Shown: one piece after another, positions 1 through 64,000 of the stretch
How the letters are laid out: every line of letters starts with the position of its first letter
Position numbering within the stretch: position 1 is the first letter of the stretch
Source: Geomonas paludis
GTDB lineage: Bacteria > Desulfobacterota > Desulfuromonadia > Geobacterales > Geobacteraceae
Assembly: GCF_014193585.1 (NCBI RefSeq)
Contig: NZ_BLXY01000003.1
Location: 186,001-250,000 of the forward strand
DNA: 64,000 nucleotides
Direction: 5' to 3'
Position numbers and translations under genes: made by a program
The notes under the pieces: generated by a model
The model's database searches: none
What the model saw: only the letters and a program-made list of their open reading frames with translations
What the model was told of the DNA's origin: nothing

Positions 1-307
1 CGGCGTGCGCTGCGCGGGAGGCAGGTTCACCGCCCTGCACCACCCCGGTTCCGACCTTTCCATCGAACTGTTGCAGTTCGACGCCGGCGGTGACCCCGAC
101 GCCGGCGTCGGCATCGCCAACCGCATCGGCATGCGCCACCTGGCCTTCGCGGTCACCGACATTGACGCCGAGGTGGCGCGGCTGCGCGGCCACGGCGTGC
201 AGTTCATCGGCGAGGTGCAGGTCTGGCAGAAGACCGGGAAAAAGCTGATTTATTTCCACGGGCCGGAAGGGATCCTGTTGGAACTCGCCCAGTACCCGAA
301 CCAGTAA
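1..307 (+). CDS. VOC/glyoxalase-fold protein, 3' part only
   Basis: The reading frame is open from base 2 at the window edge, so the 5' end lies outside. About 101 residues remain. They show the second half of a vicinal-oxygen-chelate (glyoxalase/bleomycin-resistance) fold: RHLAFAVTDID with a candidate metal-ligand His, then a DAEVARLRGHG helix, and the closing strand GPEGILLELAQY with the usual Glu ligand near the C-terminus. The family includes metal-dependent lyases, dioxygenases and antibiotic-binding proteins; the substrate cannot be told from this fragment. The GTG at base 5 is probably internal. It ends 29 bases before the next gene and may share its transcript. Confidence 0.7.
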   Translation, partial: GVRCAGGRFTALHHPGSDLSIELLQFDAGGDPDAGVGIANRIGMRHLAFAVTDIDAEVARLRGHGVQFIGEVQVWQKTGKKLIYFHGPEGILLELAQYPNQ

Positions 308-336
308 CCAAACCGACACGAGGGCTGCCGCCGGCC

Positions 337-1656
337 ATGCCGATCAAGAACAAGACCCCGCGCCACCTGGCCGAATTCGTCTGCACCGAACTGCGCAAGC
401 GCAAGGCGGTTGTGCCTGACGACCAGGTCATCATCGAGCTCATGGAGACCATGTACTACTCCAGCCTCCGCACCGAGGAGTCGGAGCCGGTACTGTTCCA
501 CATGGTCTTTCTCGACCCGAGCCAGCCCGACCCGAAGCCGCCGCGCAACCCGGCGCGGGACCGCTGGAGCTACATCCCCTTCGCCGACCCCATCCCCTTC
601 ACCGTCTCCAACGTGGTGAAGATTGCCAAATCCACCGACCTGCGCACCTCTTCCTTCGTGATCTGGCCGGACCAGCTGGACCAGCTCTACATCTGGGGAC
701 TGGTCGACCAGCAGAACCGTTTCCACAAGTTCCTGAACCGCTCGGCAGAGGTCGAGGTGGAGCGCCCGGGCGTGTTCCAGGCCAGCGTCGAGGGGATCGG
801 CATCATCGCCGTCTACATGCGCTACGAGAAGGTGGCGGAACTGAGGGTCAACGAGGTGATCCGCCACTCGCTGGACCTGTTTCGCGAAGGGCCGGTGCGC
901 GAACTGTTGGCGCCGGGGATGGACCGGTTCCTCCAGGGGGTGCGCAGCCACATCCCCGACGACATCTACCAGGCCCAGGGGGCCGGGGACGAACTGCACG
1001 CCCAGCAGTGGATCTCCGTGCTGTGCCGGATCCTGCTCAGGATCCAGAAGATCAAGAACGGCGGGGCCATCCTTATTACGCCGCAGATCACCCCGGACGA
1101 CCTCAACGTGAAGTACGGCATCAACTACGACCGGCTGCCGACCTCGCTGCAGTCCAACGCCGTCAGCAAGATCAAGTCCGACTACCTGGAACGGCACCTG
1201 CTCGGGCACGGCGACGCCCGGCCGAAGGAACTTTCCGCGGACCAGTTCCAGCAGTTGCGGCGCCTGGAGAAGGAACTGCGGGCCAACAAGAACGAGATCG
1301 ACGGGGTGATCTGGTTCATCGCCCTGTTGACGCGGGTGGACGGGCTGGTGGTGATGGACCCGAACCTGGTGGTGCGTGGTTACGGCGTGGAGATCAAGAA
1401 CTGGCAGGAGCCGGACCAGGTCTTCATCGCCACCGACCGCCTGGGGAGCGAGGCCAAGCTGCGCCCGGTCAGTTACAACCACTTCGGGACCCGGCACAGG
1501 TCGATGATGCGCTATTGCTGCCAGAACCCCGGCAGTCTCGGTTTCGTGATCTCACAGGACGGCGAGGTGCGGGTCATGACCATGCTGGGCGAGCGCCTGG
1601 TGATGTGGGAAAACATCAAGCTGAAGTACTACAGTTACGCCTCCAAGAAAAAATGA
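337..1656 (+). CDS. DisA_N/DAC-like protein with DACNV-type N-terminal sensor domain
   Basis: This 439-residue soluble protein carries at its C-terminus (about residues 320-435) the signature of diadenylate cyclase (DAC/DisA_N) domains: a DG motif in VDGLVVMD near the start, then GTRHRSMM about 60 residues later, then a VISQDGEV strand. In DisA these motifs (DGA and RHR) bind ATP and metal for c-di-AMP synthesis. Here DGA is DGL and the spacing is longer, so activity or product could differ. The N-terminal 200 residues (WSYIPFADPIPFT, SSFVIWPDQLDQLYIWGLVD) resemble the DACNV sensor domain described beside DAC domains in predicted nucleotide-signalling systems. No membrane segment is present, unlike CdaA. 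The ATG at 337 follows a weak GAGGG site. Function is inferred from motifs only. Confidence 0.6.
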   Translation: MPIKNKTPRHLAEFVCTELRKRKAVVPDDQVIIELMETMYYSSLRTEESEPVLFHMVFLDPSQPDPKPPRNPARDRWSYIPFADPIPFTVSNVVKIAKSTDLRTSSFVIWPDQLDQLYIWGLVDQQNRFHKFLNRSAEVEVERPGVFQASVEGIGIIAVYMRYEKVAELRVNEVIRHSLDLFREGPVRELLAPGMDRFLQGVRSHIPDDIYQAQGAGDELHAQQWISVLCRILLRIQKIKNGGAILITPQITPDDLNVKYGINYDRLPTSLQSNAVSKIKSDYLERHLLGHGDARPKELSADQFQQLRRLEKELRANKNEIDGVIWFIALLTRVDGLVVMDPNLVVRGYGVEIKNWQEPDQVFIATDRLGSEAKLRPVSYNHFGTRHRSMMRYCCQNPGSLGFVISQDGEVRVMTMLGERLVMWENIKLKYYSYASKKK

Positions 1657-1673
1657 CGCCACACGTGCTCAAG

Positions 1674-1768
1674 CGTCCCCACCTTTGCGAAGGGGGGACA
1701 GGGGGGATTTTGCTGCTGCGCAACCAAAAGCAAATCCCCCTAAATCCCCCTTCGCAAAGGGGGACTTT
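1674..1768. repeat. Dispersed palindromic repeat, family A (inverted pair)
   Basis: Two oppositely oriented copies of a G-run/C-run element (core TTTGCGAAGGGGGGACAGG) face each other across about 30 bases, giving a long hairpin between the DAC-like gene and the MuiA-like gene. The same core recurs near 41090, 43445, 43538 and 58295. It resembles a REP-type intergenic element and may act as a terminator or mRNA stabiliser; that role is inference. Confidence 0.75.
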
Positions 1769-1786
1769 AACTACCCGAGGTTCACT

Positions 1787-3451
1787 ATGAAAATGAGGAT
1801 GATCCCCCTCTCCCTGTTGCTGCTCCTTAGCTCTGCCCTCGCCCTCGCGGCGCCGACCACCACCCAGACCGCGTCCTCCCGGATCGCCGCGGTGACCGTC
1901 TATGCCGACAGCGCCCAGGTCACCCGCCAGGCGAGCGTCGCCCTCAAGGCGGGAACCAACCTGGTGACGCTGGAAAACCTGCCCCGGCTCATGGCCGAGG
2001 AATCGCTTAGGGCAGAGGGGAAGGGAGCCGGACGTGCCCGTATCGCCGGCATCACCGTGAAGAACGTCTTCCTCGACCGCAGCAAGGATCCGCGGGTGCG
2101 CGAGCTCGAGGACGAGATCGCCCGGCTGAACCGGAAGGTGGAAGCGATCGAGGCGCGGCGCAAGGCTCTCGCCGCCCAGCGCGCCTTCGTTGATTCCATC
2201 CGGGTCGGCTGGGGCGAACGCATCTCGAAAGAACTGGGGCTGGGCAAGCCTACCGCTGCGGAACTCTCCGAGGCGGTCCGTTTCGTGGGTGACAACACCG
2301 GTAAGATCGAGGAAGAGCTCTACGACGCCGAGGCCGCCAAGAAGCCGCTCCAGGAGCAGATCGCGGCACTCAAGAAGGAGCTGGCGCAGTACCGTGCCGA
2401 GCCCCTCAAGGAGGTGCGCTCGGTCCAGGTAGCCATCGAGGCCGAGCGCGACATGAAGTTCGATCTCGACCTCAGCTACCTGGTGGCCCAGGCCAGTTGG
2501 CTCCCCGCCTACGACGTGCGCCTGGCACCCGACGGCAAGGAGGCACTTCTCACCTACCGCGCCCAGGTCTGGCAGCAGACCGGCGAGAACTGGCCGCAGG
2601 TGAAACTCACCCTCTCCACGGCGAGCCCGGCGGCCGGCGGCGGCGCTCCCGAACTGGCGCCGTGGCGCATCTCCTTTTACGAGCCCCCGCGCCCCATGCC
2701 GTACCTCTCGCGCAACAAGATGGAACTGGGCGCAGCGGCGCCGGCCGCGCCGCCGCCTCCCGAAGCGACCGTCGCCGGCGCCCCCGCCGAGGATCGCATG
2801 GAGCCCGCTGGCTTCGTACCTGCGGAGGTCGCCCAGGGATCGACCTCGGTCCAGTTCCAGGTGGCGCAACCGGTCGACGTCCCCACCGACGGCACCCGCG
2901 CCGCCAGCGTCATCGCCGCCGAGACCGTTCCCGTCAGCGCGGAGTACGTCACGGTGCCCAAGCTCTCCCCGCGGGTGTACCTCAAATCCACCGTGGTCAA
3001 CCGCACCCCCTTCCCGCTGCTCTCAGGCGAGGCGAGCATCTTCAACGATGCCGTCTTCGTCGGCAAAAGCCATCTGAAGACGGTAGCTTCCGGCGAAGAG
3101 TTCGACCTTTACTTCGGCAGCGACGACCAGGTGAAAGTGAAGCGCGAAGTGGCACGGGTCAAGAAGAAAGGCGGCATCATCAGCGGCAGCAGCGTCACCT
3201 ACCACGTCACCATCGAGCTGGAGAACTTCAAGCAGCGACCGATCACGGTGTCCCTCAAGGACCAGCAGCCGCTGCCGGGCAACGCGGAGATCAAGGTCGC
3301 CGTGGAAGACGCCGCCCCGAAACCCTCGGAAACCAAGGAAGACGGGACCCTGGTGTGGAAGCTGGAACTTGGCCCCTCAGAGAAGAAGAAGGTCTCCTAC
3401 GACCTGGTCATCGAATATCCCAAAGGAAGGGAACTGGTCGGGCTCGAATAG
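1787..3451 (+). CDS. MuiA-family (DUF4140/DUF4139) exported protein
   Basis: A 554-residue protein whose signal peptide (MKMRMIPLSLLLLLSSALALA) is followed by the DUF4140 start ASSRIAAVTVYADSAQVTR. Next come a coiled coil (about residues 105-210) and the DUF4139 beta domain, seen in YLVAQASWLPAYDVRL and TLSTASPAAGG and ending in a LGPSEKKKVSYDLVIEYPKG strand. This layout is that of mucoidy inhibitor MuiA-like proteins, whose biochemical role is unknown. An alanine/proline-rich linker lies near residues 300-345. I chose the ATG at 1787 because it begins the signal peptide; the frame stays open upstream through the repeat element. It is likely periplasmic. The next gene begins 47 bases on and also encodes an exported protein. 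Confidence 0.8.
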   Translation: MKMRMIPLSLLLLLSSALALAAPTTTQTASSRIAAVTVYADSAQVTRQASVALKAGTNLVTLENLPRLMAEESLRAEGKGAGRARIAGITVKNVFLDRSKDPRVRELEDEIARLNRKVEAIEARRKALAAQRAFVDSIRVGWGERISKELGLGKPTAAELSEAVRFVGDNTGKIEEELYDAEAAKKPLQEQIAALKKELAQYRAEPLKEVRSVQVAIEAERDMKFDLDLSYLVAQASWLPAYDVRLAPDGKEALLTYRAQVWQQTGENWPQVKLTLSTASPAAGGGAPELAPWRISFYEPPRPMPYLSRNKMELGAAAPAAPPPPEATVAGAPAEDRMEPAGFVPAEVAQGSTSVQFQVAQPVDVPTDGTRAASVIAAETVPVSAEYVTVPKLSPRVYLKSTVVNRTPFPLLSGEASIFNDAVFVGKSHLKTVASGEEFDLYFGSDDQVKVKREVARVKKKGGIISGSSVTYHVTIELENFKQRPITVSLKDQQPLPGNAEIKVAVEDAAPKPSETKEDGTLVWKLELGPSEKKKVSYDLVIEYPKGRELVGLE

Positions 3452-3498
3452 CCGATCTGCGCCGCCGGACAACCTCAACCGTTTTAGAAGGGAACTGC

Positions 3499-6400
3499 AT
3501 GAAATCGTTATGTCTTGCCGTCGTTGCGCTGTTATGCCTGGTATCCGTCTCTCATGCAGCAAAGTTCGACACCTCGTTCCGGTACTCCACCGTTGAGACC
3601 AGGCACTTCTCAATCCACTACCACCAGGGACTGGAAGGGGTGGCCGGCAGGGCCGCCGGGATGGCCGAAGATATCTACGACAAGCTGACCCGGGAGTTCC
3701 AGTGGCGACCGGCCGAAAAGACCCAGGTGGTGCTGATCGACGACAGCGACTTCACCAACGGCCTCGCCATCACCATCCCCTACAACACCATCTACCTTCA
3801 GGTGGTCCCTCCCGGCGTCTCCTCCACGCTCGGGGAGTACGACGACTGGCTCAGGACGCTGTTCACCCACGAGTTCGCGCATATCGTTTCCGCCGATCCC
3901 GCACGCGGCTACTCCAAGGTGACCCGCACTATCTTCGGCAAGCCCCTTCCCTGGATGGATCCCATCTCGGTCGTGCTCTTCCTGGTCACCGCGCCTCCCA
4001 ACACCTTCCTGCCGCGCTGGTGGCACGAGGGGATGGCGACCTGGGCGGAAACCAAGTACACCGGCCAGGGACGCGGCAAGAGCAGTTATTACGACATGAT
4101 CTTCCGCAGCGCCGTCGCCGAGGACAACCTCCCCACGGTGGACCAGATCAACGGTGACGTGCCCGACTGGCCCTCCGGGCATCTACCCTACATCTACGGC
4201 TACCGCCTGCAGCGCTACATCGCCGACACGTACGGCAACGACGTCGCCGGGAGGCTCGCCCTCGGGCATGCGGGACGCTTCCCCTACACCATCAGCAGCC
4301 CCGCCAAGGAGAACTTCCAGGGCAAGAGCTACCGCGAGGTGTACCGGGACATGATTGCGTCGCTCAGGGACGAGCAGTCGGCGCGCATCGCCCTCCTGTC
4401 CCGGCAGCCGTTCACCCCGCTCACCACCGTCTATGACCAGGGCGAGAACCTGGCGTCGCCGCGCTTCTCGCCGGACGGCATCCGCATCGCCTTCACCAGG
4501 CGCGATCCGCGCGACCACACCACCGTCGTCGTTACCGATGCCTCCGGCCGTAAGGTAACCGAGTTCAGGCGCCAGTTGTCCGACGGCAGCCTGAGCTGGT
4601 CCCCCGACGGCAGGAGTATTTATTTCACCCAGGCCGAGGTCACCCGCGGTTTCGACCTGTACCAGGATCTCTACGTGCACGACCTGGAGCGTGACTGCAC
4701 CAGGCGGCTCACCAAAGGGGAGCGCCTGGGAGAGGTCCAGGCAGCACCGGACGGCAAGTCGTTCGTGGCCGTAGCCAGCAGTCGCGGCAGTCAAAACCTG
4801 GTGCTGCTCGGTGCCGACCTGCCGGGAGGAAACCCCGTCCCGGTGCCGTTGACCTCCTATTCCGAAGAGCGCGTCTCCGGCCCACGCTTCTCTCCCGATG
4901 GTCGCGCCATCTGTTACGTCCTCACCGACAACGCCGGGAGCAGCACTCTCAGGATCTACGATCTGGTGCAGAAGACCGACCGTCCCCTGTTCACTGTGGG
5001 CAACACCCTCGCCTACCCCGCCTGGGCAGCCGACGCTTCCGTCATCTACTACGTCTCCGACGAAACCGGCGTGTTCAACGTCTTCGCCTATGACCTGCGC
5101 GACGGCAAGAGCTACCAGGTGAGCCACCTTTTGACCGGCGCGCTGCAGCCCGAGCCCGCGCCCGACGGGAGCCGCCTGCTGCTGGCCAGCTATACCTCCC
5201 GCGGCTTTAAGATCGCCCAGATGCGTATCGACCGCAGCGAGTGGCGCGAGCAGCGTGGTCCCTCCCTCCCCCAGACCCGCGCCCTCCCCGCCGCCACGTT
5301 GCAGGCAGCCACCGCCCCCGCAGCCCCCGCAGCCAGCGCCCCCGCAGCCCCGGCAGTCTCGGCAGTTTCCCCTGCCCCCACTGCCGCTGTTTCTTCGGCT
5401 TTGCCGGTTCAGGTTTCCCAGAACTCCCAGTCCTCCCAGGTTTTAAGCAGCGCCAGCTACACCCCCCTCCCCACCCTACTGCCCCGCTTCTGGCTCCCGC
5501 GCCTCTACGCCGACGGCCCCGAGGGGACCGTGGTGGGCGCCTTCACCGCCGGTGCCGACGTCCTGGGCTACCACAGCTACGCGGTCAGCGCGGCCTACAG
5601 CAACGAACGCAAGAGGGGCTACTACACCCTCCTCTACAACAACGACTCCTTCTACCCGACCCTGACCCTGCAGGCCCACGCCGAGCCGTTCCTGTATGCG
5701 GACCTGTACCAGAACGGCAACGACTACTGGGAATTGAACCGGGGCGTCTCGGTACAGGCATCCATCCCGATCAACCGGCTCGAGTCCCACTACCGCCTGC
5801 TGGCAGGCTATGAGATCGTGGACCAGAAGGCGCTCAGCACGCTGAGCCCCGACGGCACCCTTTACGGCGTCCCCGTCTTCCAAGGGCGGCGCGACAACGT
5901 CTTCGCCGGAATCGACTTCGACGACGTGCTCAAGTACCCCTACTCCGTCAGTTCCGAGGAGGGGAGGCGCATCTCGCTCCTCTACCGCTACTACGCGCGC
6001 GACCTGGGGAGCGACATCAACCTCTCCGAGTACAGCGCCACCTACGAGGAGTACCTGCGCCTCCCCCTGGCGTCGCCCCGGCACCAGGTGCTCTACCTGC
6101 GCCTTTCCGGCGCCCTCGCCGACGGCGACCTGCAGTACGGACAGGAGGCCTTCCAGATGGGCGGTCCCCCCTCCGACCTGAACAAGTTCCCCCTGCGCGG
6201 CTACCCGGTGCGCTCCATGGCCGGCAAGTACATAGCCACCGGCACCCTGGAGTACCGGGCTCCCATCATGTACCCGCTGCGCGGCTTCGGTACCGTCCCG
6301 GCCTTCGCGGAGAAACTCCACGGCGCGCTCTTCGTCGACGCCGGCCAGGTCTGGGACGACCGCAGGTCCTTCCACGGCGACGAGACCCGTATCGGCGCCG

Positions 6401-6528
6401 GGTTCGAGCTGCGTGCCGACGTGACGCTCGGATACTGGGTCAAGGTGACCCCGGCGCTGGGATACGCCCACGGCTTCAACAAAGGGGGGGAAGATCAGAT
6501 ATACTTCACGCTGTACCTCGGCCTCTAG
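3499..6528 (+). CDS. Exported zinc metalloprotease-like / TolB-type propeller / outer-membrane barrel fusion
   Basis: A 1009-residue protein with signal peptide (MKSLCLAVVALLCLVSVSHA). Residues about 25-290 form a gluzincin-like peptidase domain with HEFAH near residue 124 and WWHEGMATWAE about 50 residues later, which supplies a downstream Glu. Residues about 300-590 hold PD40/TolB-like propeller repeats recognised by PRFSPDGIRIAFT, LSWSPDGRSIYFT and PRFSPDGRAICYV. A low-complexity Ala/Pro/Ser linker (about 595-655) precedes a C-terminal Omp85/surface-antigen-type barrel with ending FTLYLGL, a typical aromatic/hydrophobic outer-membrane terminus. It is probably an outer-membrane protein with periplasmic protease and propeller parts. 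Substrate unknown. The ATG at 3499 is chosen because it begins the signal peptide. Confidence 0.8.
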   Translation: MKSLCLAVVALLCLVSVSHAAKFDTSFRYSTVETRHFSIHYHQGLEGVAGRAAGMAEDIYDKLTREFQWRPAEKTQVVLIDDSDFTNGLAITIPYNTIYLQVVPPGVSSTLGEYDDWLRTLFTHEFAHIVSADPARGYSKVTRTIFGKPLPWMDPISVVLFLVTAPPNTFLPRWWHEGMATWAETKYTGQGRGKSSYYDMIFRSAVAEDNLPTVDQINGDVPDWPSGHLPYIYGYRLQRYIADTYGNDVAGRLALGHAGRFPYTISSPAKENFQGKSYREVYRDMIASLRDEQSARIALLSRQPFTPLTTVYDQGENLASPRFSPDGIRIAFTRRDPRDHTTVVVTDASGRKVTEFRRQLSDGSLSWSPDGRSIYFTQAEVTRGFDLYQDLYVHDLERDCTRRLTKGERLGEVQAAPDGKSFVAVASSRGSQNLVLLGADLPGGNPVPVPLTSYSEERVSGPRFSPDGRAICYVLTDNAGSSTLRIYDLVQKTDRPLFTVGNTLAYPAWAADASVIYYVSDETGVFNVFAYDLRDGKSYQVSHLLTGALQPEPAPDGSRLLLASYTSRGFKIAQMRIDRSEWREQRGPSLPQTRALPAATLQAATAPAAPAASAPAAPAVSAVSPAPTAAVSSALPVQVSQNSQSSQVLSSASYTPLPTLLPRFWLPRLYADGPEGTVVGAFTAGADVLGYHSYAVSAAYSNERKRGYYTLLYNNDSFYPTLTLQAHAEPFLYADLYQNGNDYWELNRGVSVQASIPINRLESHYRLLAGYEIVDQKALSTLSPDGTLYGVPVFQGRRDNVFAGIDFDDVLKYPYSVSSEEGRRISLLYRYYARDLGSDINLSEYSATYEEYLRLPLASPRHQVLYLRLSGALADGDLQYGQEAFQMGGPPSDLNKFPLRGYPVRSMAGKYIATGTLEYRAPIMYPLRGFGTVPAFAEKLHGALFVDAGQVWDDRRSFHGDETRIGAGFELRADVTLGYWVKVTPALGYAHGFNKGGEDQIYFTLYLGL

Positions 6529-6586
6529 CCGGGCCTGGCCCGTCGAGCCCGGGGACGCCACAGCGCCAACAGGGGAGGACAGGCTT

Positions 6587-7189
6587 ATGAAGATCATAGT
6601 GGTAGGAGCGACGGGGACCATCGGCAAGGCAGTGGCCAAGCTTTTGGCAACCGAACACGAGGTGGTCAAGGTCGCTTTCAGAAGCGGCGATCATCGGGTC
6701 GACATGTCCAGCAAGCAGTCCATCGAGAAGATGTTCCAGGAGGTAGGGCCGTTCGACGCCCTCGCCTGCGCAGCCGGCGTGGCGCACTTTGGTCCCCTGG
6801 CGGAACTCTCCGACGAGGACTTCCAGACCGGGCTGTCGGGGAAACTCATGGGGCAGGTAAACCTGGTCCGGGTGGGGATGAACTACATCAACGACAACGG
6901 CTCCTTCACCCTCACCAGCGGGGTGTTGAGCCATCAGCCCATGCCGGGGAGCACCTCGATCAGCATGGTCAACGCGGGGCTGGAAGGGTTCGTGCGGGCC
7001 GCGGCGCTGGAAATGCCGCGCGGCATCAGGATCAACGTGGTGAGTCCTCCCTGGGTGAAGGAAACCCTGGAAGCGCTGGGGATGGACACCTCCGGCGGCA
7101 TGCCCGCCCAGCAGGTGGCCCAGGCGTACTGGGCCAGCATGCACGGTACGCGCAGCGGCGTGGTGATCAACGCGAGAGATTTCACCTAG
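6587..7189 (+). CDS. Short-chain dehydrogenase/reductase (atypical SDR)
   Basis: A 200-residue Rossmann protein beginning with the nucleotide-binding glycine motif VVGATGTIGKA and carrying the SDR strand LACAAGVAHFGP. It lacks the usual YxxxK catalytic pair: the matching stretch reads STSISMVNAGLEGFVRAAALE, as in a recognised short SDR subgroup. The RINVVSPPWV segment is the standard SDR motif after the active-site helix. The start ATG follows a GGGGAGGAC ribosome site. It could be an NAD(P)-binding protein with altered chemistry. A strong terminator follows it. Confidence 0.85.
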   Translation: MKIIVVGATGTIGKAVAKLLATEHEVVKVAFRSGDHRVDMSSKQSIEKMFQEVGPFDALACAAGVAHFGPLAELSDEDFQTGLSGKLMGQVNLVRVGMNYINDNGSFTLTSGVLSHQPMPGSTSISMVNAGLEGFVRAAALEMPRGIRINVVSPPWVKETLEALGMDTSGGMPAQQVAQAYWASMHGTRSGVVINARDFT

Positions 7190-7218
7190 CCTTTCCGGCC
7201 AATGCCGGAGTATTCTGA

Positions 7219-7251
7219 ACGGCCGCTCCCCCACGGGACGCGGCCGTTTTT
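7219..7251 (+). terminator. Rho-independent terminator after the SDR gene
   Basis: An 8-base GC-rich stem (ACGGCCGC paired with GCGGCCGT) with a short loop is followed by a T-run, 30 bases after the SDR stop codon. Confidence 0.85.
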
Positions 7252-7257
7252 ACTTTG

Positions 7258-7372
7258 TCCCCCCCCTCTGCCTCCGGGAGAGGGGCAGGGGTGAGGGCGC
7301 CGCGATCTGCAGCCACTCGCCCGATCAGCACCCCTCACCCGCCCTGCGGGCACCCTCTCCCGTAGGGAGAGG
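7258..7372. repeat. Dispersed repeat, family B (inverted pair)
   Basis: Two inverted copies of a GGGAGAGGG...GGGTGAGGGCG element flank a short unique centre between convergent genes. Related copies occur at about 33880-33936 and 40942-41060, all intergenic. Confidence 0.7.
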
Positions 7373-7422
7373 GAACACGGTCTAACCCGTGCAGAGCATG
7401 CAACGTCGTGCTGAGCCGCCCG

Positions 7423-7947
7423 TTAGGATGCCGGCTTTTGCTCCGGTTTGGGCCTGTTCTTCTCGTGCAGGTACCGGTGCAGCTCCTCAAGCGAAGCGGC
7501 CTTGCCCAATTGGGCCAGCATCTCCTGCTGATCGATCACGTTGAGCTTCTTCTCCAGGGCCGCCTCGATGCTCCCACCAACGTGAATGGTGTTCTCCACC
7601 GCCTGGGGCGGCTTCTCTCCCCGGTCCCCAACCACGTAGAAGAACTTCAGGTACGGGTTGAAGCGCATCGCCTCGGGGAGCACCGCGCGCAGCATCTCCA
7701 GCGGCACGTTCTTACCGATCCAGACGGCGCAGTTACTCTGCTGGTCTGCCACCCACATGTTCTTGGGTGGAATCACAGTGCTGTATCCCCTCTCCTTCAG
7801 CAGAGCGGCCAGATCACTGCTTTTTCCCACGTCGGCTATCTCGACGGCGTAGCCAGCGGAGGCGGCGGCCCGTGATGCCGACGGAACGGCGCTTAAGGCA
7901 GAGGCCAGGACTATGACCAGAAAGAGGCGTGTGGCGAAGTGTAACAT
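7423..7947 (-). CDS. Small exported protein of unknown function
   Basis: I do not recognise a family. The 174-residue product begins with a signal peptide (MLHFATRLFLVIVLASALSAVPSASRA). The mature part has two sheet/helix segments (YAVEIADVGKSSDLAALLKERGY and NPYLKFFYVVGDRG) and a charged, proline-rich tail. Two adjacent ATGs follow AAGGAGGG; the second has the better 5-base spacing and is used here, the first lies three bases upstream. It sits between the multiheme cytochrome and a convergent SDR gene and could be co-expressed with the cytochrome, 177 bases away. Confidence 0.7.
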   Translation of the reverse strand: MLHFATRLFLVIVLASALSAVPSASRAAASAGYAVEIADVGKSSDLAALLKERGYSTVIPPKNMWVADQQSNCAVWIGKNVPLEMLRAVLPEAMRFNPYLKFFYVVGDRGEKPPQAVENTIHVGGSIEAALEKKLNVIDQQEMLAQLGKAASLEELHRYLHEKNRPKPEQKPAS

Positions 7948-8124
7948 CATTCCCTCCTTGAGACGGTTCGCCGGTTGCGAATCCAACAGGTTCAGAGACG
8001 GGTCGCACTAGCGGCGGAAAGCTGTAAGCAGTTCCGGCAAGGAAGTGGAAGCCCGAAGAGGCGGGTGCCCCCGGGGCACCCGCCATGGTGTTTCAAGATG
8101 TCCAAATCGTCGGAAGTCGCTACA

Positions 8125-9900
8125 TCAGGGCATGGTCAGACCGCGCTCCGGACGCGAGAAGGTGTGGCACCAGGAGCAGTCAAACCCTTTGCTGAGGGAG
8201 TGGCTGTGGATCCTGGTGTAGTCGCCAGGAGTCTTCTCGCGGTGGCACTGGATGCAGACCACCGAGGTGGGTGCCTTCAGCGCGTACCCAATACCCTTGA
8301 GGTTGACGGTGGTGTTTTCGTGGCAACCGGCGCAACCCATTACCGAACCAGCCGGCTCGACCTGGTGGTTCAGGACCTGGAACTCATCGGTCAGCACGGT
8401 GGTGTAGGGAGTGGTGGTCGGCAGCCCCATGTAGGCCATGCCGTCCTTAACCGCCTGGTCATAGTTGGCAGTGGAGAAGAAGGTGCCCACCTTGAGCGCG
8501 ATCAGCTTGCCGTTGGCCATGGGCTGGTGAGAGGTCTTGTACTTGAAGGGGAAGAGCTTGGTCCCGACGGGGCCGTTGATGGCACCGTTGGGACGAGAGA
8601 TCTTGTAGGCACCGGTGGCCGGGTCGAGCACGGCGGCATCGCCGACGTTGCTGCCCCAGGAGGTGCCGTCCCAGAAGGCGTACTTGGGTACCTGATTGCC
8701 GGCCATGACGTGCTCGGGCTCATAACGGCCGAGGGTTGCATTCCACACGGCCGGGGCGCTCCAGTCGCGGTCCATCTCGGTCTGGAAGCCGCGTGCGTAG
8801 GTCTTGATGTGGCAGCTCTGGCAAGCAACGCGGCCGACGTGATGGTAGACGTCAGCATTGACGTGGCCGGTGCTGGTGGTCTTGGTCGGGTGGCAGGTGG
8901 TGCTGGAGCAGTTGAGATCGGTGCTGCTGTCCTGCGGGCGGAGATCGGAACCGCGGCCGATGACCCTGTGGCTGGTGAAGGTGTGGCAGGACTGGCAGGC
9001 CATGTTGCCGCCGCCGGTAGCCATGTGGGCGTCGTCCGCCGGGTTGGAGAAGGTCACAGTGGCAAGAGCGAGGTCCCCGCGCTTGACGCCGTCGCCGCCG
9101 CCGGCCTTCGCATGGCAGGCGCCCAGGCAGTTCTTACGGGCCGGCTTGATGTTGGCCTTCTGCACCACAAGGTTCATGTCCAGACCGGCAGCCGGCTCGA
9201 ACAGACCGGTGGTCGCGTTGCGTACGCGGCTGTAGGGCGCGTTAACCGTGTCGTTGTGGCAGATAAGGCAGTCGATGTTGCTGGGGGTAAGCGTGGAGGT
9301 GGGACGGGCACCGGCGCCAACGTGGCAGGCGGCGCAGGGATTCCAGGTCCCCTCAATGTTGACGCAGTAGGCGTTCATGGAACTGGAGCCGTCGGTGGCG
9401 TCGATTTTGCCCTGGGTCGAGGGCCCGGTGGTCATCTCGGATGCATCCCCCTTCCACTGGTAGTGCACGGAGCTGTGCACGGCGCTGGCGCGCCCGGAGT
9501 GGCAGGTGGAGGTGCTGCACATGCCGTAGCCGGTCCAGGTCAGGGTGGCGTGGGTGGAGGGAGGGGCGCCGATGGTGTAGGTCTGGGTCTTCACGGTCTC
9601 CAGGTTCCCGGCGGTGTCCTTGGAGAAGTACTTCAGCGTCTTGGTGGTGCTGATGGTCAGGGGGGCACTGTAGACGGTCGAACTGGTGGTCGGGGTGGTG
9701 CCGTCGGTCGTGTAGTAGGTGGTTGCCGGCTCGTTGACCGAAAGGGTCACGGTGACGGCGCTGGTGAAGGTCCCCCCCAGGGGCGATGCGGTGGTGGTCG
9801 GCGCGGTTCTGTCGGCGACCGGTTTGCCCGCCATCGCTACCGGCACGGCAAGTGCCAGGAGCATGGCGAGGCAGGTGAGTGCTGCTAACAGTTTTTTCAT
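8125..9900 (-). CDS. Exported multiheme c-type cytochrome with chitobiase/FN3-like N-terminal domain
   Basis: A 591-residue exported protein (signal peptide MKKLLAALTCLAMLLALAVPVAMA). After it comes a beta-sandwich domain of the chitobiase C-terminal type (about residues 30-115; TTYYTTDGTTPTTSSTVYS). The rest is heme-rich. I count seven CXXCH sites (CAACH, CLICH, CQSCH twice, CAGCH, CIQCH, CSWCH), one CX3CH (CLGACH) and two CX4CH (CSTSTCH, CSSTTCH), so up to ten hemes, with many extra His for axial ligation. It is probably periplasmic or outer-surface and serves extracellular electron transfer, as in Geobacter relatives. The start has an AAAAGGAGG site. Transcription likely passes through the long leader upstream. 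Confidence 0.88.
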   Translation of the reverse strand: MKKLLAALTCLAMLLALAVPVAMAGKPVADRTAPTTTASPLGGTFTSAVTVTLSVNEPATTYYTTDGTTPTTSSTVYSAPLTISTTKTLKYFSKDTAGNLETVKTQTYTIGAPPSTHATLTWTGYGMCSTSTCHSGRASAVHSSVHYQWKGDASEMTTGPSTQGKIDATDGSSSMNAYCVNIEGTWNPCAACHVGAGARPTSTLTPSNIDCLICHNDTVNAPYSRVRNATTGLFEPAAGLDMNLVVQKANIKPARKNCLGACHAKAGGGDGVKRGDLALATVTFSNPADDAHMATGGGNMACQSCHTFTSHRVIGRGSDLRPQDSSTDLNCSSTTCHPTKTTSTGHVNADVYHHVGRVACQSCHIKTYARGFQTEMDRDWSAPAVWNATLGRYEPEHVMAGNQVPKYAFWDGTSWGSNVGDAAVLDPATGAYKISRPNGAINGPVGTKLFPFKYKTSHQPMANGKLIALKVGTFFSTANYDQAVKDGMAYMGLPTTTPYTTVLTDEFQVLNHQVEPAGSVMGCAGCHENTTVNLKGIGYALKAPTSVVCIQCHREKTPGDYTRIHSHSLSKGFDCSWCHTFSRPERGLTMP

Positions 9901-9993
9901 CTTTGCTACCTCCTTTTGAGTGATGCTGAGGGAAATATCCCACCCATTGGGGTAAACCACTCAGCTTGAATAACGGCGTGCAGCTGTGAAACT

Positions 9994-10064
9994 GCCTGGC
10001 ACCACCAGACGCAGCGCTTAGATCTGGCCGTGATATCCGCTGGTTAACTATCGCACCGCCAGGC
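9994..10064 (-). ncRNA. Candidate structured leader RNA upstream of the cytochrome
   Basis: The minus strand closes with a perfect 7-base helix (GCCTGGC with GCCAGGC) around about 57 bases that contain further short complementary stretches (CAGCG with CGCTG). The terminal helix vaguely recalls 5S rRNA but the element is far too short to be one. It lies about 95 bases upstream of the cytochrome start. No function is known. Confidence 0.3.
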
Positions 10065-10154
10065 TCGCCAACGTGAATTTCACGCAGCCGGTGGGCAGTT
10101 ACCCCCAATATCAGCATCAACCGTTCCACTCAAAAATCGAATTATTGGAATATA

Positions 10155-10190
10155 AAACAAAAAATCCACCCCCGGTTCTGAGGGTGGATT
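10155..10190 (-). terminator. Rho-independent terminator (minus strand)
   Basis: A 9-base stem (AATCCACCC with GGGTGGATT) is followed on the minus strand by a T-rich tail. It could end the signalling operon that finishes at 10329, or act as an attenuator for the cytochrome if the promoter near 10300 is real. Confidence 0.75.
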
Positions 10191-10328
10191 CAGCAAAAAC
10201 GTCTTAAGTCACATCGCTAGCTGGACAATTCTTTCCAGCCGTCGCCGTTAATTCCCGCACGCTTTATGCGAAAATAAAATAAGAATAAATCATTTTAATG
10301 CAAAAATCGCTTATCACGGGTGGGGCAT

Positions 10329-12311
10329 TTAGCGCTCCAGCACCTCGCGCACCTTGCGCAGCAGCTCCATCGGCTGCACCGGCTTCATGATCAGTTCGAC
10401 CCCTTCCTTCATGCCGCGGCTCTGGATGAAGTCGGCGGTGTAGCCTGAAGTGAACAATACCTTGGCCCGGGGCTGGATCTTCTTGATCTCCGCGTAGGCC
10501 TCGATGCCGTTTTTCCTGGGCATGATGATATCCATCAGCACCAGCTCAATCCCGTCCTGTTCCGCCTGGAAGCGATGCACCACCTCCTCCCCGTCTTGCG
10601 CCAGGATCACCTGGTAACCGTGCCTGCTCAGCACCATGTCCACCAGGTTGCGCACGTTGGGGTCGTCCTCGGCGACCAGGATCCTCTCGGAGCCGGTCTG
10701 CGGCACTCCCTGCTGGGCGAGCACCGGCTGCAGCGCCGCGCCTCCCTCGACCAGGGGGAGTTCGATGGTGAACACGGTTCCCTGCCCCGGGGTGCTGCTG
10801 AGCGAGATGTTCCCCTTGTGCTGCTGCACGATGCCGTACACGATGGCCATACCCAGTCCGGTCCCCTTCCCCACCTCCTTGGTGGTGAAGAACGGTTCGA
10901 AGATCCTGCGGCTGGTTTCCTCGTCCATCCCTTCGCCGCTGTCGGCAACGATGATGACCGCCTGCTTGCCGGCGGGATCTCCATTGCCGCGGCCGTCGCG
11001 CAGCCCGGTGGCTATGGTGAACACCCCTCCCCCGGGCATGGCGTCGCGGGCATTGGCCGCCAGGTTGACCAGCACCTGCTCGATCTGGGCCAGATCGACC
11101 TGCACCGGCAGCGGCTCGGGCAGGATTTCGGTCTTGAGTTGGATGTCCTCGCCGATGACGCGCCTCAGGAACTGCTCGACGTGGCGCACGATCTCGCCCA
11201 GGTCGCAGCGCTGCGGGCTCATGGCCTGCTTGCGGCTGAAGGCGAGCAGCCCGCGGGTCAACTGCGCGGCCCGCTCGGCCGCCGCGGCTATCTGGTCTGC
11301 CAGTTCGTAGTGGGCGCTCTCCGAGGTGAGGTCCATCTTGAGGATGTTGGCGTAGCCGGCGATGACGGTGAGGACGTTGTTGAAATCGTGCGCGACCCCG
11401 CCGGCTAGTTGCCCCACCGCCTCCATCTTCTGGGCCTGGCGCAGCTGCTCTTCCATCAACTGCCGCTCGGTCATGTCCGTGATCGCCCCCGACATGCGCA
11501 CCGGCTCACCGGCCTCGTCCCATTCCGCCTGCCCCCGGCAACGCACCGTCAGGTATTCATCGCCCCTGGTTCTCAGCCTCAGTTCCAGGTCGAAGGGGGT
11601 CTGGCCCAGAAAGTGCGCGCACAGGGAGTCCTGGACTCCGGGCAGGTCCTCGGGGTGCAGCCGGGAAAAGAAGGTTTCCGGGCGGTTTGGCAGTTCGTCG
11701 TCGGCGAAGCCCAGAAGCTCCTTCCAGCGGGGCGAGTAGTAATAGTCGCCGCTGACCAGGTCCCAGTCCCACAAGCCGTCGCTGGTGCCGCGCACCGCGC
11801 GCGAGTAGCGGGCCTCGTTCTCCACCAGGCGCCCCAGGTGCCCCTGGAGTTCCTGGTTCGCCTCGGACAGCTGCGCCGTACGCCGCTGCACCAGCGCCTC
11901 CAGGGAATCGCGCTCCCGGCGCAGTGCGTCCTCGGAGCGCTTGATCCTGACCATCGCCCTGATCTGCGCCACCAGTTCCGCCTCGTCGAAGGGCTTGGAG
12001 AGGAAGGCGTCGGCGCCGCACTCGAGCCCCATGACGCGACAGGCGGAGTCGCTTCGGTGGGCGGTGACCAGGATGACCGGGATGTGCTGGGTCGCCGGGG
12101 AGGCCTTCAGGCGGCGGGTGGCCTCGAAGCCGTCCATACCCGGCATCTGGATATCGAGCAGGATCGCGTCCGGCGCCTCCATCCCGGCGCGGCGGATGCC
12201 GTCCTGCGCCGACTGCGAGGTGATCAGCTGCGCCTCGGGGAGGAAGGTCTTCAAAAGCGCGCTCAGGGTGAGCAGGTTGTCCTGGTTGTCGTCGATGGCA
12301 AGAAGCTTCAT
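10329..12311 (-). CDS. Hybrid histidine kinase (receiver-PAS-HisKA-HATPase-receiver)
   Basis: A 660-residue cytoplasmic kinase with no membrane segment. It has an N-terminal receiver ([12 protein letters not shown] ... [18 protein letters not shown], residues 1-125), a short coiled coil, a PAS fold (about 175-290; [20 protein letters not shown]), a HisKA with the phosphoaccepting box [18 protein letters not shown], a HATPase ([24 protein letters not shown]) and a C-terminal receiver ([12 protein letters not shown] ... [13 protein letters not shown]). The start at 12311 begins the receiver; the open frame further upstream overlaps the neighbouring gene. It is 34 bases downstream of the four-receiver kinase and likely gets phosphoryl groups from it or shares its output. 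Confidence 0.9.
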
Positions 12312-12345
12312 CTCAATGATCCTTTCGGGATGGCCGCTGCGCGTT

Positions 12346-15300
12346 CTAAAGCGGGGTGTCCCCCACGGGGGCGACGAACGTCGCCACCAGCTCCTGCAAC
12401 TCCTCGGGCTGATAGGGCTTGGAGAGGTAGGCGGCGCATCCCGCCGCCAGCACCTTCTCGCGGTCACCGGCCATGGCGCTCGCCGTGAGCGCCACCACCG
12501 GAATGGCCGCGGTGCCCGGGTCTTCCTTGAGCCTTTTCAGCACGGTGAAACCGTCCAGCACCGGCAGGTGCAGGTCCAACAGGATCAGCGAGGGGGACCC
12601 GCTGCGCGCGGCTGCCAGCCCCGCTGCCCCGTCGCACGCCTCCACGATGCGGTACTTCCCCGCCAGCGTCGCCTTCAGCGTGACCAGGTTGTCCGGGTTG
12701 TCCTCCACCACCAGCAGGGTGCCGTCCCCTTGCCACTTTGGAAGATCGCTTCCCTGCGCGGCCTGGGCGCAGGCGGCCGGGCTCCCGGGACGGAACACGG
12801 TCACGTTCCCCAGCATCTCGTACACCCGCTGCAGCAGGTCCTGGAGCTCGACGTCCCCTTTTTGCACCAACTGGCGCACCTTGAGCCCCCTGAGCCGGTC
12901 GTGTTCCCCCGGGGACAGGGTCTTCGCGGTCATCACCATCACCGGCACGTCCTCGGTCAGGCTGCAGGAGCGGACCGCCTCCAGCACCTGGAAGCCGTCC
13001 ACCTCGGGCATCATCAGGTCGAGAACGATGCCGTCCGGGACGTGGGACTTCAGGTACGAGAGCGCGTACCTGCCGCCGGAAACCGCGTCCACCCGGTACC
13101 CGGCCGACTCCAGGGCAAAGCGCAGCTGCACCGTCGCGGCCTCGCTGTCCTCCACGATCAGGATCCTGGCACCCTGGCTGTCGTCGCGCCGGGGAAGCCG
13201 CCACCCCAGGCGCTCCAGGCTGCGCACCAGCTCGTCCAGCACCACCTGGCGCTCCAGCCCGTTCTTGGAGATGATCGCGCTCACTCCGCGCGACAGACGC
13301 TGCAGTTCGGCGTGGGAGAGTTCCTTGGAGGTGATCACCACCACCGGGATGTCGGCGGTGCAGGCGTTGGACCGGAGCCGGTCCAGCACCTCGGCGCCGC
13401 CCATGCCCGGCATGAGGAGGTCCAGGGTAATCAGGTCGGGATGGTCTGAGACGGCCAGGTCGAGCGCCTCCGGCCCGCTTTCCGCCAGCAGCACGTCCAG
13501 CCCCTTCTCCTTGAAGAGTGTGGCCAGGAAGCAGCGGTCGTAGTCGTTGTCGTCGACCACCAGCACCAGCCGGCATCCCGCCCCGGTCAGCCGGGCGAAC
13601 GCCTCCATGAGCTCATCCTTGCCCACCGGCTTGCTGATCACCCCGACCGCGCCCAGTGCGATGCCGGTGGCGCGGTCCTCGGAGAGGGAGATGATCATAA
13701 CCGGTATATCGGCGGTGTCGGGATGTTCCTTGAGTTCCCGCATCACCTCCCAGCCGTCCATCTCGGGCATCATGATGTCCAGGGTGATGGCGAAGGGACG
13801 GTTGGCCCGGGCCAGGCGCAGGGCGTCGCGGCCGTTCAGGGCGCTCAGGGTGCCGAAACCGGCCTGCCCCAGGTGGGTGGTGATCAGGGAAACCGCTTCG
13901 GGGTCGTCGTCCACCACCAGCACCGATCGTCCCGTTGCCTGCGGCGGACGCCACTCCTGCTCGGGCGCTGCCGCCGCTCCGGTGACCGGCTCGGGCGCGA
14001 GGGCGCACTCCAGGGGGAGGCGCAGGGTGAACACCGAGCCCCGCCCCAGTTCGCTGGCAACCTCGACGTCGCCCCCCAACAGCAGGGCGCTCTTCTTGAC
14101 GATGGCGAGGCCGAGGCCGGTCCCCTCGTAGGAGCGCGAGGTGGAGCCGTCGGCCTGGCGGAACTCCTGGAAGATGGTCTCCAGGTACTGCGGGGCGATA
14201 CCGATGCCGGTGTCCTTCACCTCGAAGCGGATCTCCTGGCCGCACGCCTCCAGGCGCAGAGTGACCGACCCCTGGGAGGTGAACTTCACCGCGTTGCCCA
14301 CCAGGTTCTGCAGCATCTGGCGCAGCTTCTTCGCGTCGATGCGCATCCGGGGGAGCGCCTCGGGCGCCGACAGCGACAGCGCGATCCCCTTCTCCCGGGC
14401 CAGAGCCGCCAGGCTGTCCACCACCTCGCCCGCCAGCTTGGCCGGGTTCACGCTCTCGATGAACAGGTCCTGGCGCCCGGATTCGATCTTGGCCAGGTCC
14501 AGGATGTCGTTGATCAGGGAGAGCAGGTGCTTGCCGTTTCTCTCGATGATGCCCAGGTAGCCGCGCTCCTCCTCGGAGAGGCGCGGGGCCGCCTGCACCG
14601 CCAGCACCCGGGACAGCGCCAGCACCGAGTTGAGCGGGGTGCGCAACTCGTGGCTCATGTTGGAGAGGAACTCGCTTTTCAGGCGGGTGGCCTCCTCCAG
14701 GAGCTGTTTCTGCTGGTCCAGGACCTGGTTGCGGCGGGCCAGCTCGTCGGACTGCTGGGCGAGCTCGGTGGACTGCTGCACCAGTTCCTCGGACTGCTGC
14801 ACCAGCTCGGCGTTCTTCACCGCCAGCTCCGAGGCGAGCCGGCGCACGTCCTCGCCCGCCACCACCCTGGAGAAGGCGGAGCCCAGCGGCACCCGGACCA
14901 TCTCCAGCGTGTCGTGCACCCAAAGCGGGAACCGGTGCTCGCAGCCCAGCGACACGAAGGCGCGCAGCTCGCCGTCGGCCTCCACCGGGACGGTGATCAC
15001 TTCGGCCGGCGCGATCTCGCCGAAGGGGGTGACGAAGCGCAGCCCCTCGCCGGTGGGGGCGGGCGCGAAGCGCGAGATCCTGCGCGAGGTGAGCAGTATG
15101 CCCAGTTCACCCTCGAGCTGCGCCCGGCTGTAGCGGCGCATCCGGCCCGAGTCGGCGCCGATGGCGTGCACCGGCGCGAAGCAGTCGCCGTCCCCCTCCT
15201 GCACGAAGGCGGTCACCATGCGGGCCCCGGTGACCTCGAGGAAGACCGGGAGCAGCTTCCTGAAAAAATCGTCCAGGCTCACCACGTCCACCAGGTGCTC

Positions 15301-16443
15301 GGAAAGCCGCGCCAGCCCCTCTTGCGCCGCCATCTTGAGCTGCAGCGTGTCGGCCATGGCGTTGAAGGAGCCCGCCAGCGACACCTGCTCCAGGGTCCCT
15401 TCCGGCTCGATGCGGGCCTCGTAGTGGCCGGCGCCCAGCTCGGTGGCGGTTTCGGAGAGCTTGACCAGCGGCGCGCTGATGCCGCGGGCCAGCTTCAGGG
15501 CGAAGGCCCACACCAGGAGGGCAATCACCCCGGCAATGCCGTAGGTGACGTAGAGCGTGCGCCGGATCGGCGCGAAGACCTCGGCGGAATCCTGCTTGCA
15601 CACCAGCCCCCATCCGGTGCGCGGGATGTGGGCATAGGCGGAAAGGACGTTGACGCCGCGGTAGTCGGTGGTCTGGGCGATGCCGCTTTGCCCCCCTGCC
15701 GCCATGATCGCGGGCTTGCCGGTCAGCTTCACCTTGAGCACCGCGTTGGGTATGCCGCGCAGTTCCACCAGCGGCCTCACGTTGCGGTCGACCAGCACCA
15801 CCTCGCCGGTCCGCCCCATGCCGGTGTTGTTCTCCAGCGTGGTGGCGAAGAGCTTGCGCAGGTTGTAGCGCACCACGACGACGGCACGGGCGCCCTGCGT
15901 TCCCGCCCTTTTCACCGGTGCGGCGATGTCGAGGCTCGCGTTGAGTTCCCCCGCGAAAAGGTACGGCTCGCCGATCACCGGCGCCGAGTCGTTGAGGGCG
16001 GTCGCGACCATCTCGGGGCGGGCGACGCGCCCCCCTACCCTCCCCTGGTCGGTGCTGAGCAGGACCCGGCCATCTTCCGCCACGATGGAAACGTCGCCTA
16101 CCGGCTCGAACTCCTCCCGGTAGCCGCGCAGAAGCCCGAGGGTGTCGCTTGCGGCGCCGCCGGAGGTGGCCGCCGGCTGCGCCGCCAGGGTCTGCGCCGC
16201 GACCAGAACAGACCTTCCGGAACCGAGCGTGGCGACGTCGCTGATCAGGTTGTCCAGCACCGAGTTGATCTGGTCCTGGCGCAGCGCCGTGACCGCGGAG
16301 AGCTTGTCCAGCATCAACGCGCTGGCCAGCTGCACCCGCTGGGTATAGATCGCCGTGGTGACCAGCGCCAGGGGAACCAGGCAGATTGTGGTGAACCAGA
16401 AAGCCAGACGCCCCTTCAGCGTCGGCAACATCCTCTTTTTCAT
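12346..16443 (-). CDS. Membrane sensor hybrid histidine kinase with four receiver domains
   Basis: A 1365-residue kinase. A first membrane helix (FWFTTICLVPLALVTTAIY) and a second near residue 300 (YGIAGVIALLVWAFAL) bracket a periplasmic Cache-like sensor. A HAMP (about 320-372), a GAF-like domain (about 385-530) and a heptad-repeat coiled coil (LVQQSEELVQQSTELAQQS) follow. Next are HisKA (SNMSHELRTPLNSVLALSRV) and HATPase (KDTGIGIAPQYL, YEGTGLGLAIVKK). Four receivers close the protein, each with paired acidic residues and a phospho-Asp: LDIMMPEMDGWE, LDLLMPGMGGAE, LDLMMPEVDGFQ and LDLHLPVLDGFT. Its start overlaps the stop of the substrate-binding protein gene by ATGA, so translation is coupled and the binding protein probably presents the ligand to the sensor domain. 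The actual signal is not known. Confidence 0.92.
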   Translation of the reverse strand: MKKRMLPTLKGRLAFWFTTICLVPLALVTTAIYTQRVQLASALMLDKLSAVTALRQDQINSVLDNLISDVATLGSGRSVLVAAQTLAAQPAATSGGAASDTLGLLRGYREEFEPVGDVSIVAEDGRVLLSTDQGRVGGRVARPEMVATALNDSAPVIGEPYLFAGELNASLDIAAPVKRAGTQGARAVVVVRYNLRKLFATTLENNTGMGRTGEVVLVDRNVRPLVELRGIPNAVLKVKLTGKPAIMAAGGQSGIAQTTDYRGVNVLSAYAHIPRTGWGLVCKQDSAEVFAPIRRTLYVTYGIAGVIALLVWAFALKLARGISAPLVKLSETATELGAGHYEARIEPEGTLEQVSLAGSFNAMADTLQLKMAAQEGLARLSEHLVDVVSLDDFFRKLLPVFLEVTGARMVTAFVQEGDGDCFAPVHAIGADSGRMRRYSRAQLEGELGILLTSRRISRFAPAPTGEGLRFVTPFGEIAPAEVITVPVEADGELRAFVSLGCEHRFPLWVHDTLEMVRVPLGSAFSRVVAGEDVRRLASELAVKNAELVQQSEELVQQSTELAQQSDELARRNQVLDQQKQLLEEATRLKSEFLSNMSHELRTPLNSVLALSRVLAVQAAPRLSEEERGYLGIIERNGKHLLSLINDILDLAKIESGRQDLFIESVNPAKLAGEVVDSLAALAREKGIALSLSAPEALPRMRIDAKKLRQMLQNLVGNAVKFTSQGSVTLRLEACGQEIRFEVKDTGIGIAPQYLETIFQEFRQADGSTSRSYEGTGLGLAIVKKSALLLGGDVEVASELGRGSVFTLRLPLECALAPEPVTGAAAAPEQEWRPPQATGRSVLVVDDDPEAVSLITTHLGQAGFGTLSALNGRDALRLARANRPFAITLDIMMPEMDGWEVMRELKEHPDTADIPVMIISLSEDRATGIALGAVGVISKPVGKDELMEAFARLTGAGCRLVLVVDDNDYDRCFLATLFKEKGLDVLLAESGPEALDLAVSDHPDLITLDLLMPGMGGAEVLDRLRSNACTADIPVVVITSKELSHAELQRLSRGVSAIISKNGLERQVVLDELVRSLERLGWRLPRRDDSQGARILIVEDSEAATVQLRFALESAGYRVDAVSGGRYALSYLKSHVPDGIVLDLMMPEVDGFQVLEAVRSCSLTEDVPVMVMTAKTLSPGEHDRLRGLKVRQLVQKGDVELQDLLQRVYEMLGNVTVFRPGSPAACAQAAQGSDLPKWQGDGTLLVVEDNPDNLVTLKATLAGKYRIVEACDGAAGLAAARSGSPSLILLDLHLPVLDGFTVLKRLKEDPGTAAIPVVALTASAMAGDREKVLAAGCAAYLSKPYQPEELQELVATFVAPVGDTPL

Positions 16444-17573
16444 TTAGCACCGTCCGATTGGTCAGAGTTGCGGTAGTCGAATTGTTGCAGGGCGAGCTTG
16501 TCCCCCTCGGCCATGACCTGCCGCATCATTTCAATGTCAAAAGAGTCGCGCACCTTGGCCCAGGGCGTGGACTCAGGGATCTTGCCGATCCGCTTCAGGA
16601 AGGTGAACTTCTGGTAGAGCAGCCCCTCCTCGCTCAGGAGCGCGGTCGGGATGCGCGGCGCGCCGGGAACGTTGAGCAGGTCGTTGCGGATTATGTTGTT
16701 CATGGCCCGCCTGGTGAGCAGGTAGGGCGAGCCCTGCAGGCTGGTTGCTGAGGCCGCGGTCCAGCCGGCCGCCTGCTCCAGGTCCCTGGGGATGCGCATC
16801 CAACCACACGCCCTGGCCACGGCGGCGGCCAGTTCCCGGGCCTGCGCCGGCCGGGAGCGGACGAAGTCGCCGCGCAGGCAGAGAAAGCCGTAACTGACCC
16901 CCTTGTGCACCAGGTGGAATTCCCGGTGGGCGGCGAAGGCCAGGGTTGGCGTCGGCTCCCAGGCGCTGAAGGCGTCGATCTTCCCCTCCGCCAGCGCCTG
17001 CGGCATCTCGCTTACCTCCATCGGCACCAGGTCGATGTCCTTCTCGGTCAGCCCCTCGTTTTGCAGGGCGCTCAGCAGGGTGAAGTGGGCCGCCGAGCCC
17101 ACCCCGGTCGCCACCCGCTTTCCCTTCAGTCCGCGCACCAGCATCGCCTTTCTGGAAACGATGCTGGCAAACCCCTGCTTCATGAGCGCCACGCAGACGA
17201 AGTCCCCGGTGGCGGCGGCGGTAAGCGCCGGCATGTCGGCGAAGATCCCCCCCTTCAGCTTGCCGTGGGCGAGATACTGGGCGATGTCTTTTCCCTTGAA
17301 GAACGGGTGCACGCGCAGCGAGTGGCCGGAGGCGGCCAAACGGGAGGCAAGCACGGTATCCCGGGACATCAGCTCTGCGACCGCCCCTTCCGGCAGGGTC
17401 AGCGGTTGAGTGCCCAGGTCGATCACCTCGTCACCGCCGAAGTTGTACCCTGCGTACCTGTCGGTGGCCGGTTGCTCCTTGGGGCGGGGGGCGCCGCTCT
17501 CCTCACGCGAACAGGCGCACAGGCAGACAGAGATCAGCAGGATGGCAGCCAGACACCTGATCAGGGTACGCAT
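16440..17573 (-). CDS. ABC-type substrate-binding lipoprotein (NMT1/SsuA-like), sensor partner
   Basis: A 377-residue lipoprotein with a short signal ending LLISVCLCAC, giving a plausible lipobox Cys. The mature protein has the periplasmic-binding fold typical of nitrate/taurine/thiamine-precursor binders (LKGGIFADMPALTAAATGDF, LVRGLKGKRVATGVGSAAHF, EGKIDAFSAWEPTPTLA). No permease or ATPase gene is nearby. Its start overlaps the CheR stop (TGATG) and its stop overlaps the kinase start (ATGA), so it is built into a signalling operon. This suggests a ligand receptor for the kinase and not a transport component. The ligand is unknown. Confidence 0.87.
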   Translation of the reverse strand: MRTLIRCLAAILLISVCLCACSREESGAPRPKEQPATDRYAGYNFGGDEVIDLGTQPLTLPEGAVAELMSRDTVLASRLAASGHSLRVHPFFKGKDIAQYLAHGKLKGGIFADMPALTAAATGDFVCVALMKQGFASIVSRKAMLVRGLKGKRVATGVGSAAHFTLLSALQNEGLTEKDIDLVPMEVSEMPQALAEGKIDAFSAWEPTPTLAFAAHREFHLVHKGVSYGFLCLRGDFVRSRPAQARELAAAVARACGWMRIPRDLEQAAGWTAASATSLQGSPYLLTRRAMNNIIRNDLLNVPGAPRIPTALLSEEGLLYQKFTFLKRIGKIPESTPWAKVRDSFDIEMMRQVMAEGDKLALQQFDYRNSDQSDGAK

Positions 17574-18448
17574 CAGCACCTCCCTCCCTGCTGTTTGCGG
17601 TACAGGTTGCCGCATTCGTGGATCCGCACCAGGTGCTGGTGGTAGCGGTCGGGCACCGTTTCCGCCTTGCCCAGTAGCAGCACCCCGCCCGGGTTCAGAG
17701 CACGGAACAGGTTGTCGAACACCCTCAGGTAGGCCTGCGGGTCCAGGTACATGAGGAAGTTGCGGCAGCAGATGAGATCGAAGCTGCCAAAGAGTGATTC
17801 GGGGGGGGCGAAGGTATGGGGGTCGAGGAGGTCGTGACGGCAGTAGCTGATCATGGACAACAGCCTGGGGTCGATGCGGTAGCCGTTGCCGTCGGCCTTG
17901 AAGTAGGTGTCCAGTTGCCTCAGGGTGACGCCGGCAAGGCTCCCCCGGGTATAGTACCCTGACCGCCCCTCCTCGAGGGCATCCTCGGCGACGTCGGTGG
18001 CGAAGATCTGCACCGTGGGGCGCACATCCAGCAGCTGCACCGTCTCGTCGATGATGATCGCCAGCGAGCATGCTTCCTCGCCGGCGGCGCAGGCGGCGGA
18101 CCAGGCGCGCAGGAAGCCCCCCTGTGACGAGCCGGGGAGCAGGCTGGACATGATCTGCGACCTGAGCAGTTCGAACTGGAGCGGGTCCCTGAAGAAGCTG
18201 GAGAACCTGATGCGCAGCATGCGGGAAAGGTAGGCGGGCTCGCCGGGGTCGCTGTGCAGGAAGTGACAGTACTGCGTCAGGCCGGGAAGGCGGAGCTGGC
18301 TGATCCGCTCGGCGACCCGCTTTTCCGCAAGGGAGTGGGAATACGATTGGAAATCTGCGCCGAAATAATCGGTGAGAAACCCCAGTATCTCGGCTACCGT
18401 CTCACCCAAGCAGGCCCCTCCTGAAGAGTTGCGTACCTCAAATGCCAT
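17573..18448 (-). CDS. CheR-type SAM-dependent methyltransferase
   Basis: A 291-residue protein with the CheR layout: an N-terminal helical region, then the SAM-binding Rossmann domain with AWSAACAAGEEACSLAI (the GEE motif), IFATDVAEDALEEGRSGYY and FDLICCRNFLMYL. CheR enzymes methylate receptor glutamates or related signalling partners. No chemoreceptor gene is in the operon, so the target may be the adjacent kinase or a distant receptor. I use the ATG at 18448; a TTG three codons upstream (18457) is an alternative. It heads the four-gene operon that ends with the hybrid kinase. Confidence 0.88.
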   Translation of the reverse strand: MAFEVRNSSGGACLGETVAEILGFLTDYFGADFQSYSHSLAEKRVAERISQLRLPGLTQYCHFLHSDPGEPAYLSRMLRIRFSSFFRDPLQFELLRSQIMSSLLPGSSQGGFLRAWSAACAAGEEACSLAIIIDETVQLLDVRPTVQIFATDVAEDALEEGRSGYYTRGSLAGVTLRQLDTYFKADGNGYRIDPRLLSMISYCRHDLLDPHTFAPPESLFGSFDLICCRNFLMYLDPQAYLRVFDNLFRALNPGGVLLLGKAETVPDRYHQHLVRIHECGNLYRKQQGGRC

Positions 18449-18504
18449 ATTGGACAAGTCGGCATTGTCTCAGAGAACTTGAGGCTTATAATAGGCAAAG
18501 TTCA

Positions 18505-18532
18505 ATTACACCTTTTTACTATGATAAGTCAA
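18505..18532 (-). promoter_or_regulatory. Sigma-70-like promoter of the CheR/kinase operon
   Basis: The minus strand reads TTGACT, 16 bases, TGTAAT, about 57 bases upstream of the CheR start, in a locally AT-rich stretch. Both hexamers are one mismatch from consensus. Confidence 0.6.
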
Positions 18533-18684
18533 TTAGAATCTACTAGGTAAAACAAAACAAAAGCGTAAGACTTGTAAACACTTATAAAGCGGACTTGGCT
18601 ATGCCAGTGGGGATAGGCGTGTGGAAGGTCTGTGACTGTCGGGAGAGGCAGAATCAAAATGAAGGTGAAAGGGAACAAAGGAAA

Positions 18685-18718
18685 AAGGGGACAGGCACCT
18701 GGCGGAGCCAGTCCCCTT
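18685..18718. repeat. Dispersed palindrome, family C (single copy)
   Basis: A GGGGACAGGCACCTGGCGGAG-type imperfect palindrome ending GTCCCC lies just after the stop of the DUF1653 gene. The same unit occurs at 35568-35740 (three copies) and twice inside the coding sequence near 25732-25813. Confidence 0.75.
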
Positions 18719-18722
18719 CCCT

Positions 18723-18938
18723 TCAATCGGCGGGACACGGGGTGAACCGCAGTACCGGTTCCCCCTCCACCATGACCGTTTCCAGGAACATCCCCTCGGG
18801 GCGCACCCACAGGCCGCCTTCCCCGTAGAGGGGACGGTACACGACCATGGGCTCATCGGTCTCGCTGTGCCTGGCCGTGCCGATTACTTCGTAGTAATTC
18901 CCTTTGTAGTGACGGTAACGTCCCGGTGCTACGGCCAT
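18723..18938 (-). CDS. DUF1653 family protein
   Basis: A 71-residue protein that matches the DUF1653 pattern from end to end: PGRYRHYKGNYYEVIGTARHSETDEPMVVYRPLYG, then WVRPEGMFLE and a closing PVLRF. The fold is small and all-beta and the function is unknown. A GGAGGGATC ribosome site precedes the ATG. It lies 15 bases after the glycyl radical enzyme gene and is probably its operon tail. Confidence 0.85.
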   Translation of the reverse strand: MAVAPGRYRHYKGNYYEVIGTARHSETDEPMVVYRPLYGEGGLWVRPEGMFLETVMVEGEPVLRFTPCPAD

Positions 18939-18953
18939 GATCCCTCCGGTTAT

Positions 18954-21314
18954 CTAGAACGAGGTGTGCTCGGTCCTGGTGATGATCTCGTCCTGCAACT
19001 CGGGGGAGAGGTCGCAGAAATAGTCGCTGTACCCGGCCACGCGCACGATGAGGTCGCGGTGCTCCGAGGGGTTCGCCTGCGCCTGCTTCAGGGTTTCCAC
19101 GTTGACCACGTTGAACTGGACGTGGTGCCCGTCCATCTTGAAGTAGCTCCGCACCAGGCTCGCCACGCCGTCCAGGCCGCTGGCGTCCGAGAGCAGGGTC
19201 GGGGAGAACTTCATGTTCAGGAGCGTGCCGCCGCTGCGGATGTGGTCCATCTTGCCTGCCGAGCGGATCACGGCGGTCGGGCCGCCCCGGTCCGCACCCT
19301 GCACCGGCGAGATTCCCTCGGAGAGCGGCGTGCCGCGTTTGCGCCCGTCCGGGGTGGCGCCGGTGACCGAGCCGAAGTAGACGTGGCAGGTGGTGGGGAG
19401 CATCTCGATGCGGTACACGCCGTCCTTGGTGTTGGGCCTGCCGTCCACCTCGTGGAAGAAGGCGTCGAAGACCATGCGCATCAGGTCGTCGGCGTAGTCG
19501 TCGTCGTTGCCGTACTTGCGGGTCTTGTTCCACAGGCGCTGCCGGAGCGGTTCGTCGCCGGCGAAGTCTGCGTCCAGTTTGGCCACCAGTTCGGGCAGGG
19601 ACAGGGTGTTGCGCTCGAAGACGTGGTCCTTGATGGCGGACAGCGCGTCGGTGATGCTCCCGATCCCCACCCCTTGGATGAAGCTGTTGTTGTAACGGGC
19701 GCCCCCGGCGTTGTAATCGACGCCCCGGCTGATGCAGTCGTCGGTCAGAACGGACAGGAAGGGAGCCGGCATCTGCGCGGCGTAGATCATCTCGATCAGA
19801 CGGTTGCCGCGGATTTTGATGTCCAGGAAGTGGGCCAGCTGGGCGCGGAAAGCCTCGAAGAGTTCCTCGAAGCTTTGGAAGCTCGCCGCGCTCCCGGTCG
19901 GCGGCCCCAGTTGCACGCCGGTCAGCGGGTCCACGCCGTCATGCAGGGCGAGTTCCAGCATCTTCACCAGGTTGAAATACCCGGTGAGGATGTAGGCCTC
20001 CTTGCCGAAGGCGCCCACCTCGACGCAGCCGCTGCAGCCGCCGGCACGGGCGTCCACCAGGCTCTTCCCCTGGCGCAGCTGCTCCTCGACCACCGCGTCG
20101 GCGTTGAAGATGGAGGGGAAGCCGTAGCCGCTGCGCACCACCTGCAGGGTGTGTTTCAAGAAGGCGTCCGGGGACTTGCGCGACAGCTGCACGTTGCTGG
20201 AGGGCTGCAAGAGATGCATCTCGTCGATCACGTCCAGTAAGAGGTGCGACACCTCGTTGGAACCGTCCGAGCCGTCGGGTAAGAGTCCCCCGAGGTTGAT
20301 GTTGGCGAAGTCGGTGTAGGTGCCGCTCTCCGCCGCGGTGACCCCGACCTTGGGGGGCGAGGGGTGGTTGTTGAACTTGACGAAGAAGCACTCCAAAAGT
20401 TCGCGCGCCTGCTCGCGGGTCAGCGTCCCCTTGCCCAGTTCCGCCTGGTAGAAGGGGAACAGGTGCTGGTCCAGGTGTCCCGGGCTGAAGGCGTCCCAAC
20501 CGTTCAGTTCGGTGATCACGGCCAGGTGGCAGAACCAGTAGGACTGCAGCGCCTCCCAGAAGTCGGAAGGCGCATGCGCCGGCACCCAGCGGCAGTTGGC
20601 GGCGATCTTAAGCAGTTCCTGCTTGCGCGCCGGGTCGGTGCAGGCCGCGGCCATGCTCTCGGCCAGCTTGGCGTGGCGCTCCGCGAAGAGGATGACGGCG
20701 TCGCACGAGATGTCCATGGCCACCAGTTGCTCCCGGCGGGCCCAGGCGTTGGCGTCCCTGGCGAAGTCCAGCGCCTCGATGGCCTGCGCGATCTCCTTCT
20801 TGAAGTCGAGCAGCCCCTTGCGGTAGATCTTGTCGTCCAGCACGGTGTGTCCCGGGGCGCGCTGCTCCATGAACTCGGTGAAGATGCCGTAGCGGTAGGC
20901 CTGGTGCCACTCCTCGGGGAGCGCGGCAAAGATCTTGTCGCGCAGGCTGCGGCTTTCCCAGTACGGGATCACCGTCTCCTGGTACGCCTTGAGGCAGGCG
21001 TCGTCGACGCGGTAGGCGGTCAGTTCCCGCGAGTTGAGGATGCGCAGGTCTTCGACGGAGTGGCAGGTCAGTTCCGGGTAAGTCGACACCAGCTTCGGCG
21101 CCGCCCCCCTTTCCCCGACTACCAGTTCACCGTCGCCGATGTAGATGGTTTTCTTCTCGCAGAGATAGAGGAAGGACTTGGCCCGCATCACCGGGACCGA
21201 CCAGCGCCCCTCGTTGTCGCGGTAGAACTCGGTGAGCAGCAGCGCCCGTTCCGCCGAAATGGCGGGCTCGGCGGCAAGGCTTTCCTGGCGCAGGCGTTTC
21301 GTTCTTGCGTTCAT
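18954..21314 (-). CDS. hypD: Glycyl radical enzyme, trans-4-hydroxyproline dehydratase-like
   Basis: A 786-residue enzyme of the pyruvate-formate-lyase superfamily. The C-terminal glycyl radical loop is VRVAGYSDYF and the thiyl-radical Cys is in GGCSGCVEVGAFGKEAY, where the GCVE pattern gives the Cys and catalytic Glu of dehydratases. Segments such as FTEFMEQRAPGHTV, PSSNVQLSRK and FNVVNVETL match the hydroxyproline dehydratase HypD, as I recall it, along most of the length. That enzyme removes water from trans-4-hydroxy-L-proline to give pyrroline-5-carboxylate. A related dehydratase substrate is possible. The gene abuts that of its radical-SAM activase. The name is not to be confused with the hydrogenase-maturation HypD. 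Confidence 0.75.
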   Translation of the reverse strand: MNARTKRLRQESLAAEPAISAERALLLTEFYRDNEGRWSVPVMRAKSFLYLCEKKTIYIGDGELVVGERGAAPKLVSTYPELTCHSVEDLRILNSRELTAYRVDDACLKAYQETVIPYWESRSLRDKIFAALPEEWHQAYRYGIFTEFMEQRAPGHTVLDDKIYRKGLLDFKKEIAQAIEALDFARDANAWARREQLVAMDISCDAVILFAERHAKLAESMAAACTDPARKQELLKIAANCRWVPAHAPSDFWEALQSYWFCHLAVITELNGWDAFSPGHLDQHLFPFYQAELGKGTLTREQARELLECFFVKFNNHPSPPKVGVTAAESGTYTDFANINLGGLLPDGSDGSNEVSHLLLDVIDEMHLLQPSSNVQLSRKSPDAFLKHTLQVVRSGYGFPSIFNADAVVEEQLRQGKSLVDARAGGCSGCVEVGAFGKEAYILTGYFNLVKMLELALHDGVDPLTGVQLGPPTGSAASFQSFEELFEAFRAQLAHFLDIKIRGNRLIEMIYAAQMPAPFLSVLTDDCISRGVDYNAGGARYNNSFIQGVGIGSITDALSAIKDHVFERNTLSLPELVAKLDADFAGDEPLRQRLWNKTRKYGNDDDYADDLMRMVFDAFFHEVDGRPNTKDGVYRIEMLPTTCHVYFGSVTGATPDGRKRGTPLSEGISPVQGADRGGPTAVIRSAGKMDHIRSGGTLLNMKFSPTLLSDASGLDGVASLVRSYFKMDGHHVQFNVVNVETLKQAQANPSEHRDLIVRVAGYSDYFCDLSPELQDEIITRTEHTSF

Positions 21315-22205
21315 CTAGGCTCCCCCTCCTATCTGCGTATCCAATCCCCGGGCGCTGAACAGCCGGGCGAAATCTGCCATGCGTTGCGGTGACGGCGTCC
21401 GTGCAGCCAGGGCCTCCGCCGGCGGCTCGGCGCCCAGGCGGGCCGGCTTGGCGGCCCAACTGCCGTGGTAGGGGAGCAGCCAGACCTGGCGCACCCCGGC
21501 GGCACCCGCCGCGCACTCCGCCAGCGCCTCCATTTCCTGTTCCGTGTCGTTGAAACCCGGGATGACCGGGATGCGGATCCAGATGTTGCGGTGCACCCGT
21601 CCCAGCTGTGCCAGGTTGTCGAGGATGCGGCCGTTGCCCATGCCGGTTCCCTTTTGGTGCAGCGCATCGTCAGCGCATTTCAGGTCGAAGAGGAAGAGGT
21701 CCACCAGCGGGGCGATCTCGATGAGGGTTTCCGGCGGGCAGAGCGCGGCCGTGTCGACGGCGGTATGGATGTCGTGAGAGCGGCAGGCAGTGAGGAGCGC
21801 TTTCAGGAAGGCGGGTTGGCAGAGCGGTTCGCCCCCCGAGAAGGTGACCCCGCCCCCCGACTCCTCGAAGAACATGCGGTCCTTGAGGATGTTCTGCAGC
21901 ACCTGGTCCACTGTAGTTTCGGCCCCGAGCAGTTCCCGTGCCCCCGTGGGGCAGGCTTCAGCGCAGTCGCCGCAGGCCCGGCACGTCTCGCGCGGTTGCA
22001 GCCCTTCGTGGCAGGCGAGCAGGCAGGCGTCGCACGAGATGCAGCGATTTTGCGACCAGGCCGTCTGGGGCGAGGCGTTTTGGCTTTCCGGGTTATGGCA
22101 CCACCAGCACCGTGCCGGGCACCCCTTCAGGAACACCGTAGTGCGGATACCGGGTCCGTCGTGCAGCGAGTAGCGTTGCACGTTAAAAATGATGCCCGTA
22201 CTCAT
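21315..22205 (-). CDS. Glycyl-radical-enzyme activating enzyme (radical SAM)
   Basis: A 296-residue activase. The N-terminal SIHDGPGIRTT-type motif (here YSLHDGPGIRTTVFLKGC) runs into the radical-SAM cluster motif CPARCWWC. Two ferredoxin-like cluster motifs follow (CISCDACLLAC and CRACGDCAEAC), then the SAM-binding VTFSGGEPL. It installs the glycyl radical on the adjacent enzyme by generating a 5'-deoxyadenosyl radical. Its stop codon touches the start of the glycyl radical enzyme gene with no gap, consistent with coupled expression. Confidence 0.92.
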   Translation of the reverse strand: MSTGIIFNVQRYSLHDGPGIRTTVFLKGCPARCWWCHNPESQNASPQTAWSQNRCISCDACLLACHEGLQPRETCRACGDCAEACPTGARELLGAETTVDQVLQNILKDRMFFEESGGGVTFSGGEPLCQPAFLKALLTACRSHDIHTAVDTAALCPPETLIEIAPLVDLFLFDLKCADDALHQKGTGMGNGRILDNLAQLGRVHRNIWIRIPVIPGFNDTEQEMEALAECAAGAAGVRQVWLLPYHGSWAAKPARLGAEPPAEALAARTPSPQRMADFARLFSARGLDTQIGGGA

Positions 22206-22312
22206 GCCTTCCCCCTCACCCCTTCCCCGCTGTCAGCTTTCACCAGCTTCCGCAGGCTTTCACCAGCTTTCACCAACTTCACACCCTCTCACCAACTCTT
22301 TCGGTGTCCACT

Positions 22313-22357
22313 GGGTCCACCGGGTCCACCGGGTCCACCGGGTCCACCGGGTCCACC
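22313..22357. repeat. Nine-base tandem repeat (GGGTCCACC, five units)
   Basis: Five exact units GGGTCCACC lie just before the stop codon of the aldo/keto reductase. Degenerate units recur at 24428-24471, bracketing the two-kilobase block between them. Confidence 0.85.
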
Positions 22358-22366
22358 ATCAGACCG

Positions 22367-23317
22367 TCACACCACCCTTATCATAAACTCCGGGCACGCC
22401 GCCCCGCAGTACCCGCACAGGATGCACGTTTCGTCATCCACCTTCGCCTTGCCGTCCACCATGGCCAGGGCGTTGTTGGTGCAGGCCGGCACGCAGGCGC
22501 CGCACCCCTTGCAGAAGGCCTCCATGATGGTCAGCTTGCGCCGCCTCCCTTCCAGGGTGTTCCAGAGCGTCTCCTCGGCGCGCCCCTCCTGGAACAGCGC
22601 CAGGTTGCCGTCGATCTCCGCCTTCGAGAGCATGCCCAGGGCGATACCGTGCACCCCGGTAAGCCCCAGCACGAAGCGCAGGCTTTCCCGCGCCGTCGAG
22701 ATGAGGTTCCCCCCCGCCAGCGCCTTCATGGCGTAGACCCCTTTACCGGCCGCGGCGCAGGCCGCGATGGCGGCGGCCATCTCCTCCTGGGTGCCGTCGA
22801 TGATCCCCATGCCGGTCCGGTTGATGAGCGGATGCACCACCTCGATCTCCGGATGCTGCACCGACTTCAGCATGGCGCTGACGAAGTGCGAGGAGAGCCC
22901 GACGTGGGCGATCTTCCCCTCCTCCTTCATGGCCAGCAGCGCCTCGATCACCTCGGGGCGCTCCACGAACGGGTCGGCCACCCGGGCGCCGTGCAGGTGC
23001 ACGATGTCCAGCCGCTCCACTCCCAGTTCGACAAGCGCCCGCTCCACGTGGCCGCGCGCCACCTGCGCCGTGTTGGCGTGGGTCTTGGAAGCGATGAAGA
23101 CCTCCCCGGTAAAGCCCTTCAGGGCGGCGCGGATGTGCGGGTAGGTCTGGTACAGTTCCGCGGTGTCCAGGAGGTTCACGCCGCGCTCCAGGGCGTAGCG
23201 GATCAGGCGTCCCCCCTCATCAGGGGAGAGCGCGGCCTGCAGGGGGCCGAGCGGAAGGGTGCCGAAAACGAGGGGATTGATGCTGAGACCGGTACAGCCG
23301 AGGGCAACTTTCTTCAT
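22367..23317 (-). CDS. Aldo/keto reductase with C-terminal 2x[4Fe-4S] ferredoxin domain
   Basis: A 316-residue protein. Residues 1-250 are an aldo/keto reductase barrel with the catalytic tetrad positions visible as LLDTAELY, IASKTH and IVHLHG. The last 60 residues carry two ferredoxin motifs (CKGCGACVPAC and CILCGYCGAAC). Such fused reductases are common in anaerobes, where the ferredoxin part may replace or add to NAD(P)H. It follows the activase/glycyl-radical cluster on the same strand and may reduce an aldehyde or keto product of that pathway. This link is inferred from position only. Confidence 0.88.
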   Translation of the reverse strand: MKKVALGCTGLSINPLVFGTLPLGPLQAALSPDEGGRLIRYALERGVNLLDTAELYQTYPHIRAALKGFTGEVFIASKTHANTAQVARGHVERALVELGVERLDIVHLHGARVADPFVERPEVIEALLAMKEEGKIAHVGLSSHFVSAMLKSVQHPEIEVVHPLINRTGMGIIDGTQEEMAAAIAACAAAGKGVYAMKALAGGNLISTARESLRFVLGLTGVHGIALGMLSKAEIDGNLALFQEGRAEETLWNTLEGRRRKLTIMEAFCKGCGACVPACTNNALAMVDGKAKVDDETCILCGYCGAACPEFMIRVV

Positions 23318-23332
23318 GTGGATCCTGTTCGG

Positions 23333-23536
23333 TTAGTAATGGGGCGGAGGCTCTTCTTCGGAGGGGAGCCTGTTTTCGGAAGCGCTCAGGCCGCGCAGGT
23401 GTTCCTTGATGATCCTCAGTTCCTTGGTGAGTTGGTCAATGAGGGCCTGGTGCCCGGTGACCACCTCGTTCAGTTGGTCGATGATGTGACCCTGGTGCAT
23501 GATCAGCATCTCCATGTCAGTCAGACGCTGTTCCAT
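23333..23536 (-). CDS. slyX: SlyX family protein
   Basis: A 67-residue coiled-coil protein with the SlyX pattern: MEQRLTDMEMLIMHQGHIID at the N-terminus, a heptad helix, then a Pro-rich end LPSEEEPPPHY. The function of SlyX is unknown. A GGAGCTCAC-type ribosome site is present. It is 15 bases upstream of the aldo/keto reductase gene and on the same strand, so likely co-transcribed. Confidence 0.85.
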   Translation of the reverse strand: MEQRLTDMEMLIMHQGHIIDQLNEVVTGHQALIDQLTKELRIIKEHLRGLSASENRLPSEEEPPPHY

Positions 23537-23687
23537 AGTGAGCTCCTTATGGTGCCGGTTGTAAAGCAGGCAAAAGTTTAACCTGATTCAAAGCGATAGC
23601 CAAGATAAAAAACTTCAAAAACCGGACGGATTCTGATAATTTCGCTGACGCTTTGAGCACGTGAAGTGCGCGGCACAGGAGGAAGCG

Positions 23688-24356
23688 ATGCAGGAAACAC
23701 CGAAGTCGAGCAGCGAGCGTCATATCGAGGCCATCATGCAGCACCTGGAGCCGGGGAGCGACCGGTACGAGGTGTTGGACAAGGCGAAAAGGTTCAAGTC
23801 GTCGTGGGTCGAGTTGGGCGAGAAGCTGTTGGACGTCAGCAAGAGGGGTCGTTTTCGCGAGTGGGGTTACGGGACCTTTGAAGAGTACTGTGTGCAGGAG
23901 ATACGCATCAAGCGCGGCACCGCCGAGAAGCTCACCATGGCGTACCGGTTCATGGAGAAGGAAGAGCCGCAGTTGTTGGACCGGCGCGAGGAGTTGCGTC
24001 CCCTGCCCGATTTCAGGTCGATAGACCTGTTGCGGCAGGCCAAGGAAGAGAAGGGGTTTACCGCCGAAGAGTATGGCGATTTGAGAAAGCGTGTGGTCGA
24101 GGACGACAAGAGTCACCCGACCGTGTTGAAGAAGTTCAAGGAAGTAGCCGCGTTGCGTGAAGAGCCCAACCCGTTGGTGCCCTTGAAGGCCGCCGTGTCA
24201 GCCGCGAAGCGGCTGGACAACGCGTTGCGTCTGTTGGAGCACGTGCCGCAGGCCTATGTGCAGCAGGTGGCCGAGCTGTTAGGTCACCTGGAGCAGGAGC
24301 TAAATGCCCACGACCTTGGCGCCGACACCGAAGCCGGCAACCTGCGCGAGCTATAG
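23688..24356 (+). CDS. Unrecognised conserved-type protein, 222 residues
   Basis: I do not recognise the family. The product is acidic to neutral and almost wholly helical, with segments YEVLDKAKRFKSSWVELGEKL, FREWGYGTFEEYCVQEIRI and KLTMAYRFMEKEE. The middle part resembles the helical DNA- or nucleoid-associated proteins that begin with a FxxWGY segment, but I cannot assign a domain. A C-terminal helix contains many Glu and Leu. The start ATG follows AGGAGGAAGCG. The gene stands alone on the plus strand between minus-strand genes, with GTCCACC repeats after it. Confidence 0.6.
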   Translation: MQETPKSSSERHIEAIMQHLEPGSDRYEVLDKAKRFKSSWVELGEKLLDVSKRGRFREWGYGTFEEYCVQEIRIKRGTAEKLTMAYRFMEKEEPQLLDRREELRPLPDFRSIDLLRQAKEEKGFTAEEYGDLRKRVVEDDKSHPTVLKKFKEVAALREEPNPLVPLKAAVSAAKRLDNALRLLEHVPQAYVQQVAELLGHLEQELNAHDLGADTEAGNLREL

Positions 24357-24427
24357 CCGCGCAGGAGCCCCTTTTAGTCCACGGGGCCGTTGCCCCCGTT
24401 TTTGTCCACCGGTTTTCTAAGTTCCCC

Positions 24428-24471
24428 GTCCACTATTGTCCACCGGGTCCACCGGGTCCATAAGGTCCACC
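24428..24471. repeat. Degenerate GTCCACC tandem repeats
   Basis: Irregular GTCCAC(C) units, the same motif as at 22313-22357, occupy part of the 205-base spacer after the 222-residue gene. No gene is seen in the spacer. Confidence 0.7.
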
Positions 24472-24561
24472 TGCGGTTGCCCGTAGCTGCCGCAGCTGCC
24501 CCTTAGCCGCCCCCGTCCACCCGCCGTTGCCACCACCGGTCCCTGTGCCGGCTACGCCGGT

Positions 24562-25323
24562 CTACCGGTAGCTATCCCAGAACAGCTTCGCCGTCACCGC
24601 CAGCACCGAGCAGATGAACACCGGCCGCACGAACCGGGTCCCCTTGTGGATCACCAGCCTAGCCCCCATGCGTGCGCCGACCGCCTGCCCCGCCCCCATC
24701 AGCAGTCCCGCCCAGATGAGCACGTGCCCCCCCGCCACGAACACCACCAGCGAAACGATGTTGCTCACGAAGTTGAAGAGCTTGGTGTACCCGGTCCCCT
24801 TGCGCATGTCGAAGCCGAGTCCGAGCATGATGGCGATGACCCAGAAGGAACCGGTCCCGGGCCCCAGGAAGCCATCGTAGAAGCCCAGCCCCAGTCCCGC
24901 GATGGCGTAGAAGAGCCGGCGCGGCAGGCGCGGGTGCACCTCCTCGGCGCCCAGCTTGGGCGTGAAGATGGTGTAGCAGAGGATGCCGAGCAGCAGAAAC
25001 GGGATGCACTTCTTAAGAAAGCCCGGGTCGATCTGCTGCACCGTGTAGGAGCCGAGGATGGCGCCGATGGTGGTCCAGATGACGCCGGGGAGCGCGTCGC
25101 GCAGGTTGACCGTGCCCGCCTTGACGAAGTGCGCCATGGCGGAGCAGGAGCCGAAACTGGCCTGCAGCTTGTTGGTGCCCAGCGCCGCCTGCGGCGGCAA
25201 CCCGATGCCGAGCAGCACCGGGATGGTGATGAGCCCGCCACCACCTGCGATGGCGTCGATACAACCGGCGACTGCGCCGGTCAGGAACAGGACGGGAAAA
25301 AGAACCGGTGAAACTTCCATCAT
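24562..25323 (-). CDS. TSUP (TauE/SafE) family membrane permease
   Basis: A 253-residue integral membrane protein. The N-terminal half has the TSUP pattern GAVAGCIDAIAGGGGLITIPVLL with the GGGG turn and ALGTNKLQASFGS; the second half repeats it as GFYDGFLGPGTGSFWVIA and YTKLFNFVSN. About seven or eight membrane helices. Family members export sulfite, sulfonates or other organic anions; the substrate is not determined. The stop of the preceding gene touches its start. Confidence 0.88.
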   Translation of the reverse strand: MMEVSPVLFPVLFLTGAVAGCIDAIAGGGGLITIPVLLGIGLPPQAALGTNKLQASFGSCSAMAHFVKAGTVNLRDALPGVIWTTIGAILGSYTVQQIDPGFLKKCIPFLLLGILCYTIFTPKLGAEEVHPRLPRRLFYAIAGLGLGFYDGFLGPGTGSFWVIAIMLGLGFDMRKGTGYTKLFNFVSNIVSLVVFVAGGHVLIWAGLLMGAGQAVGARMGARLVIHKGTRFVRPVFICSVLAVTAKLFWDSYR

Positions 25324-27555
25324 CTAACTGCCACTCCCCTGCCTGTTGTTTTCGTTGCGTTTGCGGTATGCCGTGAAACTATGCCGTGCTATCGATACTG
25401 CCAATGGAATCTCTTTCAACGCGATGCCTTCATCCGCTACAGCCTGCGCCACGTGGTACATCCGCTGCCAGGGGATGGGCGCCTCCCCCGCTGCAGCCTT
25501 CAGCCAGAGCGTTTGCAGCACCAGCCGCTCCAACAGGAGCGGTCGCTGCTGCTCCAGGACCTGGTCGCACAGCCGCTCCAGGACGATGGCCGCCTTGACC
25601 GTCTTCCCCGCTCCGCGGGCCGCCTCGATGACGCGGTCGACCGCGCTCCCCTCCACGCGCCAGTTCCCGAACAGGGCGCGGTAGCGGTGCCACTGTCCCG
25701 ACTCCTCCAGGGCAAGCATCTCCTCGCTGGCGGGGGACTGGCTCCGCAGGTGCCTGTCCCCTTTTCCCTCTTCGCCGCCGGCCGGGGACTGGCTCCGCAG
25801 GTGCCTGTCCCCCTCAACCTCTTCAGCCAGCTGCTGCAGCGTGTCTACCGGGTCCAGCACGCTCCCCTTCCAGTGGTCGCGCCCCAACAGCTCCGCCGTC
25901 CGTACCAGCCAGTGCCCGGGCGCCCTACCCGCCTCGGTCCCGGCGGTAAGCGCCATGCCCAGGCGCAGGTCGAGGTACTCCCCCGTCGACGCCAGGCAGC
26001 AGCGCCGGCTGCGGGCAGCCCTGACGAAGTCCTCCCGGTCCCTGCGCGTCTCCAGGCGCACGACGGTGCAGTCGGCAAGGCCGCCCCCCTCCTGCAGGGT
26101 CAGGATGCAGCCGGCATAGGCGGCCTGGTCGGCAACGATGACGTGGAAGAACTGGCCGCCGGAGCCATCCAGGCAGCTCGCGTACACGGTCTCCTCGCCA
26201 GGCGCCTCCAGGTGGGCGCACGGCACCCGCGCCCGGCGCGCGTTGTTGATGGTCTGGTCCACGATGCCCCGGGTCGGCTCGGCGAACCAGTTGCGCGCCA
26301 TGATCAGCCGCCGCAGCGTCGAGGGGGTCAGCGTCGCCCCCGCCACCGCGACCAGCATCCGGGCCACCTCGCGGGATAGCTCAGGTTCCGGATTGAAGAC
26401 GAGCAGCGCGGCGATCTCGCGCAGGAAGGGCGCGTCGGCGGTCAAAAGCTCCCAGGTCAGCCCGGGCCTCAGCTCCGGGTCGTTCACCGAGAACAGTTCC
26501 AGGATCTCCTGGGCGCCGGCGAAGGGACAGGTGACCCCGGTCGAGGCGAAGTGCCGCAGCACCCCGGAAACGAACTCCTCGCTGGACGCCGCCTGCACGT
26601 AGAGCGGGCCCTGCGCATCGCCCTCCCCCGCCCTGCAGATGGCCTGCAGTTCGGGGATCAGGTTCAGACGGCTGTTGAGCAGGATGTCGGTCACCAAAAG
26701 GCGCAGCTCCATGCTGCTCCTTTCCCGGTACACCCGTAGCACCAGCGCGCTTTGCAGTCGCTGCAGCTGCTGCCGCGCACCCGGGCGCCCCCCCTCCGCT
26801 TCCACCTGGTAGAACTCCAGGGTCAGGGAGAGTATCCTCAGCGCCGCCGAGACCCGGTCGTGGTCCGCCTTTTCGTCGCGCCCCAGTGCCGCCAGCAGGG
26901 TCGCCAATTCCTCCACCGCCAGGGGATCTGCGAGCAGGTGGCGGTGCAGTTCGTCCTGCAGGCTGAGCAGGATGGAGATCGACGCGCTCACCCCGGCGCG
27001 GGCGAACAGCTCCATCAGGCGCATGATCCCCGACGGTCCCCCGGGCGCGGCGCAGGTGGGCTGGGGACAGCCGGGTGTGAAACCGTGCCGGACCGACTCG
27101 GTCAACATGGTCTCCAGGTCCGGCGCCGGCATGGCGCGGTAGAAGAGGTCTCCGGGCAGGGGAAACGGGGCGCCGCGGTAGGGGACGCCGTCGATCAGCT
27201 CCCGCACCTCGCCGTAGCGCTGCTGCATGCGCGCCACCCACTCCGGGCGCGCATTGAGGGTGTGCACGCAGAAGTCGAGCAGCTCCTCGGCGTAGGTAAT
27301 CTGGTAACTGGAGCCGTCCAGGTAGGGGCCGGTGAAGGGTCCGTCGCCGTCGAAGCCCAGGCAGATCATGGCCTTCTGGCGCTGCTTCTGGTCCAGCACC
27401 AGCAGGGCCACGCGGCGGCAGTCGCAGCCGGGGCTGGTGCAGTAACACTCCACGAAGGCGTAGCTCCCCTTCGGGATCCGTCCGCTCTGCGCCAGCAGTT
27501 CCAGGGTCATGGTGGCCCCGGCTGCATCCGGGAAGATCTGGTGGTACGGCTTCAT
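25324..27555 (-). CDS. Large unrecognised protein with an N-terminal Cys-rich motif and repeat insertion
   Basis: No family recognised in this 743-residue protein. The N-terminus has CYCTSPGCDCRR (about residues 40-50), suggestive of a metal site, followed by a strand (VALLVLDQK). A region near 150-180 holds a second Cys cluster (CPQPTC). The middle is helical, perhaps alpha-alpha repeat-like. The C-terminal quarter holds two copies of GDRHLRSQSPA about 20 residues apart, encoded by family C palindromes inserted in frame. The ATG at 27555 has a GGAG site 5 bases upstream; a GTG two codons earlier is an alternative. Its stop codon directly abuts the TSUP start, so the two are co-transcribed. 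Confidence 0.6.
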   Translation of the reverse strand: MKPYHQIFPDAAGATMTLELLAQSGRIPKGSYAFVECYCTSPGCDCRRVALLVLDQKQRQKAMICLGFDGDGPFTGPYLDGSSYQITYAEELLDFCVHTLNARPEWVARMQQRYGEVRELIDGVPYRGAPFPLPGDLFYRAMPAPDLETMLTESVRHGFTPGCPQPTCAAPGGPSGIMRLMELFARAGVSASISILLSLQDELHRHLLADPLAVEELATLLAALGRDEKADHDRVSAALRILSLTLEFYQVEAEGGRPGARQQLQRLQSALVLRVYRERSSMELRLLVTDILLNSRLNLIPELQAICRAGEGDAQGPLYVQAASSEEFVSGVLRHFASTGVTCPFAGAQEILELFSVNDPELRPGLTWELLTADAPFLREIAALLVFNPEPELSREVARMLVAVAGATLTPSTLRRLIMARNWFAEPTRGIVDQTINNARRARVPCAHLEAPGEETVYASCLDGSGGQFFHVIVADQAAYAGCILTLQEGGGLADCTVVRLETRRDREDFVRAARSRRCCLASTGEYLDLRLGMALTAGTEAGRAPGHWLVRTAELLGRDHWKGSVLDPVDTLQQLAEEVEGDRHLRSQSPAGGEEGKGDRHLRSQSPASEEMLALEESGQWHRYRALFGNWRVEGSAVDRVIEAARGAGKTVKAAIVLERLCDQVLEQQRPLLLERLVLQTLWLKAAAGEAPIPWQRMYHVAQAVADEGIALKEIPLAVSIARHSFTAYRKRNENNRQGSGS
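25732..25813. repeat. Two family C palindromes inside a coding sequence
   Basis: Two copies of the GGGGACTGGCTCCGCAGGTG-type element, about 50 bases apart, keep the frame of the host protein and add the residues GDRHLRSQSP each time. Confidence 0.85.
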
Positions 27556-27568
27556 GCCCACTCCATCG

Positions 27569-27614
27569 AAAAAGGCCGCTCCGGGCGGTTTCCAAAACCG
27601 GTCCGGTAGCGGCC
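27569..27614 (-). terminator. Terminator of the mreB-gmh operon (minus strand)
   Basis: A 41-base hairpin (AGCGGCC with GGCCGCT outside, CGGTTT with AAACCG inside) is followed on the minus strand by TTTTT, 38 bases after the gmhB stop. Confidence 0.85.
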
Positions 27615-27651
27615 GCTAAAAGGAGGCGGTCGTCACTGCTGCGCTGCCGGT

Positions 27652-28236
27652 TCAGCGTTTCTTGCGCTTCCCCTTCCCTTCGGTGACCAGGATCGCCTCG
27701 ACCGCCGCCTGGAGGTCCTCGTAGGCGCGCACCCCCTTGGGGAGCCGCGCCGAGTCGGTCGCGCCGTAGCCGGTCAGGACCATGAGCGCGCGGCAGCCGG
27801 CGTTCAGTCCCGCTTCGATGTCGGCCAGCTTGTCGCCGATCATGTAGGAACGGGCCAGGTCGATGTCGAAATCGCGGGCGGCCTGCTCCAGCATTCCCGG
27901 GGAGGGTTTGCGGCAGTTGCACTGCACCCGGTAGCCGCCCACGCCGTGCTCGGGGTGGTGCGGACAGAAGTAACAGGCGTCGATGGTGATGCCGAAGTCG
28001 CCCAGTTCCTCGTGCATGCGGTCGTGGATCGCCGCCAGCGCCGCCTCGTCGTACAGGCCGCGCCCGATGCCGGACTGGTTGGTCACCACGATCAGGAGAA
28101 AACCGGCGTCCTTGAGCCGCTGCAGGGCGTAGGGGACCCCGGGGATGAGGCGGAACTCTTCCACCCTGCTCAGGTACTGCACCTCTTCGTTGATGGTCCC
28201 GTCCCGGTCGAGAAAAACCGCCCGCCGCTGCTCCAT
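27652..28236 (-). CDS. gmhB: D-glycero-beta-D-manno-heptose 1,7-bisphosphate 7-phosphatase
   Basis: A 194-residue HAD-type phosphatase. The catalytic motif VFLDRDGTINEEV is at residues 7-19, the second motif at LIVVTNQSGIGRG, the Cys/His zinc-loop at CYFCPHHPEHG..CNCRKP and the last HAD acid at MIGDKLADIEAGL. This set is characteristic of GmhB, which removes the 7-phosphate in ADP-heptose synthesis for lipopolysaccharide. A lysine/arginine-rich tail ends the protein. It is the last gene of the mreB-glycosyltransferase-gmhA-gmhB operon, 41 bases after gmhA. Confidence 0.93.
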   Translation of the reverse strand: MEQRRAVFLDRDGTINEEVQYLSRVEEFRLIPGVPYALQRLKDAGFLLIVVTNQSGIGRGLYDEAALAAIHDRMHEELGDFGITIDACYFCPHHPEHGVGGYRVQCNCRKPSPGMLEQAARDFDIDLARSYMIGDKLADIEAGLNAGCRALMVLTGYGATDSARLPKGVRAYEDLQAAVEAILVTEGKGKRKKR

Positions 28237-28277
28237 GGTGCCCCTGGCCTTTCCCGCTGCCTAATCCCGCCGCGCCG

Positions 28278-28850
28278 TCATGAAAAGAGTTCCCGCTCCA
28301 CCAGGTCGCACAGGATGTGGATCATGGTGATGTGCCCCTCCTGGATCCTGGGGGTGTCGTTACTGGGGACCACCAGCGGGAGCTCGGCAACATCCCTGAT
28401 GCTCCCGCCGTCCTTGCCCAAAAGGGCGATGGTGCGGCACCCCAGGCTCTTGCCCGTCTCCAGGGCCAGCTGCACGTTGGGGGAGTTGCCGCTGGTCGAG
28501 ATCCCCACCAGCACGTCCCCCGGGTCGGCATGCGCCTCGACCTGGCGCGAGAAGATGCGCTCGAAGCCGTAGTCGTTGCCCACCGCGGTGAGGATCGAGG
28601 TGTCGGTGGTGAGGGCGATGGCCGGCAGCGCGCGCCGCTCCAGCTTGAAGCGTCCAACGATCTCGGCGGCGAAATGCTGCGCGTCGGCGGCCGAGCCGCC
28701 GTTGCCGAAGACGAGGAGCTTCCTGCCGTCGCGAAGCGCCCGGGCCAAAAGCGAAACGGCGCTCTCCAGGGACGGACAGAGGTCCCTTTCGAGCGCCGCA
28801 ATGACTTGGGCGTGGGCCTGGAGCTGGGCCTTGATCTCTTCTTTCATCAA
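28278..28850 (-). CDS. gmhA: Sedoheptulose-7-phosphate isomerase
   Basis: A 190-residue SIS-domain protein. It shows [25 protein letters not shown], the catalytic Asp/Glu/His region [22 protein letters not shown], the phosphate-binding [12 protein letters not shown] and a C-terminal [15 protein letters not shown] with the conserved His. It converts sedoheptulose 7-phosphate to D-glycero-D-manno-heptose 7-phosphate, the first step of the heptose pathway finished by the gene just downstream. The second Met could also be the start. Confidence 0.94.
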
Positions 28851-28881
28851 CCCTCCGCCGCCGCGGCTCCCCGCGGCGATG

Positions 28882-29895
28882 CTAGTGAACCCGCCCCCTG
28901 ATGCGCTCGGTGAGGTCGGAGAACGAGAGGTAACGCTCGCTCCAGGGGAACGGCATCCCGTCCACCGCGGTCACCGGCATGGTGCCGGGGCGCTCGCCGA
29001 TCAGCTTCTCGTAGAGGCGGCGCTTCATGCCGTCGAAGCCGAACCGCGGCAGCGGCACCAGCTTCACGTTTTCGTGCAGGCAGCAAAGCCCCGACTGCCG
29101 GGCCGCCTGGCTCAGCGCGTGGGGGACCAGGACGGTGTAGCTGTCGCCGTGGCGCGCCCCCTGCACCAGCAGGTCGAGCTTCTGGCGCAGCAGTTCCACT
29201 TCGACCCCCTTGGGCACGTGCAACAGGAAACTTCCCCCCTCGCCCCAGCGCTCGCGGAACGCGGTGATGCTGCGCTGCAGTGTCTCCCGGCGCCGGAGCT
29301 CAGACCCCAGCGGCACTTCCTCCTGGTGGCTCACCACGGGCCCCGGCACCTGGAAGGTGAGGTACCCCTTGGCGCAGGCGCGCCGGGTGAAGTCCTTGAG
29401 GCACCAGGCGCCGCCGTCCAGGTACTCGTCCAGCCCCCCGATCTCGCGGTAGAGTTCGCGGCGGATCACCATGGCGGCGAAGGAGCCGCTCTCCACCTCG
29501 CAGGGCCCCTCGCAGGGGTCGCCCGGATCGAGGCAGGGGAGCAGTATGCCCGCCTCGGCATGCTGTTCGGCAAACTGCAGCAGCGGGTCGAGCCAGCGGG
29601 CGCTAACTATGCTGGTGTTGCGCACCAGGGCCAGGAAAGGGGCCTTTGAGCTCTCGAAGCCGCGGTTGACGGCACGCACGAACCCGATGTTGCTGTCGTC
29701 GCGCATCAGCAGCGCGCGCTCGTCCAGCCCGTCCGCGAACTCCTGCAACATCCTCTCGGTGTCGCGCTCGGAGCCGCAATCAACGATGATGAGCCGGGCG
29801 TTCGGGGTGTGGTTGATCAGGTTGACCAGGCAGTTTCGAGTCTCGTCGGGCCGGTTCCATACGGGTATGATGACGTCTATGATAGCGTCGGTCAT
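28882..29895 (-). CDS. GT-A (family 2) glycosyltransferase
   Basis: A 337-residue protein. The N-terminal GT-A domain reads [23 protein letters not shown] with nucleotide-binding [12 protein letters not shown] and FVRAVNRGF; the usual DxD is replaced by [11 protein letters not shown], as in some family 2 members. The acceptor half carries [21 protein letters not shown]. Likely adds a sugar to lipopolysaccharide or another surface glycan, since it lies between mreB and the heptose genes. I use the second in-frame ATG (29895), which has a GAGGG site at good spacing; 29901 is an alternative. Confidence 0.85.
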
Positions 29896-29937
29896 GAGCA
29901 TCCCTCGGGCAGAAACGGCAAATGGGAGAACGGGAAA

Positions 29938-30999
<1,062 letters not shown>

Positions 31000-31133
31000 T
31001 TACGCGATAACCGGGCCCCTGCCCGGCTCAAAGGTGGAAATATAGCAAATGGGACAGACCCTTGCAAGAAAGAAAACCCGCACCATGGCACACGCCGCAC
31101 GCGGCAAGCCGGGTATACTGCATCATTCTACCG

Positions 31134-31162
31134 TTGCTTTTGCGATTAAAGTATATTATCAT
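31134..31162 (+). promoter_or_regulatory. Sigma-70-like promoter for the foldase gene
   Basis: TTGCTT, a 17-base spacer and TATCAT lie in an AT-rich stretch 60 bases upstream of the start codon. Confidence 0.55.
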
Positions 31163-31222
31163 TCGCCACTCTTGATTATGAAATAGACTCAATTCTTATG
31201 AGCACAAAGGAGCCGAACCGGA

Positions 31223-32803
31223 ATGCTAGGCGTAATGAGGAAGTACAAGCAATCCATTGTCATCAAGGTTGTATTCATCATCATCGTTCTTTCTTTCATA
31301 GGGACCATCTTCCTGGTCTGGGGCAAGGGCGGCAGTGACGGGCAGGGTGGCAAGAGCTATGCGGCAACGGTAAACGGCACCAAGATTTCCCTGGACGAAT
31401 TCCAGAAGAGCTACTACCGCACCCGCGGCCTCTACGAGCAGATCTACGGCCGCACCCTTACCCCGGAGCTGGAAAAGCAGATGGGGATCAAGAAACTCAC
31501 CATCGACACCCTGATCGACAACGTCCTCATCCTGGACCAGGCGGACAAGATGGGCGTCAAGGTCAAGAAGGACGAGGTTGCCGCCGAGATCGCCAAGATC
31601 CCCTCCTTCCAGAAAAACGGCGCCTTCGACTTCGGAGTGTACCAGCAGACCCTGAAGGCCAACCGCATCACCCCCAAGGACTTCGAGGAGTCCCAGGAGC
31701 AGGAGTTGCTGCTGCAGAAGACCCGCAACAAGATCAAGGAATCCGCCACGGTCACCGACGCCGAGGTTAAGGAAGCCTACAAGAAGCAGAACGACAAGGT
31801 GAACCTGGCCTACGTCTCCTTCTCCCCCGCCGACGTCAAGGGGAGCATCAAGCTGACCGACCAGGAGCTCACCACCTACCTGCAGGACCACCAGAACGAG
31901 TTCAAGACCCCGGAGCAGGTCTCCGTCGCCTACACCCTGGTCAACCCGGCCCAGCTGGCCGCCAAGGTGAGCGTCACCCCGGAAGAGGTGCAGACCTACT
32001 ACCAGAAGAACATCGACCGCTACCAGGGCAAAGGGGGCATCCTTCCCTTCGCCGAGGTGAAGGACAAGGCCACCGCCGACGCCCAGAAGCAGAAGGCAGC
32101 CAAGGAAGCCTACGAGCAGGCCGCCGCCGCGGTCAACAAGTTCAAGGCCAACGGCGACCTCGACGGCGCCGCTGCCTCCCTGGGCGGCAAGGTGGAAAAG
32201 ACCGCGCTGTTCACCGCCAAGGCGCCCGCTGCGGCGCTGGCCGGCGAGAACGAGGTGGTCGCCCGCGCTTTCGCCCTGAAGCAGGGTGAGCTGGGCGGCC
32301 CGGTGGAGACCGCCAAGGGGATCTACCTGGTCAAGGTACTGGACAGGAAGCCGGCCGCCGTTCCGCCGCTGGCCCAGATCAAGGGCGCCGTCGAAGCCAA
32401 GGCCGTCGAGGTCAAGGCCGCCGACCTGGCCAAGAAGAAGGCCGAAGAGGCGCTGGCGCAGTTCGCCAAGGGCGGCGTTGCCGCCAAGGAGACCGGCAGC
32501 TTCGGCTACGCTCCCACCGGCCAGGTGCCCACCATCGGCGCCTCCCCGGAGATCATGGAAGCGGCCTTCACCCTGAACGCTCCCAACCAGGCCGCCAAGC
32601 AGCCCTTCAAGGTGGGCGAGCGCTGGTACGCCGTGGCGCTCAAGTCCCGCACCGAGGCGCCGCTCACCGGCCTCGCCAAGGATTCCGGCTCCATCAAGGC
32701 TGCACTTCTGCCCAAGAAGCAGCAGGAGGCCCTGGACAAGTGGGTCAAGGATCTGCGCGGCAAGGCCAAGATCGACATCAACCCGCTGGTGCTCCAGGAC
32801 TAG
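31223..32803 (+). CDS. Inner-membrane-anchored PpiD/SurA-like peptidyl-prolyl isomerase or chaperone
   Basis: A 526-residue protein with one N-terminal membrane anchor (IVIKVVFIIIVLSFIGTIFLVWG). A SurA_N-type helical domain follows (VNGTKISLDEFQKSYYRTRG, LIDNVLILDQADKMGVKVKKDEV). A parvulin-like region lies in the C-terminal half (AFALKQGELGGPVETAKGIYLVKVLDRK), but its catalytic positions look degenerate, as in PpiD. It probably helps fold secreted and outer-membrane proteins on the periplasmic side. AAAGGAG precedes the start. Confidence 0.85.
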   Translation: MLGVMRKYKQSIVIKVVFIIIVLSFIGTIFLVWGKGGSDGQGGKSYAATVNGTKISLDEFQKSYYRTRGLYEQIYGRTLTPELEKQMGIKKLTIDTLIDNVLILDQADKMGVKVKKDEVAAEIAKIPSFQKNGAFDFGVYQQTLKANRITPKDFEESQEQELLLQKTRNKIKESATVTDAEVKEAYKKQNDKVNLAYVSFSPADVKGSIKLTDQELTTYLQDHQNEFKTPEQVSVAYTLVNPAQLAAKVSVTPEEVQTYYQKNIDRYQGKGGILPFAEVKDKATADAQKQKAAKEAYEQAAAAVNKFKANGDLDGAAASLGGKVEKTALFTAKAPAAALAGENEVVARAFALKQGELGGPVETAKGIYLVKVLDRKPAAVPPLAQIKGAVEAKAVEVKAADLAKKKAEEALAQFAKGGVAAKETGSFGYAPTGQVPTIGASPEIMEAAFTLNAPNQAAKQPFKVGERWYAVALKSRTEAPLTGLAKDSGSIKAALLPKKQQEALDKWVKDLRGKAKIDINPLVLQD

Positions 32804-32903
32804 ACAGGAAGTAACACAGACTTACAGTGCGAGGTGGAGGGTGCGGGTGCACTCTTCACCTTTCACTTTTCACGCTCAGCGCGAATAAAAGGAGAATGCA
32901 CCA

Positions 32904-33794
32904 ATGACAACACCGGTACTCAACACTGACTTCCCCGGCCTCAAACTTGCCGCACGCGGGAAGGTGCGCGACATCTACGACCTCGGGGAGACGCTGCTCA
33001 TCGTCACCACCGACAGGATCTCCGCGTTCGACGTCATCATGAACGAGGGAATTCCCCACAAGGGATACGTCCTGACCCAGATCTCCGCCTACTGGTTTCG
33101 CCAAATGGAAGACATCATCAAGAACCACATCATCTCCACCGATGTGGCCGATTTCCCCGCCGAGTGCCAGCCCTACGCCGACGTCCTGGCCGGCCGCTCC
33201 ATGTGGGTGAAGAAGGCCCAGCCGCTGGCCGCCGAGTGCATCGTGCGCGGTTACATCTCCGGCTCCGGCTGGAAGGACTACCAGCAGACCGGCGCCATCT
33301 GCGGCATCAAGCTCCCCGAGGGGCTCAAGGAGAGCGACCGCCTGCCGCAGCCAATCTTCACCCCCTCCACCAAGGCCGAGCTCGGCACCCACGACGAGAA
33401 CATCTCCTTCGAGCAGATGTGCGAGATCTGCGGCAAGGAGATCTCCGAGAAGGTGCGCGACGTCACGCTCAAGATCTACGAGAAGGCGCGCGACCTGGCC
33501 GACCAGAAAGGGATCATCATCGCCGACACCAAGTTCGAGTACGGCATTTACGAAGGCGAGCTGATCATCATCGACGAGTGCATGACCCCGGACTCCAGCC
33601 GCTTCTGGCCCAAGGAGAGCTACAAGCCGGGCGGTCCGCAGCCCTCCTTCGACAAGCAGTTCCTGAGGGATTACCTGGAGACCCTGGACTGGGGCAAGAC
33701 CGCCCCCGCCCCGGCGCTCCCCGAGGAGATCGTGAAGAAGACCGGCGAGAAGTACATGGAAGCGCTGGTGAAGCTCACCGGCAAGGGGATTTAA
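32904..33794 (+). CDS. purC: Phosphoribosylaminoimidazole-succinocarboxamide synthase
   Basis: A 296-residue SAICAR synthetase. The N-terminal signature is [21 protein letters not shown], followed by [15 protein letters not shown] and [20 protein letters not shown], with the metal/ATP region [16 protein letters not shown]. It joins aspartate to CAIR in purine synthesis. A longer, insertion-bearing form as in yeast and many anaerobes. AAAAGGAG precedes the start. It ends at a strong terminator and is 100 bases after the foldase gene. Confidence 0.95.
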
Positions 33795-33833
33795 GGCAGA
33801 TTGAGACAAAGATTAAGATAGAGTAGAGGCAAC

Positions 33834-33872
33834 AAAAAGGCCCCGCGTCGTCAGATGCGGGGCCTTTCTTTC
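33834..33872 (+). terminator. Rho-independent terminator after purC (bidirectional)
   Basis: An 11-base stem (AAAGGCCCCGC with GCGGGGCCTTT), A-rich before and T-rich after, could stop both purC and the converging YtxH gene. Confidence 0.9.
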
Positions 33873-33879
33873 GTTCAGA

Positions 33880-33936
33880 GTACCCTCGCCCTTTGGGAGA
33901 GGGTGGCCGAAGGCCGGGTGAGGGCGCTTGCCCCTA
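33880..33936. repeat. Dispersed repeat, family B (single arm)
   Basis: CCCTTTGGGAGAGGGTGGCC...GGGTGAGGGCG matches one arm of the element at 7258-7372. It runs up to the stop codon of the YtxH gene. Confidence 0.65.
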
Positions 33937-34290
33937 CCCTATTAATTTGGCCAGCCTCGACCTCTCCTTCATCAGCCTGGCCTCGCCGTCCTCGAGTGCC
34001 TTCAGGAGCCCCTTCTTGGCGCCGTAGGCCATGTCCTTGCCGCGGTCCAGGATCTCGGAAGCGCGCTCGCCCACCGCCTCGGCCATCTCCCCCACCTGCT
34101 CGGTGAAGTCCTCTACCGCCTCCAGGGCCTCTTCGCCTTTGCGGCGCGCCTTCTTCGCGTAGCGCCCCAACTCCTTGCGGGTCTTCTCGCCGCTTTGCGG
34201 CGCGTACATGAGCGCCACCCCCGCCCCGATGATCCCTCCGGCCAGGAGCAGCAGCGCCCCAACCATCACCTTGTTGTCTCTTTCGGCCAT
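33934..34290 (-). CDS. YtxH domain protein
   Basis: A 118-residue protein. The N-terminal membrane helix VGALLLLAGGIIGAGVALMYAP runs into QSGEKTRKELGRYAKKARR, the YtxH signature, and a long amphipathic coiled coil of alternating charges. YtxH proteins are small membrane-anchored stress-linked proteins of unknown mechanism. The ATG at 34290 is preceded by a GGAGGGGC-type site; the frame is open further upstream without support. A second YtxH gene is at 39092-39328. Confidence 0.85.
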   Translation of the reverse strand: MAERDNKVMVGALLLLAGGIIGAGVALMYAPQSGEKTRKELGRYAKKARRKGEEALEAVEDFTEQVGEMAEAVGERASEILDRGKDMAYGAKKGLLKALEDGEARLMKERSRLAKLIG

Positions 34291-34456
34291 AGCCCCTCCT
34301 CCTTCGCCAGCGTTGTTTTTTTCGGACTGCCTCCCTATACTACCCGATGCCGACTCTTTGCCAAGCCCGCTTCTCATTATTGCTAGGAAGCACCCGTCCA
34401 AACGTGTATAGTTGTACCGTTATAGAACACCCAGTGAAAGACCCGCGAGGAGCACC

Positions 34457-35560
34457 ATGGATCAAAAATACGATGTACTTATCGTCGGCGGAGGCCCCGG
34501 TGGTGTGGCCGCCGCCTACTTGTGTCACAAGAACGGCCTGAGCCACGTCCTGATCGAATCGGGCAAGTCGATCTTCCAGGGCATCGCCAACACCTACCCC
34601 GAAGGGAAGAACGTTTATCCTTCCAAGCCCAAGGAGAACCCGGAACCGTTCCTGGTAGAAGAGCTGCGTCCCCCCGACAAACCGGTCACCGTGGAGAAGT
34701 ACATCCAGTACGTGCAGCACTTCGTCCAGCACGAGGGGCTCAACGTACTGACCGACACCCAGTTCGAGAACATCGAGGACGGGCGCGATTACCTGAAGGT
34801 GCATACCTCCCGGGGCACCTTCCAGGCCAAAAAGGTGCTGCTCGCCTTCGGCAGCTCCATCCCCAAGGAGCTCTCCGTGTACGGCGATGCCAAGATGGTC
34901 GCCAAGGGGCTCGACGACCCCAAGAAGTACATCGGGGTGCGCACCCTGGTGATCGGCGGGGGCAATTCCGCCGCCGACGTCATCATCTCCATCCTGAAGG
35001 AGAAGCGTAACGCCAACGACAAGGAGCCGGTGTACTGGGCGCACGTGGCCGAGACCTTCGACGTGAACAAGGAAACCGCGCAGCGTTTGGGCGAGGAGAT
35101 CCTGTTGGGCGGCAACATAAGGCTCCTGCCAGGCGCCACACCGAGGATCGGCGAAGTCGATGACGAAGGAGTGGACCGGCTGGTGATCCGCGTCAGCGAG
35201 GACAAGATGGAGGGGGGCATCGAGCGCTACCACGCCATGAGTTTCCCGATGAAGAACGTCATCGCCTGCATCGGCAGCCAGGGGCCCACCTCCATCTACG
35301 ACAAGATCGGCGTGCAGACCATCGCCTGCGCCGAAGGTGTCTGCCAGGTTGCCAAGGAAGGCGACCGGTTACTGCTGCTCACTGCCGATTTCGAGTCCAC
35401 CAGGAAGGGGGTCTACGTGATCGGCGGGGCCATCTCCCCCTCCTACATGCGCATCAACCAGGGAGCGATCCAGGAAGAGCGTCATCCCAACCTGATCTAC
35501 ACCGCCGTCAACGACGCCCACCACGTCATCGAGGCCATGCTCAAGAAGATCAAGAAGTAA
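34457..35560 (+). CDS. Thioredoxin-reductase-like FAD/NAD(P)-binding oxidoreductase (YpdA-like)
   Basis: A 367-residue flavoprotein. The FAD motif is YDVLIVGGGPGGVAAAYLC at the N-terminus and the NAD(P) motif TLVIGGGNSAADVIISIL lies near residue 170. The last part has the FAD-proximal GVYVIGGAISPSYM. No CxxC redox pair is seen, so it is not a classical thioredoxin reductase; it resembles YpdA-type disulfide reductases or NAD(P)-dependent oxidoreductases of unknown substrate. The ATG at 34457 has a CGAGGAG site; an open frame upstream starts only at a weaker codon. Three family C palindromes lie just after it. Confidence 0.85.
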   Translation: MDQKYDVLIVGGGPGGVAAAYLCHKNGLSHVLIESGKSIFQGIANTYPEGKNVYPSKPKENPEPFLVEELRPPDKPVTVEKYIQYVQHFVQHEGLNVLTDTQFENIEDGRDYLKVHTSRGTFQAKKVLLAFGSSIPKELSVYGDAKMVAKGLDDPKKYIGVRTLVIGGGNSAADVIISILKEKRNANDKEPVYWAHVAETFDVNKETAQRLGEEILLGGNIRLLPGATPRIGEVDDEGVDRLVIRVSEDKMEGGIERYHAMSFPMKNVIACIGSQGPTSIYDKIGVQTIACAEGVCQVAKEGDRLLLLTADFESTRKGVYVIGGAISPSYMRINQGAIQEERHPNLIYTAVNDAHHVIEAMLKKIKK

Positions 35561-35567
35561 GCAGAAG

Positions 35568-35740
35568 GGACAGGCTCCGTAAGGTGCCTGTCCCTTTGGC
35601 GGAACGCTTCAGTCAGCTCAGCCAGCCAAGAAATAGCAGAAAGGGACAGGCTCCGCAAGGTGCCTGTCCCTTTAGTGGAACACTTCTGTCAGCTCAGCCA
35701 GCCCAAAGGGGACAGGCACCTGGCGGAGCCAGTCCCCAGC
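35568..35740. repeat. Three tandem family C palindromes
   Basis: Three copies of GGGACAGGCTCCG...GTGCCTGTCCC (last one inverted) are spaced about 70 bases apart between convergent genes, separated by a conserved TCAGCTCAGCCAG spacer. No gene is seen here. Confidence 0.85.
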
Positions 35741-35761
35741 CTAGCCCCCAGCCCCTGCCGT

Positions 35762-36553
35762 TTACTTCATCTCCTCCTTAAGCCCCTCGATCACCGCCTT
35801 CACCTCCGCGATCATCTCCCTGGCCTGCGGCGAGTGCTCCCTTTTCAGGTAGTTCTCGAAGTGCTTGATGGCCTCGGCGGTGCGGTCCTGGTCGATGCAG
35901 ATGTTGCCCAGGGTCAGGTAGCTCATGGTGAAGTCCGGGTCGAGGCGGATCGCCTCCAGCGTCTCGCGCTCGGCCGCCTCCAGGTCGTCCATGTCGTAGT
36001 AGAGCTCGCCCAGGTTGAAGCGGGCGGTGGCGTCGGTGGGGTCGATCTCGATGCCGCGGTGGTAGGCGGCGATGGCCTTCTCGTTGTCGCCCAGGCCGTA
36101 GTAGAGGTCCCCCATGGCGTTCAGGGCGAAGACGTTGGAGGGATCGAGCTCGAGCGCCTTCTGGAAGGCCTTCAGCGCGTCGTCGGCGCGCTCCATGGCG
36201 TTGTAGACCAGCCCCATGCTGACGTAGCCGTCGCAATCCTTGGGCTGCAGCTCGGTCACCTTGCGGTAGCAGGCCAGCGCGTCCTTGTGCTTGCCCGACT
36301 CGAAGTACACGTCGCCCAGCGCGGTCAGGCCGTCCAGGTCCTGCGGGGCCAGCTCCAGCCCCTTCTTCAGCGCCGCGACGGCGTCATCGACGTGACCCGC
36401 CTCGGAGTGTGCCTCGCCGAGGTAGAAGTACCCTTCGGCGTTCTGGGGCTCCAGCGCGATGCAACCCTTGAAAGCCTCGATGGCCTGGGCGTAATCGCCG
36501 GACTCCATCTGCGCTATGCCGCTTGCCAGCTTTTCCTCAAAAGTTGTTGCCAT
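35762..36553 (-). CDS. Tetratricopeptide-repeat protein
   Basis: A 263-residue protein of about seven consecutive TPR units, for example GDYAQAIEAFKGCIALEPQN, GKHKDALACYRKVTELQPKD and GDNEKAIAAYHRGIEIDPTD. No signal peptide or other domain. TPR proteins serve as scaffolds, and no partner is evident. The ATG used (36553) has a GGAGG site 6 bases before it; a GTG four codons upstream also exists. Neighbouring ptsP is divergent. Confidence 0.85.
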   Translation of the reverse strand: MATTFEEKLASGIAQMESGDYAQAIEAFKGCIALEPQNAEGYFYLGEAHSEAGHVDDAVAALKKGLELAPQDLDGLTALGDVYFESGKHKDALACYRKVTELQPKDCDGYVSMGLVYNAMERADDALKAFQKALELDPSNVFALNAMGDLYYGLGDNEKAIAAYHRGIEIDPTDATARFNLGELYYDMDDLEAAERETLEAIRLDPDFTMSYLTLGNICIDQDRTAEAIKHFENYLKREHSPQAREMIAEVKAVIEGLKEEMK

Positions 36554-36708
36554 TGCCACCTCCACGACTCCAATCGGATTTCATTGGCGCACACTATAAC
36601 AGAGATCCCCCCCCTTTGCCAACTCAAGAGCGATGAAATTGCATTAAAAGCTTTCACATATCATTTTACTCATCTATACTGCGACCATCACACGCAAAGG
36701 GGAAGGCA

Positions 36709-39051
36709 ATGCCAGAGGAGGCTGGTGAGCAACTGGGACTGAGGACACTGGAGGATATCAGCGCGCTGATTCTCCAGTCCCACGATCTGCAGGAGACTCT
36801 GGACAACATCGTTAACCTGGTCGCTAAGAGGATGTCCTCCGACGTCTGCTCCATCTACCTGTTGGAGGAGGACGGCGAGACACTGCGCCTGCACGCCACC
36901 CGCGGCCTTTCCAGGCTCTCGGTCGGCATCACCATGAAGATTTCCGAGGGCCTGACCGGCCTGGTCGTGGAGCAGCGCGGCGTGGTCGCCACCGACAACG
37001 CCCCCCGCCACCCCCGCTACAAGTACTTCAGAAAGACCAAGGAGGAGAAGGTACTCTCCTTCCTCGGCGTCCCCTTCTTCGAGCGCGACACCCCGATGGG
37101 GGTCCTGGTCATCCAGAACCGCGAGGCGCGCACCTTCACCCCCCAGGAGATCAGCGCCGTCTCCACCATCGCCTGGCAGATATCCAGCATCGTCTCCAAC
37201 GCCAAACTGCTCGACTCGGTACGCAAGAAGGAGGAGGAACGCGCCTTCTTCGCCGCCGAGGTGGACCGCCTCAAGAAGAGCGGCGTCCTGAAGGAAGGGG
37301 GGCGGCCGGCGCGCAAGTCCCCCTCTTCCGCCGCCCTGACCGGGATCGGTATCTCCCCCGGCTTCGCCCTGGGCAAGGTCTCCATCCTGCACCACCGTGG
37401 ACCCACCGAAGAAGCGGTCCTGGAACGGGTCCGCCCGCGCGCCGAAGAACTGAACATGTTCCAGCAGGCCCTGGAAAAGGCGCGCATCCACACCATCTAC
37501 ATGGAAAAGCGGATGGGCGAGATCCTCTCCGAGGCGGACGCGGCCATCTTCCACAGCCACCTGATGATCCTCGAGGACCGCGGCTTCATCGCCAAGATCA
37601 CCGCCCTCATCGAGGACGGACTCGGCGCGCACCGCGCGGTGAACCAGGTGGTCGAGGCCTACGTCTCCGCCTTCGCCCGGATGGAGGATCCCTACCTGCG
37701 CGAGCGCTCCGCCGACATGGAGGACATCGGCCGCCGGATCTGCGACGCCCTGAACGGCCACAGCAGCCACCGCGAGCGGCTGCGCGAGGAGCGCATCATC
37801 GTGGCGCGCGAGCTGCTCCCCTCCGACCTCGCCATCATGGACCACGGCAAGGTGATCGGCATCGCCACCGAGAAAGGGAACCAGAACGCCCACTCCGCCA
37901 TCATGGCGCGGGCCCTCGGCATCCCCGCGGTCTTCGGCGTGGAGGGGCTCCTGCAGCAGGTCGGCGTGCGCAGCGAGGTGGTGGTCGACGGCAACTCCGG
38001 CTGCGTCTACGTCAACCCGGACCACTCCGTGAAGCAGGAGTACGTGCGGCTGCAGGGCGAGTTCGACCAGAAGCAGCGCGCCCTGGAGGAGATCCGCGAC
38101 CTCCCCGCCTGCACCCCGGACGGCTGCACCGTGTCGCTTCTGGCCAACATCGGCCTTTTGAGCGACATCAAGGTGGCCCACCTGCACGGGGCCGAAGGGG
38201 TGGGCCTGTACCGCACCGAATTCCCCTTCATGACGCGCTCCTCGCTCCCCACGCGCCAGGTGCAGGCCTCGGTGTACCGCAAGGTGCTGGAGGGCTTCCC
38301 GGATCTGCCGGTGCATATCAGGACCCTGGACATCGGCGGGGACAAGGGACTCTCCTACTTCCCGCACCCCAAGGAAGACAACCCGTTTCTGGGGTGGCGC
38401 TCCATGCGCCTGTCGCTGGACCGGGAGGACATCCTCAGGGAGCAGCTGGCCGCGATACTGATCGCGTCGGCGTCCGGGAAGTGCCACCTCATGTTCCCGA
38501 TGATCTCGGGGGTGGACGAGGTGCGCCGCATCAAGGCGATCCTGTCACAGGTAAAGGACGAACTGACCCGGGAGGGTAGAAGCTTCGACCCGGAGATAGG
38601 TTTCGGCGTGATGGTGGAGCTGCCGGCGGCGATCCTGGTGATCGACATGCTGGTCAAGGAGGTCGATTACGTCAGCATCGGCACCAACGACCTGATCCAG
38701 TACACGCTCGCCTGCGACCGGAACAACCCCAGGGTGAAGAAGTGGTACGACCCGTACCATCCGGCGGTGCTGCATTCGATAAAGAAGGTGGCGGATGCCG
38801 CCGCGGGCGCGGGAAAACCGGCCTCGCTGTGCGGCGAGATGGCGGGTGAGCCGATCAACGCGGTACTGCTCATGGGGCTTGGGCTGCGCTGTTTCAGCCT
38901 GTCGGCGCCCAACATCCCCAGGGTGAAGGAGGCGGTGCGGCGCGTCAGCCTGCAAAAGGCGCGAGAGATCGGCGACCGGGTGCTCGCCATGGAGAGCGCC
39001 CAGTCGATAAGGGAATACCTGGAAGCGGCCCAGCGGGAGCTGGGGCTTTAA
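36709..39051 (+). CDS. ptsP: PEP-dependent phosphotransferase PtsP (GAF-Enzyme I)
   Basis: A 780-residue protein. The N-terminal GAF domain (residues 20-160; SSDVCSIYLLEEDGETLRL) is followed by the Enzyme I core: ISPGFALGKVSIL, then the phospho-His site GNQNAHSAIMARALGIPAV (His in NAH) and the PEP-binding barrel (IRTLDIGGDKGLSYF, EIGFGVMVELPAA, YVSIGTNDLIQYTLACDRN, SLCGEMAGEP). It starts the nitrogen-type phosphotransferase cascade by moving phosphate from PEP to an NPr/HPr protein. The start has an AAAGGGGAAGG site. Confidence 0.95.
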   Translation: MPEEAGEQLGLRTLEDISALILQSHDLQETLDNIVNLVAKRMSSDVCSIYLLEEDGETLRLHATRGLSRLSVGITMKISEGLTGLVVEQRGVVATDNAPRHPRYKYFRKTKEEKVLSFLGVPFFERDTPMGVLVIQNREARTFTPQEISAVSTIAWQISSIVSNAKLLDSVRKKEEERAFFAAEVDRLKKSGVLKEGGRPARKSPSSAALTGIGISPGFALGKVSILHHRGPTEEAVLERVRPRAEELNMFQQALEKARIHTIYMEKRMGEILSEADAAIFHSHLMILEDRGFIAKITALIEDGLGAHRAVNQVVEAYVSAFARMEDPYLRERSADMEDIGRRICDALNGHSSHRERLREERIIVARELLPSDLAIMDHGKVIGIATEKGNQNAHSAIMARALGIPAVFGVEGLLQQVGVRSEVVVDGNSGCVYVNPDHSVKQEYVRLQGEFDQKQRALEEIRDLPACTPDGCTVSLLANIGLLSDIKVAHLHGAEGVGLYRTEFPFMTRSSLPTRQVQASVYRKVLEGFPDLPVHIRTLDIGGDKGLSYFPHPKEDNPFLGWRSMRLSLDREDILREQLAAILIASASGKCHLMFPMISGVDEVRRIKAILSQVKDELTREGRSFDPEIGFGVMVELPAAILVIDMLVKEVDYVSIGTNDLIQYTLACDRNNPRVKKWYDPYHPAVLHSIKKVADAAAGAGKPASLCGEMAGEPINAVLLMGLGLRCFSLSAPNIPRVKEAVRRVSLQKAREIGDRVLAMESAQSIREYLEAAQRELGL

Positions 39052-39055
39052 AAAC

Positions 39056-39085
39056 AAAGGCCGGGCCCATCAGGGACCCGGCCTT
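39056..39085 (+). terminator. Terminator-like hairpin after ptsP
   Basis: AAGGCCGGG pairs with CCCGGCCTT 5 bases after the ptsP stop, with only a weak T-tail. It could serve both ptsP and the converging YtxH gene. Confidence 0.6.
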
Positions 39086-39091
39086 GCTACG

Positions 39092-39328
39092 TTATATCCA
39101 GCAGTCGCCGCCGTCGTAGTTCATCTGATCGGTGCCGTTCTTCCTGGAACGCATCTTGGCGTTTTGCACGCACCCTTTCAGCTTGTCCAGCGCCTCGTCT
39201 TTCGCTTCGCCCAGCTTCTCGCGGACCTCGCGACCGGTTTTCGGGGTAAAGAGGAGAGCGGCACCCGCAGCTACCGCGGCTCCGGCCAGGAAGGCCAGCA
39301 GAGCGGCCTGTTCGCTTTTCTTCGACAT
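39092..39328 (-). CDS. Small YtxH domain protein
   Basis: A 78-residue protein. One membrane helix (LLAFLAGAAVAAGAALLFTP) runs into KTGREVREKLGEAKDEALDKL, the same pattern as the gene at 33934. Unusually it carries two Cys: CVQNAK and a C-terminal CWI. AAAAGGAG precedes the start. Role unknown, as for the family. Confidence 0.85.
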   Translation of the reverse strand: MSKKSEQAALLAFLAGAAVAAGAALLFTPKTGREVREKLGEAKDEALDKLKGCVQNAKMRSRKNGTDQMNYDGGDCWI

Positions 39329-39520
39329 GTCGTATGCTCCTTTTGGTTCTGGAAGTTGTAACCGGAGAAAAATGTGCAGTCATTCTTATCACATTCCGCA
39401 GCGCATTAAAACCCCCAACAGTAAATAATGACGCTTTTCCTGCCATTCTGTTTTCTGATTTGAATTGACAACCGTTAGGTGCTACTATCCGTTGATAAAA
39501 AATTCCCAAAGGAGATGTGC

Positions 39521-40873
39521 ATGTTTTCCTTCAAGAAATCCTCTGTGCCTGCCGCTGCCGCCCTCCTGATGGCCTTGACACTTCCCGCAGCCGCCCTTGC
39601 CGAAGAAGCAGCGGTGAGCGCCGCGGCCGAACCGGCAGCGAAGGCAGCGCCCAAGCCTGCCAGGAAAGCGGCCAAGAAGCACGCCAAGAAAGGAGCCAAG
39701 CCCGCCGCCAAGGCAAAGGCCAAGACCGCGGCCAAGGCGACCGCACCCGCTGCGAAACCGGCAGCGAAGACCGCTGCGCAGGAGCCCGTCAAAGAGGCGG
39801 CCAAGGAGCCCACCAAGGAATCGGCCAAGGAACCGGCCAAGGCGCCGGTCCAGGAAGCGGCCAAAGAGCCGGTGAAGGAAGCGGCCAAGGCGCCTGCCAA
39901 GGACCAGGGCAAGGACCCGCTCAAGGAAGCCACCGAGCTGGCCAAGGAGCAGCAGCAGAGGGAGCAATCCCAGCAGTCGCAGCACCCGGCCAACATCGCG
40001 GTACTCCACGTCAACAACTCCGTCATCACCAAGCTCGACATGGATCGCGCCCTCAAGGTTATGCTGGCGCAAAGCCAGGTGAAGCAGCCCTTGGCGCCCG
40101 ATGCCCAGAAAGAGGCTGAAGCCGCGGTACTGGACCAGCTGACCTCCGTGGAACTGCTGTACCAGGAGGCGGTCAAGCTCGAAGTACCCGACCTGGACAA
40201 GCAGGTCACCGACAAAGTCGCCCAGAACCGGGCCAAGTTCAAGACCGACCAGGAATTCATCGAAGCGCTGAGGAGCGTTGACATGACCATGCAGGACATG
40301 CAGGACTTCACCCGCAAGGACATCGTCATCAACAACTTCATCGAGCAGAAGTTCACCGCCAAGGCGGCCGCCACCGATGCCGAGGCCAAGAAGTTCTACG
40401 AAGACAACAAGAACCAGTATTTCATGCAGCCCGAAGGGGTTCGTGCCAGCCACATCCTGGTGAGCGTCGACGAGAAGGCGACCCCGGAGGAGCGCAAGCG
40501 GGCCAAGGACAAAGCAGAGGCGCTGCTTAAGCGGGTCAAGGCGGGTGAAGATTTCGCCGCCGTCGCCAAGGCCGAGTCATCCTGTCCCTCCGCCAGCCAG
40601 GGAGGCGACCTCGGTGCCTTCGGTCGTGGCGAGATGGTTCCCGCCTTCGAGAAAGCCGCTTTTGCCCTCAAGGTAGGCGAAGTAAGCGGAGTCGTGGAGT
40701 CCGAGTTCGGTTATCACATCATCAAGGTGACCGACAAGCAGGAAGCCGGCGCCGAGAAGTTCGAGAACGTCAAAGACAAGATCGCCGACTTCCTGAAGCG
40801 GCAGAAAGTGCAGCAGGAAGTGACCGACCTGGTCGAGCAGTTGAGGAAGACCGCCAAGATCCAGAAAGACTAG
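39521..40873 (+). CDS. Exported parvulin-type peptidyl-prolyl isomerase with Lys/Ala-rich linker
   Basis: A 450-residue periplasmic foldase. A signal peptide (residues 1-25) is followed by about 120 residues of low complexity in which KPAAKAKAKTAAK-type and KEAAKEPTKESAKEP-type units repeat, like histone H1 tails. A SurA_N-like domain comes next (VNNSVITKLDMDRALKVML) and then a complete parvulin domain with RASHILVSVD, GGDLGAFGRGEMVPAF and FGYHIIKV. The start ATG (39521) has AAAGGAG 6 bases upstream; the ATG six bases earlier is too close. A clean terminator follows. Confidence 0.9.
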   Translation: MFSFKKSSVPAAAALLMALTLPAAALAEEAAVSAAAEPAAKAAPKPARKAAKKHAKKGAKPAAKAKAKTAAKATAPAAKPAAKTAAQEPVKEAAKEPTKESAKEPAKAPVQEAAKEPVKEAAKAPAKDQGKDPLKEATELAKEQQQREQSQQSQHPANIAVLHVNNSVITKLDMDRALKVMLAQSQVKQPLAPDAQKEAEAAVLDQLTSVELLYQEAVKLEVPDLDKQVTDKVAQNRAKFKTDQEFIEALRSVDMTMQDMQDFTRKDIVINNFIEQKFTAKAAATDAEAKKFYEDNKNQYFMQPEGVRASHILVSVDEKATPEERKRAKDKAEALLKRVKAGEDFAAVAKAESSCPSASQGGDLGAFGRGEMVPAFEKAAFALKVGEVSGVVESEFGYHIIKVTDKQEAGAEKFENVKDKIADFLKRQKVQQEVTDLVEQLRKTAKIQKD

Positions 40874-40898
40874 TGGCAGACTCCTCTGATCCGACTAA

Positions 40899-40932
40899 AA
40901 AAGGGCCCCGTGGTTACGGGGCCCCTTTTTAT
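40899..40932 (+). terminator. Rho-independent terminator after the parvulin gene
   Basis: A stem of 10 bases (AAGGGCCCCG with CGGGGCCCCTT) followed by a T-run, about 28 bases after the stop codon. Confidence 0.9.
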
Positions 40933-40941
40933 ATGTATGTC

Positions 40942-41127
40942 AGTCTCCCCTCTCCCTCCGGGAGAGGGGCGGGGGTGAGGGCGTCGCCATCTGCGTCGTC
41001 ATCCCTTCGTGGCATCCCCCTCACCCGCCCTCCGGGCACCCTCTCCCACAGGGCGAGGGATTCTCCCTTCAACTGCACGAGCCCTAAGGTTCCCCCCTTT
41101 GCGAAGGGGGGACAGGGGGGATTTGCC
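40942..41127. repeat. Family B inverted pair followed by a family A copy
   Basis: Bases 40942-41060 carry two inverted GGGAGAGGG...GGTGAGGGCG arms, as at 7258-7372. Bases 41090-41127 carry one TTTGCGAAGGGGGGACAGG core (family A). No gene is seen in 40932-41147. Confidence 0.75.
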
Positions 41128-41147
41128 TTTGAGAAAAGGAGATTCCC

Positions 41148-41663
41148 TTAAGCCGCCGTAGCCGGCGGCGGCACGAACACCCTGGTCGCCAGCTCATTAT
41201 CCAGCATCAAGAGCCCCTGCCCGTTGTCCCCGATCAGCTTCAGCTTGCCGATGATATCCCTGTCGTTCTCCTCCTCCTCGATCTGCTCGGTCACGAACCA
41301 CTGCAGGAAGATGTTGGTGGCATGGTCCTTCTCCGACAGGGCGAGGTCGGTGAGCTCGTTGATGGAGGCTGTGATGGTGAGCTCGTGCTTCAGGGTCTGC
41401 TCGAACATGTCCAAAAGGTTCTTGAACTCGGCCGGGGGCGCGTCGATCGCCTGCAGCTTCACGTGCTCGCCGCGGCTGTTGATGTAGTTGTAAAACTTCA
41501 TGGCATGAACCATCTCTTCCTGGTACTGGACCATGAACCAGTTGGCGCTCCCTTTGAGTCCGATGGAAGCGGCATAGGAAGACATGGAGAGGTAAAGATA
41601 GGCAGAGTAAAGTTCCTTGTTCAGTTGTTTGTTGAGAGCGGCGCACAGCTTTTGGGTCAGCAT
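41148..41663 (-). CDS. Bacterial non-heme ferritin
   Basis: A 171-residue four-helix ferritin with diiron ferroxidase ligands: Glu in NKELYSAYLYLSM (helix A), EEMVHAMKFYNYI (helix B; E..H), then EKDHATNIFLQWFVTEQIEEE (helices C/D). It oxidises and stores iron. The ATG at 41663 has AAGGAGG at good spacing; the frame extends ten codons upstream without a site. Useful to an iron-metabolising host. Confidence 0.93.
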   Translation of the reverse strand: MLTQKLCAALNKQLNKELYSAYLYLSMSSYAASIGLKGSANWFMVQYQEEMVHAMKFYNYINSRGEHVKLQAIDAPPAEFKNLLDMFEQTLKHELTITASINELTDLALSEKDHATNIFLQWFVTEQIEEEENDRDIIGKLKLIGDNGQGLLMLDNELATRVFVPPPATAA

Positions 41664-41787
41664 CAGGTGTTCCTCCTTGTAATCAAATAGCACGCAGTCG
41701 TGAACATCATGTCTTTGTCATCCACGTACTATGTTACCGAAGGCTGTGCCGTTGGCAAGCAGGGTATACGCAAGGCAGGTAGTATGC

Positions 41788-42603
41788 TCAGATCCGTGAT
41801 TCAATCGGACGGCTGCTCCAGCCATCCAGGTAGCGTTTGTACCCCTTCCTGGCCGGCGTCCTCAGGTAGACGAACAAGGTGGCGAACTCCGCCATGGCCT
41901 TCAGGTAATCCGCCATGGCAACCTTGGACCCCTTCACGTCACGCCATTCCTCCAGGGGGTACTCCACCCAGTTGGCGCACACCTCGTCACTGGATGCATC
42001 CAGCACCAGCGGAAACCTCGCCAGGAGTTCGACATCGAAGGTCCAGCTGACCTTGAAGGGACTGGAGAAGACAATTTTCAAGGCGGTGGAATTGCGGAAG
42101 ATCTTGGCGCCGCACTGGGTGTCGTAGATATTCATGCCGAGGAGCAGGGAGGCGAAGGTGGCGAAGATCCGGCCCAGGTAGTGCCTCATCGGCCTGCGCT
42201 TGATCTTCCTGCCCAAGAGCCGGACCCGCGCCCCCAGCACGGCGTCTACCTGGCGCTGTTCCAGCACCGCGCAGAACTCCGGGATGACCTCGAGCGGCGT
42301 GGCCAGGTCGGCGTCCCAGTACCCGACGTAGTCGAAAAGGCCCTCGCTCGCCTCCAGGACCCCGCGCCGGACCGCCTCAGCCTTGCCGCAGTTGGTCTCG
42401 AGATCGAGCACGTCGACCTGGGCGGGATTCTTTTCCCTCATGGCGTTGAGGACGCGCAGCGTATCGTCGCTGCTGCCGTCATTTACGAAGAGAAAGGACA
42501 GGGAGGGATCGTTGTGCAGGGCCGCGAGGAAAGAGTGCGGCTGCAGGCGCAGCGCTTCGTTGAAACAGGGGACGACTATCCTTGTTTTTCGCACAGCACC
42601 CAT
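41788..42603 (-). CDS. GT-A (family 2) glycosyltransferase, polyprenyl-phosphate type
   Basis: A 271-residue protein. It opens TRIVVPCFNEALRL with LFVNDGSSDDTLRVL, a catalytic-region DADLATPLEVIPEF (DAD motif) and GARVRLLGRKIKRR, as in DPM1/GtrB-like enzymes that move sugars to polyprenyl phosphate. There are no C-terminal membrane helices, unlike GtrB. It overlaps the methyltransferase gene upstream by 28 bases, so the two are an expression unit, probably for a surface glycan. Confidence 0.82.
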   Translation of the reverse strand: MGAVRKTRIVVPCFNEALRLQPHSFLAALHNDPSLSFLFVNDGSSDDTLRVLNAMREKNPAQVDVLDLETNCGKAEAVRRGVLEASEGLFDYVGYWDADLATPLEVIPEFCAVLEQRQVDAVLGARVRLLGRKIKRRPMRHYLGRIFATFASLLLGMNIYDTQCGAKIFRNSTALKIVFSSPFKVSWTFDVELLARFPLVLDASSDEVCANWVEYPLEEWRDVKGSKVAMADYLKAMAEFATLFVYLRTPARKGYKRYLDGWSSRPIESRI

Positions 42604-43313
42604 CCTGTCAGGCCCGGTAGCGTAACACCCAACCGGCCTGCGGCAAGGAGAATCTTGTTGTCCAGCTTAAGAGCCAGGTGAACCAGGGAGGTGATCAGCG
42701 CCCCCCTGCGCCAATGCCCGACCCCTTGGCAAGAGTCAGCCGGTTTCATCAGCTTGAAGAGCACCAGCTTGGGCAGCAGCAAAGAGAAGAAAAGGTAGCC
42801 GCAGCGGCGGGGTTTCAAGCCGGCCGCCTCAACCACCCGCAACAACTGCGTCATGCTATAGCGCCGGTAGTGTCCGAGGAATACGTCGTGTCCGCTGAAG
42901 ATGGCTTGAAACGCCGGCACCGTTATCATGACCAGCCCGCTGGCGGCGAGGTGCCGGTCCACGATCCCCTTGAGGAAGGAGATGTCCTCCTCGACATGTT
43001 CCATCACGTCCAACAGCAGGACGACGTCGAAGCCCCCCTCATCCGGCAGCTCCTTCCGGAACGAAATCCCGGCCTTGGCCGCGGTGAACTCCCGCAACTG
43101 TCGATCGGAGAGGTTGGTATCGACGGCAGTGATCTTGAGTCCCGGAATCTCCGTGAAAAGAGTTTCGGCGACAAAACCGTCGCCGCACCCTATATCGAGG
43201 ATCCGCATTCCCGGCGTGAGAAAGTCGGAGAGGATGTCCTGCAAGGCATCAACCCGGGAAGTTTCCCAAGGATGTCTGTTTTCGTTGCCCGCCTGTGTCT
43301 CTTTCAGGTCCAT
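42576..43313 (-). CDS. Class I SAM-dependent methyltransferase (UbiG-like)
   Basis: A 245-residue Rossmann methyltransferase: SAM motif I MRILDIGCGDGFVAE, acidic loop ITAVDTNLS, motif post-I FDVVLLLDVMEHVEEDISFL and the C-terminal GVTLPGLTGWVL. The C-terminal third has a hydrophobic segment (YLFFSLLLPKLVLFKLM). It overlaps the downstream glycosyltransferase, suggesting methylation of a glycan or lipid carrier. Confidence 0.82.
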   Translation of the reverse strand: MDLKETQAGNENRHPWETSRVDALQDILSDFLTPGMRILDIGCGDGFVAETLFTEIPGLKITAVDTNLSDRQLREFTAAKAGISFRKELPDEGGFDVVLLLDVMEHVEEDISFLKGIVDRHLAASGLVMITVPAFQAIFSGHDVFLGHYRRYSMTQLLRVVEAAGLKPRRCGYLFFSLLLPKLVLFKLMKPADSCQGVGHWRRGALITSLVHLALKLDNKILLAAGRLGVTLPGLTGWVLCEKQG

Positions 43314-43444
43314 CCGCCGTAACCATGCCTTTGTCAGCCACTTTAAGATGGCGCCAATGTCTCACAACACGATGGCATAGTCAACGTCTGCCGTTAGCGC
43401 GCGCCCTACCGACGCGACGCTGTCCACGAAGTGCTGAACTTAGT

Positions 43445-43583
43445 CTCACGTCCCCCCCTTGACAAAGGGGGGACAGGGGGGATTTGCCTTGGCCTATGCC
43501 CCACCTCGAATTTCCCCACGAAGCAACGCACGTCGCCTCACGTCCCCCCCCTTGACAAAGGGGGGACAGGGGGGATTTGCCTT
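43445..43583. repeat. Two family A palindromes in tandem
   Basis: Copies at 43445-43490 and 43538-43583 share the core CTTGACAAAGGGGGGACAGG with the TTTG...GAAGG variants elsewhere, about 93 bases apart and in the same orientation, between a methyltransferase and a slipin gene. Confidence 0.85.
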
Positions 43584-43618
43584 TACTTGCCGCAGGCTTA
43601 CCCGCCGAAGCCCCTCCC

Positions 43619-44380
43619 CTACTTCCCCATCTTATCCATGAACATCTTCAGCATGTCGATAGGCACCGGGAAGATCGTCGTGGAATTCTTCTCCGCCGCA
43701 ATCTCCGTCAGCGTCTGCAGGTAGCGTAGCTGCAGCGACATCGGCTCGTTGCCCATGATAGTCGCCGCCTGCGCCAGCTTCTCCGATGCCTGCAGCTCGC
43801 CCTCGGCGTGAATGACCTTGGCGCGCCGCTCGCGCTCCGCCTCGGCCTGCCGCGCAATCGCCCGCTGCATCTCCTGCGGCAGGTCGATGTTCTTCACCTC
43901 CACCGTGGAAACCTTCACCCCCCAGGGCTCGGTCTGCCGGTCCAGGATCTCCTGCAGCTCTTTGTTGATCTTCTCACGGTTGGCGAGGAGCTCGTCCAGG
44001 TCCACCTGCCCCAGCACGCTCCTGAGCGTGGTCTGCGAGAGCTGGCTGGTGGCGTAGAGATAGTTCTCCATCTCGACCACCGCCCGCACCGCGTCCACGA
44101 CACGGAAGTAGATGACCGCGGAAACCTTGACGGTCACGTTGTCGTGGGTGATCACGTCCTGGGAGGGAACGTCCATGGCCACGATGCGCAGCGAGACCCG
44201 CACCAGGCGGTCGATGCCGGGAATGATCAGTACCAGGCCCGGCCCGCGCACCTTCTTCACCCGGCCGAGCCGGAACAGCACCCCGCGCTCGTATTCGGGG
44301 AGGATGCGGATGGCGTTGGCCAGAAAGGCGACGATCAGAAACAGGACGATAAGGACCGGGAAAAGGTTGACTACGTTCAT
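43619..44380 (-). CDS. Slipin / SPFH-domain membrane protein
   Basis: A 253-residue protein with one N-terminal hairpin membrane segment ([19 protein letters not shown]) followed by the SPFH/Band 7 fold: [27 protein letters not shown], then [19 protein letters not shown], then a coiled coil with [18 protein letters not shown]. Slipins oligomerise at the membrane and often partner NfeD proteases; no NfeD gene is adjacent here. GGAGGGAATC precedes the start. Confidence 0.92.
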
Positions 44381-44524
44381 GATTCCCTCCGCGGAAAGTT
44401 CTTAATAAAAGCGCGAAAAAACCCGCGTAAGTATATCGGAACAAGGCTTTACGTCAAATTGGCGGCTTGCCAAATATCGCCATCCATGTTATTGAAGAAA
44501 TCTCTAACACTGGGAACTTACCGA

Positions 44525-45901
44525 ATGAAACCCACCATAAAAATACTCCTCATAGAAGACGACGACGGCAGCCGCGAGGCGATGCTCATCCTGCTCAAGG
44601 CGAGCGGGTTTGCCATCAAGGGATGCTCCAGCGGCAAGGAAGGCCTCGAGCAGCTGGCGAGCGAGCCGTACGACATCGTCATCAGCGACCTGTTCCTGCC
44701 CGACGTGAACGGCATCGACATCCTGACCCGGGTGAAGCAGGACTCCCCGCGCACCGAAGTCATCCTGGTCACCGGCCACGGTTCCGCCGAGACCGCCGTG
44801 CAGGCGATGAAGAAAGGCGCCTACGACTACATCACCAAGCCCCTCAACATCGAAGAGCTGCGCATCATCATCGACAAAGCCGTCGAGAAGGGGCAGTTGT
44901 TAAGCGAGAACGTCTACCTCAAGAAGCAGTTGCAGGACAAGTACGAGTTCGCCAACATCATCGGCAACTCGCAGGCCATGCAGCAGCTCTTCTCGCGCAT
45001 GAAGCGCATCATCAAGACCGACTCCACCGTCCTCATCCTGGGTGAATCCGGCACCGGCAAGGAGCTGGTCGCCAAGGCCATCCACTTCAACGGCAACCGC
45101 AAGGACAAGCCGTTCATCGCCGTGAACTGCTCCGCCATCCCGGAGAACCTGCTGGAGAGCGAACTGTTCGGCCATGTCAAGGGAGCCTTCACCGGCGCGG
45201 TGAAGGAGAAGGTAGGTAAATTCGAGGCTGCCAACAACGGCACCATCTTCCTGGACGAGATCGGCACCCTCCCCATGCACCTGCAGACCAAGCTGCTGCG
45301 CGTGCTCCAGGAGCAGGAAGTCGAGCGCGTCGGGTCCAACAAGCAGATCAAGCTGGACGTGCGCGTCATTTCCGCCACCAACGTCAACCTCGAGGAAGAA
45401 GTCGCGCGCGGCAATTTCCGTGAAGACCTCTTCTACCGGCTCAACGTCATCCCGGTTCTCATTCCGCCCCTGCGTGAGCGCATCGAGGACATCCTCCCCC
45501 TCACCCGGCATTTCCTGGAGAAGAACTGCCGCTCCATGCAGCGTCCCATCATGCACCTGGACAAGGAAGCGCTCGAGGCGCTGGAGGCGTATCCCTGGAA
45601 CGGCAACGTGCGCGAGTTGGAGAACATCATGGAGCGCATTGTCGCGCTCACCGAAGGCGACGTCATCACCCTGCGCGACCTCCCCGCCAACATAGCAAAG
45701 AGTTACCAGGAAGGCGCCCACTCCGTCAGCGTGACCCCGGCCGGTATCGACATGGTGCAGGCCATCAGCGAGATCGAGAAGCGCATGATCGGCGAGGCCC
45801 TTCAGTTAGCCGGCGGCGTCAAAGCCCGTGCCGCCGCCATGCTCAGCATCAACCGCACCACCCTCGTCGAAAAGATGCGCCGCCTCGGTATGCCGCTTTA
45901 G
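44525..45901 (+). CDS. NtrC-family sigma-54-dependent response regulator
   Basis: A 458-residue regulator. A receiver (residues 1-120; LLIEDDDGSREAML, IVISDLFLPDVNGID) is followed by the AAA+ domain with Walker A LGESGTGKELVAKAIH, the sigma-54 contact GAFTGA, Walker B GTIFLDEIG and the R-finger PWNGNVRELENIM. A C-terminal Fis-type helix-turn-helix (VKARAAAMLSINRTTLVEKMRRLG) completes it. It activates sigma-54 promoters when phosphorylated. The cognate kinase is not adjacent. The ATG used gives the usual receiver start; an ATG 13 codons upstream is in frame. Confidence 0.93.
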   Translation: MKPTIKILLIEDDDGSREAMLILLKASGFAIKGCSSGKEGLEQLASEPYDIVISDLFLPDVNGIDILTRVKQDSPRTEVILVTGHGSAETAVQAMKKGAYDYITKPLNIEELRIIIDKAVEKGQLLSENVYLKKQLQDKYEFANIIGNSQAMQQLFSRMKRIIKTDSTVLILGESGTGKELVAKAIHFNGNRKDKPFIAVNCSAIPENLLESELFGHVKGAFTGAVKEKVGKFEAANNGTIFLDEIGTLPMHLQTKLLRVLQEQEVERVGSNKQIKLDVRVISATNVNLEEEVARGNFREDLFYRLNVIPVLIPPLRERIEDILPLTRHFLEKNCRSMQRPIMHLDKEALEALEAYPWNGNVRELENIMERIVALTEGDVITLRDLPANIAKSYQEGAHSVSVTPAGIDMVQAISEIEKRMIGEALQLAGGVKARAAAMLSINRTTLVEKMRRLGMPL

Positions 45902-46055
45902 TCTTACTCTGAGGAGGAGGCGCTGCCTGCCCCTCCTAATCTCTCCCCTCCCCTCACCACCCGTTGCAGCCATCAGCCAGTAAAAGCGTCCAAAGCTTCG
46001 CCTTTACACCGATGAAGTATTTTTATATATTGCGATCTAACCCGTTTAAGGATGT

Positions 46056-46094
46056 GATTGGGAGATGGCCAGTTTTCTGGCCATCCCCCCAATC
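46056..46094. other. Long hairpin before the cassette array
   Basis: GATTGGG..ATGGCCAG and CTGGCCAT..CCCAATC form an imperfect 17-base stem with a TTTT loop, between the response regulator and the first cassette-type gene. It may be a terminator or a residue of an integron site. No integrase gene is seen. Confidence 0.5.
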
Positions 46095-46177
46095 GGCACA
46101 AATTCCATCCATTGGCATGTATCATATCAGCATGTTACGTCAGCAGATCTATTAGCTTAATCAATATATACGCGACA

Positions 46178-46699
46178 ATGTGGGAGGATGACGGCAATTT
46201 CCCACTACTAAGTAGTTGGGCGAGGAAGATACCTATGTGGTACGAGAGTCTTGGTATCATATCGATTGGCGGCCAAAGTGGTGGTCCAAGAGATAACGGA
46301 ATTGGCAACATCAAGATTGATCTTTGGTATCTCCTTTTGAAGCACTGCACCAGCACCCATTGTGCCGCAGTTGACCACTTCGCCTTGGCCTTGCGGGTTG
46401 GAGGACAGTTTGCGGATTGGTCACCTGAGAGGATTCACCGTGTAAGGCGCAGCCGCAAGGAACGTTATATAGGTTGTGACATCGACATTCCCTTAGCGGT
46501 ATGGCAACCACAAACGACAGACCAACTAAAGGAGTATCTGGCTCAAAAGGTACGAGAATCTATAGAAGTGCTAGTTGCTAGGCTCAAAAAGGACAAAGAG
46601 AGCATAGATGCGGAAAGCCTCTTTAGAGAAGTTGATACGGCCATAAAACTCTTCCTGGCATATCGATACACAGGTTACCCCGAAGGGCCAGCCGCCTAA
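46178..46699 (+). CDS. Cassette gene of unknown function
   Basis: I recognise no family. The 173-residue protein has no signal peptide or membrane segment. It includes IKIDLWYLLLKHCTSTHCAAVDHFALALRVGG, and a helical C-terminus (LKEYLAQKVRESIEVLVARLKKD) of the kind found in small immunity-like or phage-type proteins. The ATG used follows an AT-rich stretch without a clear ribosome site. Its stop lies inside the first attC. Confidence 0.55.
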   Translation: MWEDDGNFPLLSSWARKIPMWYESLGIISIGGQSGGPRDNGIGNIKIDLWYLLLKHCTSTHCAAVDHFALALRVGGQFADWSPERIHRVRRSRKERYIGCDIDIPLAVWQPQTTDQLKEYLAQKVRESIEVLVARLKKDKESIDAESLFREVDTAIKLFLAYRYTGYPEGPAA

Positions 46700-46820
46700 T
46701 AATCGGACCTTGAAAGGTTATCGGTGTCGGACCGGGTGAGGATAATTTGAAAACATGAAGAAGTGAGATCCCAACAAGGAAGTTAGACCAGACGATCCGG
46801 TCAACTTCCGACCGTTGGGT
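46694..46820 (+). repeat. attC-like recombination site 1
   Basis: The left end GCCTAAT pairs with the right end GTTGGGT (CCTAA/TTGGG with one G-T wobble). An adjacent CGGA/TCCG pair and an inner GACCGG/CCGGTC stem extend the hairpin. Length 127 bases. Confidence 0.7.
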
Positions 46821-46842
46821 AAGTGAACTTAAGGTACCAAAT

Positions 46843-47271
46843 ATGACGTATTTCCCCTGCACCTCATCGGCCTACACCACTTTTGCTATGTACTTATCGG
46901 TCCTCCTCATCATGTGGCTATTCATAATTTCAAAGGATAGGTCAACAAAGATAGCAAGGGGAAGAATGATTACGTGCTTGGCGCTGTCGGTTGTGTACGT
47001 CGGTGTGGTCTATAATGCAGTATTTATCCGTTATTTCTACGGATATGACATCATCGAAAAGTCAAAGATTATCCAAATAGAATATTTGTCACCACAGCGG
47101 ACAAGGCTACTGAGCGTAAGCATGATAGCGACAGTGAGGTGTGAACCCAGTTATAAAGGAAGCTATCAGACTGTTATCATAACGAAAGACGGCAAAAGAT
47201 ATGAGGGAGTACCTTCAGCAAGAGGTGATGCTGAGAGAGTCGCTCTGCGCTTAAATCCAAATCTTCTTTAA
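46843..47271 (+). CDS. Cassette-encoded small membrane protein
   Basis: A 142-residue protein with two predicted membrane helices (FAMYLSVLLIMWLFIISK and ITCLALSVVYVGVVYNAVFI) and a C-terminal soluble part (SVSMIATVRCEPSYKGSYQTVII). No family recognised. It starts 22 bases after the right end of attC 1 and ends just before the next palindrome. Confidence 0.6.
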   Translation: MTYFPCTSSAYTTFAMYLSVLLIMWLFIISKDRSTKIARGRMITCLALSVVYVGVVYNAVFIRYFYGYDIIEKSKIIQIEYLSPQRTRLLSVSMIATVRCEPSYKGSYQTVIITKDGKRYEGVPSARGDAERVALRLNPNLL

Positions 47272-47579
47272 GGTTGCCGCTTACGGCGGTAAAGGAAAAG
47301 GCGGGGGCAGCCCTGGATATGGGACACTTCGAGGAACATGTCCCAACAAAGTGGGTGGACCGGTCTACGCGGTGGTAAGAGCAGGAATGAGTCGGTAATG
47401 GGCGGGCGCTCCGCCGGTCACCTCACGCCGCTGGCATAGAGAGAGAGCAAATCTTAGTGACGGTGGGAGTGTTGCGGGGCCATCAGATTGATTTGCAGTC
47501 TTGCCCGTCCAACAAACATATGAAGAGAATACATAGCTTAAATTAAGGTTTTGAGTTCGCGTGACTAGTGAGACTTCAA
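47272..47579 (+). other. Spacer of 308 bases holding attC 2 and an unassigned stretch
   Basis: It contains the palindrome at 47341-47436. The 140 bases after it show no gene; one isolated GTCCAAC (matching RYYYAAC) sits near 47510 without a visible partner. Confidence 0.55.
47341..47436 (+). repeat. attC-like recombination site 2
   Basis: Left end TCCCAAC, right end GCTGGCA, inner stem GACCGG/CCGGTC with one unpaired base outside it. The 96-base site and its left flank are clearly related in sequence to the site at 51220-51306. Confidence 0.65.
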
Positions 47580-48305
47580 ATGGACAACCAAGAAATATAT
47601 TATCGGCGTAACTTCTATGATTTGTTCTGGGATGCGGTGCGTTTAGGACGTATGGCGCAGGAAGTACAGGAAGACGATGACACCGAATTCAGCTGTGCCC
47701 GTGCTTCAATAATGAGTTCAGTATTTTCTTTAGAATGTGCCTCAAACTGTTGTGTCGAAATTATGCCTAGTGGCAGTGGTTTTAAAAAAGACGTAGATAA
47801 ACTTCCATTTCTTTCCAAGTTTGAAGTCTTTTTAGGCGTGATGTTTCCCGGAAAAACTTTAGATCGTGGACGACATGAAGTGCAGTTGGTCCAAGAACTT
47901 AAGACCATACGCGACTCATTCACTCATCCTAAAGTCAAAAGGACCAAGCTTATACGGGTTGATAGCAACTGCGAGTTTAAAGAAGGTGCTGGCTACATAT
48001 CGAATATATTTGGAACGGGACCTACTAGATCCTACGATTTTGGTTGCACCCAATTCCTCAATCTCCCTAACACCATCACGTGGCAGGCAGAAGATGCCAT
48101 TTCAGTCCTACATGCTGCCACCAAGTTTCTGAACTATTTTTTTGTAGGACTCTGCTCTTACGACAGCGACACAATTAATGATATTCTCCGTAGTAGTGGT
48201 GAGATATCCATCCCTTCAAAAATCTCCTACGGAAGACTTGATGATCCAGAATTAAAGCGGGCTATGGATCGATGGAAGTTGAACTTGGATTTCCTCGGTG
48301 GGTAA
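47580..48305 (+). CDS. Cassette-encoded HEPN-like helical protein
   Basis: A 241-residue all-helical protein without signal or membrane segments. It carries LKTIRDSFTHPKVKR, whose R-x4-H spacing matches the catalytic motif of HEPN RNase domains found in toxin and defence proteins; other catalytic features cannot be confirmed by eye. It could also be a HEPN-fold nucleotidyltransferase partner. The ATG at 47580 was preferred to a GTG four codons upstream. No partner toxin or antitoxin is encoded beside it. Confidence 0.5.
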   Translation: MDNQEIYYRRNFYDLFWDAVRLGRMAQEVQEDDDTEFSCARASIMSSVFSLECASNCCVEIMPSGSGFKKDVDKLPFLSKFEVFLGVMFPGKTLDRGRHEVQLVQELKTIRDSFTHPKVKRTKLIRVDSNCEFKEGAGYISNIFGTGPTRSYDFGCTQFLNLPNTITWQAEDAISVLHAATKFLNYFFVGLCSYDSDTINDILRSSGEISIPSKISYGRLDDPELKRAMDRWKLNLDFLGG

Positions 48306-48392
48306 AAAACAAATGGGCAGAGTGGACAGTAGTAAGTTGTGTAAGTTGTTGTAGGACAATGGAACTGAAATCGGATACTTGAGACGATGGAA

Positions 48393-48491
48393 TTCCAACG
48401 AAGCGCGTAGACCGGTCTCGCAGTTGATGAGAGCGGGAGGAAGTTGAAAGGGGGCAGGTGCTCTGCCGGTCACGCCGCGCCGTCGTTGGAC
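48393..48491 (+). repeat. attC recombination site 3 (best preserved)
   Basis: The ends pair perfectly (TCCAACGA with TCGTTGGA) and the right end GTTGGAC fits GTTRRRY. The inner arms pair through GACCGG/CCGGTC and GCGCG/CGCGC with unpaired bases on one side, as in true attC hairpins. Length 99 bases. Confidence 0.85.
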
Positions 48492-48500
48492 AATAGAGAC

Positions 48501-48899
48501 ATGAAAAATGAAATCAATAGGAAAATCCGGCTGGCACTTTTGGGATGCGCGGTTGTCGTCGGAGCAGTTTTCTGGTTCCTTTTCGGGGACTCAATTCAGG
48601 AACGACTTAACCGAAGGGAATTCGATTCAACAGAGTGGAAAAACCCAAAGAATGTGACCTACAACATTAGGATCAGAATGGTGAACGATTTGTTGCGCCG
48701 CCACCATTTGACTGGAATGAGCCGGGAGCAAGTAATCGCTATTATAGGTGAACCAGACAAGACTCAATACTTCAAAGACTGGGATATGGTTTATTGGCTT
48801 GGACCCGAGAGAGGGTTCCTAAGCGTAGATTCCGAGTGGCTTGTAATGCGATTCAATAGCCAGAAAAAGGTTTCCGAAGTGAAAGTTGTAAGAGATTAG
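48501..48899 (+). CDS. Cassette-encoded BamE/SmpA-like protein
   Basis: A 132-residue protein. A hydrophobic N-terminal segment (LALLGCAVVVGAVFWFLFG) is followed by a compact domain whose LTGMSREQVIAIIGEPDKTQYF matches the BamE/SmpA signature (helix-turn, then G-x-P), ending in a KVSEVKVVRD strand. BamE is part of the outer-membrane assembly machine; this copy is likely a stand-alone paralogue. It begins 9 bases after attC 3. Confidence 0.7.
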   Translation: MKNEINRKIRLALLGCAVVVGAVFWFLFGDSIQERLNRREFDSTEWKNPKNVTYNIRIRMVNDLLRRHHLTGMSREQVIAIIGEPDKTQYFKDWDMVYWLGPERGFLSVDSEWLVMRFNSQKKVSEVKVVRD

Positions 48900-48919
48900 T
48901 GGCAGACACGGACGACTGA

Positions 48920-48949
48920 CGCCGCCGGTCAAGGCCGCACCCGTTGGCC
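48920..48949 (+). repeat. Right half of an attC-like site
   Basis: CCGGTC, CCGC and the right end GTTGGCC are present, but no matching left half is seen in the 3' end of the preceding gene. Probably a worn or deleted site. Confidence 0.45.
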
Positions 48950-49036
48950 AGAAGACAAAGACTTGGAAAGTGCTAGAGATAGATTGGATACTGCCGCGTC
49001 GAATTGGTGCTATTCCGGGATCATCAGGAGATTCAG

Positions 49037-49612
49037 ATGCAATTGAAGCTTGCAGAGCTTTCGGATATCGACGGTGTATTGGCGTTGCACAGCAAATTTC
49101 AGATTGATACGATAAAAGAGGAAGATAAAAAGGACGGTTTTGTTACAACTGCTTTTACCAAGGATCAGCTGTCGGAGTTGATTCTAGGTGAAAACGGACT
49201 CTTCATAGCGAAAGATGATGGCGTAGTAGTTGCCTACGTAATGGCTGCATCGTGGCATTTCTGGTCGACACACCCGGTTCAGGCATACATGATCGGTCAA
49301 CTCCACCATTACAAGTTCAACGGGGAAACGTTGACTGCAGAGAATTCATACCAATACGGCCCAATCTGTATCGACACAACGGTTAGAGGCGCCGGTGTTC
49401 TCGAGAAGATCTTTGCATACGCCCTGGAGTCGATGTCCCAAAGGTACCCCATCCTTGTCACCTTCATAAACAAAACAAACCCTCGCTCGCTTTCGGCTCA
49501 TATCAAAAAGCTTGGTTTGTCTGTTTTGAACGAGTTCCAGTTCAACAACAACAGCTATTACTGGCTGGCTTGTTCTACCCGTACCGACGCAAACAGGCCA
49601 TTTGAACCCTGA
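49037..49612 (+). CDS. Cassette-encoded GNAT N-acetyltransferase
   Basis: A 191-residue acetyltransferase. The GNAT core reads FIAKDDGVVVAYVMAAS and the acetyl-CoA loop ICIDTTVRGAGVLEKIFAYALE, then LVTFINKTNPRSLSAHIKKLGL. A CAGGAG ribosome site precedes the ATG. The substrate is unknown; acetyltransferases are frequent integron cassettes. Confidence 0.82.
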   Translation: MQLKLAELSDIDGVLALHSKFQIDTIKEEDKKDGFVTTAFTKDQLSELILGENGLFIAKDDGVVVAYVMAASWHFWSTHPVQAYMIGQLHHYKFNGETLTAENSYQYGPICIDTTVRGAGVLEKIFAYALESMSQRYPILVTFINKTNPRSLSAHIKKLGLSVLNEFQFNNNSYYWLACSTRTDANRPFEP

Positions 49613-49674
49613 TTTCTGATAGGGGCATCTGGGGTCAGGCTGAATCTGGTGAATCTGGAAAGCGAGATCGCACA

Positions 49675-49716
49675 AAGCGTAACAGCGGCCAAGCCGCTGT
49701 ACTCTCAGGCGTTTAA
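49675..49716 (+). repeat. Possible short attC-like hairpin
   Basis: An AGCGGC/GCCGCT stem lies between GCGTAAC and GTTTAAC, but the outer ends do not pair well. Weak call. Confidence 0.25.
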
Positions 49717-49735
49717 CGACGAAAATGGAGAGAAA

Positions 49736-50296
49736 ATGCGAAAGCAGGTTCTGCTTGTCGTAGTAGCTTTACTCAGTGTGAACACCTCAGCGCTCGCTGG
49801 CGAGAAGCAGAAAGATTTTAATTTCAACTCTCAGATCGGTATCGCTGAGATCACACCGACAGGCGACGGATGCCTAACCATTTCCAACTCAACCCTTCCA
49901 GAAAACCAAAAGATAAAGCTGGTCATTATCGAAAAGCAGCAGAAGGTCATTGAGAAGGAAGTCCATAAAAAACTTAAAGCAAGCTGTTCAAGAAATCCTG
50001 AGACCCCACCAGACGCCTCGTTTTACTCGTTTTCAACGCGAAAAGAAGAACATTTTGATCCAGCAATTGCTGTAGTTGGATTTACTGGCAATTTCAAGAC
50101 GGTAAAAGGCAAGGTTCGAGCGGATCTCGACGGTAATGGAACCGCTGAGAGTTTCCGGTCGTGCACCAGCAATGAGGGACTGCATTTGACTGTATGGGCC
50201 GGAGAGGCGCTGAACTCGAAACGACAGTGGCACGAATATTACTATCTTGGCTATGACGTCGAACCGTCCTGTAAGCCTGCTGATTATAAGGAATGA
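49736..50296 (+). CDS. Cassette-encoded secreted protein of unknown function
   Basis: A 186-residue protein with signal peptide (MRKQVLLVVVALLSVNTSALA). The mature protein is beta-rich (IGIAEITPTGDGCLTISNS, KGKVRADLDGNGTAES) and has four Cys that may form disulfides. It ends 2 bases before an attC-like end. GGAGAG precedes the start. No family recognised. Confidence 0.6.
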   Translation: MRKQVLLVVVALLSVNTSALAGEKQKDFNFNSQIGIAEITPTGDGCLTISNSTLPENQKIKLVIIEKQQKVIEKEVHKKLKASCSRNPETPPDASFYSFSTRKEEHFDPAIAVVGFTGNFKTVKGKVRADLDGNGTAESFRSCTSNEGLHLTVWAGEALNSKRQWHEYYYLGYDVEPSCKPADYKE

Positions 50297-50297
50297 C

Positions 50298-50550
50298 GCT
50301 CAACCAGCGACACCCGCGGTCTCCGCTGACGCTCCGCCGCTGGGAACGAGAGAGGACGTAGGTAGCTGATGTAGCTTATTGACCACTGCGGGGGACATAA
50401 GATACATAAGATACCAGCGTCGCCTCCTCCTCCCCCTCCTCCTCATTTTTACTTGATTGTTAACGTAGGACACATAGACGGGCGACGCACACGCACGACC
50501 GGTCCTGGCACAGGGGGCGGTCAACGCTCAGGCGTTGGCAAAAAGAGACT
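50298..50550 (+). other. Spacer with one RYYYAAC end and a degenerate attC-like site
   Basis: GCTCAAC at 50298 fits the RYYYAAC end; a partial partner GCTGGGA is at 50339 (pair CCAGCG/CGCTGG). A second candidate site at 50459-50540 ends GTTGGCA and pairs TAACG with CGTTG. Between them 110 bases show no gene, so this could be an emptied cassette. Confidence 0.4.
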
Positions 50551-51162
50551 ATGATTAAACAAGGCAAAATTACATCATGGAATGATGACAAGGGGTACGG
50601 TTTCATCACCCCAAGCTCGGGGGAAGATAAAATATTCGCCCACATCAAGGCCTTTAAGAACCAGGTTCACCGACCAGAAGTAAATCGGTTGGTTACCTAT
50701 ATCCTGACCACTGACAAACAAGGTCGAATTTGTGCAGCAGAGGTTACTATGCTTGCTGCAGCAGTGATCAAAAAAGATGATCAAGGCAATTGGGTGTTAG
50801 CAAACGCCTATGCCGCCTTGTTTTTGGCTTTCATCATGTTCATTTGTCTCGTTGGCACTGCTCCTTCCTGGTTGTTTGCAGGTTATCTTACTACAAGCTT
50901 AATCACCTATATCGTTTACTATTTCGATAAGTCTGCCGCTCAAAAAGGACAGTGGAGAACACAAGAAAGCACCTTACACCTGCTTGCCTTGTTTGGTGGA
51001 TGGCCGGGAGCACTTGCAGCCCAACAACTATTACGGCACAAATCCAGAAAGAAACCATTTCGCATGGTTTTTTGGATGACCGTAGTTCTGAATAGCTGTG
51101 CCTCTATTGTTTTCATAAACCCAAGTGCTGTAGAGGCACTCAAGTCGCTACTAAAAAAATAA
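50551..51162 (+). CDS. Cassette-encoded cold-shock / DUF1294 membrane protein
   Basis: A 203-residue two-part protein. Residues 1-60 are a cold-shock-like RNA-binding fold (GKITSWNDDKGYGFITPSSGEDKIFAHI). Residues 90-200 are a DUF1294-type membrane domain (YIVYYFDKSAAQKGQWRTQESTLHLLALFGGWPGALAAQQLLRHK). Such fusions are widespread in bacteria and are found as integron cassettes. It begins 10 bases after GTTGGCA. Confidence 0.87.
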   Translation: MIKQGKITSWNDDKGYGFITPSSGEDKIFAHIKAFKNQVHRPEVNRLVTYILTTDKQGRICAAEVTMLAAAVIKKDDQGNWVLANAYAALFLAFIMFICLVGTAPSWLFAGYLTTSLITYIVYYFDKSAAQKGQWRTQESTLHLLALFGGWPGALAAQQLLRHKSRKKPFRMVFWMTVVLNSCASIVFINPSAVEALKSLLKK

Positions 51163-51219
51163 GATAAGATAAGGAAAAGGCGGGGTCAGCCTTGGACATG
51201 GGACATTTCGAGAAACATG

Positions 51220-51306
51220 TCCCAACAAAGTAGGTGGACGGGTTTACGTAGTAGTAAGAGCAGGAACGACTCGGTACCCTGGACGCTCCGTCACCTCACG
51301 CCTGGA
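51220..51306 (+). repeat. attC-like recombination site 4
   Basis: Left end TCCCAAC, right end GCCTGGA, with a weakened inner stem. Its 160-base surroundings align with those of site 2 (47280-47436), so one may be a copy of the other. Confidence 0.55.
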
Positions 51307-51366
51307 GCCGGGCTGGGTGAAGGGCAAAGATGGACCTATGTCAGGAGCAAGCGGGAGATTGGACGA

Positions 51367-51702
51367 TCAGTGATGGTGCGTGGCGCACTCAGAAAGAAGT
51401 TCCACGATCCACGCATTAATGCTCTTGCCGTGAGCGGCAGCTTGGGTGGCTAGACGCTGGTGCAGTACTGGAGGGACCCTCAAATTGAACTTCCCGGAGA
51501 ATTGCTTGCGAGGCTCGACCCCATCCTCGGCACACATCTCCAGGAAAGCCTTCAGTGAAGGCTCGCCCTCTTTCCGAAGATCGTCTACTGTACTGGCATA
51601 AAAATCAGCACCACCGTTGATGCCCACAAATTCCCCCCGGAACATGTCGATCTCGGGGTCATAGGAAATTACAGCATCAAACCCGTTAATATTCATGTTC
51701 AT
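51367..51702 (-). CDS. hicB: HicB-family antitoxin (orphan)
   Basis: A 111-residue protein on the reverse strand of the array. It has the HicB fold (NGFDAVISYDPEIDMFRGEFVGING, DDLRKEGEPSLKAFLEMC) and a C-terminal ribbon-helix-helix (GKFNLRVPPVLHQRLATQAAAHGKSINAWIVELL). The usual hicA toxin gene is not seen on either side within 400 bases. A CGGAG site precedes the ATG used. Confidence 0.83.
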   Translation of the reverse strand: MNMNINGFDAVISYDPEIDMFRGEFVGINGGADFYASTVDDLRKEGEPSLKAFLEMCAEDGVEPRKQFSGKFNLRVPPVLHQRLATQAAAHGKSINAWIVELLSECATHHH

Positions 51703-51811
51703 GGTCTTACTCCGTTCGTATGGTCTTATTTTACTACCACCATGAACGTACAACCGTCAAGGCTGGACCCCGAAGGGGTCAGGCACGTTTTAATCTGAAG
51801 CAGCATGACGA

Positions 51812-51911
51812 TGCCAACCACGCGGGTAGACACGGTCTCCGCGGTGGATAAGAGTGGAAGTGACGTGATATAAAGTTGAGCGCTCCGCCGGTCAGCCTCA
51901 AGCCGTTGGAC
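51812..51911 (+). repeat. attC recombination site 5
   Basis: TGCCAAC pairs with GTTGGAC (CCAAC/GTTGG) and the inner arms pair through GACaCGG/CCGGTC with one unpaired base; 100 bases, like site 3. Confidence 0.75.
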
Positions 51912-51943
51912 GAGGGAGAGAAAGCCAGGTAAAGGAGCGAGGT

Positions 51944-52246
51944 CTAATGGCGAGGCTGAGCAACCAAGCGGACTCCAAGCGCGGAACAAACTCGGCTGAT
52001 TGTGTCGAAGCGTGGATGAGCTCCGGGACGCAAGGCTTTGTAGAGGGCTTCGCGTGTCAGCCCGGCAGCCTGAGCAATTTCAGCCATGCCGCGCGCTCGT
52101 GCGGCGACTCCTAAGGCATGGGCCAACTCTGCTGCGTCACCATCCTCAATCACCATGGTGATATACGCCGCAATGTCGGCCTCGCTTTTTAACTGGGTGG
52201 CAAGATCAAATTCCGAGAGGTCCGATACAACGATTTTTTTCGGCAT
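51944..52246 (-). CDS. Antidote protein of a HI1419/HI1420-type toxin-antitoxin module
   Basis: A 100-residue helix-turn-helix antitoxin. It has the family pattern FDLATQLKSEADIAAYITMVIEDGDAAELAHALGVAARARG, and the DNA-binding part MAEIAQAAGLTREALYKALRPGAHP, typical of the antidote partner in addiction modules where the toxin comes first. The toxin gene is 3 bases upstream and both are on the reverse strand of the array. It represses its own promoter in known systems. Confidence 0.87.
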   Translation of the reverse strand: MPKKIVVSDLSEFDLATQLKSEADIAAYITMVIEDGDAAELAHALGVAARARGMAEIAQAAGLTREALYKALRPGAHPRFDTISRVCSALGVRLVAQPRH

Positions 52247-52249
52247 GGG

Positions 52250-52546
52250 TCAATCCTCCAATCTGGCTGCCCGCTCGAAGGCAATGGCAATGTCGGCTGT
52301 TTGTGTGGATTTGTCCCCACCGCCGAGCATCACGATAAGCATGTTGCCACGTTCAATGTAGTACATTCGCCAGCCGGAGCCAAAGAACTCACGCATCTCA
52401 AAAACGCCGTGGCCAACGGATTTCACATCACCGAGATCGCCTCGCTGGGCCTTGTCAAGGCGTCGAGCCAGCCGCAACCGAGTGGTGCGGTCTTTGATGC
52501 CATTTAGCCAAGCGTCAAATTCGGGAAGGGTCTTGACGATGTACAT
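52250..52546 (-). CDS. RelE/HigB-type toxin of the addiction module
   Basis: A 98-residue toxin: LPEFDAWLNGIKDRTTRLRLARRLDKAQRGDLGDVKSVGHGVFEMREFFGSGWRMYYI is the addiction-module killer-protein pattern. RelE-fold toxins of this group act on RNA or translation. It is upstream of its antidote, 3 bases apart, the usual order. Reverse orientation relative to other cassettes implies its own promoter, as known for cassette toxin-antitoxin modules. Confidence 0.88.
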   Translation of the reverse strand: MYIVKTLPEFDAWLNGIKDRTTRLRLARRLDKAQRGDLGDVKSVGHGVFEMREFFGSGWRMYYIERGNMLIVMLGGGDKSTQTADIAIAFERAARLED

Positions 52547-52717
52547 GCCGCTATTGTAGTCGAGCGATTACAAAAAGGCAAGCTGCTCAAAGGCATAAAA
52601 AGACACCAATAACTGCCGAAGGAAGGGCCCAGTAAGAAATTGGATCGGCCAAACCTGCCGGTCAAGAGGGGACAGCCCTCGACACCCCATCTATAAAATC
52701 CCTGGAGATACGAATCC

Positions 52718-53911
52718 ATGAAAGAACTATCCCTTATTTGTCTAGTCCTGGCTTCCTTGCTGACGGCCTGCACCAACTACATGTACGGCGTACCCCAGGA
52801 AAGCTGGGACCGGATGAGCGAAACGGAGCGGGTAGAGGCGATACGGGTGTACGAGCAGGAACAGCGGGCACGCCGCCAGGCTGAAGAGGAGCAGGCCCGC
52901 CGCCAGGCGGTGGAACGGGAGCGGGAACGGGCCCGTCGTGCCGCGCTGGAGCGGGAACGACAGGAACGGATCGATGCCATACACAGGGGCGAGGGTGCCT
53001 TCGGCGAGTTGATCCGGGTTCGCTTGCAGGGTGGCGAGATCAAGATCGGCGACCGGCATCATCACTACCAACCCTTGACCTTCACCATCGCCGACGGCGA
53101 AACCCGCAGGATCGCCGTGGCCGACAGGAAAGGGAGAGAGACGGAACTCACCGTAACCTACGCCGGCGGCGCCCTTTCCTTCGAAGGGCTCCGTTTCCCC
53201 TACGACCGGCGCTGGGGAAGGGGTGAACTCTATACAGACACCGGCACTTCCGGCCCCCTGGCGTTACGGGGGGTGGATGTCTTCATCCAGGTCCACGACC
53301 GTTCTTCTCGATTTGACCGGGAGATGCCGCGACTGATCATCGTCCGGGAGGAACCGCCGGTGGTAATACGGGAACGCGAACGCGAACGGGAAAGGGAAAG
53401 GTCAATGCCTCCACCTGCAATCATAGTCGAGAAGGATCGGCCCAAGCCGCAACCGGTAACGCCCCCCCCTCCGCCGGTGCGTCAACCCGCGCCCCCTCTG
53501 CCGGTGCGTCAGCCAGCTCCCCCTCCGCCGGTACGTCAGCCGGCCAGCCAACCGCCGGTTGGTCCGCCGGCAAGCCAAGCGACGGTGCATCCTCCGCGCA
53601 CCGTGGCAGTCGCCCTCCTCTCGGGTGAGTTGAAGGTGCGGGGCAAGAAACAGCAGGTGGAGCAATCCGCGCTGCGGATTGCGGATGGAGAGACCCGGGA
53701 ACTGCAGGTAAAGTCCGGGGCTGAAACCCGCACCATCTCGGTCCAATACCGAAACGGTGAACTTCTCATCAACGAGCCCCCAGGAAAGGGGCGCAACGAC
53801 ATCCGGCTTCGCTTCGAGAAGGATTGGAAGACGGGTAAGATTTACCGCTTTGACCTGAAGGGCAGAACGGGCCTGGAGAAGGTGGAAATGAGGGTGACAG
53901 GGGTCGAATAA
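52718..53911 (+). CDS. Lipoprotein with duplicated beta domain and Pro/Arg-rich linkers
   Basis: A 397-residue lipoprotein (lipobox LLTAC at residues 14-18). A coiled coil (residues 40-95, RRQAEEEQARRQ-type) leads to domain 1 (FGELIRVRLQGGEIKIGDRHHHYQPLTFTIADGETRRIAV). An RERERERERE stretch and a PPVRQPAPP-type proline linker (about residues 245-290) separate it from domain 2 (VALLSGELKVRGKKQQVEQSALRIADGETRELQV). The two domains share GGEIK/SGELK and IADGETRxxxV, so the module is duplicated. No family name known to me. GC-rich and outside the cassette array. Confidence 0.65.
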   Translation: MKELSLICLVLASLLTACTNYMYGVPQESWDRMSETERVEAIRVYEQEQRARRQAEEEQARRQAVERERERARRAALERERQERIDAIHRGEGAFGELIRVRLQGGEIKIGDRHHHYQPLTFTIADGETRRIAVADRKGRETELTVTYAGGALSFEGLRFPYDRRWGRGELYTDTGTSGPLALRGVDVFIQVHDRSSRFDREMPRLIIVREEPPVVIRERERERERERSMPPPAIIVEKDRPKPQPVTPPPPPVRQPAPPLPVRQPAPPPPVRQPASQPPVGPPASQATVHPPRTVAVALLSGELKVRGKKQQVEQSALRIADGETRELQVKSGAETRTISVQYRNGELLINEPPGKGRNDIRLRFEKDWKTGKIYRFDLKGRTGLEKVEMRVTGVE

Positions 53912-53966
53912 GGCCCCTTGTCCGCCTATCCGCTAGGCTACTTGTCTAAGACCGTCACGTGGCTCT

Positions 53967-54329
53967 TCATGCTATTGGTCTGAGCAGAGAGTGTTCCTCT
54001 TCGCCAACGGGTTCTTTGGACGTGGTGAGGGCACCGATATTGAGCACACCGGTAATGTATCTGAAGTAGACAGGCTTCTCGTTTCTTAGCAGATCAAGGA
54101 CGTTCTGGAAGTCGCGATCCGGGAAGAAACACCAGGCAAAGCTCCTGCTACTGCTTGCCTGATCGTCGACAGCAGGCATACGTGCCGGATCCCTGTAGAA
54201 ATAAAGGACGGCTATCAGGGTGTTATCGGCCCGGCAAAGATCGATGCTGGCGCGAAACTCATAAGAACTCGTACCGCCCGCGTAATAGGTAACGACATAC
54301 TTCTTTACTTCTTCGTAGGTATCAGGCAT
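53967..54329 (-). CDS. Unrecognised 120-residue protein
   Basis: No signal, membrane segment or known domain. The sequence includes KKYVVTYYAGGTSSYEFRASIDLCRADNTLIAVLYFYRDPAR, a beta-rich pattern, and ends in LLRPIA. It stands alone on the minus strand and its start ATG has a GGGAGG-type site. Confidence 0.5.
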   Translation of the reverse strand: MPDTYEEVKKYVVTYYAGGTSSYEFRASIDLCRADNTLIAVLYFYRDPARMPAVDDQASSSRSFAWCFFPDRDFQNVLDLLRNEKPVYFRYITGVLNIGALTTSKEPVGEEEHSLLRPIA

Positions 54330-54653
54330 CCCCCCCTCCCTTGTTACCTTGGTTTCCAGCTTCTCATCAATCTCATCAATCGCCCCTAATTTAGTCCAGC
54401 GCCCTCACGCATTAACACAGTATCATTATGGCAACTCCAGTCAACTACACCGCCCGTTTTTCCGGTGGCGGCTTCCGTTCCAACTGAAAACAGACACGAC
54501 AATTAGCCATAATTAATACCGCCCATTACTTGAAATTAGCGGTTCTCAACCTATTATCGGGGCATAGGAACAGGATCTGTTCCTCTGACAGAAGTCTCAG
54601 CGACTTTCGGCCAGGCTACTTTCCAAAAGGTCAGGCAAGGAGAAGCCAGAGAG
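54330..54653 (+). promoter_or_regulatory. Spacer of 324 bases with the promoter of the PlsY-like operon
   Basis: The only signals seen are TTGAAA (54530), a 16-base spacer and TATTAT (54552-54557). Nothing else is recognised in the spacer. Confidence 0.55.
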
Positions 54654-55238
54654 TTGGAAAAAGTCCCCATCATTGTTCTCTCATATCTATTGGGCTGCTT
54701 CACCACCGGTTACTATTTGGTCCGCCTGGCAACGGGAGACGATATCCGTACCGTATCCAGCGGCAACGTGGGAAGCCGTAACGTCGGGCGCCTCTTGGGA
54801 GCAAAAGGGTTCGTCGCGACGTTTGCCGGCGACGCTGGCAAGGGCTTCCTGGTGGTCTGGCTGGCTCGGCATCTCTCACCTGAGATAGGGGTTGCACAGC
54901 TTGCCCTTCTCGCGGCGGTGTGCGGACATGTCTGGCCGATACAGCTGCGGTGGCGCGGCGGAAAGGGGCTGGCAACGCTTGCCGGGGGCATGATACTGCT
55001 GCACCCGTTTGTCATCGGTACGGGATTCCTGCTCTGCCTCCTCCTTTACGTTTTTACCCGAAGCACCACAAAGTCCGCGCTGATCGCCCTCATCTTATCG
55101 CCGCTGTTCCAACCGGCCCTGTCCTGGTATCAGCAAATCCCTATCCAGATCATCAACGTGGCGCTCTATACCGTGCTCGTATGCATTGTCCTCTATGCAC
55201 ACCGCTCCAATATCCGCAGCGAGTTCCGACTAGCCTAA
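54654..55238 (+). CDS. plsY: PlsY-like glycerol-3-phosphate acyltransferase (paralogue)
   Basis: A 194-residue membrane protein of the PlsY family. The catalytic loops are recognisable: SSGNVGSRNVGRLLGAKG (PlsY loop 1 usually GSGNIGATN), GDAGKGFLVVWLA and GHVWPIQLRWRGGKGLATL. PlsY transfers acyl groups from acyl-phosphate to glycerol 3-phosphate. Loop 1 is altered (SRN in place of ATN) and the protein is paired with a GNAT-aminotransferase fusion 17 bases downstream, so its substrate may differ. The TTG start is supported by AAGGAG 9 bases before it. Confidence 0.82.
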   Translation: MEKVPIIVLSYLLGCFTTGYYLVRLATGDDIRTVSSGNVGSRNVGRLLGAKGFVATFAGDAGKGFLVVWLARHLSPEIGVAQLALLAAVCGHVWPIQLRWRGGKGLATLAGGMILLHPFVIGTGFLLCLLLYVFTRSTTKSALIALILSPLFQPALSWYQQIPIQIINVALYTVLVCIVLYAHRSNIRSEFRLA

Positions 55239-55255
55239 GCAAGGGGGGAACAGCC

Positions 55256-56920
55256 ATGCCACCGTTCAAACCGACCTTTAAAATCGCCTCGACACCAGCT
55301 GAGTTCGACCAGATCCACCGCCTTAACTACAGGACCTTTGTCGAGGAGATCCCACAGCACCCTGCCAATCACAAGAAGATGCTGGTAGACAAGTTCCATG
55401 AGGACAATACCTACTGCATCTGCCTGGACGGGGAACGCCTGATCGGCATGATCGCCATTCGGGGCAAAAGACCCTTTTCCCTGGACAGCAAGGTGCCGGA
55501 CCTGGACCGGTGGATCCCCCCTGCTGCGCAGGTGTGCGAAATGCGTCTTCTTGCCGTGCTTCCCGAGTACCGCGGCACGGCAGTCTTTGCCGGTCTCATT
55601 CATTTCGCTGCCAGCGAGTGCATCCGCCGCGGATTCACCATGGGTCTGGCCTCCGGCACGCTGCGGCAAACGCGCCTTTACCGGCGCATGGGATTCGTCC
55701 CTTTCGGTGATCCCGTCGGTAGTGCCGCGGCGCGTTTCCAGCCGATGTCCCTGACGCTGCACACGGCCGTTTCACTCATGGATCGACTCAGGATGGACGT
55801 ACCGGAGCTTCCTGCCGCGTCGATGGCAAATTTCCTCCCCGGGCCTGTCAAGGTGTCACCGGCCGTACAGGCGGCCTTTGCCGCGCCGCCGCTCTCCCAC
55901 CGTTCGTCCGAGTTCCTCGACCTGATGGCAGAGACCCGGAGCCTCTTGTGCCGGCTTACCGCCGCGCGTCACGTGCAGTGCTACCTGGGAAGCGGCACCT
56001 TGGGAAATGACGTCGTAGCAGCCCACCTCAAGGTGGAGGCCGGCATGGGGGTGGTGCTCTCCAACGGCGAGTTCGGAGACCGCCTGTTCGACCATGCACA
56101 GCGCATGGGGCTCGAGTTCAAAGCGTACAGCGTCCCGTGGGGAGAAACGTACGACATTGCGGCTATAGAGGATCTCCTCGTGCAGTCGCAGGCGACATGG
56201 CTGTGGACCACCCATTGTGAGACCTCTTCCGGCATCCTCAACGACGTGGAGCGCTTGTCGGAGATGTGCCGTCGCAGGGGGGTGGCGCTGTGCCTTGATT
56301 GCACCAGTTCGCTCGGCACGGTTCCGGTCGACCTCTCGCGTGTCTTCCTGGCCAGTAGCGTCAGCGGCAAAGGGCTCGCGTCGGTTCCAGGGCTTGCCTT
56401 GGTTTTCTACAACGACGAGCGTAAGCCGGACCACCGCATCCCGCGTTATCTGGACCTGGGATACTACGGCGACAAGCAGGGCGTTCCCTTCACCCATTCC
56501 TCCAACCTGTTGAAGGCCCTCAACCAGGCCCTGCGGGAGCTCGAGCCTCCGCGCCGGTTCCGAGAGGTCCGGCGCTGCCAGGAGATCTTGCGCAAGGGAT
56601 GTTCCGACATGGGGTTGGAAGTCACAGCTAAAGAGCGGGTCTCATCACCTGCGGTACTTAGCATCAGGATTCCTGCACCGCACTCGAGCCTTCTGTTCGG
56701 GGAGGCACTGGAGCGGAAGGGGTTCATACTGAACTACAGAAGCGAGTACCTGGTGCGAGGCAACATCGTGCAGCCTTGTCTCATGGGCCAGGTAACCGAA
56801 ACCGAATGCCGTGCCCTGATCCAAGCCATTGCCTCGCTCATCGCTGTTTCAAGACCTGTCGGAACCCATGTCAAGGCTGCGCACGCCCTACCGCGTAGCG
56901 CCGTCCCGCCCCCCCCTTAA
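55256..56920 (+). CDS. GNAT acyltransferase fused to a class V PLP aminotransferase
   Basis: A 554-residue two-domain protein. Residues 1-165 are a GNAT fold resembling acyl-homoserine-lactone/N-acyl-amino-acid synthases (LNYRTFVEEIPQH at the N-terminus, CEMRLLAVLPEYRGTAVFAGL, RLYRRMGFVPFGDP). Residues about 180-535 are a fold-type I aminotransferase of the serine-pyruvate group (NFLPGPVKVSP, CYLGSGTLGNDVVAA, CLDCTSSLGTVPVD) with the Schiff-base Lys in SGKGLASVPGLAL. The fusion joins an acyl transfer with an amino-group reaction. Start ATG has AAGGGGGG. An operon with the PlsY-like gene suggests acyl-lipid chemistry. Confidence 0.85.
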   Translation: MPPFKPTFKIASTPAEFDQIHRLNYRTFVEEIPQHPANHKKMLVDKFHEDNTYCICLDGERLIGMIAIRGKRPFSLDSKVPDLDRWIPPAAQVCEMRLLAVLPEYRGTAVFAGLIHFAASECIRRGFTMGLASGTLRQTRLYRRMGFVPFGDPVGSAAARFQPMSLTLHTAVSLMDRLRMDVPELPAASMANFLPGPVKVSPAVQAAFAAPPLSHRSSEFLDLMAETRSLLCRLTAARHVQCYLGSGTLGNDVVAAHLKVEAGMGVVLSNGEFGDRLFDHAQRMGLEFKAYSVPWGETYDIAAIEDLLVQSQATWLWTTHCETSSGILNDVERLSEMCRRRGVALCLDCTSSLGTVPVDLSRVFLASSVSGKGLASVPGLALVFYNDERKPDHRIPRYLDLGYYGDKQGVPFTHSSNLLKALNQALRELEPPRRFREVRRCQEILRKGCSDMGLEVTAKERVSSPAVLSIRIPAPHSSLLFGEALERKGFILNYRSEYLVRGNIVQPCLMGQVTETECRALIQAIASLIAVSRPVGTHVKAAHALPRSAVPPPP

Positions 56921-57281
56921 AGAAAAGAAGAAAAGGGGAGAGGCTACTTTTGTAAGTGCGTGTCCCCTTCCTTTTTCGGACGGCCCCTTGGATGAAGTGT
57001 CGATTCCAGCCCGACCTTTTCGCAAACTGCTTCTACCCACCACTCGGCACCAAAAGGTGTATGCCTGTTGACGCTCCTGCGAAGCCGTTCAACTTCGTTT
57101 ACCGTTATACATCCGTCAATGCCCTACCCTCATATTCTTGCCGCGACACATGGCTGTCAGCATTCCGACCACGCGACCAGCGATTAGATGACGGCAGTGT
57201 TGAAATCAAGGGAGGAGTTGGTGTAGGTTGCATCGCGTGAAGCCAAGGGAAGGCCGTGTCCACCATTTTGAGGAAATGACG
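56921..57281. other. Spacer of 361 bases
   Basis: Near 56935-56975 a degenerate family C-like GGGGAGAGGC...GTGTCCCC palindrome is visible. Otherwise I see no gene or site. Confidence 0.4.
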
Positions 57282-57812
57282 ATGATCGAACACACCGTCG
57301 TGCGCTGCGACTACCAACAGCATGGGGATGCAATACTGGAGATTTTCAACGACGCGATCTTGCACTCGACCGCCCTCTACGAGTACAAGCCGCGGACCCG
57401 GCAGTTCATGCTGAATTGGTTCGAGACCAAGGAGATGGCCGGGTTCCCCGTGATCGGCATCGAGGACGGCACGGGGAAACTGGTGGCATTCGGAAGCTAC
57501 GGCACCTTCCGGGCCTTTCCTGCCTTCAAGTACACGGTGGAACACTCGGTATATGTGGATAAGGATCATCGCGGCCGTGGCCTTGGCCGGACGGTGATGC
57601 AAGAGCTGATTGCGGCGGCACGGGACCACGATGTGCATGCCATGATCGGCGGCATCGATGCGACCAACGCCGGAAGCATCGCCCTGCACGAGCAACTCGG
57701 CTTCAAGCACGTCGGCACGCTGCCCCAGGTCGGCTTCAAGTTCGGCCGCTGGCTCGACCTCGCCTTCTACCAGTTGTTGCTGGACACGCCCGCCAAACCG
57801 ATCGATGGCTGA
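57282..57812 (+). CDS. GNAT acetyltransferase, phosphinothricin/MddA type
   Basis: A 176-residue acetyltransferase: DAILEIFNDAILHSTALYEYKPRTR, VEHSVYVDKDHRGRGLGRTVMQELIAAAR and GGIDATNAGSIALHEQLGFKHVGTL are close to phosphinothricin/methionine-sulfoximine acetyltransferases. It likely acetylates small amines; whether it gives resistance is not known. The second ATG in the start cluster (57282) has GAGGAA at good spacing. Confidence 0.87.
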   Translation: MIEHTVVRCDYQQHGDAILEIFNDAILHSTALYEYKPRTRQFMLNWFETKEMAGFPVIGIEDGTGKLVAFGSYGTFRAFPAFKYTVEHSVYVDKDHRGRGLGRTVMQELIAAARDHDVHAMIGGIDATNAGSIALHEQLGFKHVGTLPQVGFKFGRWLDLAFYQLLLDTPAKPIDG

Positions 57813-57849
57813 TTTATCTCGCAACGGCCTACCCTGCCGGGGCGGTTGG

Positions 57850-58215
57850 TCACGTCGGGGGGACTTCTTCCGGCTTCCGCTGCCATGGCCAGTGTCCTTC
57901 AAGCTCCACTTGCAAGGCCATGCTTAAAAAAGTCCGAATAACTACTATGACGCCGAGGACCAGCACCCCTCCCAGGGTGGGGGTCACGGCCACGGTGCGG
58001 ATGATGTCGGCGGCAACGAGAAATTCCAGGCCGAGGAGGATGCCGCGGCCAAGGTCCTGCCGCAACTGCCTGAATCCGTCCTCCACCCTGCGCCCCTGCA
58101 TGGCATACCTCGTTACCGCCACCACGAGTCCGGCACAAATGGCTACCACACCTGCCCCGTCGATGACAACGCCGACCGTCTCGGCGATTTCCTTGAATGT
58201 CAGCATGTCTGCCAC
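57850..58215 (-). CDS. DUF1622 membrane protein
   Basis: A 121-residue membrane protein: IAETVGVVIDGAGVVAICAGLVVAV then RQDLGRGILLGLEFLVAADIIRTVAV and VLVLGVIVVIRTFLSMALQVELEG. It matches DUF1622 well, with three membrane helices. Function unknown. GTG start with GGAGGGAAA. Confidence 0.87.
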   Translation of the reverse strand: MADMLTFKEIAETVGVVIDGAGVVAICAGLVVAVTRYAMQGRRVEDGFRQLRQDLGRGILLGLEFLVAADIIRTVAVTPTLGGVLVLGVIVVIRTFLSMALQVELEGHWPWQRKPEEVPPT

Positions 58216-58294
58216 TTTCCCTCCGGTGTGTGCCCTGCCAGCCGATAATTAACACAATCCAACTTTACCAGGGTTTATACATGCCACCAAAAAC

Positions 58295-58332
58295 AAAATC
58301 CCCCCTGTCCCCCCTTCGCAAAAGGGGGGAAC
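58295..58332. repeat. Dispersed palindrome, family A (inverted)
   Basis: CCCCCCTGTCCCCCCTTCGC followed by AAAAGGGGGG is the same core as at 1674 and 41090, here in the opposite orientation next to the 21-base tandem array. Confidence 0.8.
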
Positions 58333-58399
58333 GTTGCCGCCATCATCTATAGCGGCCGGCGTCATTTCTATGTAAACAACGGCATTTACACAAAATTCT

Positions 58400-58999
58400 T
58401 TACAGGCCCCACGTGGGTACATCGTTAGGGGGCGTGGGTACATCGTTAGGGGACGCGGGTACATCGTTAGGGGTCGCGGGTACTTCGTTAGGGGTCGCGG
58501 GTACATCGTTAGGGGTCGCGGGTACATCGTTAGGGGTCGCGGGTACATCGTTAGGGGACACGGGTACATCGTTAGGGGTCGCGGGTACATCGTTAGGGGT
58601 CGCGGGTACATCGTTAGGGGTCGCGGGTACATCGTTAGGGGACGCGGGTACATCGTTAGGGGTCGCGGGTACATCGTTAGGGGACGCGGGTACATCGTTA
58701 GGGGACGCGGGTACATCGTTAGGGGTCGCGGGTACATCGTTAGGGGACGCGGGTACATCGTTAGGGGGCGCGGGTACATCGTTAGGGGTCGCGGGTACAT
58801 CGTTAGGGGACGCGGGTACATCGTTAGGGGACGCGGGTACATCGTTTGGCGGCGCGGGCATGTCGAAAGGGGGCGCGGGCACATCGTTAGGAGGCGCAGG
58901 TACATTCTTAGAGGACACAACGGCGCCCTTTGTGGTCGGGGGAAGAAGTTTTTGAGAGGCCTGGGAAAGTAACGGGACGAGAGGGCGCCATTGCGGCAC
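58400..58999 (-). CDS. Possible proline-rich heptad-repeat protein (uncertain)
   Basis: On the minus strand a GTG near 58999 with a GGGAGG site could start a 199-residue protein made mostly of NDVPATP-type heptads (about 24). Other frames of the same repeat are also open, including the plus strand, so this may not be translated. No signal peptide or domain. Confidence 0.3.
   Translation of the reverse strand: MPQWRPLVPLLSQASQKLLPPTTKGAVVSSKNVPAPPNDVPAPPFDMPAPPNDVPASPNDVPASPNDVPATPNDVPAPPNDVPASPNDVPATPNDVPASPNDVPASPNDVPATPNDVPASPNDVPATPNDVPATPNDVPATPNDVPVSPNDVPATPNDVPATPNDVPATPNEVPATPNDVPASPNDVPTPPNDVPTWGL
58408..58912. repeat. 21-base tandem repeat, about 24 units
   Basis: Units of the form GGGTACATCGTTAGGGGTCGC (21 bases), with variation mostly in the GTC/GAC/GGC position and a few edge units. 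Being a multiple of three and free of stops, it is open in several frames. Confidence 0.9.
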
Positions 59000-59020
59000 C
59001 CTCCCGTGAAGTGCGGGAAA

Positions 59021-59674
59021 TCAGGTAATGAATACGCTGGTGATCGAGGACCAGGGACCGGGGCCATCGGGACCGTGGTGCCTCATCCGGAAGAAGGTGT
59101 TGCCCGGGTCCAGGTTATCGAGAATCATGTTCTTGGCATCCGGGTACATCGACTTGTGGAACCAGTCCGCTTCCACAGCAGGATCCTTGGTATTGACATG
59201 AATCTCGTGGTTGTAGGCGCCCGGCGCCGAGCTCGCGCTGGCCACCGCCTTTCTCGGTTCCCCGGAGTTGGTAACGGTGAAATCCGGGGGAGAGGTCAAC
59301 GGCAACCTGGTCCTGCGGTGACTTCTACGCTCTTGAGCGATGTTAAAGCCGGTGGTGTACAGGGCATCCGGATTGCGCATCGACACCGCTTCCAGGAACG
59401 AGGCCATCTCATCGAGGAGGGCAATGATCTCTTCCATGAGCTTGTCCCGCTCGCGGATCAAAAGCCGGTCGCCGTTACTGGCCAGGCGATAGGCTGTTGC
59501 CAGCGCCGTCACCAGTTCGACGAACTTTTGCAGCAGCGCGCCATTGGTTCCCCAGACCGAATCCGGATAGTTCTTGTTGCCAATCAGGCTGAGCTGCACC
59601 TTCTGTGCAAATGAGAGAAACTCCTTGGGACCATACCGGCGATAGTCCCTCTTTATCCTCCTCTGCATGACCAT
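59021..59674 (-). CDS. Unrecognised 217-residue protein
   Basis: The N-terminal half is helical (FLSFAQKVQLSLIGNKNYPDSVWG, LMEEIIALLDEMASFLEAVSM) and the C-terminal third is a beta-sandwich that ends HHGPDGPGPWSSITSVFI, similar to the last strands of fibronectin type III domains. It may be a structural or phage-derived protein. The start ATG (59674) has AAAGGAGG at good spacing. Confidence 0.65.
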   Translation of the reverse strand: MVMQRRIKRDYRRYGPKEFLSFAQKVQLSLIGNKNYPDSVWGTNGALLQKFVELVTALATAYRLASNGDRLLIRERDKLMEEIIALLDEMASFLEAVSMRNPDALYTTGFNIAQERRSHRRTRLPLTSPPDFTVTNSGEPRKAVASASSAPGAYNHEIHVNTKDPAVEADWFHKSMYPDAKNMILDNLDPGNTFFRMRHHGPDGPGPWSSITSVFIT

Positions 59675-59827
59675 TAATGCCTCCTTTGCCGTGGTGTTGG
59701 CTATCCGCAAAGATTAGACCGCACTAACCGGGCTAAAGGATATAAAGCACCATTTGAGATGTCAAGCAGCAGGGCGAGATCTTTCCTTACGCTGCACTAC
59801 ACGATATGCGCCGCATCTTGGGGCAGG

Positions 59828-60148
59828 TCACTCCGATACCGGCGGAGCCCATTTCAGCTTCGGACCTGATTTTTTTGGCGCTTCCGACGACTCCTTCGCG
59901 CCAGCGGAAGCGGGCTGCTTTCCGAGCAGGAGTGTCCTTAGCTTTTCGGAGAGGGGAACGGAGGTCTCGCCGACAGTGATATCCTGGATATCCTTGGCGT
60001 GCCCGAGCAGCTCGACGCTCTGCACCTCCCCTGATGCGTACTTGATGACCAGCGTGTCGGCAAGCGCCGTCCCGCTGATGGCCATAGAGATGACGACTGT
60101 CCCTAACGATTTTAGTTTCCACTTCATATGAACTCGGTTAAGCTTCAT
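59828..60148 (-). CDS. Small exported protein
   Basis: A 106-residue protein with an N-terminal signal (KLKSLGTVVISMAISGTALA) and a mature part with LVIKYASGEVQSVELLGHAKDIQDITV, a beta-rich repeat, then a proline/lysine tail. Family not recognised. The AGGAG site fits the first ATG. Confidence 0.65.
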   Translation of the reverse strand: MKLNRVHMKWKLKSLGTVVISMAISGTALADTLVIKYASGEVQSVELLGHAKDIQDITVGETSVPLSEKLRTLLLGKQPASAGAKESSEAPKKSGPKLKWAPPVSE

Positions 60149-60183
60149 GCGTTACTCCTATTGTCGAGATAGAGGACTCTACC

Positions 60184-60624
60184 GTGTACAAATACGACGC
60201 TGACATGACGGCCGCGACGCCAAAGTTCGAACTCCCGGGGTGGATCGCGTGCGCGCCTTTCGAGGAATACCTCGGGATGCGTATAGAGGAGGCTGCGGGC
60301 GGACGCGCGGTCCTCAGCATGCCGTTCAAACTGAAACTGGCGCAGGGTGTGGGGCTCATGCATGGAGGCGCCATCACGTCGCTGGCGGATACCGCCGTAG
60401 CCATGGCCATCAAGAGCATTCTCCCGGAAGGCTCAGACTTCGTGACCGTCGACCTGCACCTGAAGTTCTTCGCCGCGGTGCGGGAGGGTTCAGTACGCGC
60501 CGTGGCGCGCGCCATACCTCAGGATGAGCGCAAGATTGTCGGGGAAGCGGAGATTTTCAACGGGGACACCAAAGTGGCGGAGTTCAATGCCTTTTTCATC
60601 GTTAAGAGAAGGGGAGCGGAGTAA
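60184..60624 (+). CDS. PaaI-type hotdog thioesterase
   Basis: A 146-residue protein with the hotdog acyl-CoA thioesterase pattern: LGMRIEEAAGGRAVLSMPFKL, then MHGGAITSLADTAVAMAIKS, which is the active-site HGG helix, then DFVTVDLHLKFFAAVREG. It hydrolyses acyl-CoA thioesters; the acyl group is not known. The GTG start has a GAGG site; ATG 60205 is possible. Converges with the TolA-like gene after 3 bases. Confidence 0.85.
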   Translation: MYKYDADMTAATPKFELPGWIACAPFEEYLGMRIEEAAGGRAVLSMPFKLKLAQGVGLMHGGAITSLADTAVAMAIKSILPEGSDFVTVDLHLKFFAAVREGSVRAVARAIPQDERKIVGEAEIFNGDTKVAEFNAFFIVKRRGAE

Positions 60625-60627
60625 AAG

Positions 60628-63246
60628 TTACTGGGCGTACTCTTTCCAGACCAGGCCGGTATCGGCGTTGAACTTGGTGATGCCTTCGCTGTCCTGCATG
60701 GTGCCGGTGAAGGCCTCGTCGTCTTCCCACAGAATCCCTTCCGGCATGAGCACCCGGGCCACTACTCCCTTGCCGGTGATGGTCCTGGCTCCCAATTGCT
60801 TCGTCTTCGCAGCCTTGCTCTGTTCGTAGACCTTCAGGGTGAACCTTAACGGCGCCGGCTCTTTGCCTTCGGTTTCCACTGCAAAGGTATAGATCCCCTC
60901 CCCTGTCTTCTCGATAATCGCTTCCCTGGTCTTCTCAGGGGTCTTGACCACGATGGGCGACAGCTGCTTTTCACGCCGGGACTCGTTGCGGGTCAGCGCC
61001 CTCCCCCGTTTCGACTTCGGATACTCCTTGAAGGAGACGCTGAGCTTGACATCGTGTGCGCCGGCCACGATCAGCTTGAGGTCGCCGTGTATGGAGGGGA
61101 TCACCAAGCCTTTCTCTTCCGGCGGCTTCTCCGAAGGCCGCGGTCCTGCCGTTTCTTTCTTTGCCTCAACCGGCTTCGCAGCTGCCGGCAGTTGCCCGGC
61201 TGCTGCTACGGCGGTGCGCCGGGCCTGCTCCGCCTTCTCCGCGGCCAGCCGTTCCCGGGCCAGTTGCTCCGCCTGGGCGCGCAGCGCGGCAAGGCGCTCG
61301 GCCTCGGCTCTCCTGCGCTCCTGCTGTTCCTGCTCCACCCTCTTCTTCTCGGCCACCGCCAGACGCGCCAGTTCGGCCTTGGCAGCGGCAGCCTGGGCGC
61401 GTTCTTTAGCCTGCTTTTCCTGCTGCGCCTTCAGGGCGGCCAGCCGCTCCTGCTCCGCCTTCCTCTTCTCCTGCAGCGCCTGCTCGGCGACCCTCTTTTT
61501 CTCCGCGGCTGCCTGACGCTGCTGTTCCTGCTTCTCCGCCGCCAGGCGCTCACGTTCGTGCGCCGCCCTTTCCGCCTCGGCACGCTGGGCGGCTTTACGC
61601 TCCTGCTCGGCCTTGCGCTTTTCCTGCAGGGCCTGTTCGGCGAGCCGCTTCTTCTCCGCTGCCGCCTGGCGTCGTTGCTCGGTCTTCCCGGCTTCCTGCT
61701 GCGCCCGCTCGCGGGCGAGCCTTTCCGCCTCGGCGCGCTGGGCGGCTTTGCGCTCCTGCTCGGCCTTGCGCTTTTCCTGCAGGGCCTGTTCGGCAAGCCG
61801 CTTCTTCTCCGCTGCCGCCTGGCGCCGCTGCTCGGCTTTTTCTGCTTCCTGCTGCTCCCGCTCGCGTGCCAGCCTTTCCGCCTCGGCGCGCTGGGCGGCT
61901 TTGCGCTCCTGCTCGGCCTTGCGCTTTTCCTGCAGGGCCTCTTCGGCGAGCCGCTTCTTCTCCGCTGCCGCCTGGCGCCGCTGCTCGGCTTTTTCGGCTT
62001 CCTGCTGCTCCCGCTCGCGGGCGAGCCTTTCCGCCTCGGCGCGCTGCGCGGCTTTGCGCTCCTGCTCGGCCTTGCGCTTTTCCTGCAGGGCCTGTTCGGC
62101 AAGCCGCTTTCTCTCGGCCGCGGCCTCCCGCTCCTGGCGGGCCTTTTCCGCGGCCAGCTGTGCCCGCTCACGGGCCGCCTGGTCGGCCCGCGCCTGTTCC
62201 GCTGCGACACGTTCCCTTTCCGCTTCCCGCTTTTCCTGTTGTTCCTGCTCGGCCTGGGCGGCCGCCGCACGGCGCTCCTGCTCCGCCTTTTCCGCTGCGA
62301 CCCGCTCCCGCTCGCGGACCAGCCTCTCCTGCTTGGCCCTCTCCGCGACGCGGCGCTGCAACTCGGCCTGCCTTTTGTCGTGTAACTCCTGCTCTGCTCT
62401 TTTTGCCTCGGCCGCCTTCCGCTCCCGCTCCGCTTTTTCGGCCGCGGCGTTTTCCCGCTCGAGGGCCAGCTTTTCCTGTCGCGCCTTTTCAGCGGCCTTA
62501 CGCTCCTGCAGCGCCTTGTCGCGGGCAATCTTCTCCTGTTCCGCTTTCGCCTTGGCCGTTTCGGCGGCCTTGCGTTCCGCCTCTTTTTTCTCCGCGGCTT
62601 TGCGTTCGGCTTCCTGCTTCTCGGCAACCTTGCGTTGGCGCTTGGCCTCTTCCTCGGCCTGACGTTCCTGCTCCGCTTGCAAGGCGGCAAGCTTCTTGCG
62701 CTCGGCCTCCTCGCGTGCCTTGGCCTCCTCGGCGGGATCGGGGGGCGGGGTCTCTGGTTCTCCCCCCTCGGCGGTGTCTTCCTCCTGCTGGTCGGCCTGG
62801 ACCTTGGGCAGCAGCACCGGCGTCTTTTTCGGCCCCGGAGCCGGCTGCTTCGGCTTGCCCGCGTTTGCCTTGGCGGCGACCATCTCTACCCGCGGTTCTC
62901 CCGCTGCCGCCTCAGCGGGCTGGTCCGGCAGATCCGCCTCCGCCGCAGCATCAGGCTCGGCAGCGGGAGGATTGACGGTCGCAAGGGTGCTCACGGGAAG
63001 TTCGGCAGTCGGGGAGGAGGCCGGCGCGGCGCTGGCCTTGTCGGGTGTCGCGGTGGCGGCCATGGGGAGTGAGGAAGGGGAAAGCCAGAGGATGTCGAAC
63101 CTGGCCGAAGTGCCGGTCTGGGGATAGTAGATGGCAGCCGACGACAGCACGAAAAACAGCAGGGTGTGGACCGCAAGCGAGCCTACGGTGGCCCAAACGA
63201 TGCCACCCCGGTCCACCCTTCTGTTCAACCACACGTATTCGTCCAT
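60628..63246 (-). CDS. TolA-like membrane-anchored coiled-coil protein with long internal repeats
   Basis: An 872-residue protein. A single N-terminal membrane helix (GIVWATVGSLAVHTLLFFVLSSAAIYY) is followed by an Ala/Pro/Thr-rich region (residues 50-150). Residues about 170-700 are a Lys/Glu/Arg/Ala coiled coil in which a unit of about 51 residues (EKKRLAEQALQEKRKAEQERKAAQRAEAERLARE-like) recurs four or five times. A C-terminal globular domain (about 735-870; VAGAHDVKLSVSFKEYPKS, GIYTFAVETEGKEPAPLRF) closes it. The architecture is TolA/TonB-like, spanning the periplasm, but it is much longer. The ATG used is the first Met before the membrane helix. Confidence 0.7.
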   Translation of the reverse strand: MDEYVWLNRRVDRGGIVWATVGSLAVHTLLFFVLSSAAIYYPQTGTSARFDILWLSPSSLPMAATATPDKASAAPASSPTAELPVSTLATVNPPAAEPDAAAEADLPDQPAEAAAGEPRVEMVAAKANAGKPKQPAPGPKKTPVLLPKVQADQQEEDTAEGGEPETPPPDPAEEAKAREEAERKKLAALQAEQERQAEEEAKRQRKVAEKQEAERKAAEKKEAERKAAETAKAKAEQEKIARDKALQERKAAEKARQEKLALERENAAAEKAERERKAAEAKRAEQELHDKRQAELQRRVAERAKQERLVRERERVAAEKAEQERRAAAAQAEQEQQEKREAERERVAAEQARADQAARERAQLAAEKARQEREAAAERKRLAEQALQEKRKAEQERKAAQRAEAERLAREREQQEAEKAEQRRQAAAEKKRLAEEALQEKRKAEQERKAAQRAEAERLAREREQQEAEKAEQRRQAAAEKKRLAEQALQEKRKAEQERKAAQRAEAERLARERAQQEAGKTEQRRQAAAEKKRLAEQALQEKRKAEQERKAAQRAEAERAAHERERLAAEKQEQQRQAAAEKKRVAEQALQEKRKAEQERLAALKAQQEKQAKERAQAAAAKAELARLAVAEKKRVEQEQQERRRAEAERLAALRAQAEQLARERLAAEKAEQARRTAVAAAGQLPAAAKPVEAKKETAGPRPSEKPPEEKGLVIPSIHGDLKLIVAGAHDVKLSVSFKEYPKSKRGRALTRNESRREKQLSPIVVKTPEKTREAIIEKTGEGIYTFAVETEGKEPAPLRFTLKVYEQSKAAKTKQLGARTITGKGVVARVLMPEGILWEDDEAFTGTMQDSEGITKFNADTGLVWKEYAQ

Positions 63247-63308
63247 AAATCCGTCGACTCCACTTGTGTCGCGTCCGTGCCGCATCCCCCGGCAGGACCA
63301 CCTGCCGA

Positions 63309-64000
63309 TCAGGCTTTGTCTTTCTTGTCGTCCAGGACCGCAGGCCGCACGTCGGGATACTTCTCCATGAGAGGCCGGTATTCCGGCACGTTTCGGACAA
63401 AGATATTGGTAACCTTGTCGGCGTAGATCAGTTTCCAGGCCGGGTGGATCAGCAAATGGCGCGACAGCGTTGCGTCCGCAGGGAAAATGATCCACGATAT
63501 CCGGTATTTTTCCAGAATCTTTTCCCACCCCGGCTGGAAAGCGGTTACCTTGAAGTACTCCTTCAGGCGCTCAGCGCCGTACATGTCGAGCCTTCCGTCG
63601 ATGAACACCTTGTAGGCCGGCGCCGCCGCGTAGATCAGGCAATCCCCGAATTCGTCGTTGTTGAACATGTTGCCCGGTATCCGCTCCCTTTTCAGGAACT
63701 CGATGGCCGCCATCGGCTTGATCTTCGGGTCGAACTGGAAGCTGATCCTTCCGGAGTGCACCATGATGACCACCGCAGCGAGCGCCGCCAGCGGCCACAG
63801 GTAGCCCCTTGTGCTGGCATCGATGGCAGTGATGTTGCGGGACCTTTGTTTGACGAAGCGGGCAAAGCCGGAATCGGACTCCCGGAGCACCCGGGTCAGC
63901 CTCCTGGCGATGACAGGGGCGACGATGATGGCAAAAAGAGGGATGTACCGCGCCGAGAACAGGGACATATGGGTAAAGAGCAGGATCAGAATCATCTCGA
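63309..64000 (-). CDS. Polytopic membrane protein, 3' part (5' end beyond the window)
   Basis: The frame is open through the right edge, so the N-terminus is missing; about 230 residues remain. A membrane helix (FAIIVAPVIARRL) and a second (LWPLAALAAVVIMVHS) are followed by a soluble tail with FIDGRLDMYGAERLKEYF and ISWIIFPADATLSRHLLIHPAWKLIY, as in the C-termini of membrane glycosyltransferases and related DPM-type proteins. Exact family uncertain. It ends 62 bases before the TolA-like gene on the same strand. Confidence 0.6.
   Translation of the reverse strand, partial: EMILILLFTHMSLFSARYIPLFAIIVAPVIARRLTRVLRESDSGFARFVKQRSRNITAIDASTRGYLWPLAALAAVVIMVHSGRISFQFDPKIKPMAAIEFLKRERIPGNMFNNDEFGDCLIYAAAPAYKVFIDGRLDMYGAERLKEYFKVTAFQPGWEKILEKYRISWIIFPADATLSRHLLIHPAWKLIYADKVTNIFVRNVPEYRPLMEKYPDVRPAVLDDKKDKA

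Follow-up and report, generated by a model that had tools for sequence, protein, structure and literature searches.

The array that spans about 46003 to 52665 of the window (the whole 64,000-nucleotide stretch of Geomonas paludis DNA analysed here) is best explained as a chromosomal integron from which the integrase gene has been lost, an explanation to which we give a probability of about 85%. We read it as an integron with intI deleted and partly decayed because its head retains a putative cassette promoter (Pc) and an attI site, the latter homologous to the intI-adjacent segment of G. propionica (G013). The initial annotation had reported an integrase-less, CALIN-type cluster of attC sites at 46100–52560, and both the cluster, which matches attC models strongly, and the lack of intI were borne out; the limits needed correction, however, and the label is incomplete as the head, comprising a sigma-70-like promoter and attI, had been overlooked. 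The AT-richer run which it described between GC-rich genes is present, with a GC content of 45–52% at 46–52 kb vs 57–62% in the adjoining kilobases. The left flank and the head are as follows.

44540–45901, forward strand: left flank, sigma-54-type response regulator gene (in 19/19 genomes of the genus; function assigned by eye)
46003–46031, forward strand: putative Pc (TTTACA, 17 bases, TATATT), sigma-70-like and directed into the array
46060–46221, forward strand: attI head, with 77% identity to the segment between the intact intI and first attC of G. propionica; palindromic hairpin at 46060–46089, core at 46198–46221, and predicted crossover in the GTT at 46215–46217

The promoter boxes match the consensus at 10 of 12 positions in our scan (shuffled sequences average 0.5 such sites), and similar boxes, also 17 bases apart, are found in 20 of 23 heads. 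Homology between the window head and the syntenic sequence of G. anaerohicana (G002) stops at 46219. We also considered the head as a non-coding cassette and dropped this as no GTT was seen at its 5' edge.

Head matches number 30 and occur in 12 of the 19 genomes of the genus, with up to five per genome. Within 5 kb downstream, attC sites were found on the same strand for 18/30 heads and on the opposite strand for 0/30 (about 0.16 expected), and of the 12 heads with no model-detected attC in this distance, five face a contig end no more than about 1.4 kb away. One head lies 105 bases from an intact intI and the other 29 have no adjacent intact intI, while IntI remnants are found to the left of other heads, corresponding to residues 1–153 and 437–465 in G018 and to residues 1–53 in G004 and G005. 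Six intI loci in the genus score over the TIGR02249 cut-off and five of these have no head match beside them, so the link between head and integrase rests on G. propionica and the remnants. (A second G. propionica candidate, G013:C57, scoring 122 bits with TIGR02249 and below the cut-off, was rejected as a truncated intI; we treat it as another recombinase because it is located on the opposite side of the head, with a tblastn identity of 34%.) The head might instead be an unrelated dispersed element, such as a regulatory RNA or MITE-like sequence, that stands before cassettes by chance; this would fit its strong palindromic hairpin, the matches to the hairpin alone found elsewhere, and the 3/18 predicted pairs that are changed on both sides. 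We regard this as extremely improbable, since the 3' edge of the head is a GTT followed by differing cassettes, and both the strand bias of the attC sites and the copy beside an intact intI speak against it. Rfam searches at gathering thresholds gave no match within the window.

A search of the rest of the genome for intI and attI, as proposed in the initial annotation, found no intact intI in the 30 contigs of the assembly, where no protein matched TIGR02249 over the cut-off and the matches to tyrosine recombinases break around the IntI-specific segment; given this number of contigs, a gap between them might still hide an intI. It did find a 47-residue IntI relic on another contig (91% identical to the G. 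propionica IntI), and the attI is in the array itself. No IntI similarity was found in the window, and the interval from the regulator gene to the head gave none in either the window or G. anaerohicana. This last result would also be expected if the locus had never been an integron and the integrase of a different locus had placed the cassettes in a secondary, attG-like site; passages of PMC12444791 mention such insertion at attG. However, an attG is an insertion site without attI sequence, whereas this array opens with a conserved 160-base module homologous to the neighbour segment of the intact G. propionica intI, its promoter boxes are fixed in spacing, and other head copies retain 5' remnants of intI, which together make such an origin very unlikely. 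The array differs from a complete integron in having no intact intI, and the predicted attI adjoins the first cassette as it would in one.

The attC sites were located with covariance model R1, built from attC sites of intI-linked arrays in other genomes only, together with model R2 and homology, as a strict hand-written scan recovered only two sites in the window. All ten are on the forward strand.

46769–46820 (R1 match from 46767), forward strand: attC1, 52 bases with both ends intact; E 1.6e-5 with R1 and 4e-5 with R2, also supported by its fold
47341–47436 (R1 match from 47339), forward strand: attC2, family A, right end now GCTGGCA; E 5.8e-17 with R1
48393–48491 (R1 match from 48391), forward strand: attC3, family A, both ends intact; E 1.4e-15 with R1
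48891–48948, forward strand: attC4, family B, left end lost; E 1.3e-7, added by R2
49678–49717, forward strand: attC5, another short type, damaged at both ends; 97% identity over 36 bases to the attI-headed G018 array
50297–50344, forward strand: attC6, another short type, right end lost; 93% identity over 42 bases to an intI-linked array (L016)
50456–50540, forward strand: possible attC7, by eye only, with only a right end, GTTGGCA
51218–51307, forward strand: attC8, family A, right end lost; E 2.7e-5 with R1
51812–51911 (R1 match from 51810), forward strand: attC9, family A, both ends intact; E 7.1e-18 with R1
52625–52665, forward strand: attC10, remnant belonging to a toxin-antitoxin cassette, right end lost; a fuller counterpart follows the same cassette in L109

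Five sites have E < 1e-4 with R1 and one more was added by R2, the three best R1 matches being attC9, attC2 and attC3; elsewhere in the 64 kb the top matches have E 0.003 with R1 (loop stretch only) and 0.0066 with R2. Neither model detected attC5, attC6 or attC7, the first two of which were recognised solely through sequence identity with short sites that other species carry in their arrays. (Six loci repeating the stretch of the window or of G. anaerohicana are omitted from our listing of array matches.) attC3 is 91% identical to one site of the G. anaerohicana array. While the covariance models thus upheld the claim of attC sites, several of the details given with it fared less well. The sites measure about 40–100 bases rather than 90–130 bases, and attC-type ends with both AAC and GTT are kept in only three of the ten (46769–46820, 48393–48491 and 51812–51911), the other seven being damaged or doubtful. 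Start codons do lie 9–22 bases past the right ends at 46221, 46820, 48491 and 50540, but not past those at 47436 (143 bases) and 48948 (88 bases).

The cassette genes and the right flank are listed below.

46235–46699, forward strand: cassette 1 gene, 154 aa, no family (a longer frame runs 46184–46699)
46843–47271, forward strand: cassette 2 gene, 142 aa, no family
47580–48305, forward strand: cassette 3 gene, 241 aa, no family
48501–48899, forward strand: cassette 4 gene, 132 aa, BamE-like domain (PF04355, E 2e-5)
49037–49612, forward strand: cassette 5 gene, 191 aa, GNAT match below the Pfam cut-off
49736–50296, forward strand: cassette 6 gene, 186 aa, no family
50551–51162, forward strand: cassette 7 gene, 203 aa, cold-shock domain (PF00313) and DUF1294 (PF06961)
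51367–51702, reverse strand: HicB-family gene running against the array (PF05534 on frame 51367–51753), common to G. anaerohicana
51944–52246, reverse strand: addiction-module antidote, HigA-like (TIGR02684, E 1e-33)
52250–52546, reverse strand: RelE/ParE-family toxin, HigB-like (TIGR02683, E 4e-32)
52718–53911, forward strand: right flank, lipoprotein-like gene (7/19 genomes; near the regulator gene only in G000 and G002)

PADLOC and PHROGs searches with the seven forward genes returned only the cold-shock domain and one weak match of unknown function. Two cassettes are duplicated on contig C2 of the same genome, the GNAT cassette with 97.5% DNA identity over 592 bases and the HigBA cassette with 94% identity.

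Comparisons across the attI junction suggest that the cassettes have turned over. In eight pairs of heads, identity is 70–100% over 100–200 bases to the left of the GTT and 50–59% to the right, where it drops to the level of shuffled controls (means 50–55%, maxima 56–62%) in all eight, with the pair L096/L102 marginal (59%, slightly above its shuffled maximum of 58%). The comparison with a close relative which the initial annotation had called for shows that gene order is not identical, as G. anaerohicana is 95% identical to the window over 44000–46219, then carries genes of other cassettes and then the same right flank. These two loci have in common an intI-less junction, and G004 and G005 a truncated intI remnant within a 2.7 kb stretch of 97.8% identity, before each pair diverges to the right of the GTT. 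The cassettes therefore probably changed after intI was lost, because the common left side of both pairs already lacked most or all of intI, and this later change was perhaps made by an integrase in trans.

The opposing view, that all cassette differences predate the loss of intI at each locus and nothing has moved since, is consistent with the absence of IntI over the cut-off from 8/12 of the head-bearing genomes and with the damage to the majority of attC sites in the window. We consider it somewhat unlikely given the two pairs above. A test for general decay of integrase-less arrays was negative: 40/45 sites without intI, 18/22 intI-linked sites and 2/4 in the window retain both attC ends, by a lenient criterion (AAC and GTT anywhere near the ends, overlapping matches merged, duplicate locus L120 dropped) using models that favour well-kept sites. 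Arrays might also be swapped by homologous recombination between strains or heads with no integrase at all; heads and attC sites alike occur as repeats, G016 has a pair of heads with 94% identity, the right flank and HicB gene are common to G000 and G002, and recombination with an unsampled strain would also account for the differences from G. anaerohicana. Nevertheless, the remaining 16/17 within-genome head pairs are only 66–85% identical and would be poor substrates, and the two duplicated cassettes are adjacent on C2 yet apart and in reversed order in the window, so that we find swapping unlikely.

For an integron that has lost intI, we infer the following history, including the IntI chemistry, promoter use, action in trans and order of losses. 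Circular cassettes would have been integrated successively by IntI at the attI GTT (46215) and joined at attC sites, before intI, formerly to the left of the promoter, was deleted and Pc and attI came to adjoin the regulator gene. Transcription from the putative Pc probably still reaches the first cassettes, and the toxin-antitoxin cassette on the other strand probably has its own promoter. The cassettes here probably changed after the local loss, the likeliest agent being an integrase that acted in trans and was encoded at another locus or on a mobile element, and the array would now be frozen unless an integrase enters, because the present genome has only an IntI relic. More tentatively, Geomonas may possess a distributed integron, in which several promoter–attI heads per genome have no intI of their own and depend on one or a few transient integrases acting in trans; the relics, or intI genes on mobile elements, would possibly represent these integrases that come and go. 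If so, exchange goes on at loci and in lineages that appear to be integrase-less.

CALINs are already known, and the window array is like them in combining two or more attC sites with the absence of a nearby intI; it differs in bearing a recognisable attI and a putative Pc. The paper describing CALINs notes that little description exists of attI sites other than those of class 1 and that its program does not detect them, and we found no report in the literature of many attI-headed arrays without intI. The Geomonas heads make attI and a likely promoter recognisable outside class 1 and comparable between species as orthologs, and common deletions allow the local loss of intI to be placed before the change of cassettes, so the service of integrase-less arrays in trans becomes testable; the heads also give a sequence model for locating further such heads.

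In the parts of PMC12444791 that deal with Xanthomonas, intI at the ilvD-locus integrons is described as inactivated or lost in many lineages with the arrays kept, as in the window, CALINs are found at further loci, and mobilisation in trans is called possible; there, however, kept intI genes are at one locus, whereas Geomonas has up to five heads per genome, nearly all without an adjacent intact intI. Geobacter integrons have been described by intI, with at least two such genes each in G. metallireducens and G. lovleyi and an IntI clade about 120 residues longer than others (sections of PMC2426708); the six Geomonas IntI frames measure 415–538 codons. According to a passage of PMC3948777, Pc of the Vibrio cholerae superintegron is just upstream of attI and overlaps the integrase promoter; the putative Pc in the window also precedes attI, but without intI and at about 185–210 bases before the crossover vs about 65. 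Finally, the delta-attI-type cassettes of mobile integrons carry attI sequence away from its usual place (a portion of PMC12901181), and while these are pieces of attI inside cassettes, in Geomonas whole heads with promoter boxes start the arrays.

The array coincides with a local drop in GC content to 45–52% at 46–52 kb of the window, in agreement with the AT-richer block described in the initial annotation. Its attC sites were recovered with two covariance models trained without any window site, R1 from nine attC sites which all came from intI-linked arrays, and R2 from seven (six from intI-linked arrays plus one from locus L026). R1 returned five sites within the array at E < 1e-4 (for three, E was below 1e-14), and R2 contributed one further site at 48891–48948 (E 1e-7). 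The best window matches beyond the array were to a loop stretch with R1 (E 0.003) and at E 0.0066 with R2. Two additional sites are known by identity to short sites in arrays of other species, and one of the ten window sites was called by eye; both attC ends are intact in three of the ten.

The earlier description of a cassette array lacking an integrase holds for the window, in which tblastn found no IntI similarity left of the promoter, where the regulator gene ends instead, but it understated the locus, which also has an attI site and a probable cassette promoter (Pc):

46003–46031, putative promoter boxes TTTACA and TATATT
46060–46221, attI site, with the predicted crossover in the GTT at 46215–46217
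52625–52665, attC remnant

The left 160 bases of the attI site (46060–46219) are homologous to the segment between the intact intI and the first attC of Geomonas propionica (G013; 77% over 169 bases), in which the integrase frame begins immediately left of the promoter. In an alignment of 18 such heads (attI sites preceded by a putative Pc), the core TTTCCCACTAATAAGTAGTTGG is seen together with the promoter boxes and a palindromic hairpin. The boxes are spaced by 17 bases in 20 of the 23 heads examined (none were found in the other three by the pattern used), and most copies have a promoter-to-hairpin segment some 40 bases longer than that of the window. The window array is an integrase-less integron with an attI and a probable Pc, and its head is one of many in the genus. 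We note that 11 of the 23 heads (e.g. L096, L098 and L103) have an inverted repeat, ATTTG-N6-CAAAT, after the -10 box and before the hairpin, possibly an operator, which is absent from the heads of the window, G. anaerohicana (G002) and G011:C1:1825596, among others. At L109:12808–12838 and L061:1849–1888 the loop of the hairpin has the opposite orientation to that in the other heads, as flipping of the palindrome at the DNA level would leave it.

We compared 19 Geomonas genomes, including our own, in which the window occupies C3:186001–250000, and 29 others of the family. A sequence-only head model (R3, E ≤ 1e-6) matched 30 places in 12 of the 19 genus genomes and one place among the 29 others. 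IntI scoring over the TIGR02249 cut-off is found in six of the 19, and is missing from eight of the 12 head-bearing genomes; only at G013:C15 does an intact intI adjoin a head, and in G002, G006 and G015 IntI and heads are on different contigs. R1 and R2 combined gave 201 hits in 18 genomes, though the true number may differ as sites matched by both were counted twice and no more than 150 candidates per genome were scored. These group into 86 loci; an intI lies within 10 kb for six of them, and a head within 5 kb for 19. An attC lies within 5 kb downstream on the same strand for 18 of the 30 heads and on the opposite strand for none, with about 0.16 expected by chance. R1 and R2 detect no same-strand attC within this distance for the remaining 12, five of which sit no more than about 1.4 kb from the contig end towards which they point. 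G010, in which no IntI passes the cut-off, has attC sites following its regulator gene; these lie on the opposite strand from the window array (L069:1840–6700).

Traces of lost integrases remain at some heads, with tblastn placing IntI residues 1–153 and 437–465 at the expected position in G018, and residues 1–53 in G004 and G005. A search of the rest of our own genome (5.11 Mb, 30 contigs, 99.99% complete), as the initial annotation had proposed, found IntI only as a relic of 47 C-terminal residues (C2:970475–970615, 91% identical to G013 IntI) adjoining two attC sites, both on the expected strand. Longer tyrosine recombinases of this genome have a TIGR02249 match split in two around the IntI-specific segment, and the profile also matches in 14 control genomes, none above cut-off. 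In G008 and G002 (L010 and L011), intI adjoins a frame resembling by eye a MobF-type conjugative relaxase, perhaps part of a conjugative element able to supply IntI in trans.

Comparison with G002 showed cassette differences, with 95% identity over 44000–46219 followed by different genes, a shared HicB stretch (92% DNA identity) and then the same right flank. Between HicB and this flank the window has an attC and the toxin–antitoxin cassette, the latter not present at the syntenic G002 locus. In all eight head pairs compared, identity is 70–100% left of the GTT and 50–59% right of it (shuffled means 50–55%), with L096/L102 at 59% slightly above its own shuffled maximum of 58%; the left flanks of four pairs are orthologous (≥88%). 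The left side common to the window and G002 already lacks intI, and that common to G004 and G005 (L105/L108) has the same truncated intI; because these states are shared by both members, change of the first cassettes most probably followed local intI loss. Contig C2 of our genome carries second copies of the GNAT cassette (97.5% over 592 bases) and the HigBA cassette (94.3% over 724 bases), which there are adjacent and in reversed order relative to the window. Whole arrays may have been exchanged between strains, but the simplest account would be that an integrase acting in trans moved cassettes and was then itself lost.

No Pfam match at E 0.01 was found for four of the seven forward cassette genes, cassette 1 having been scanned in a longer frame, and its own frame with PADLOC and PHROGs. 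Of the other three, one is BamE-like, one is weakly GNAT-like (below cut-off) and one combines a cold-shock domain with DUF1294. The cassette 3 protein (47580–48305) has no family match in any profile search, Pfam, PADLOC and PHROGs among them, and contains RDSFTH, an R-x4-H stretch resembling the HEPN nuclease motif. Chromosomal integrons usually carry toxin–antitoxin cassettes in reverse orientation, and the reverse-strand genes here are a HicB-family gene and a HigBA-like toxin–antitoxin pair.

An apparent insertion hot spot lies where the regulator gene ends (45901 in the window, with counterparts in L057, L065, L067, L068, L069 and L070). The repeat end TGTCNGGAGACAA begins some 10–12 bases past the regulator stop in six other genomes, and TnsA-like, Mu-transposase-C and TniB/AAA proteins are present in L070, so the site is apparently used by a Tn7-like element. 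Downstream of the complete regulator gene, G011 (L060:11880–12116) and G003 (L058:2492–2557) each have a partial second 3' end of it, as would be left by insertions carrying a copy of the gene end. Elsewhere in the window, a 21-base unit is repeated about 23 times at 58415–58905 (92% matches), and a 153-base tandem repeat (4.3 copies) occupies 61445–62109 in a stretch with an AT skew of about -0.63.

Our literature search, which covered few subscription journals, returned no paper combining integron and Geomonas and nothing related to orphan or solitary attI or integrase-less integrons, and among the papers listed there was no account of several intI-less attI heads per genome. CALINs, intI pseudogenes and the trans mobilisation of CALIN cassettes are already described in published work (PMC9024848, PMC12444791, PMC2426708, PMC9668308; for further integron literature, see PMC3108266, PMC12901181 and PMC3948777).
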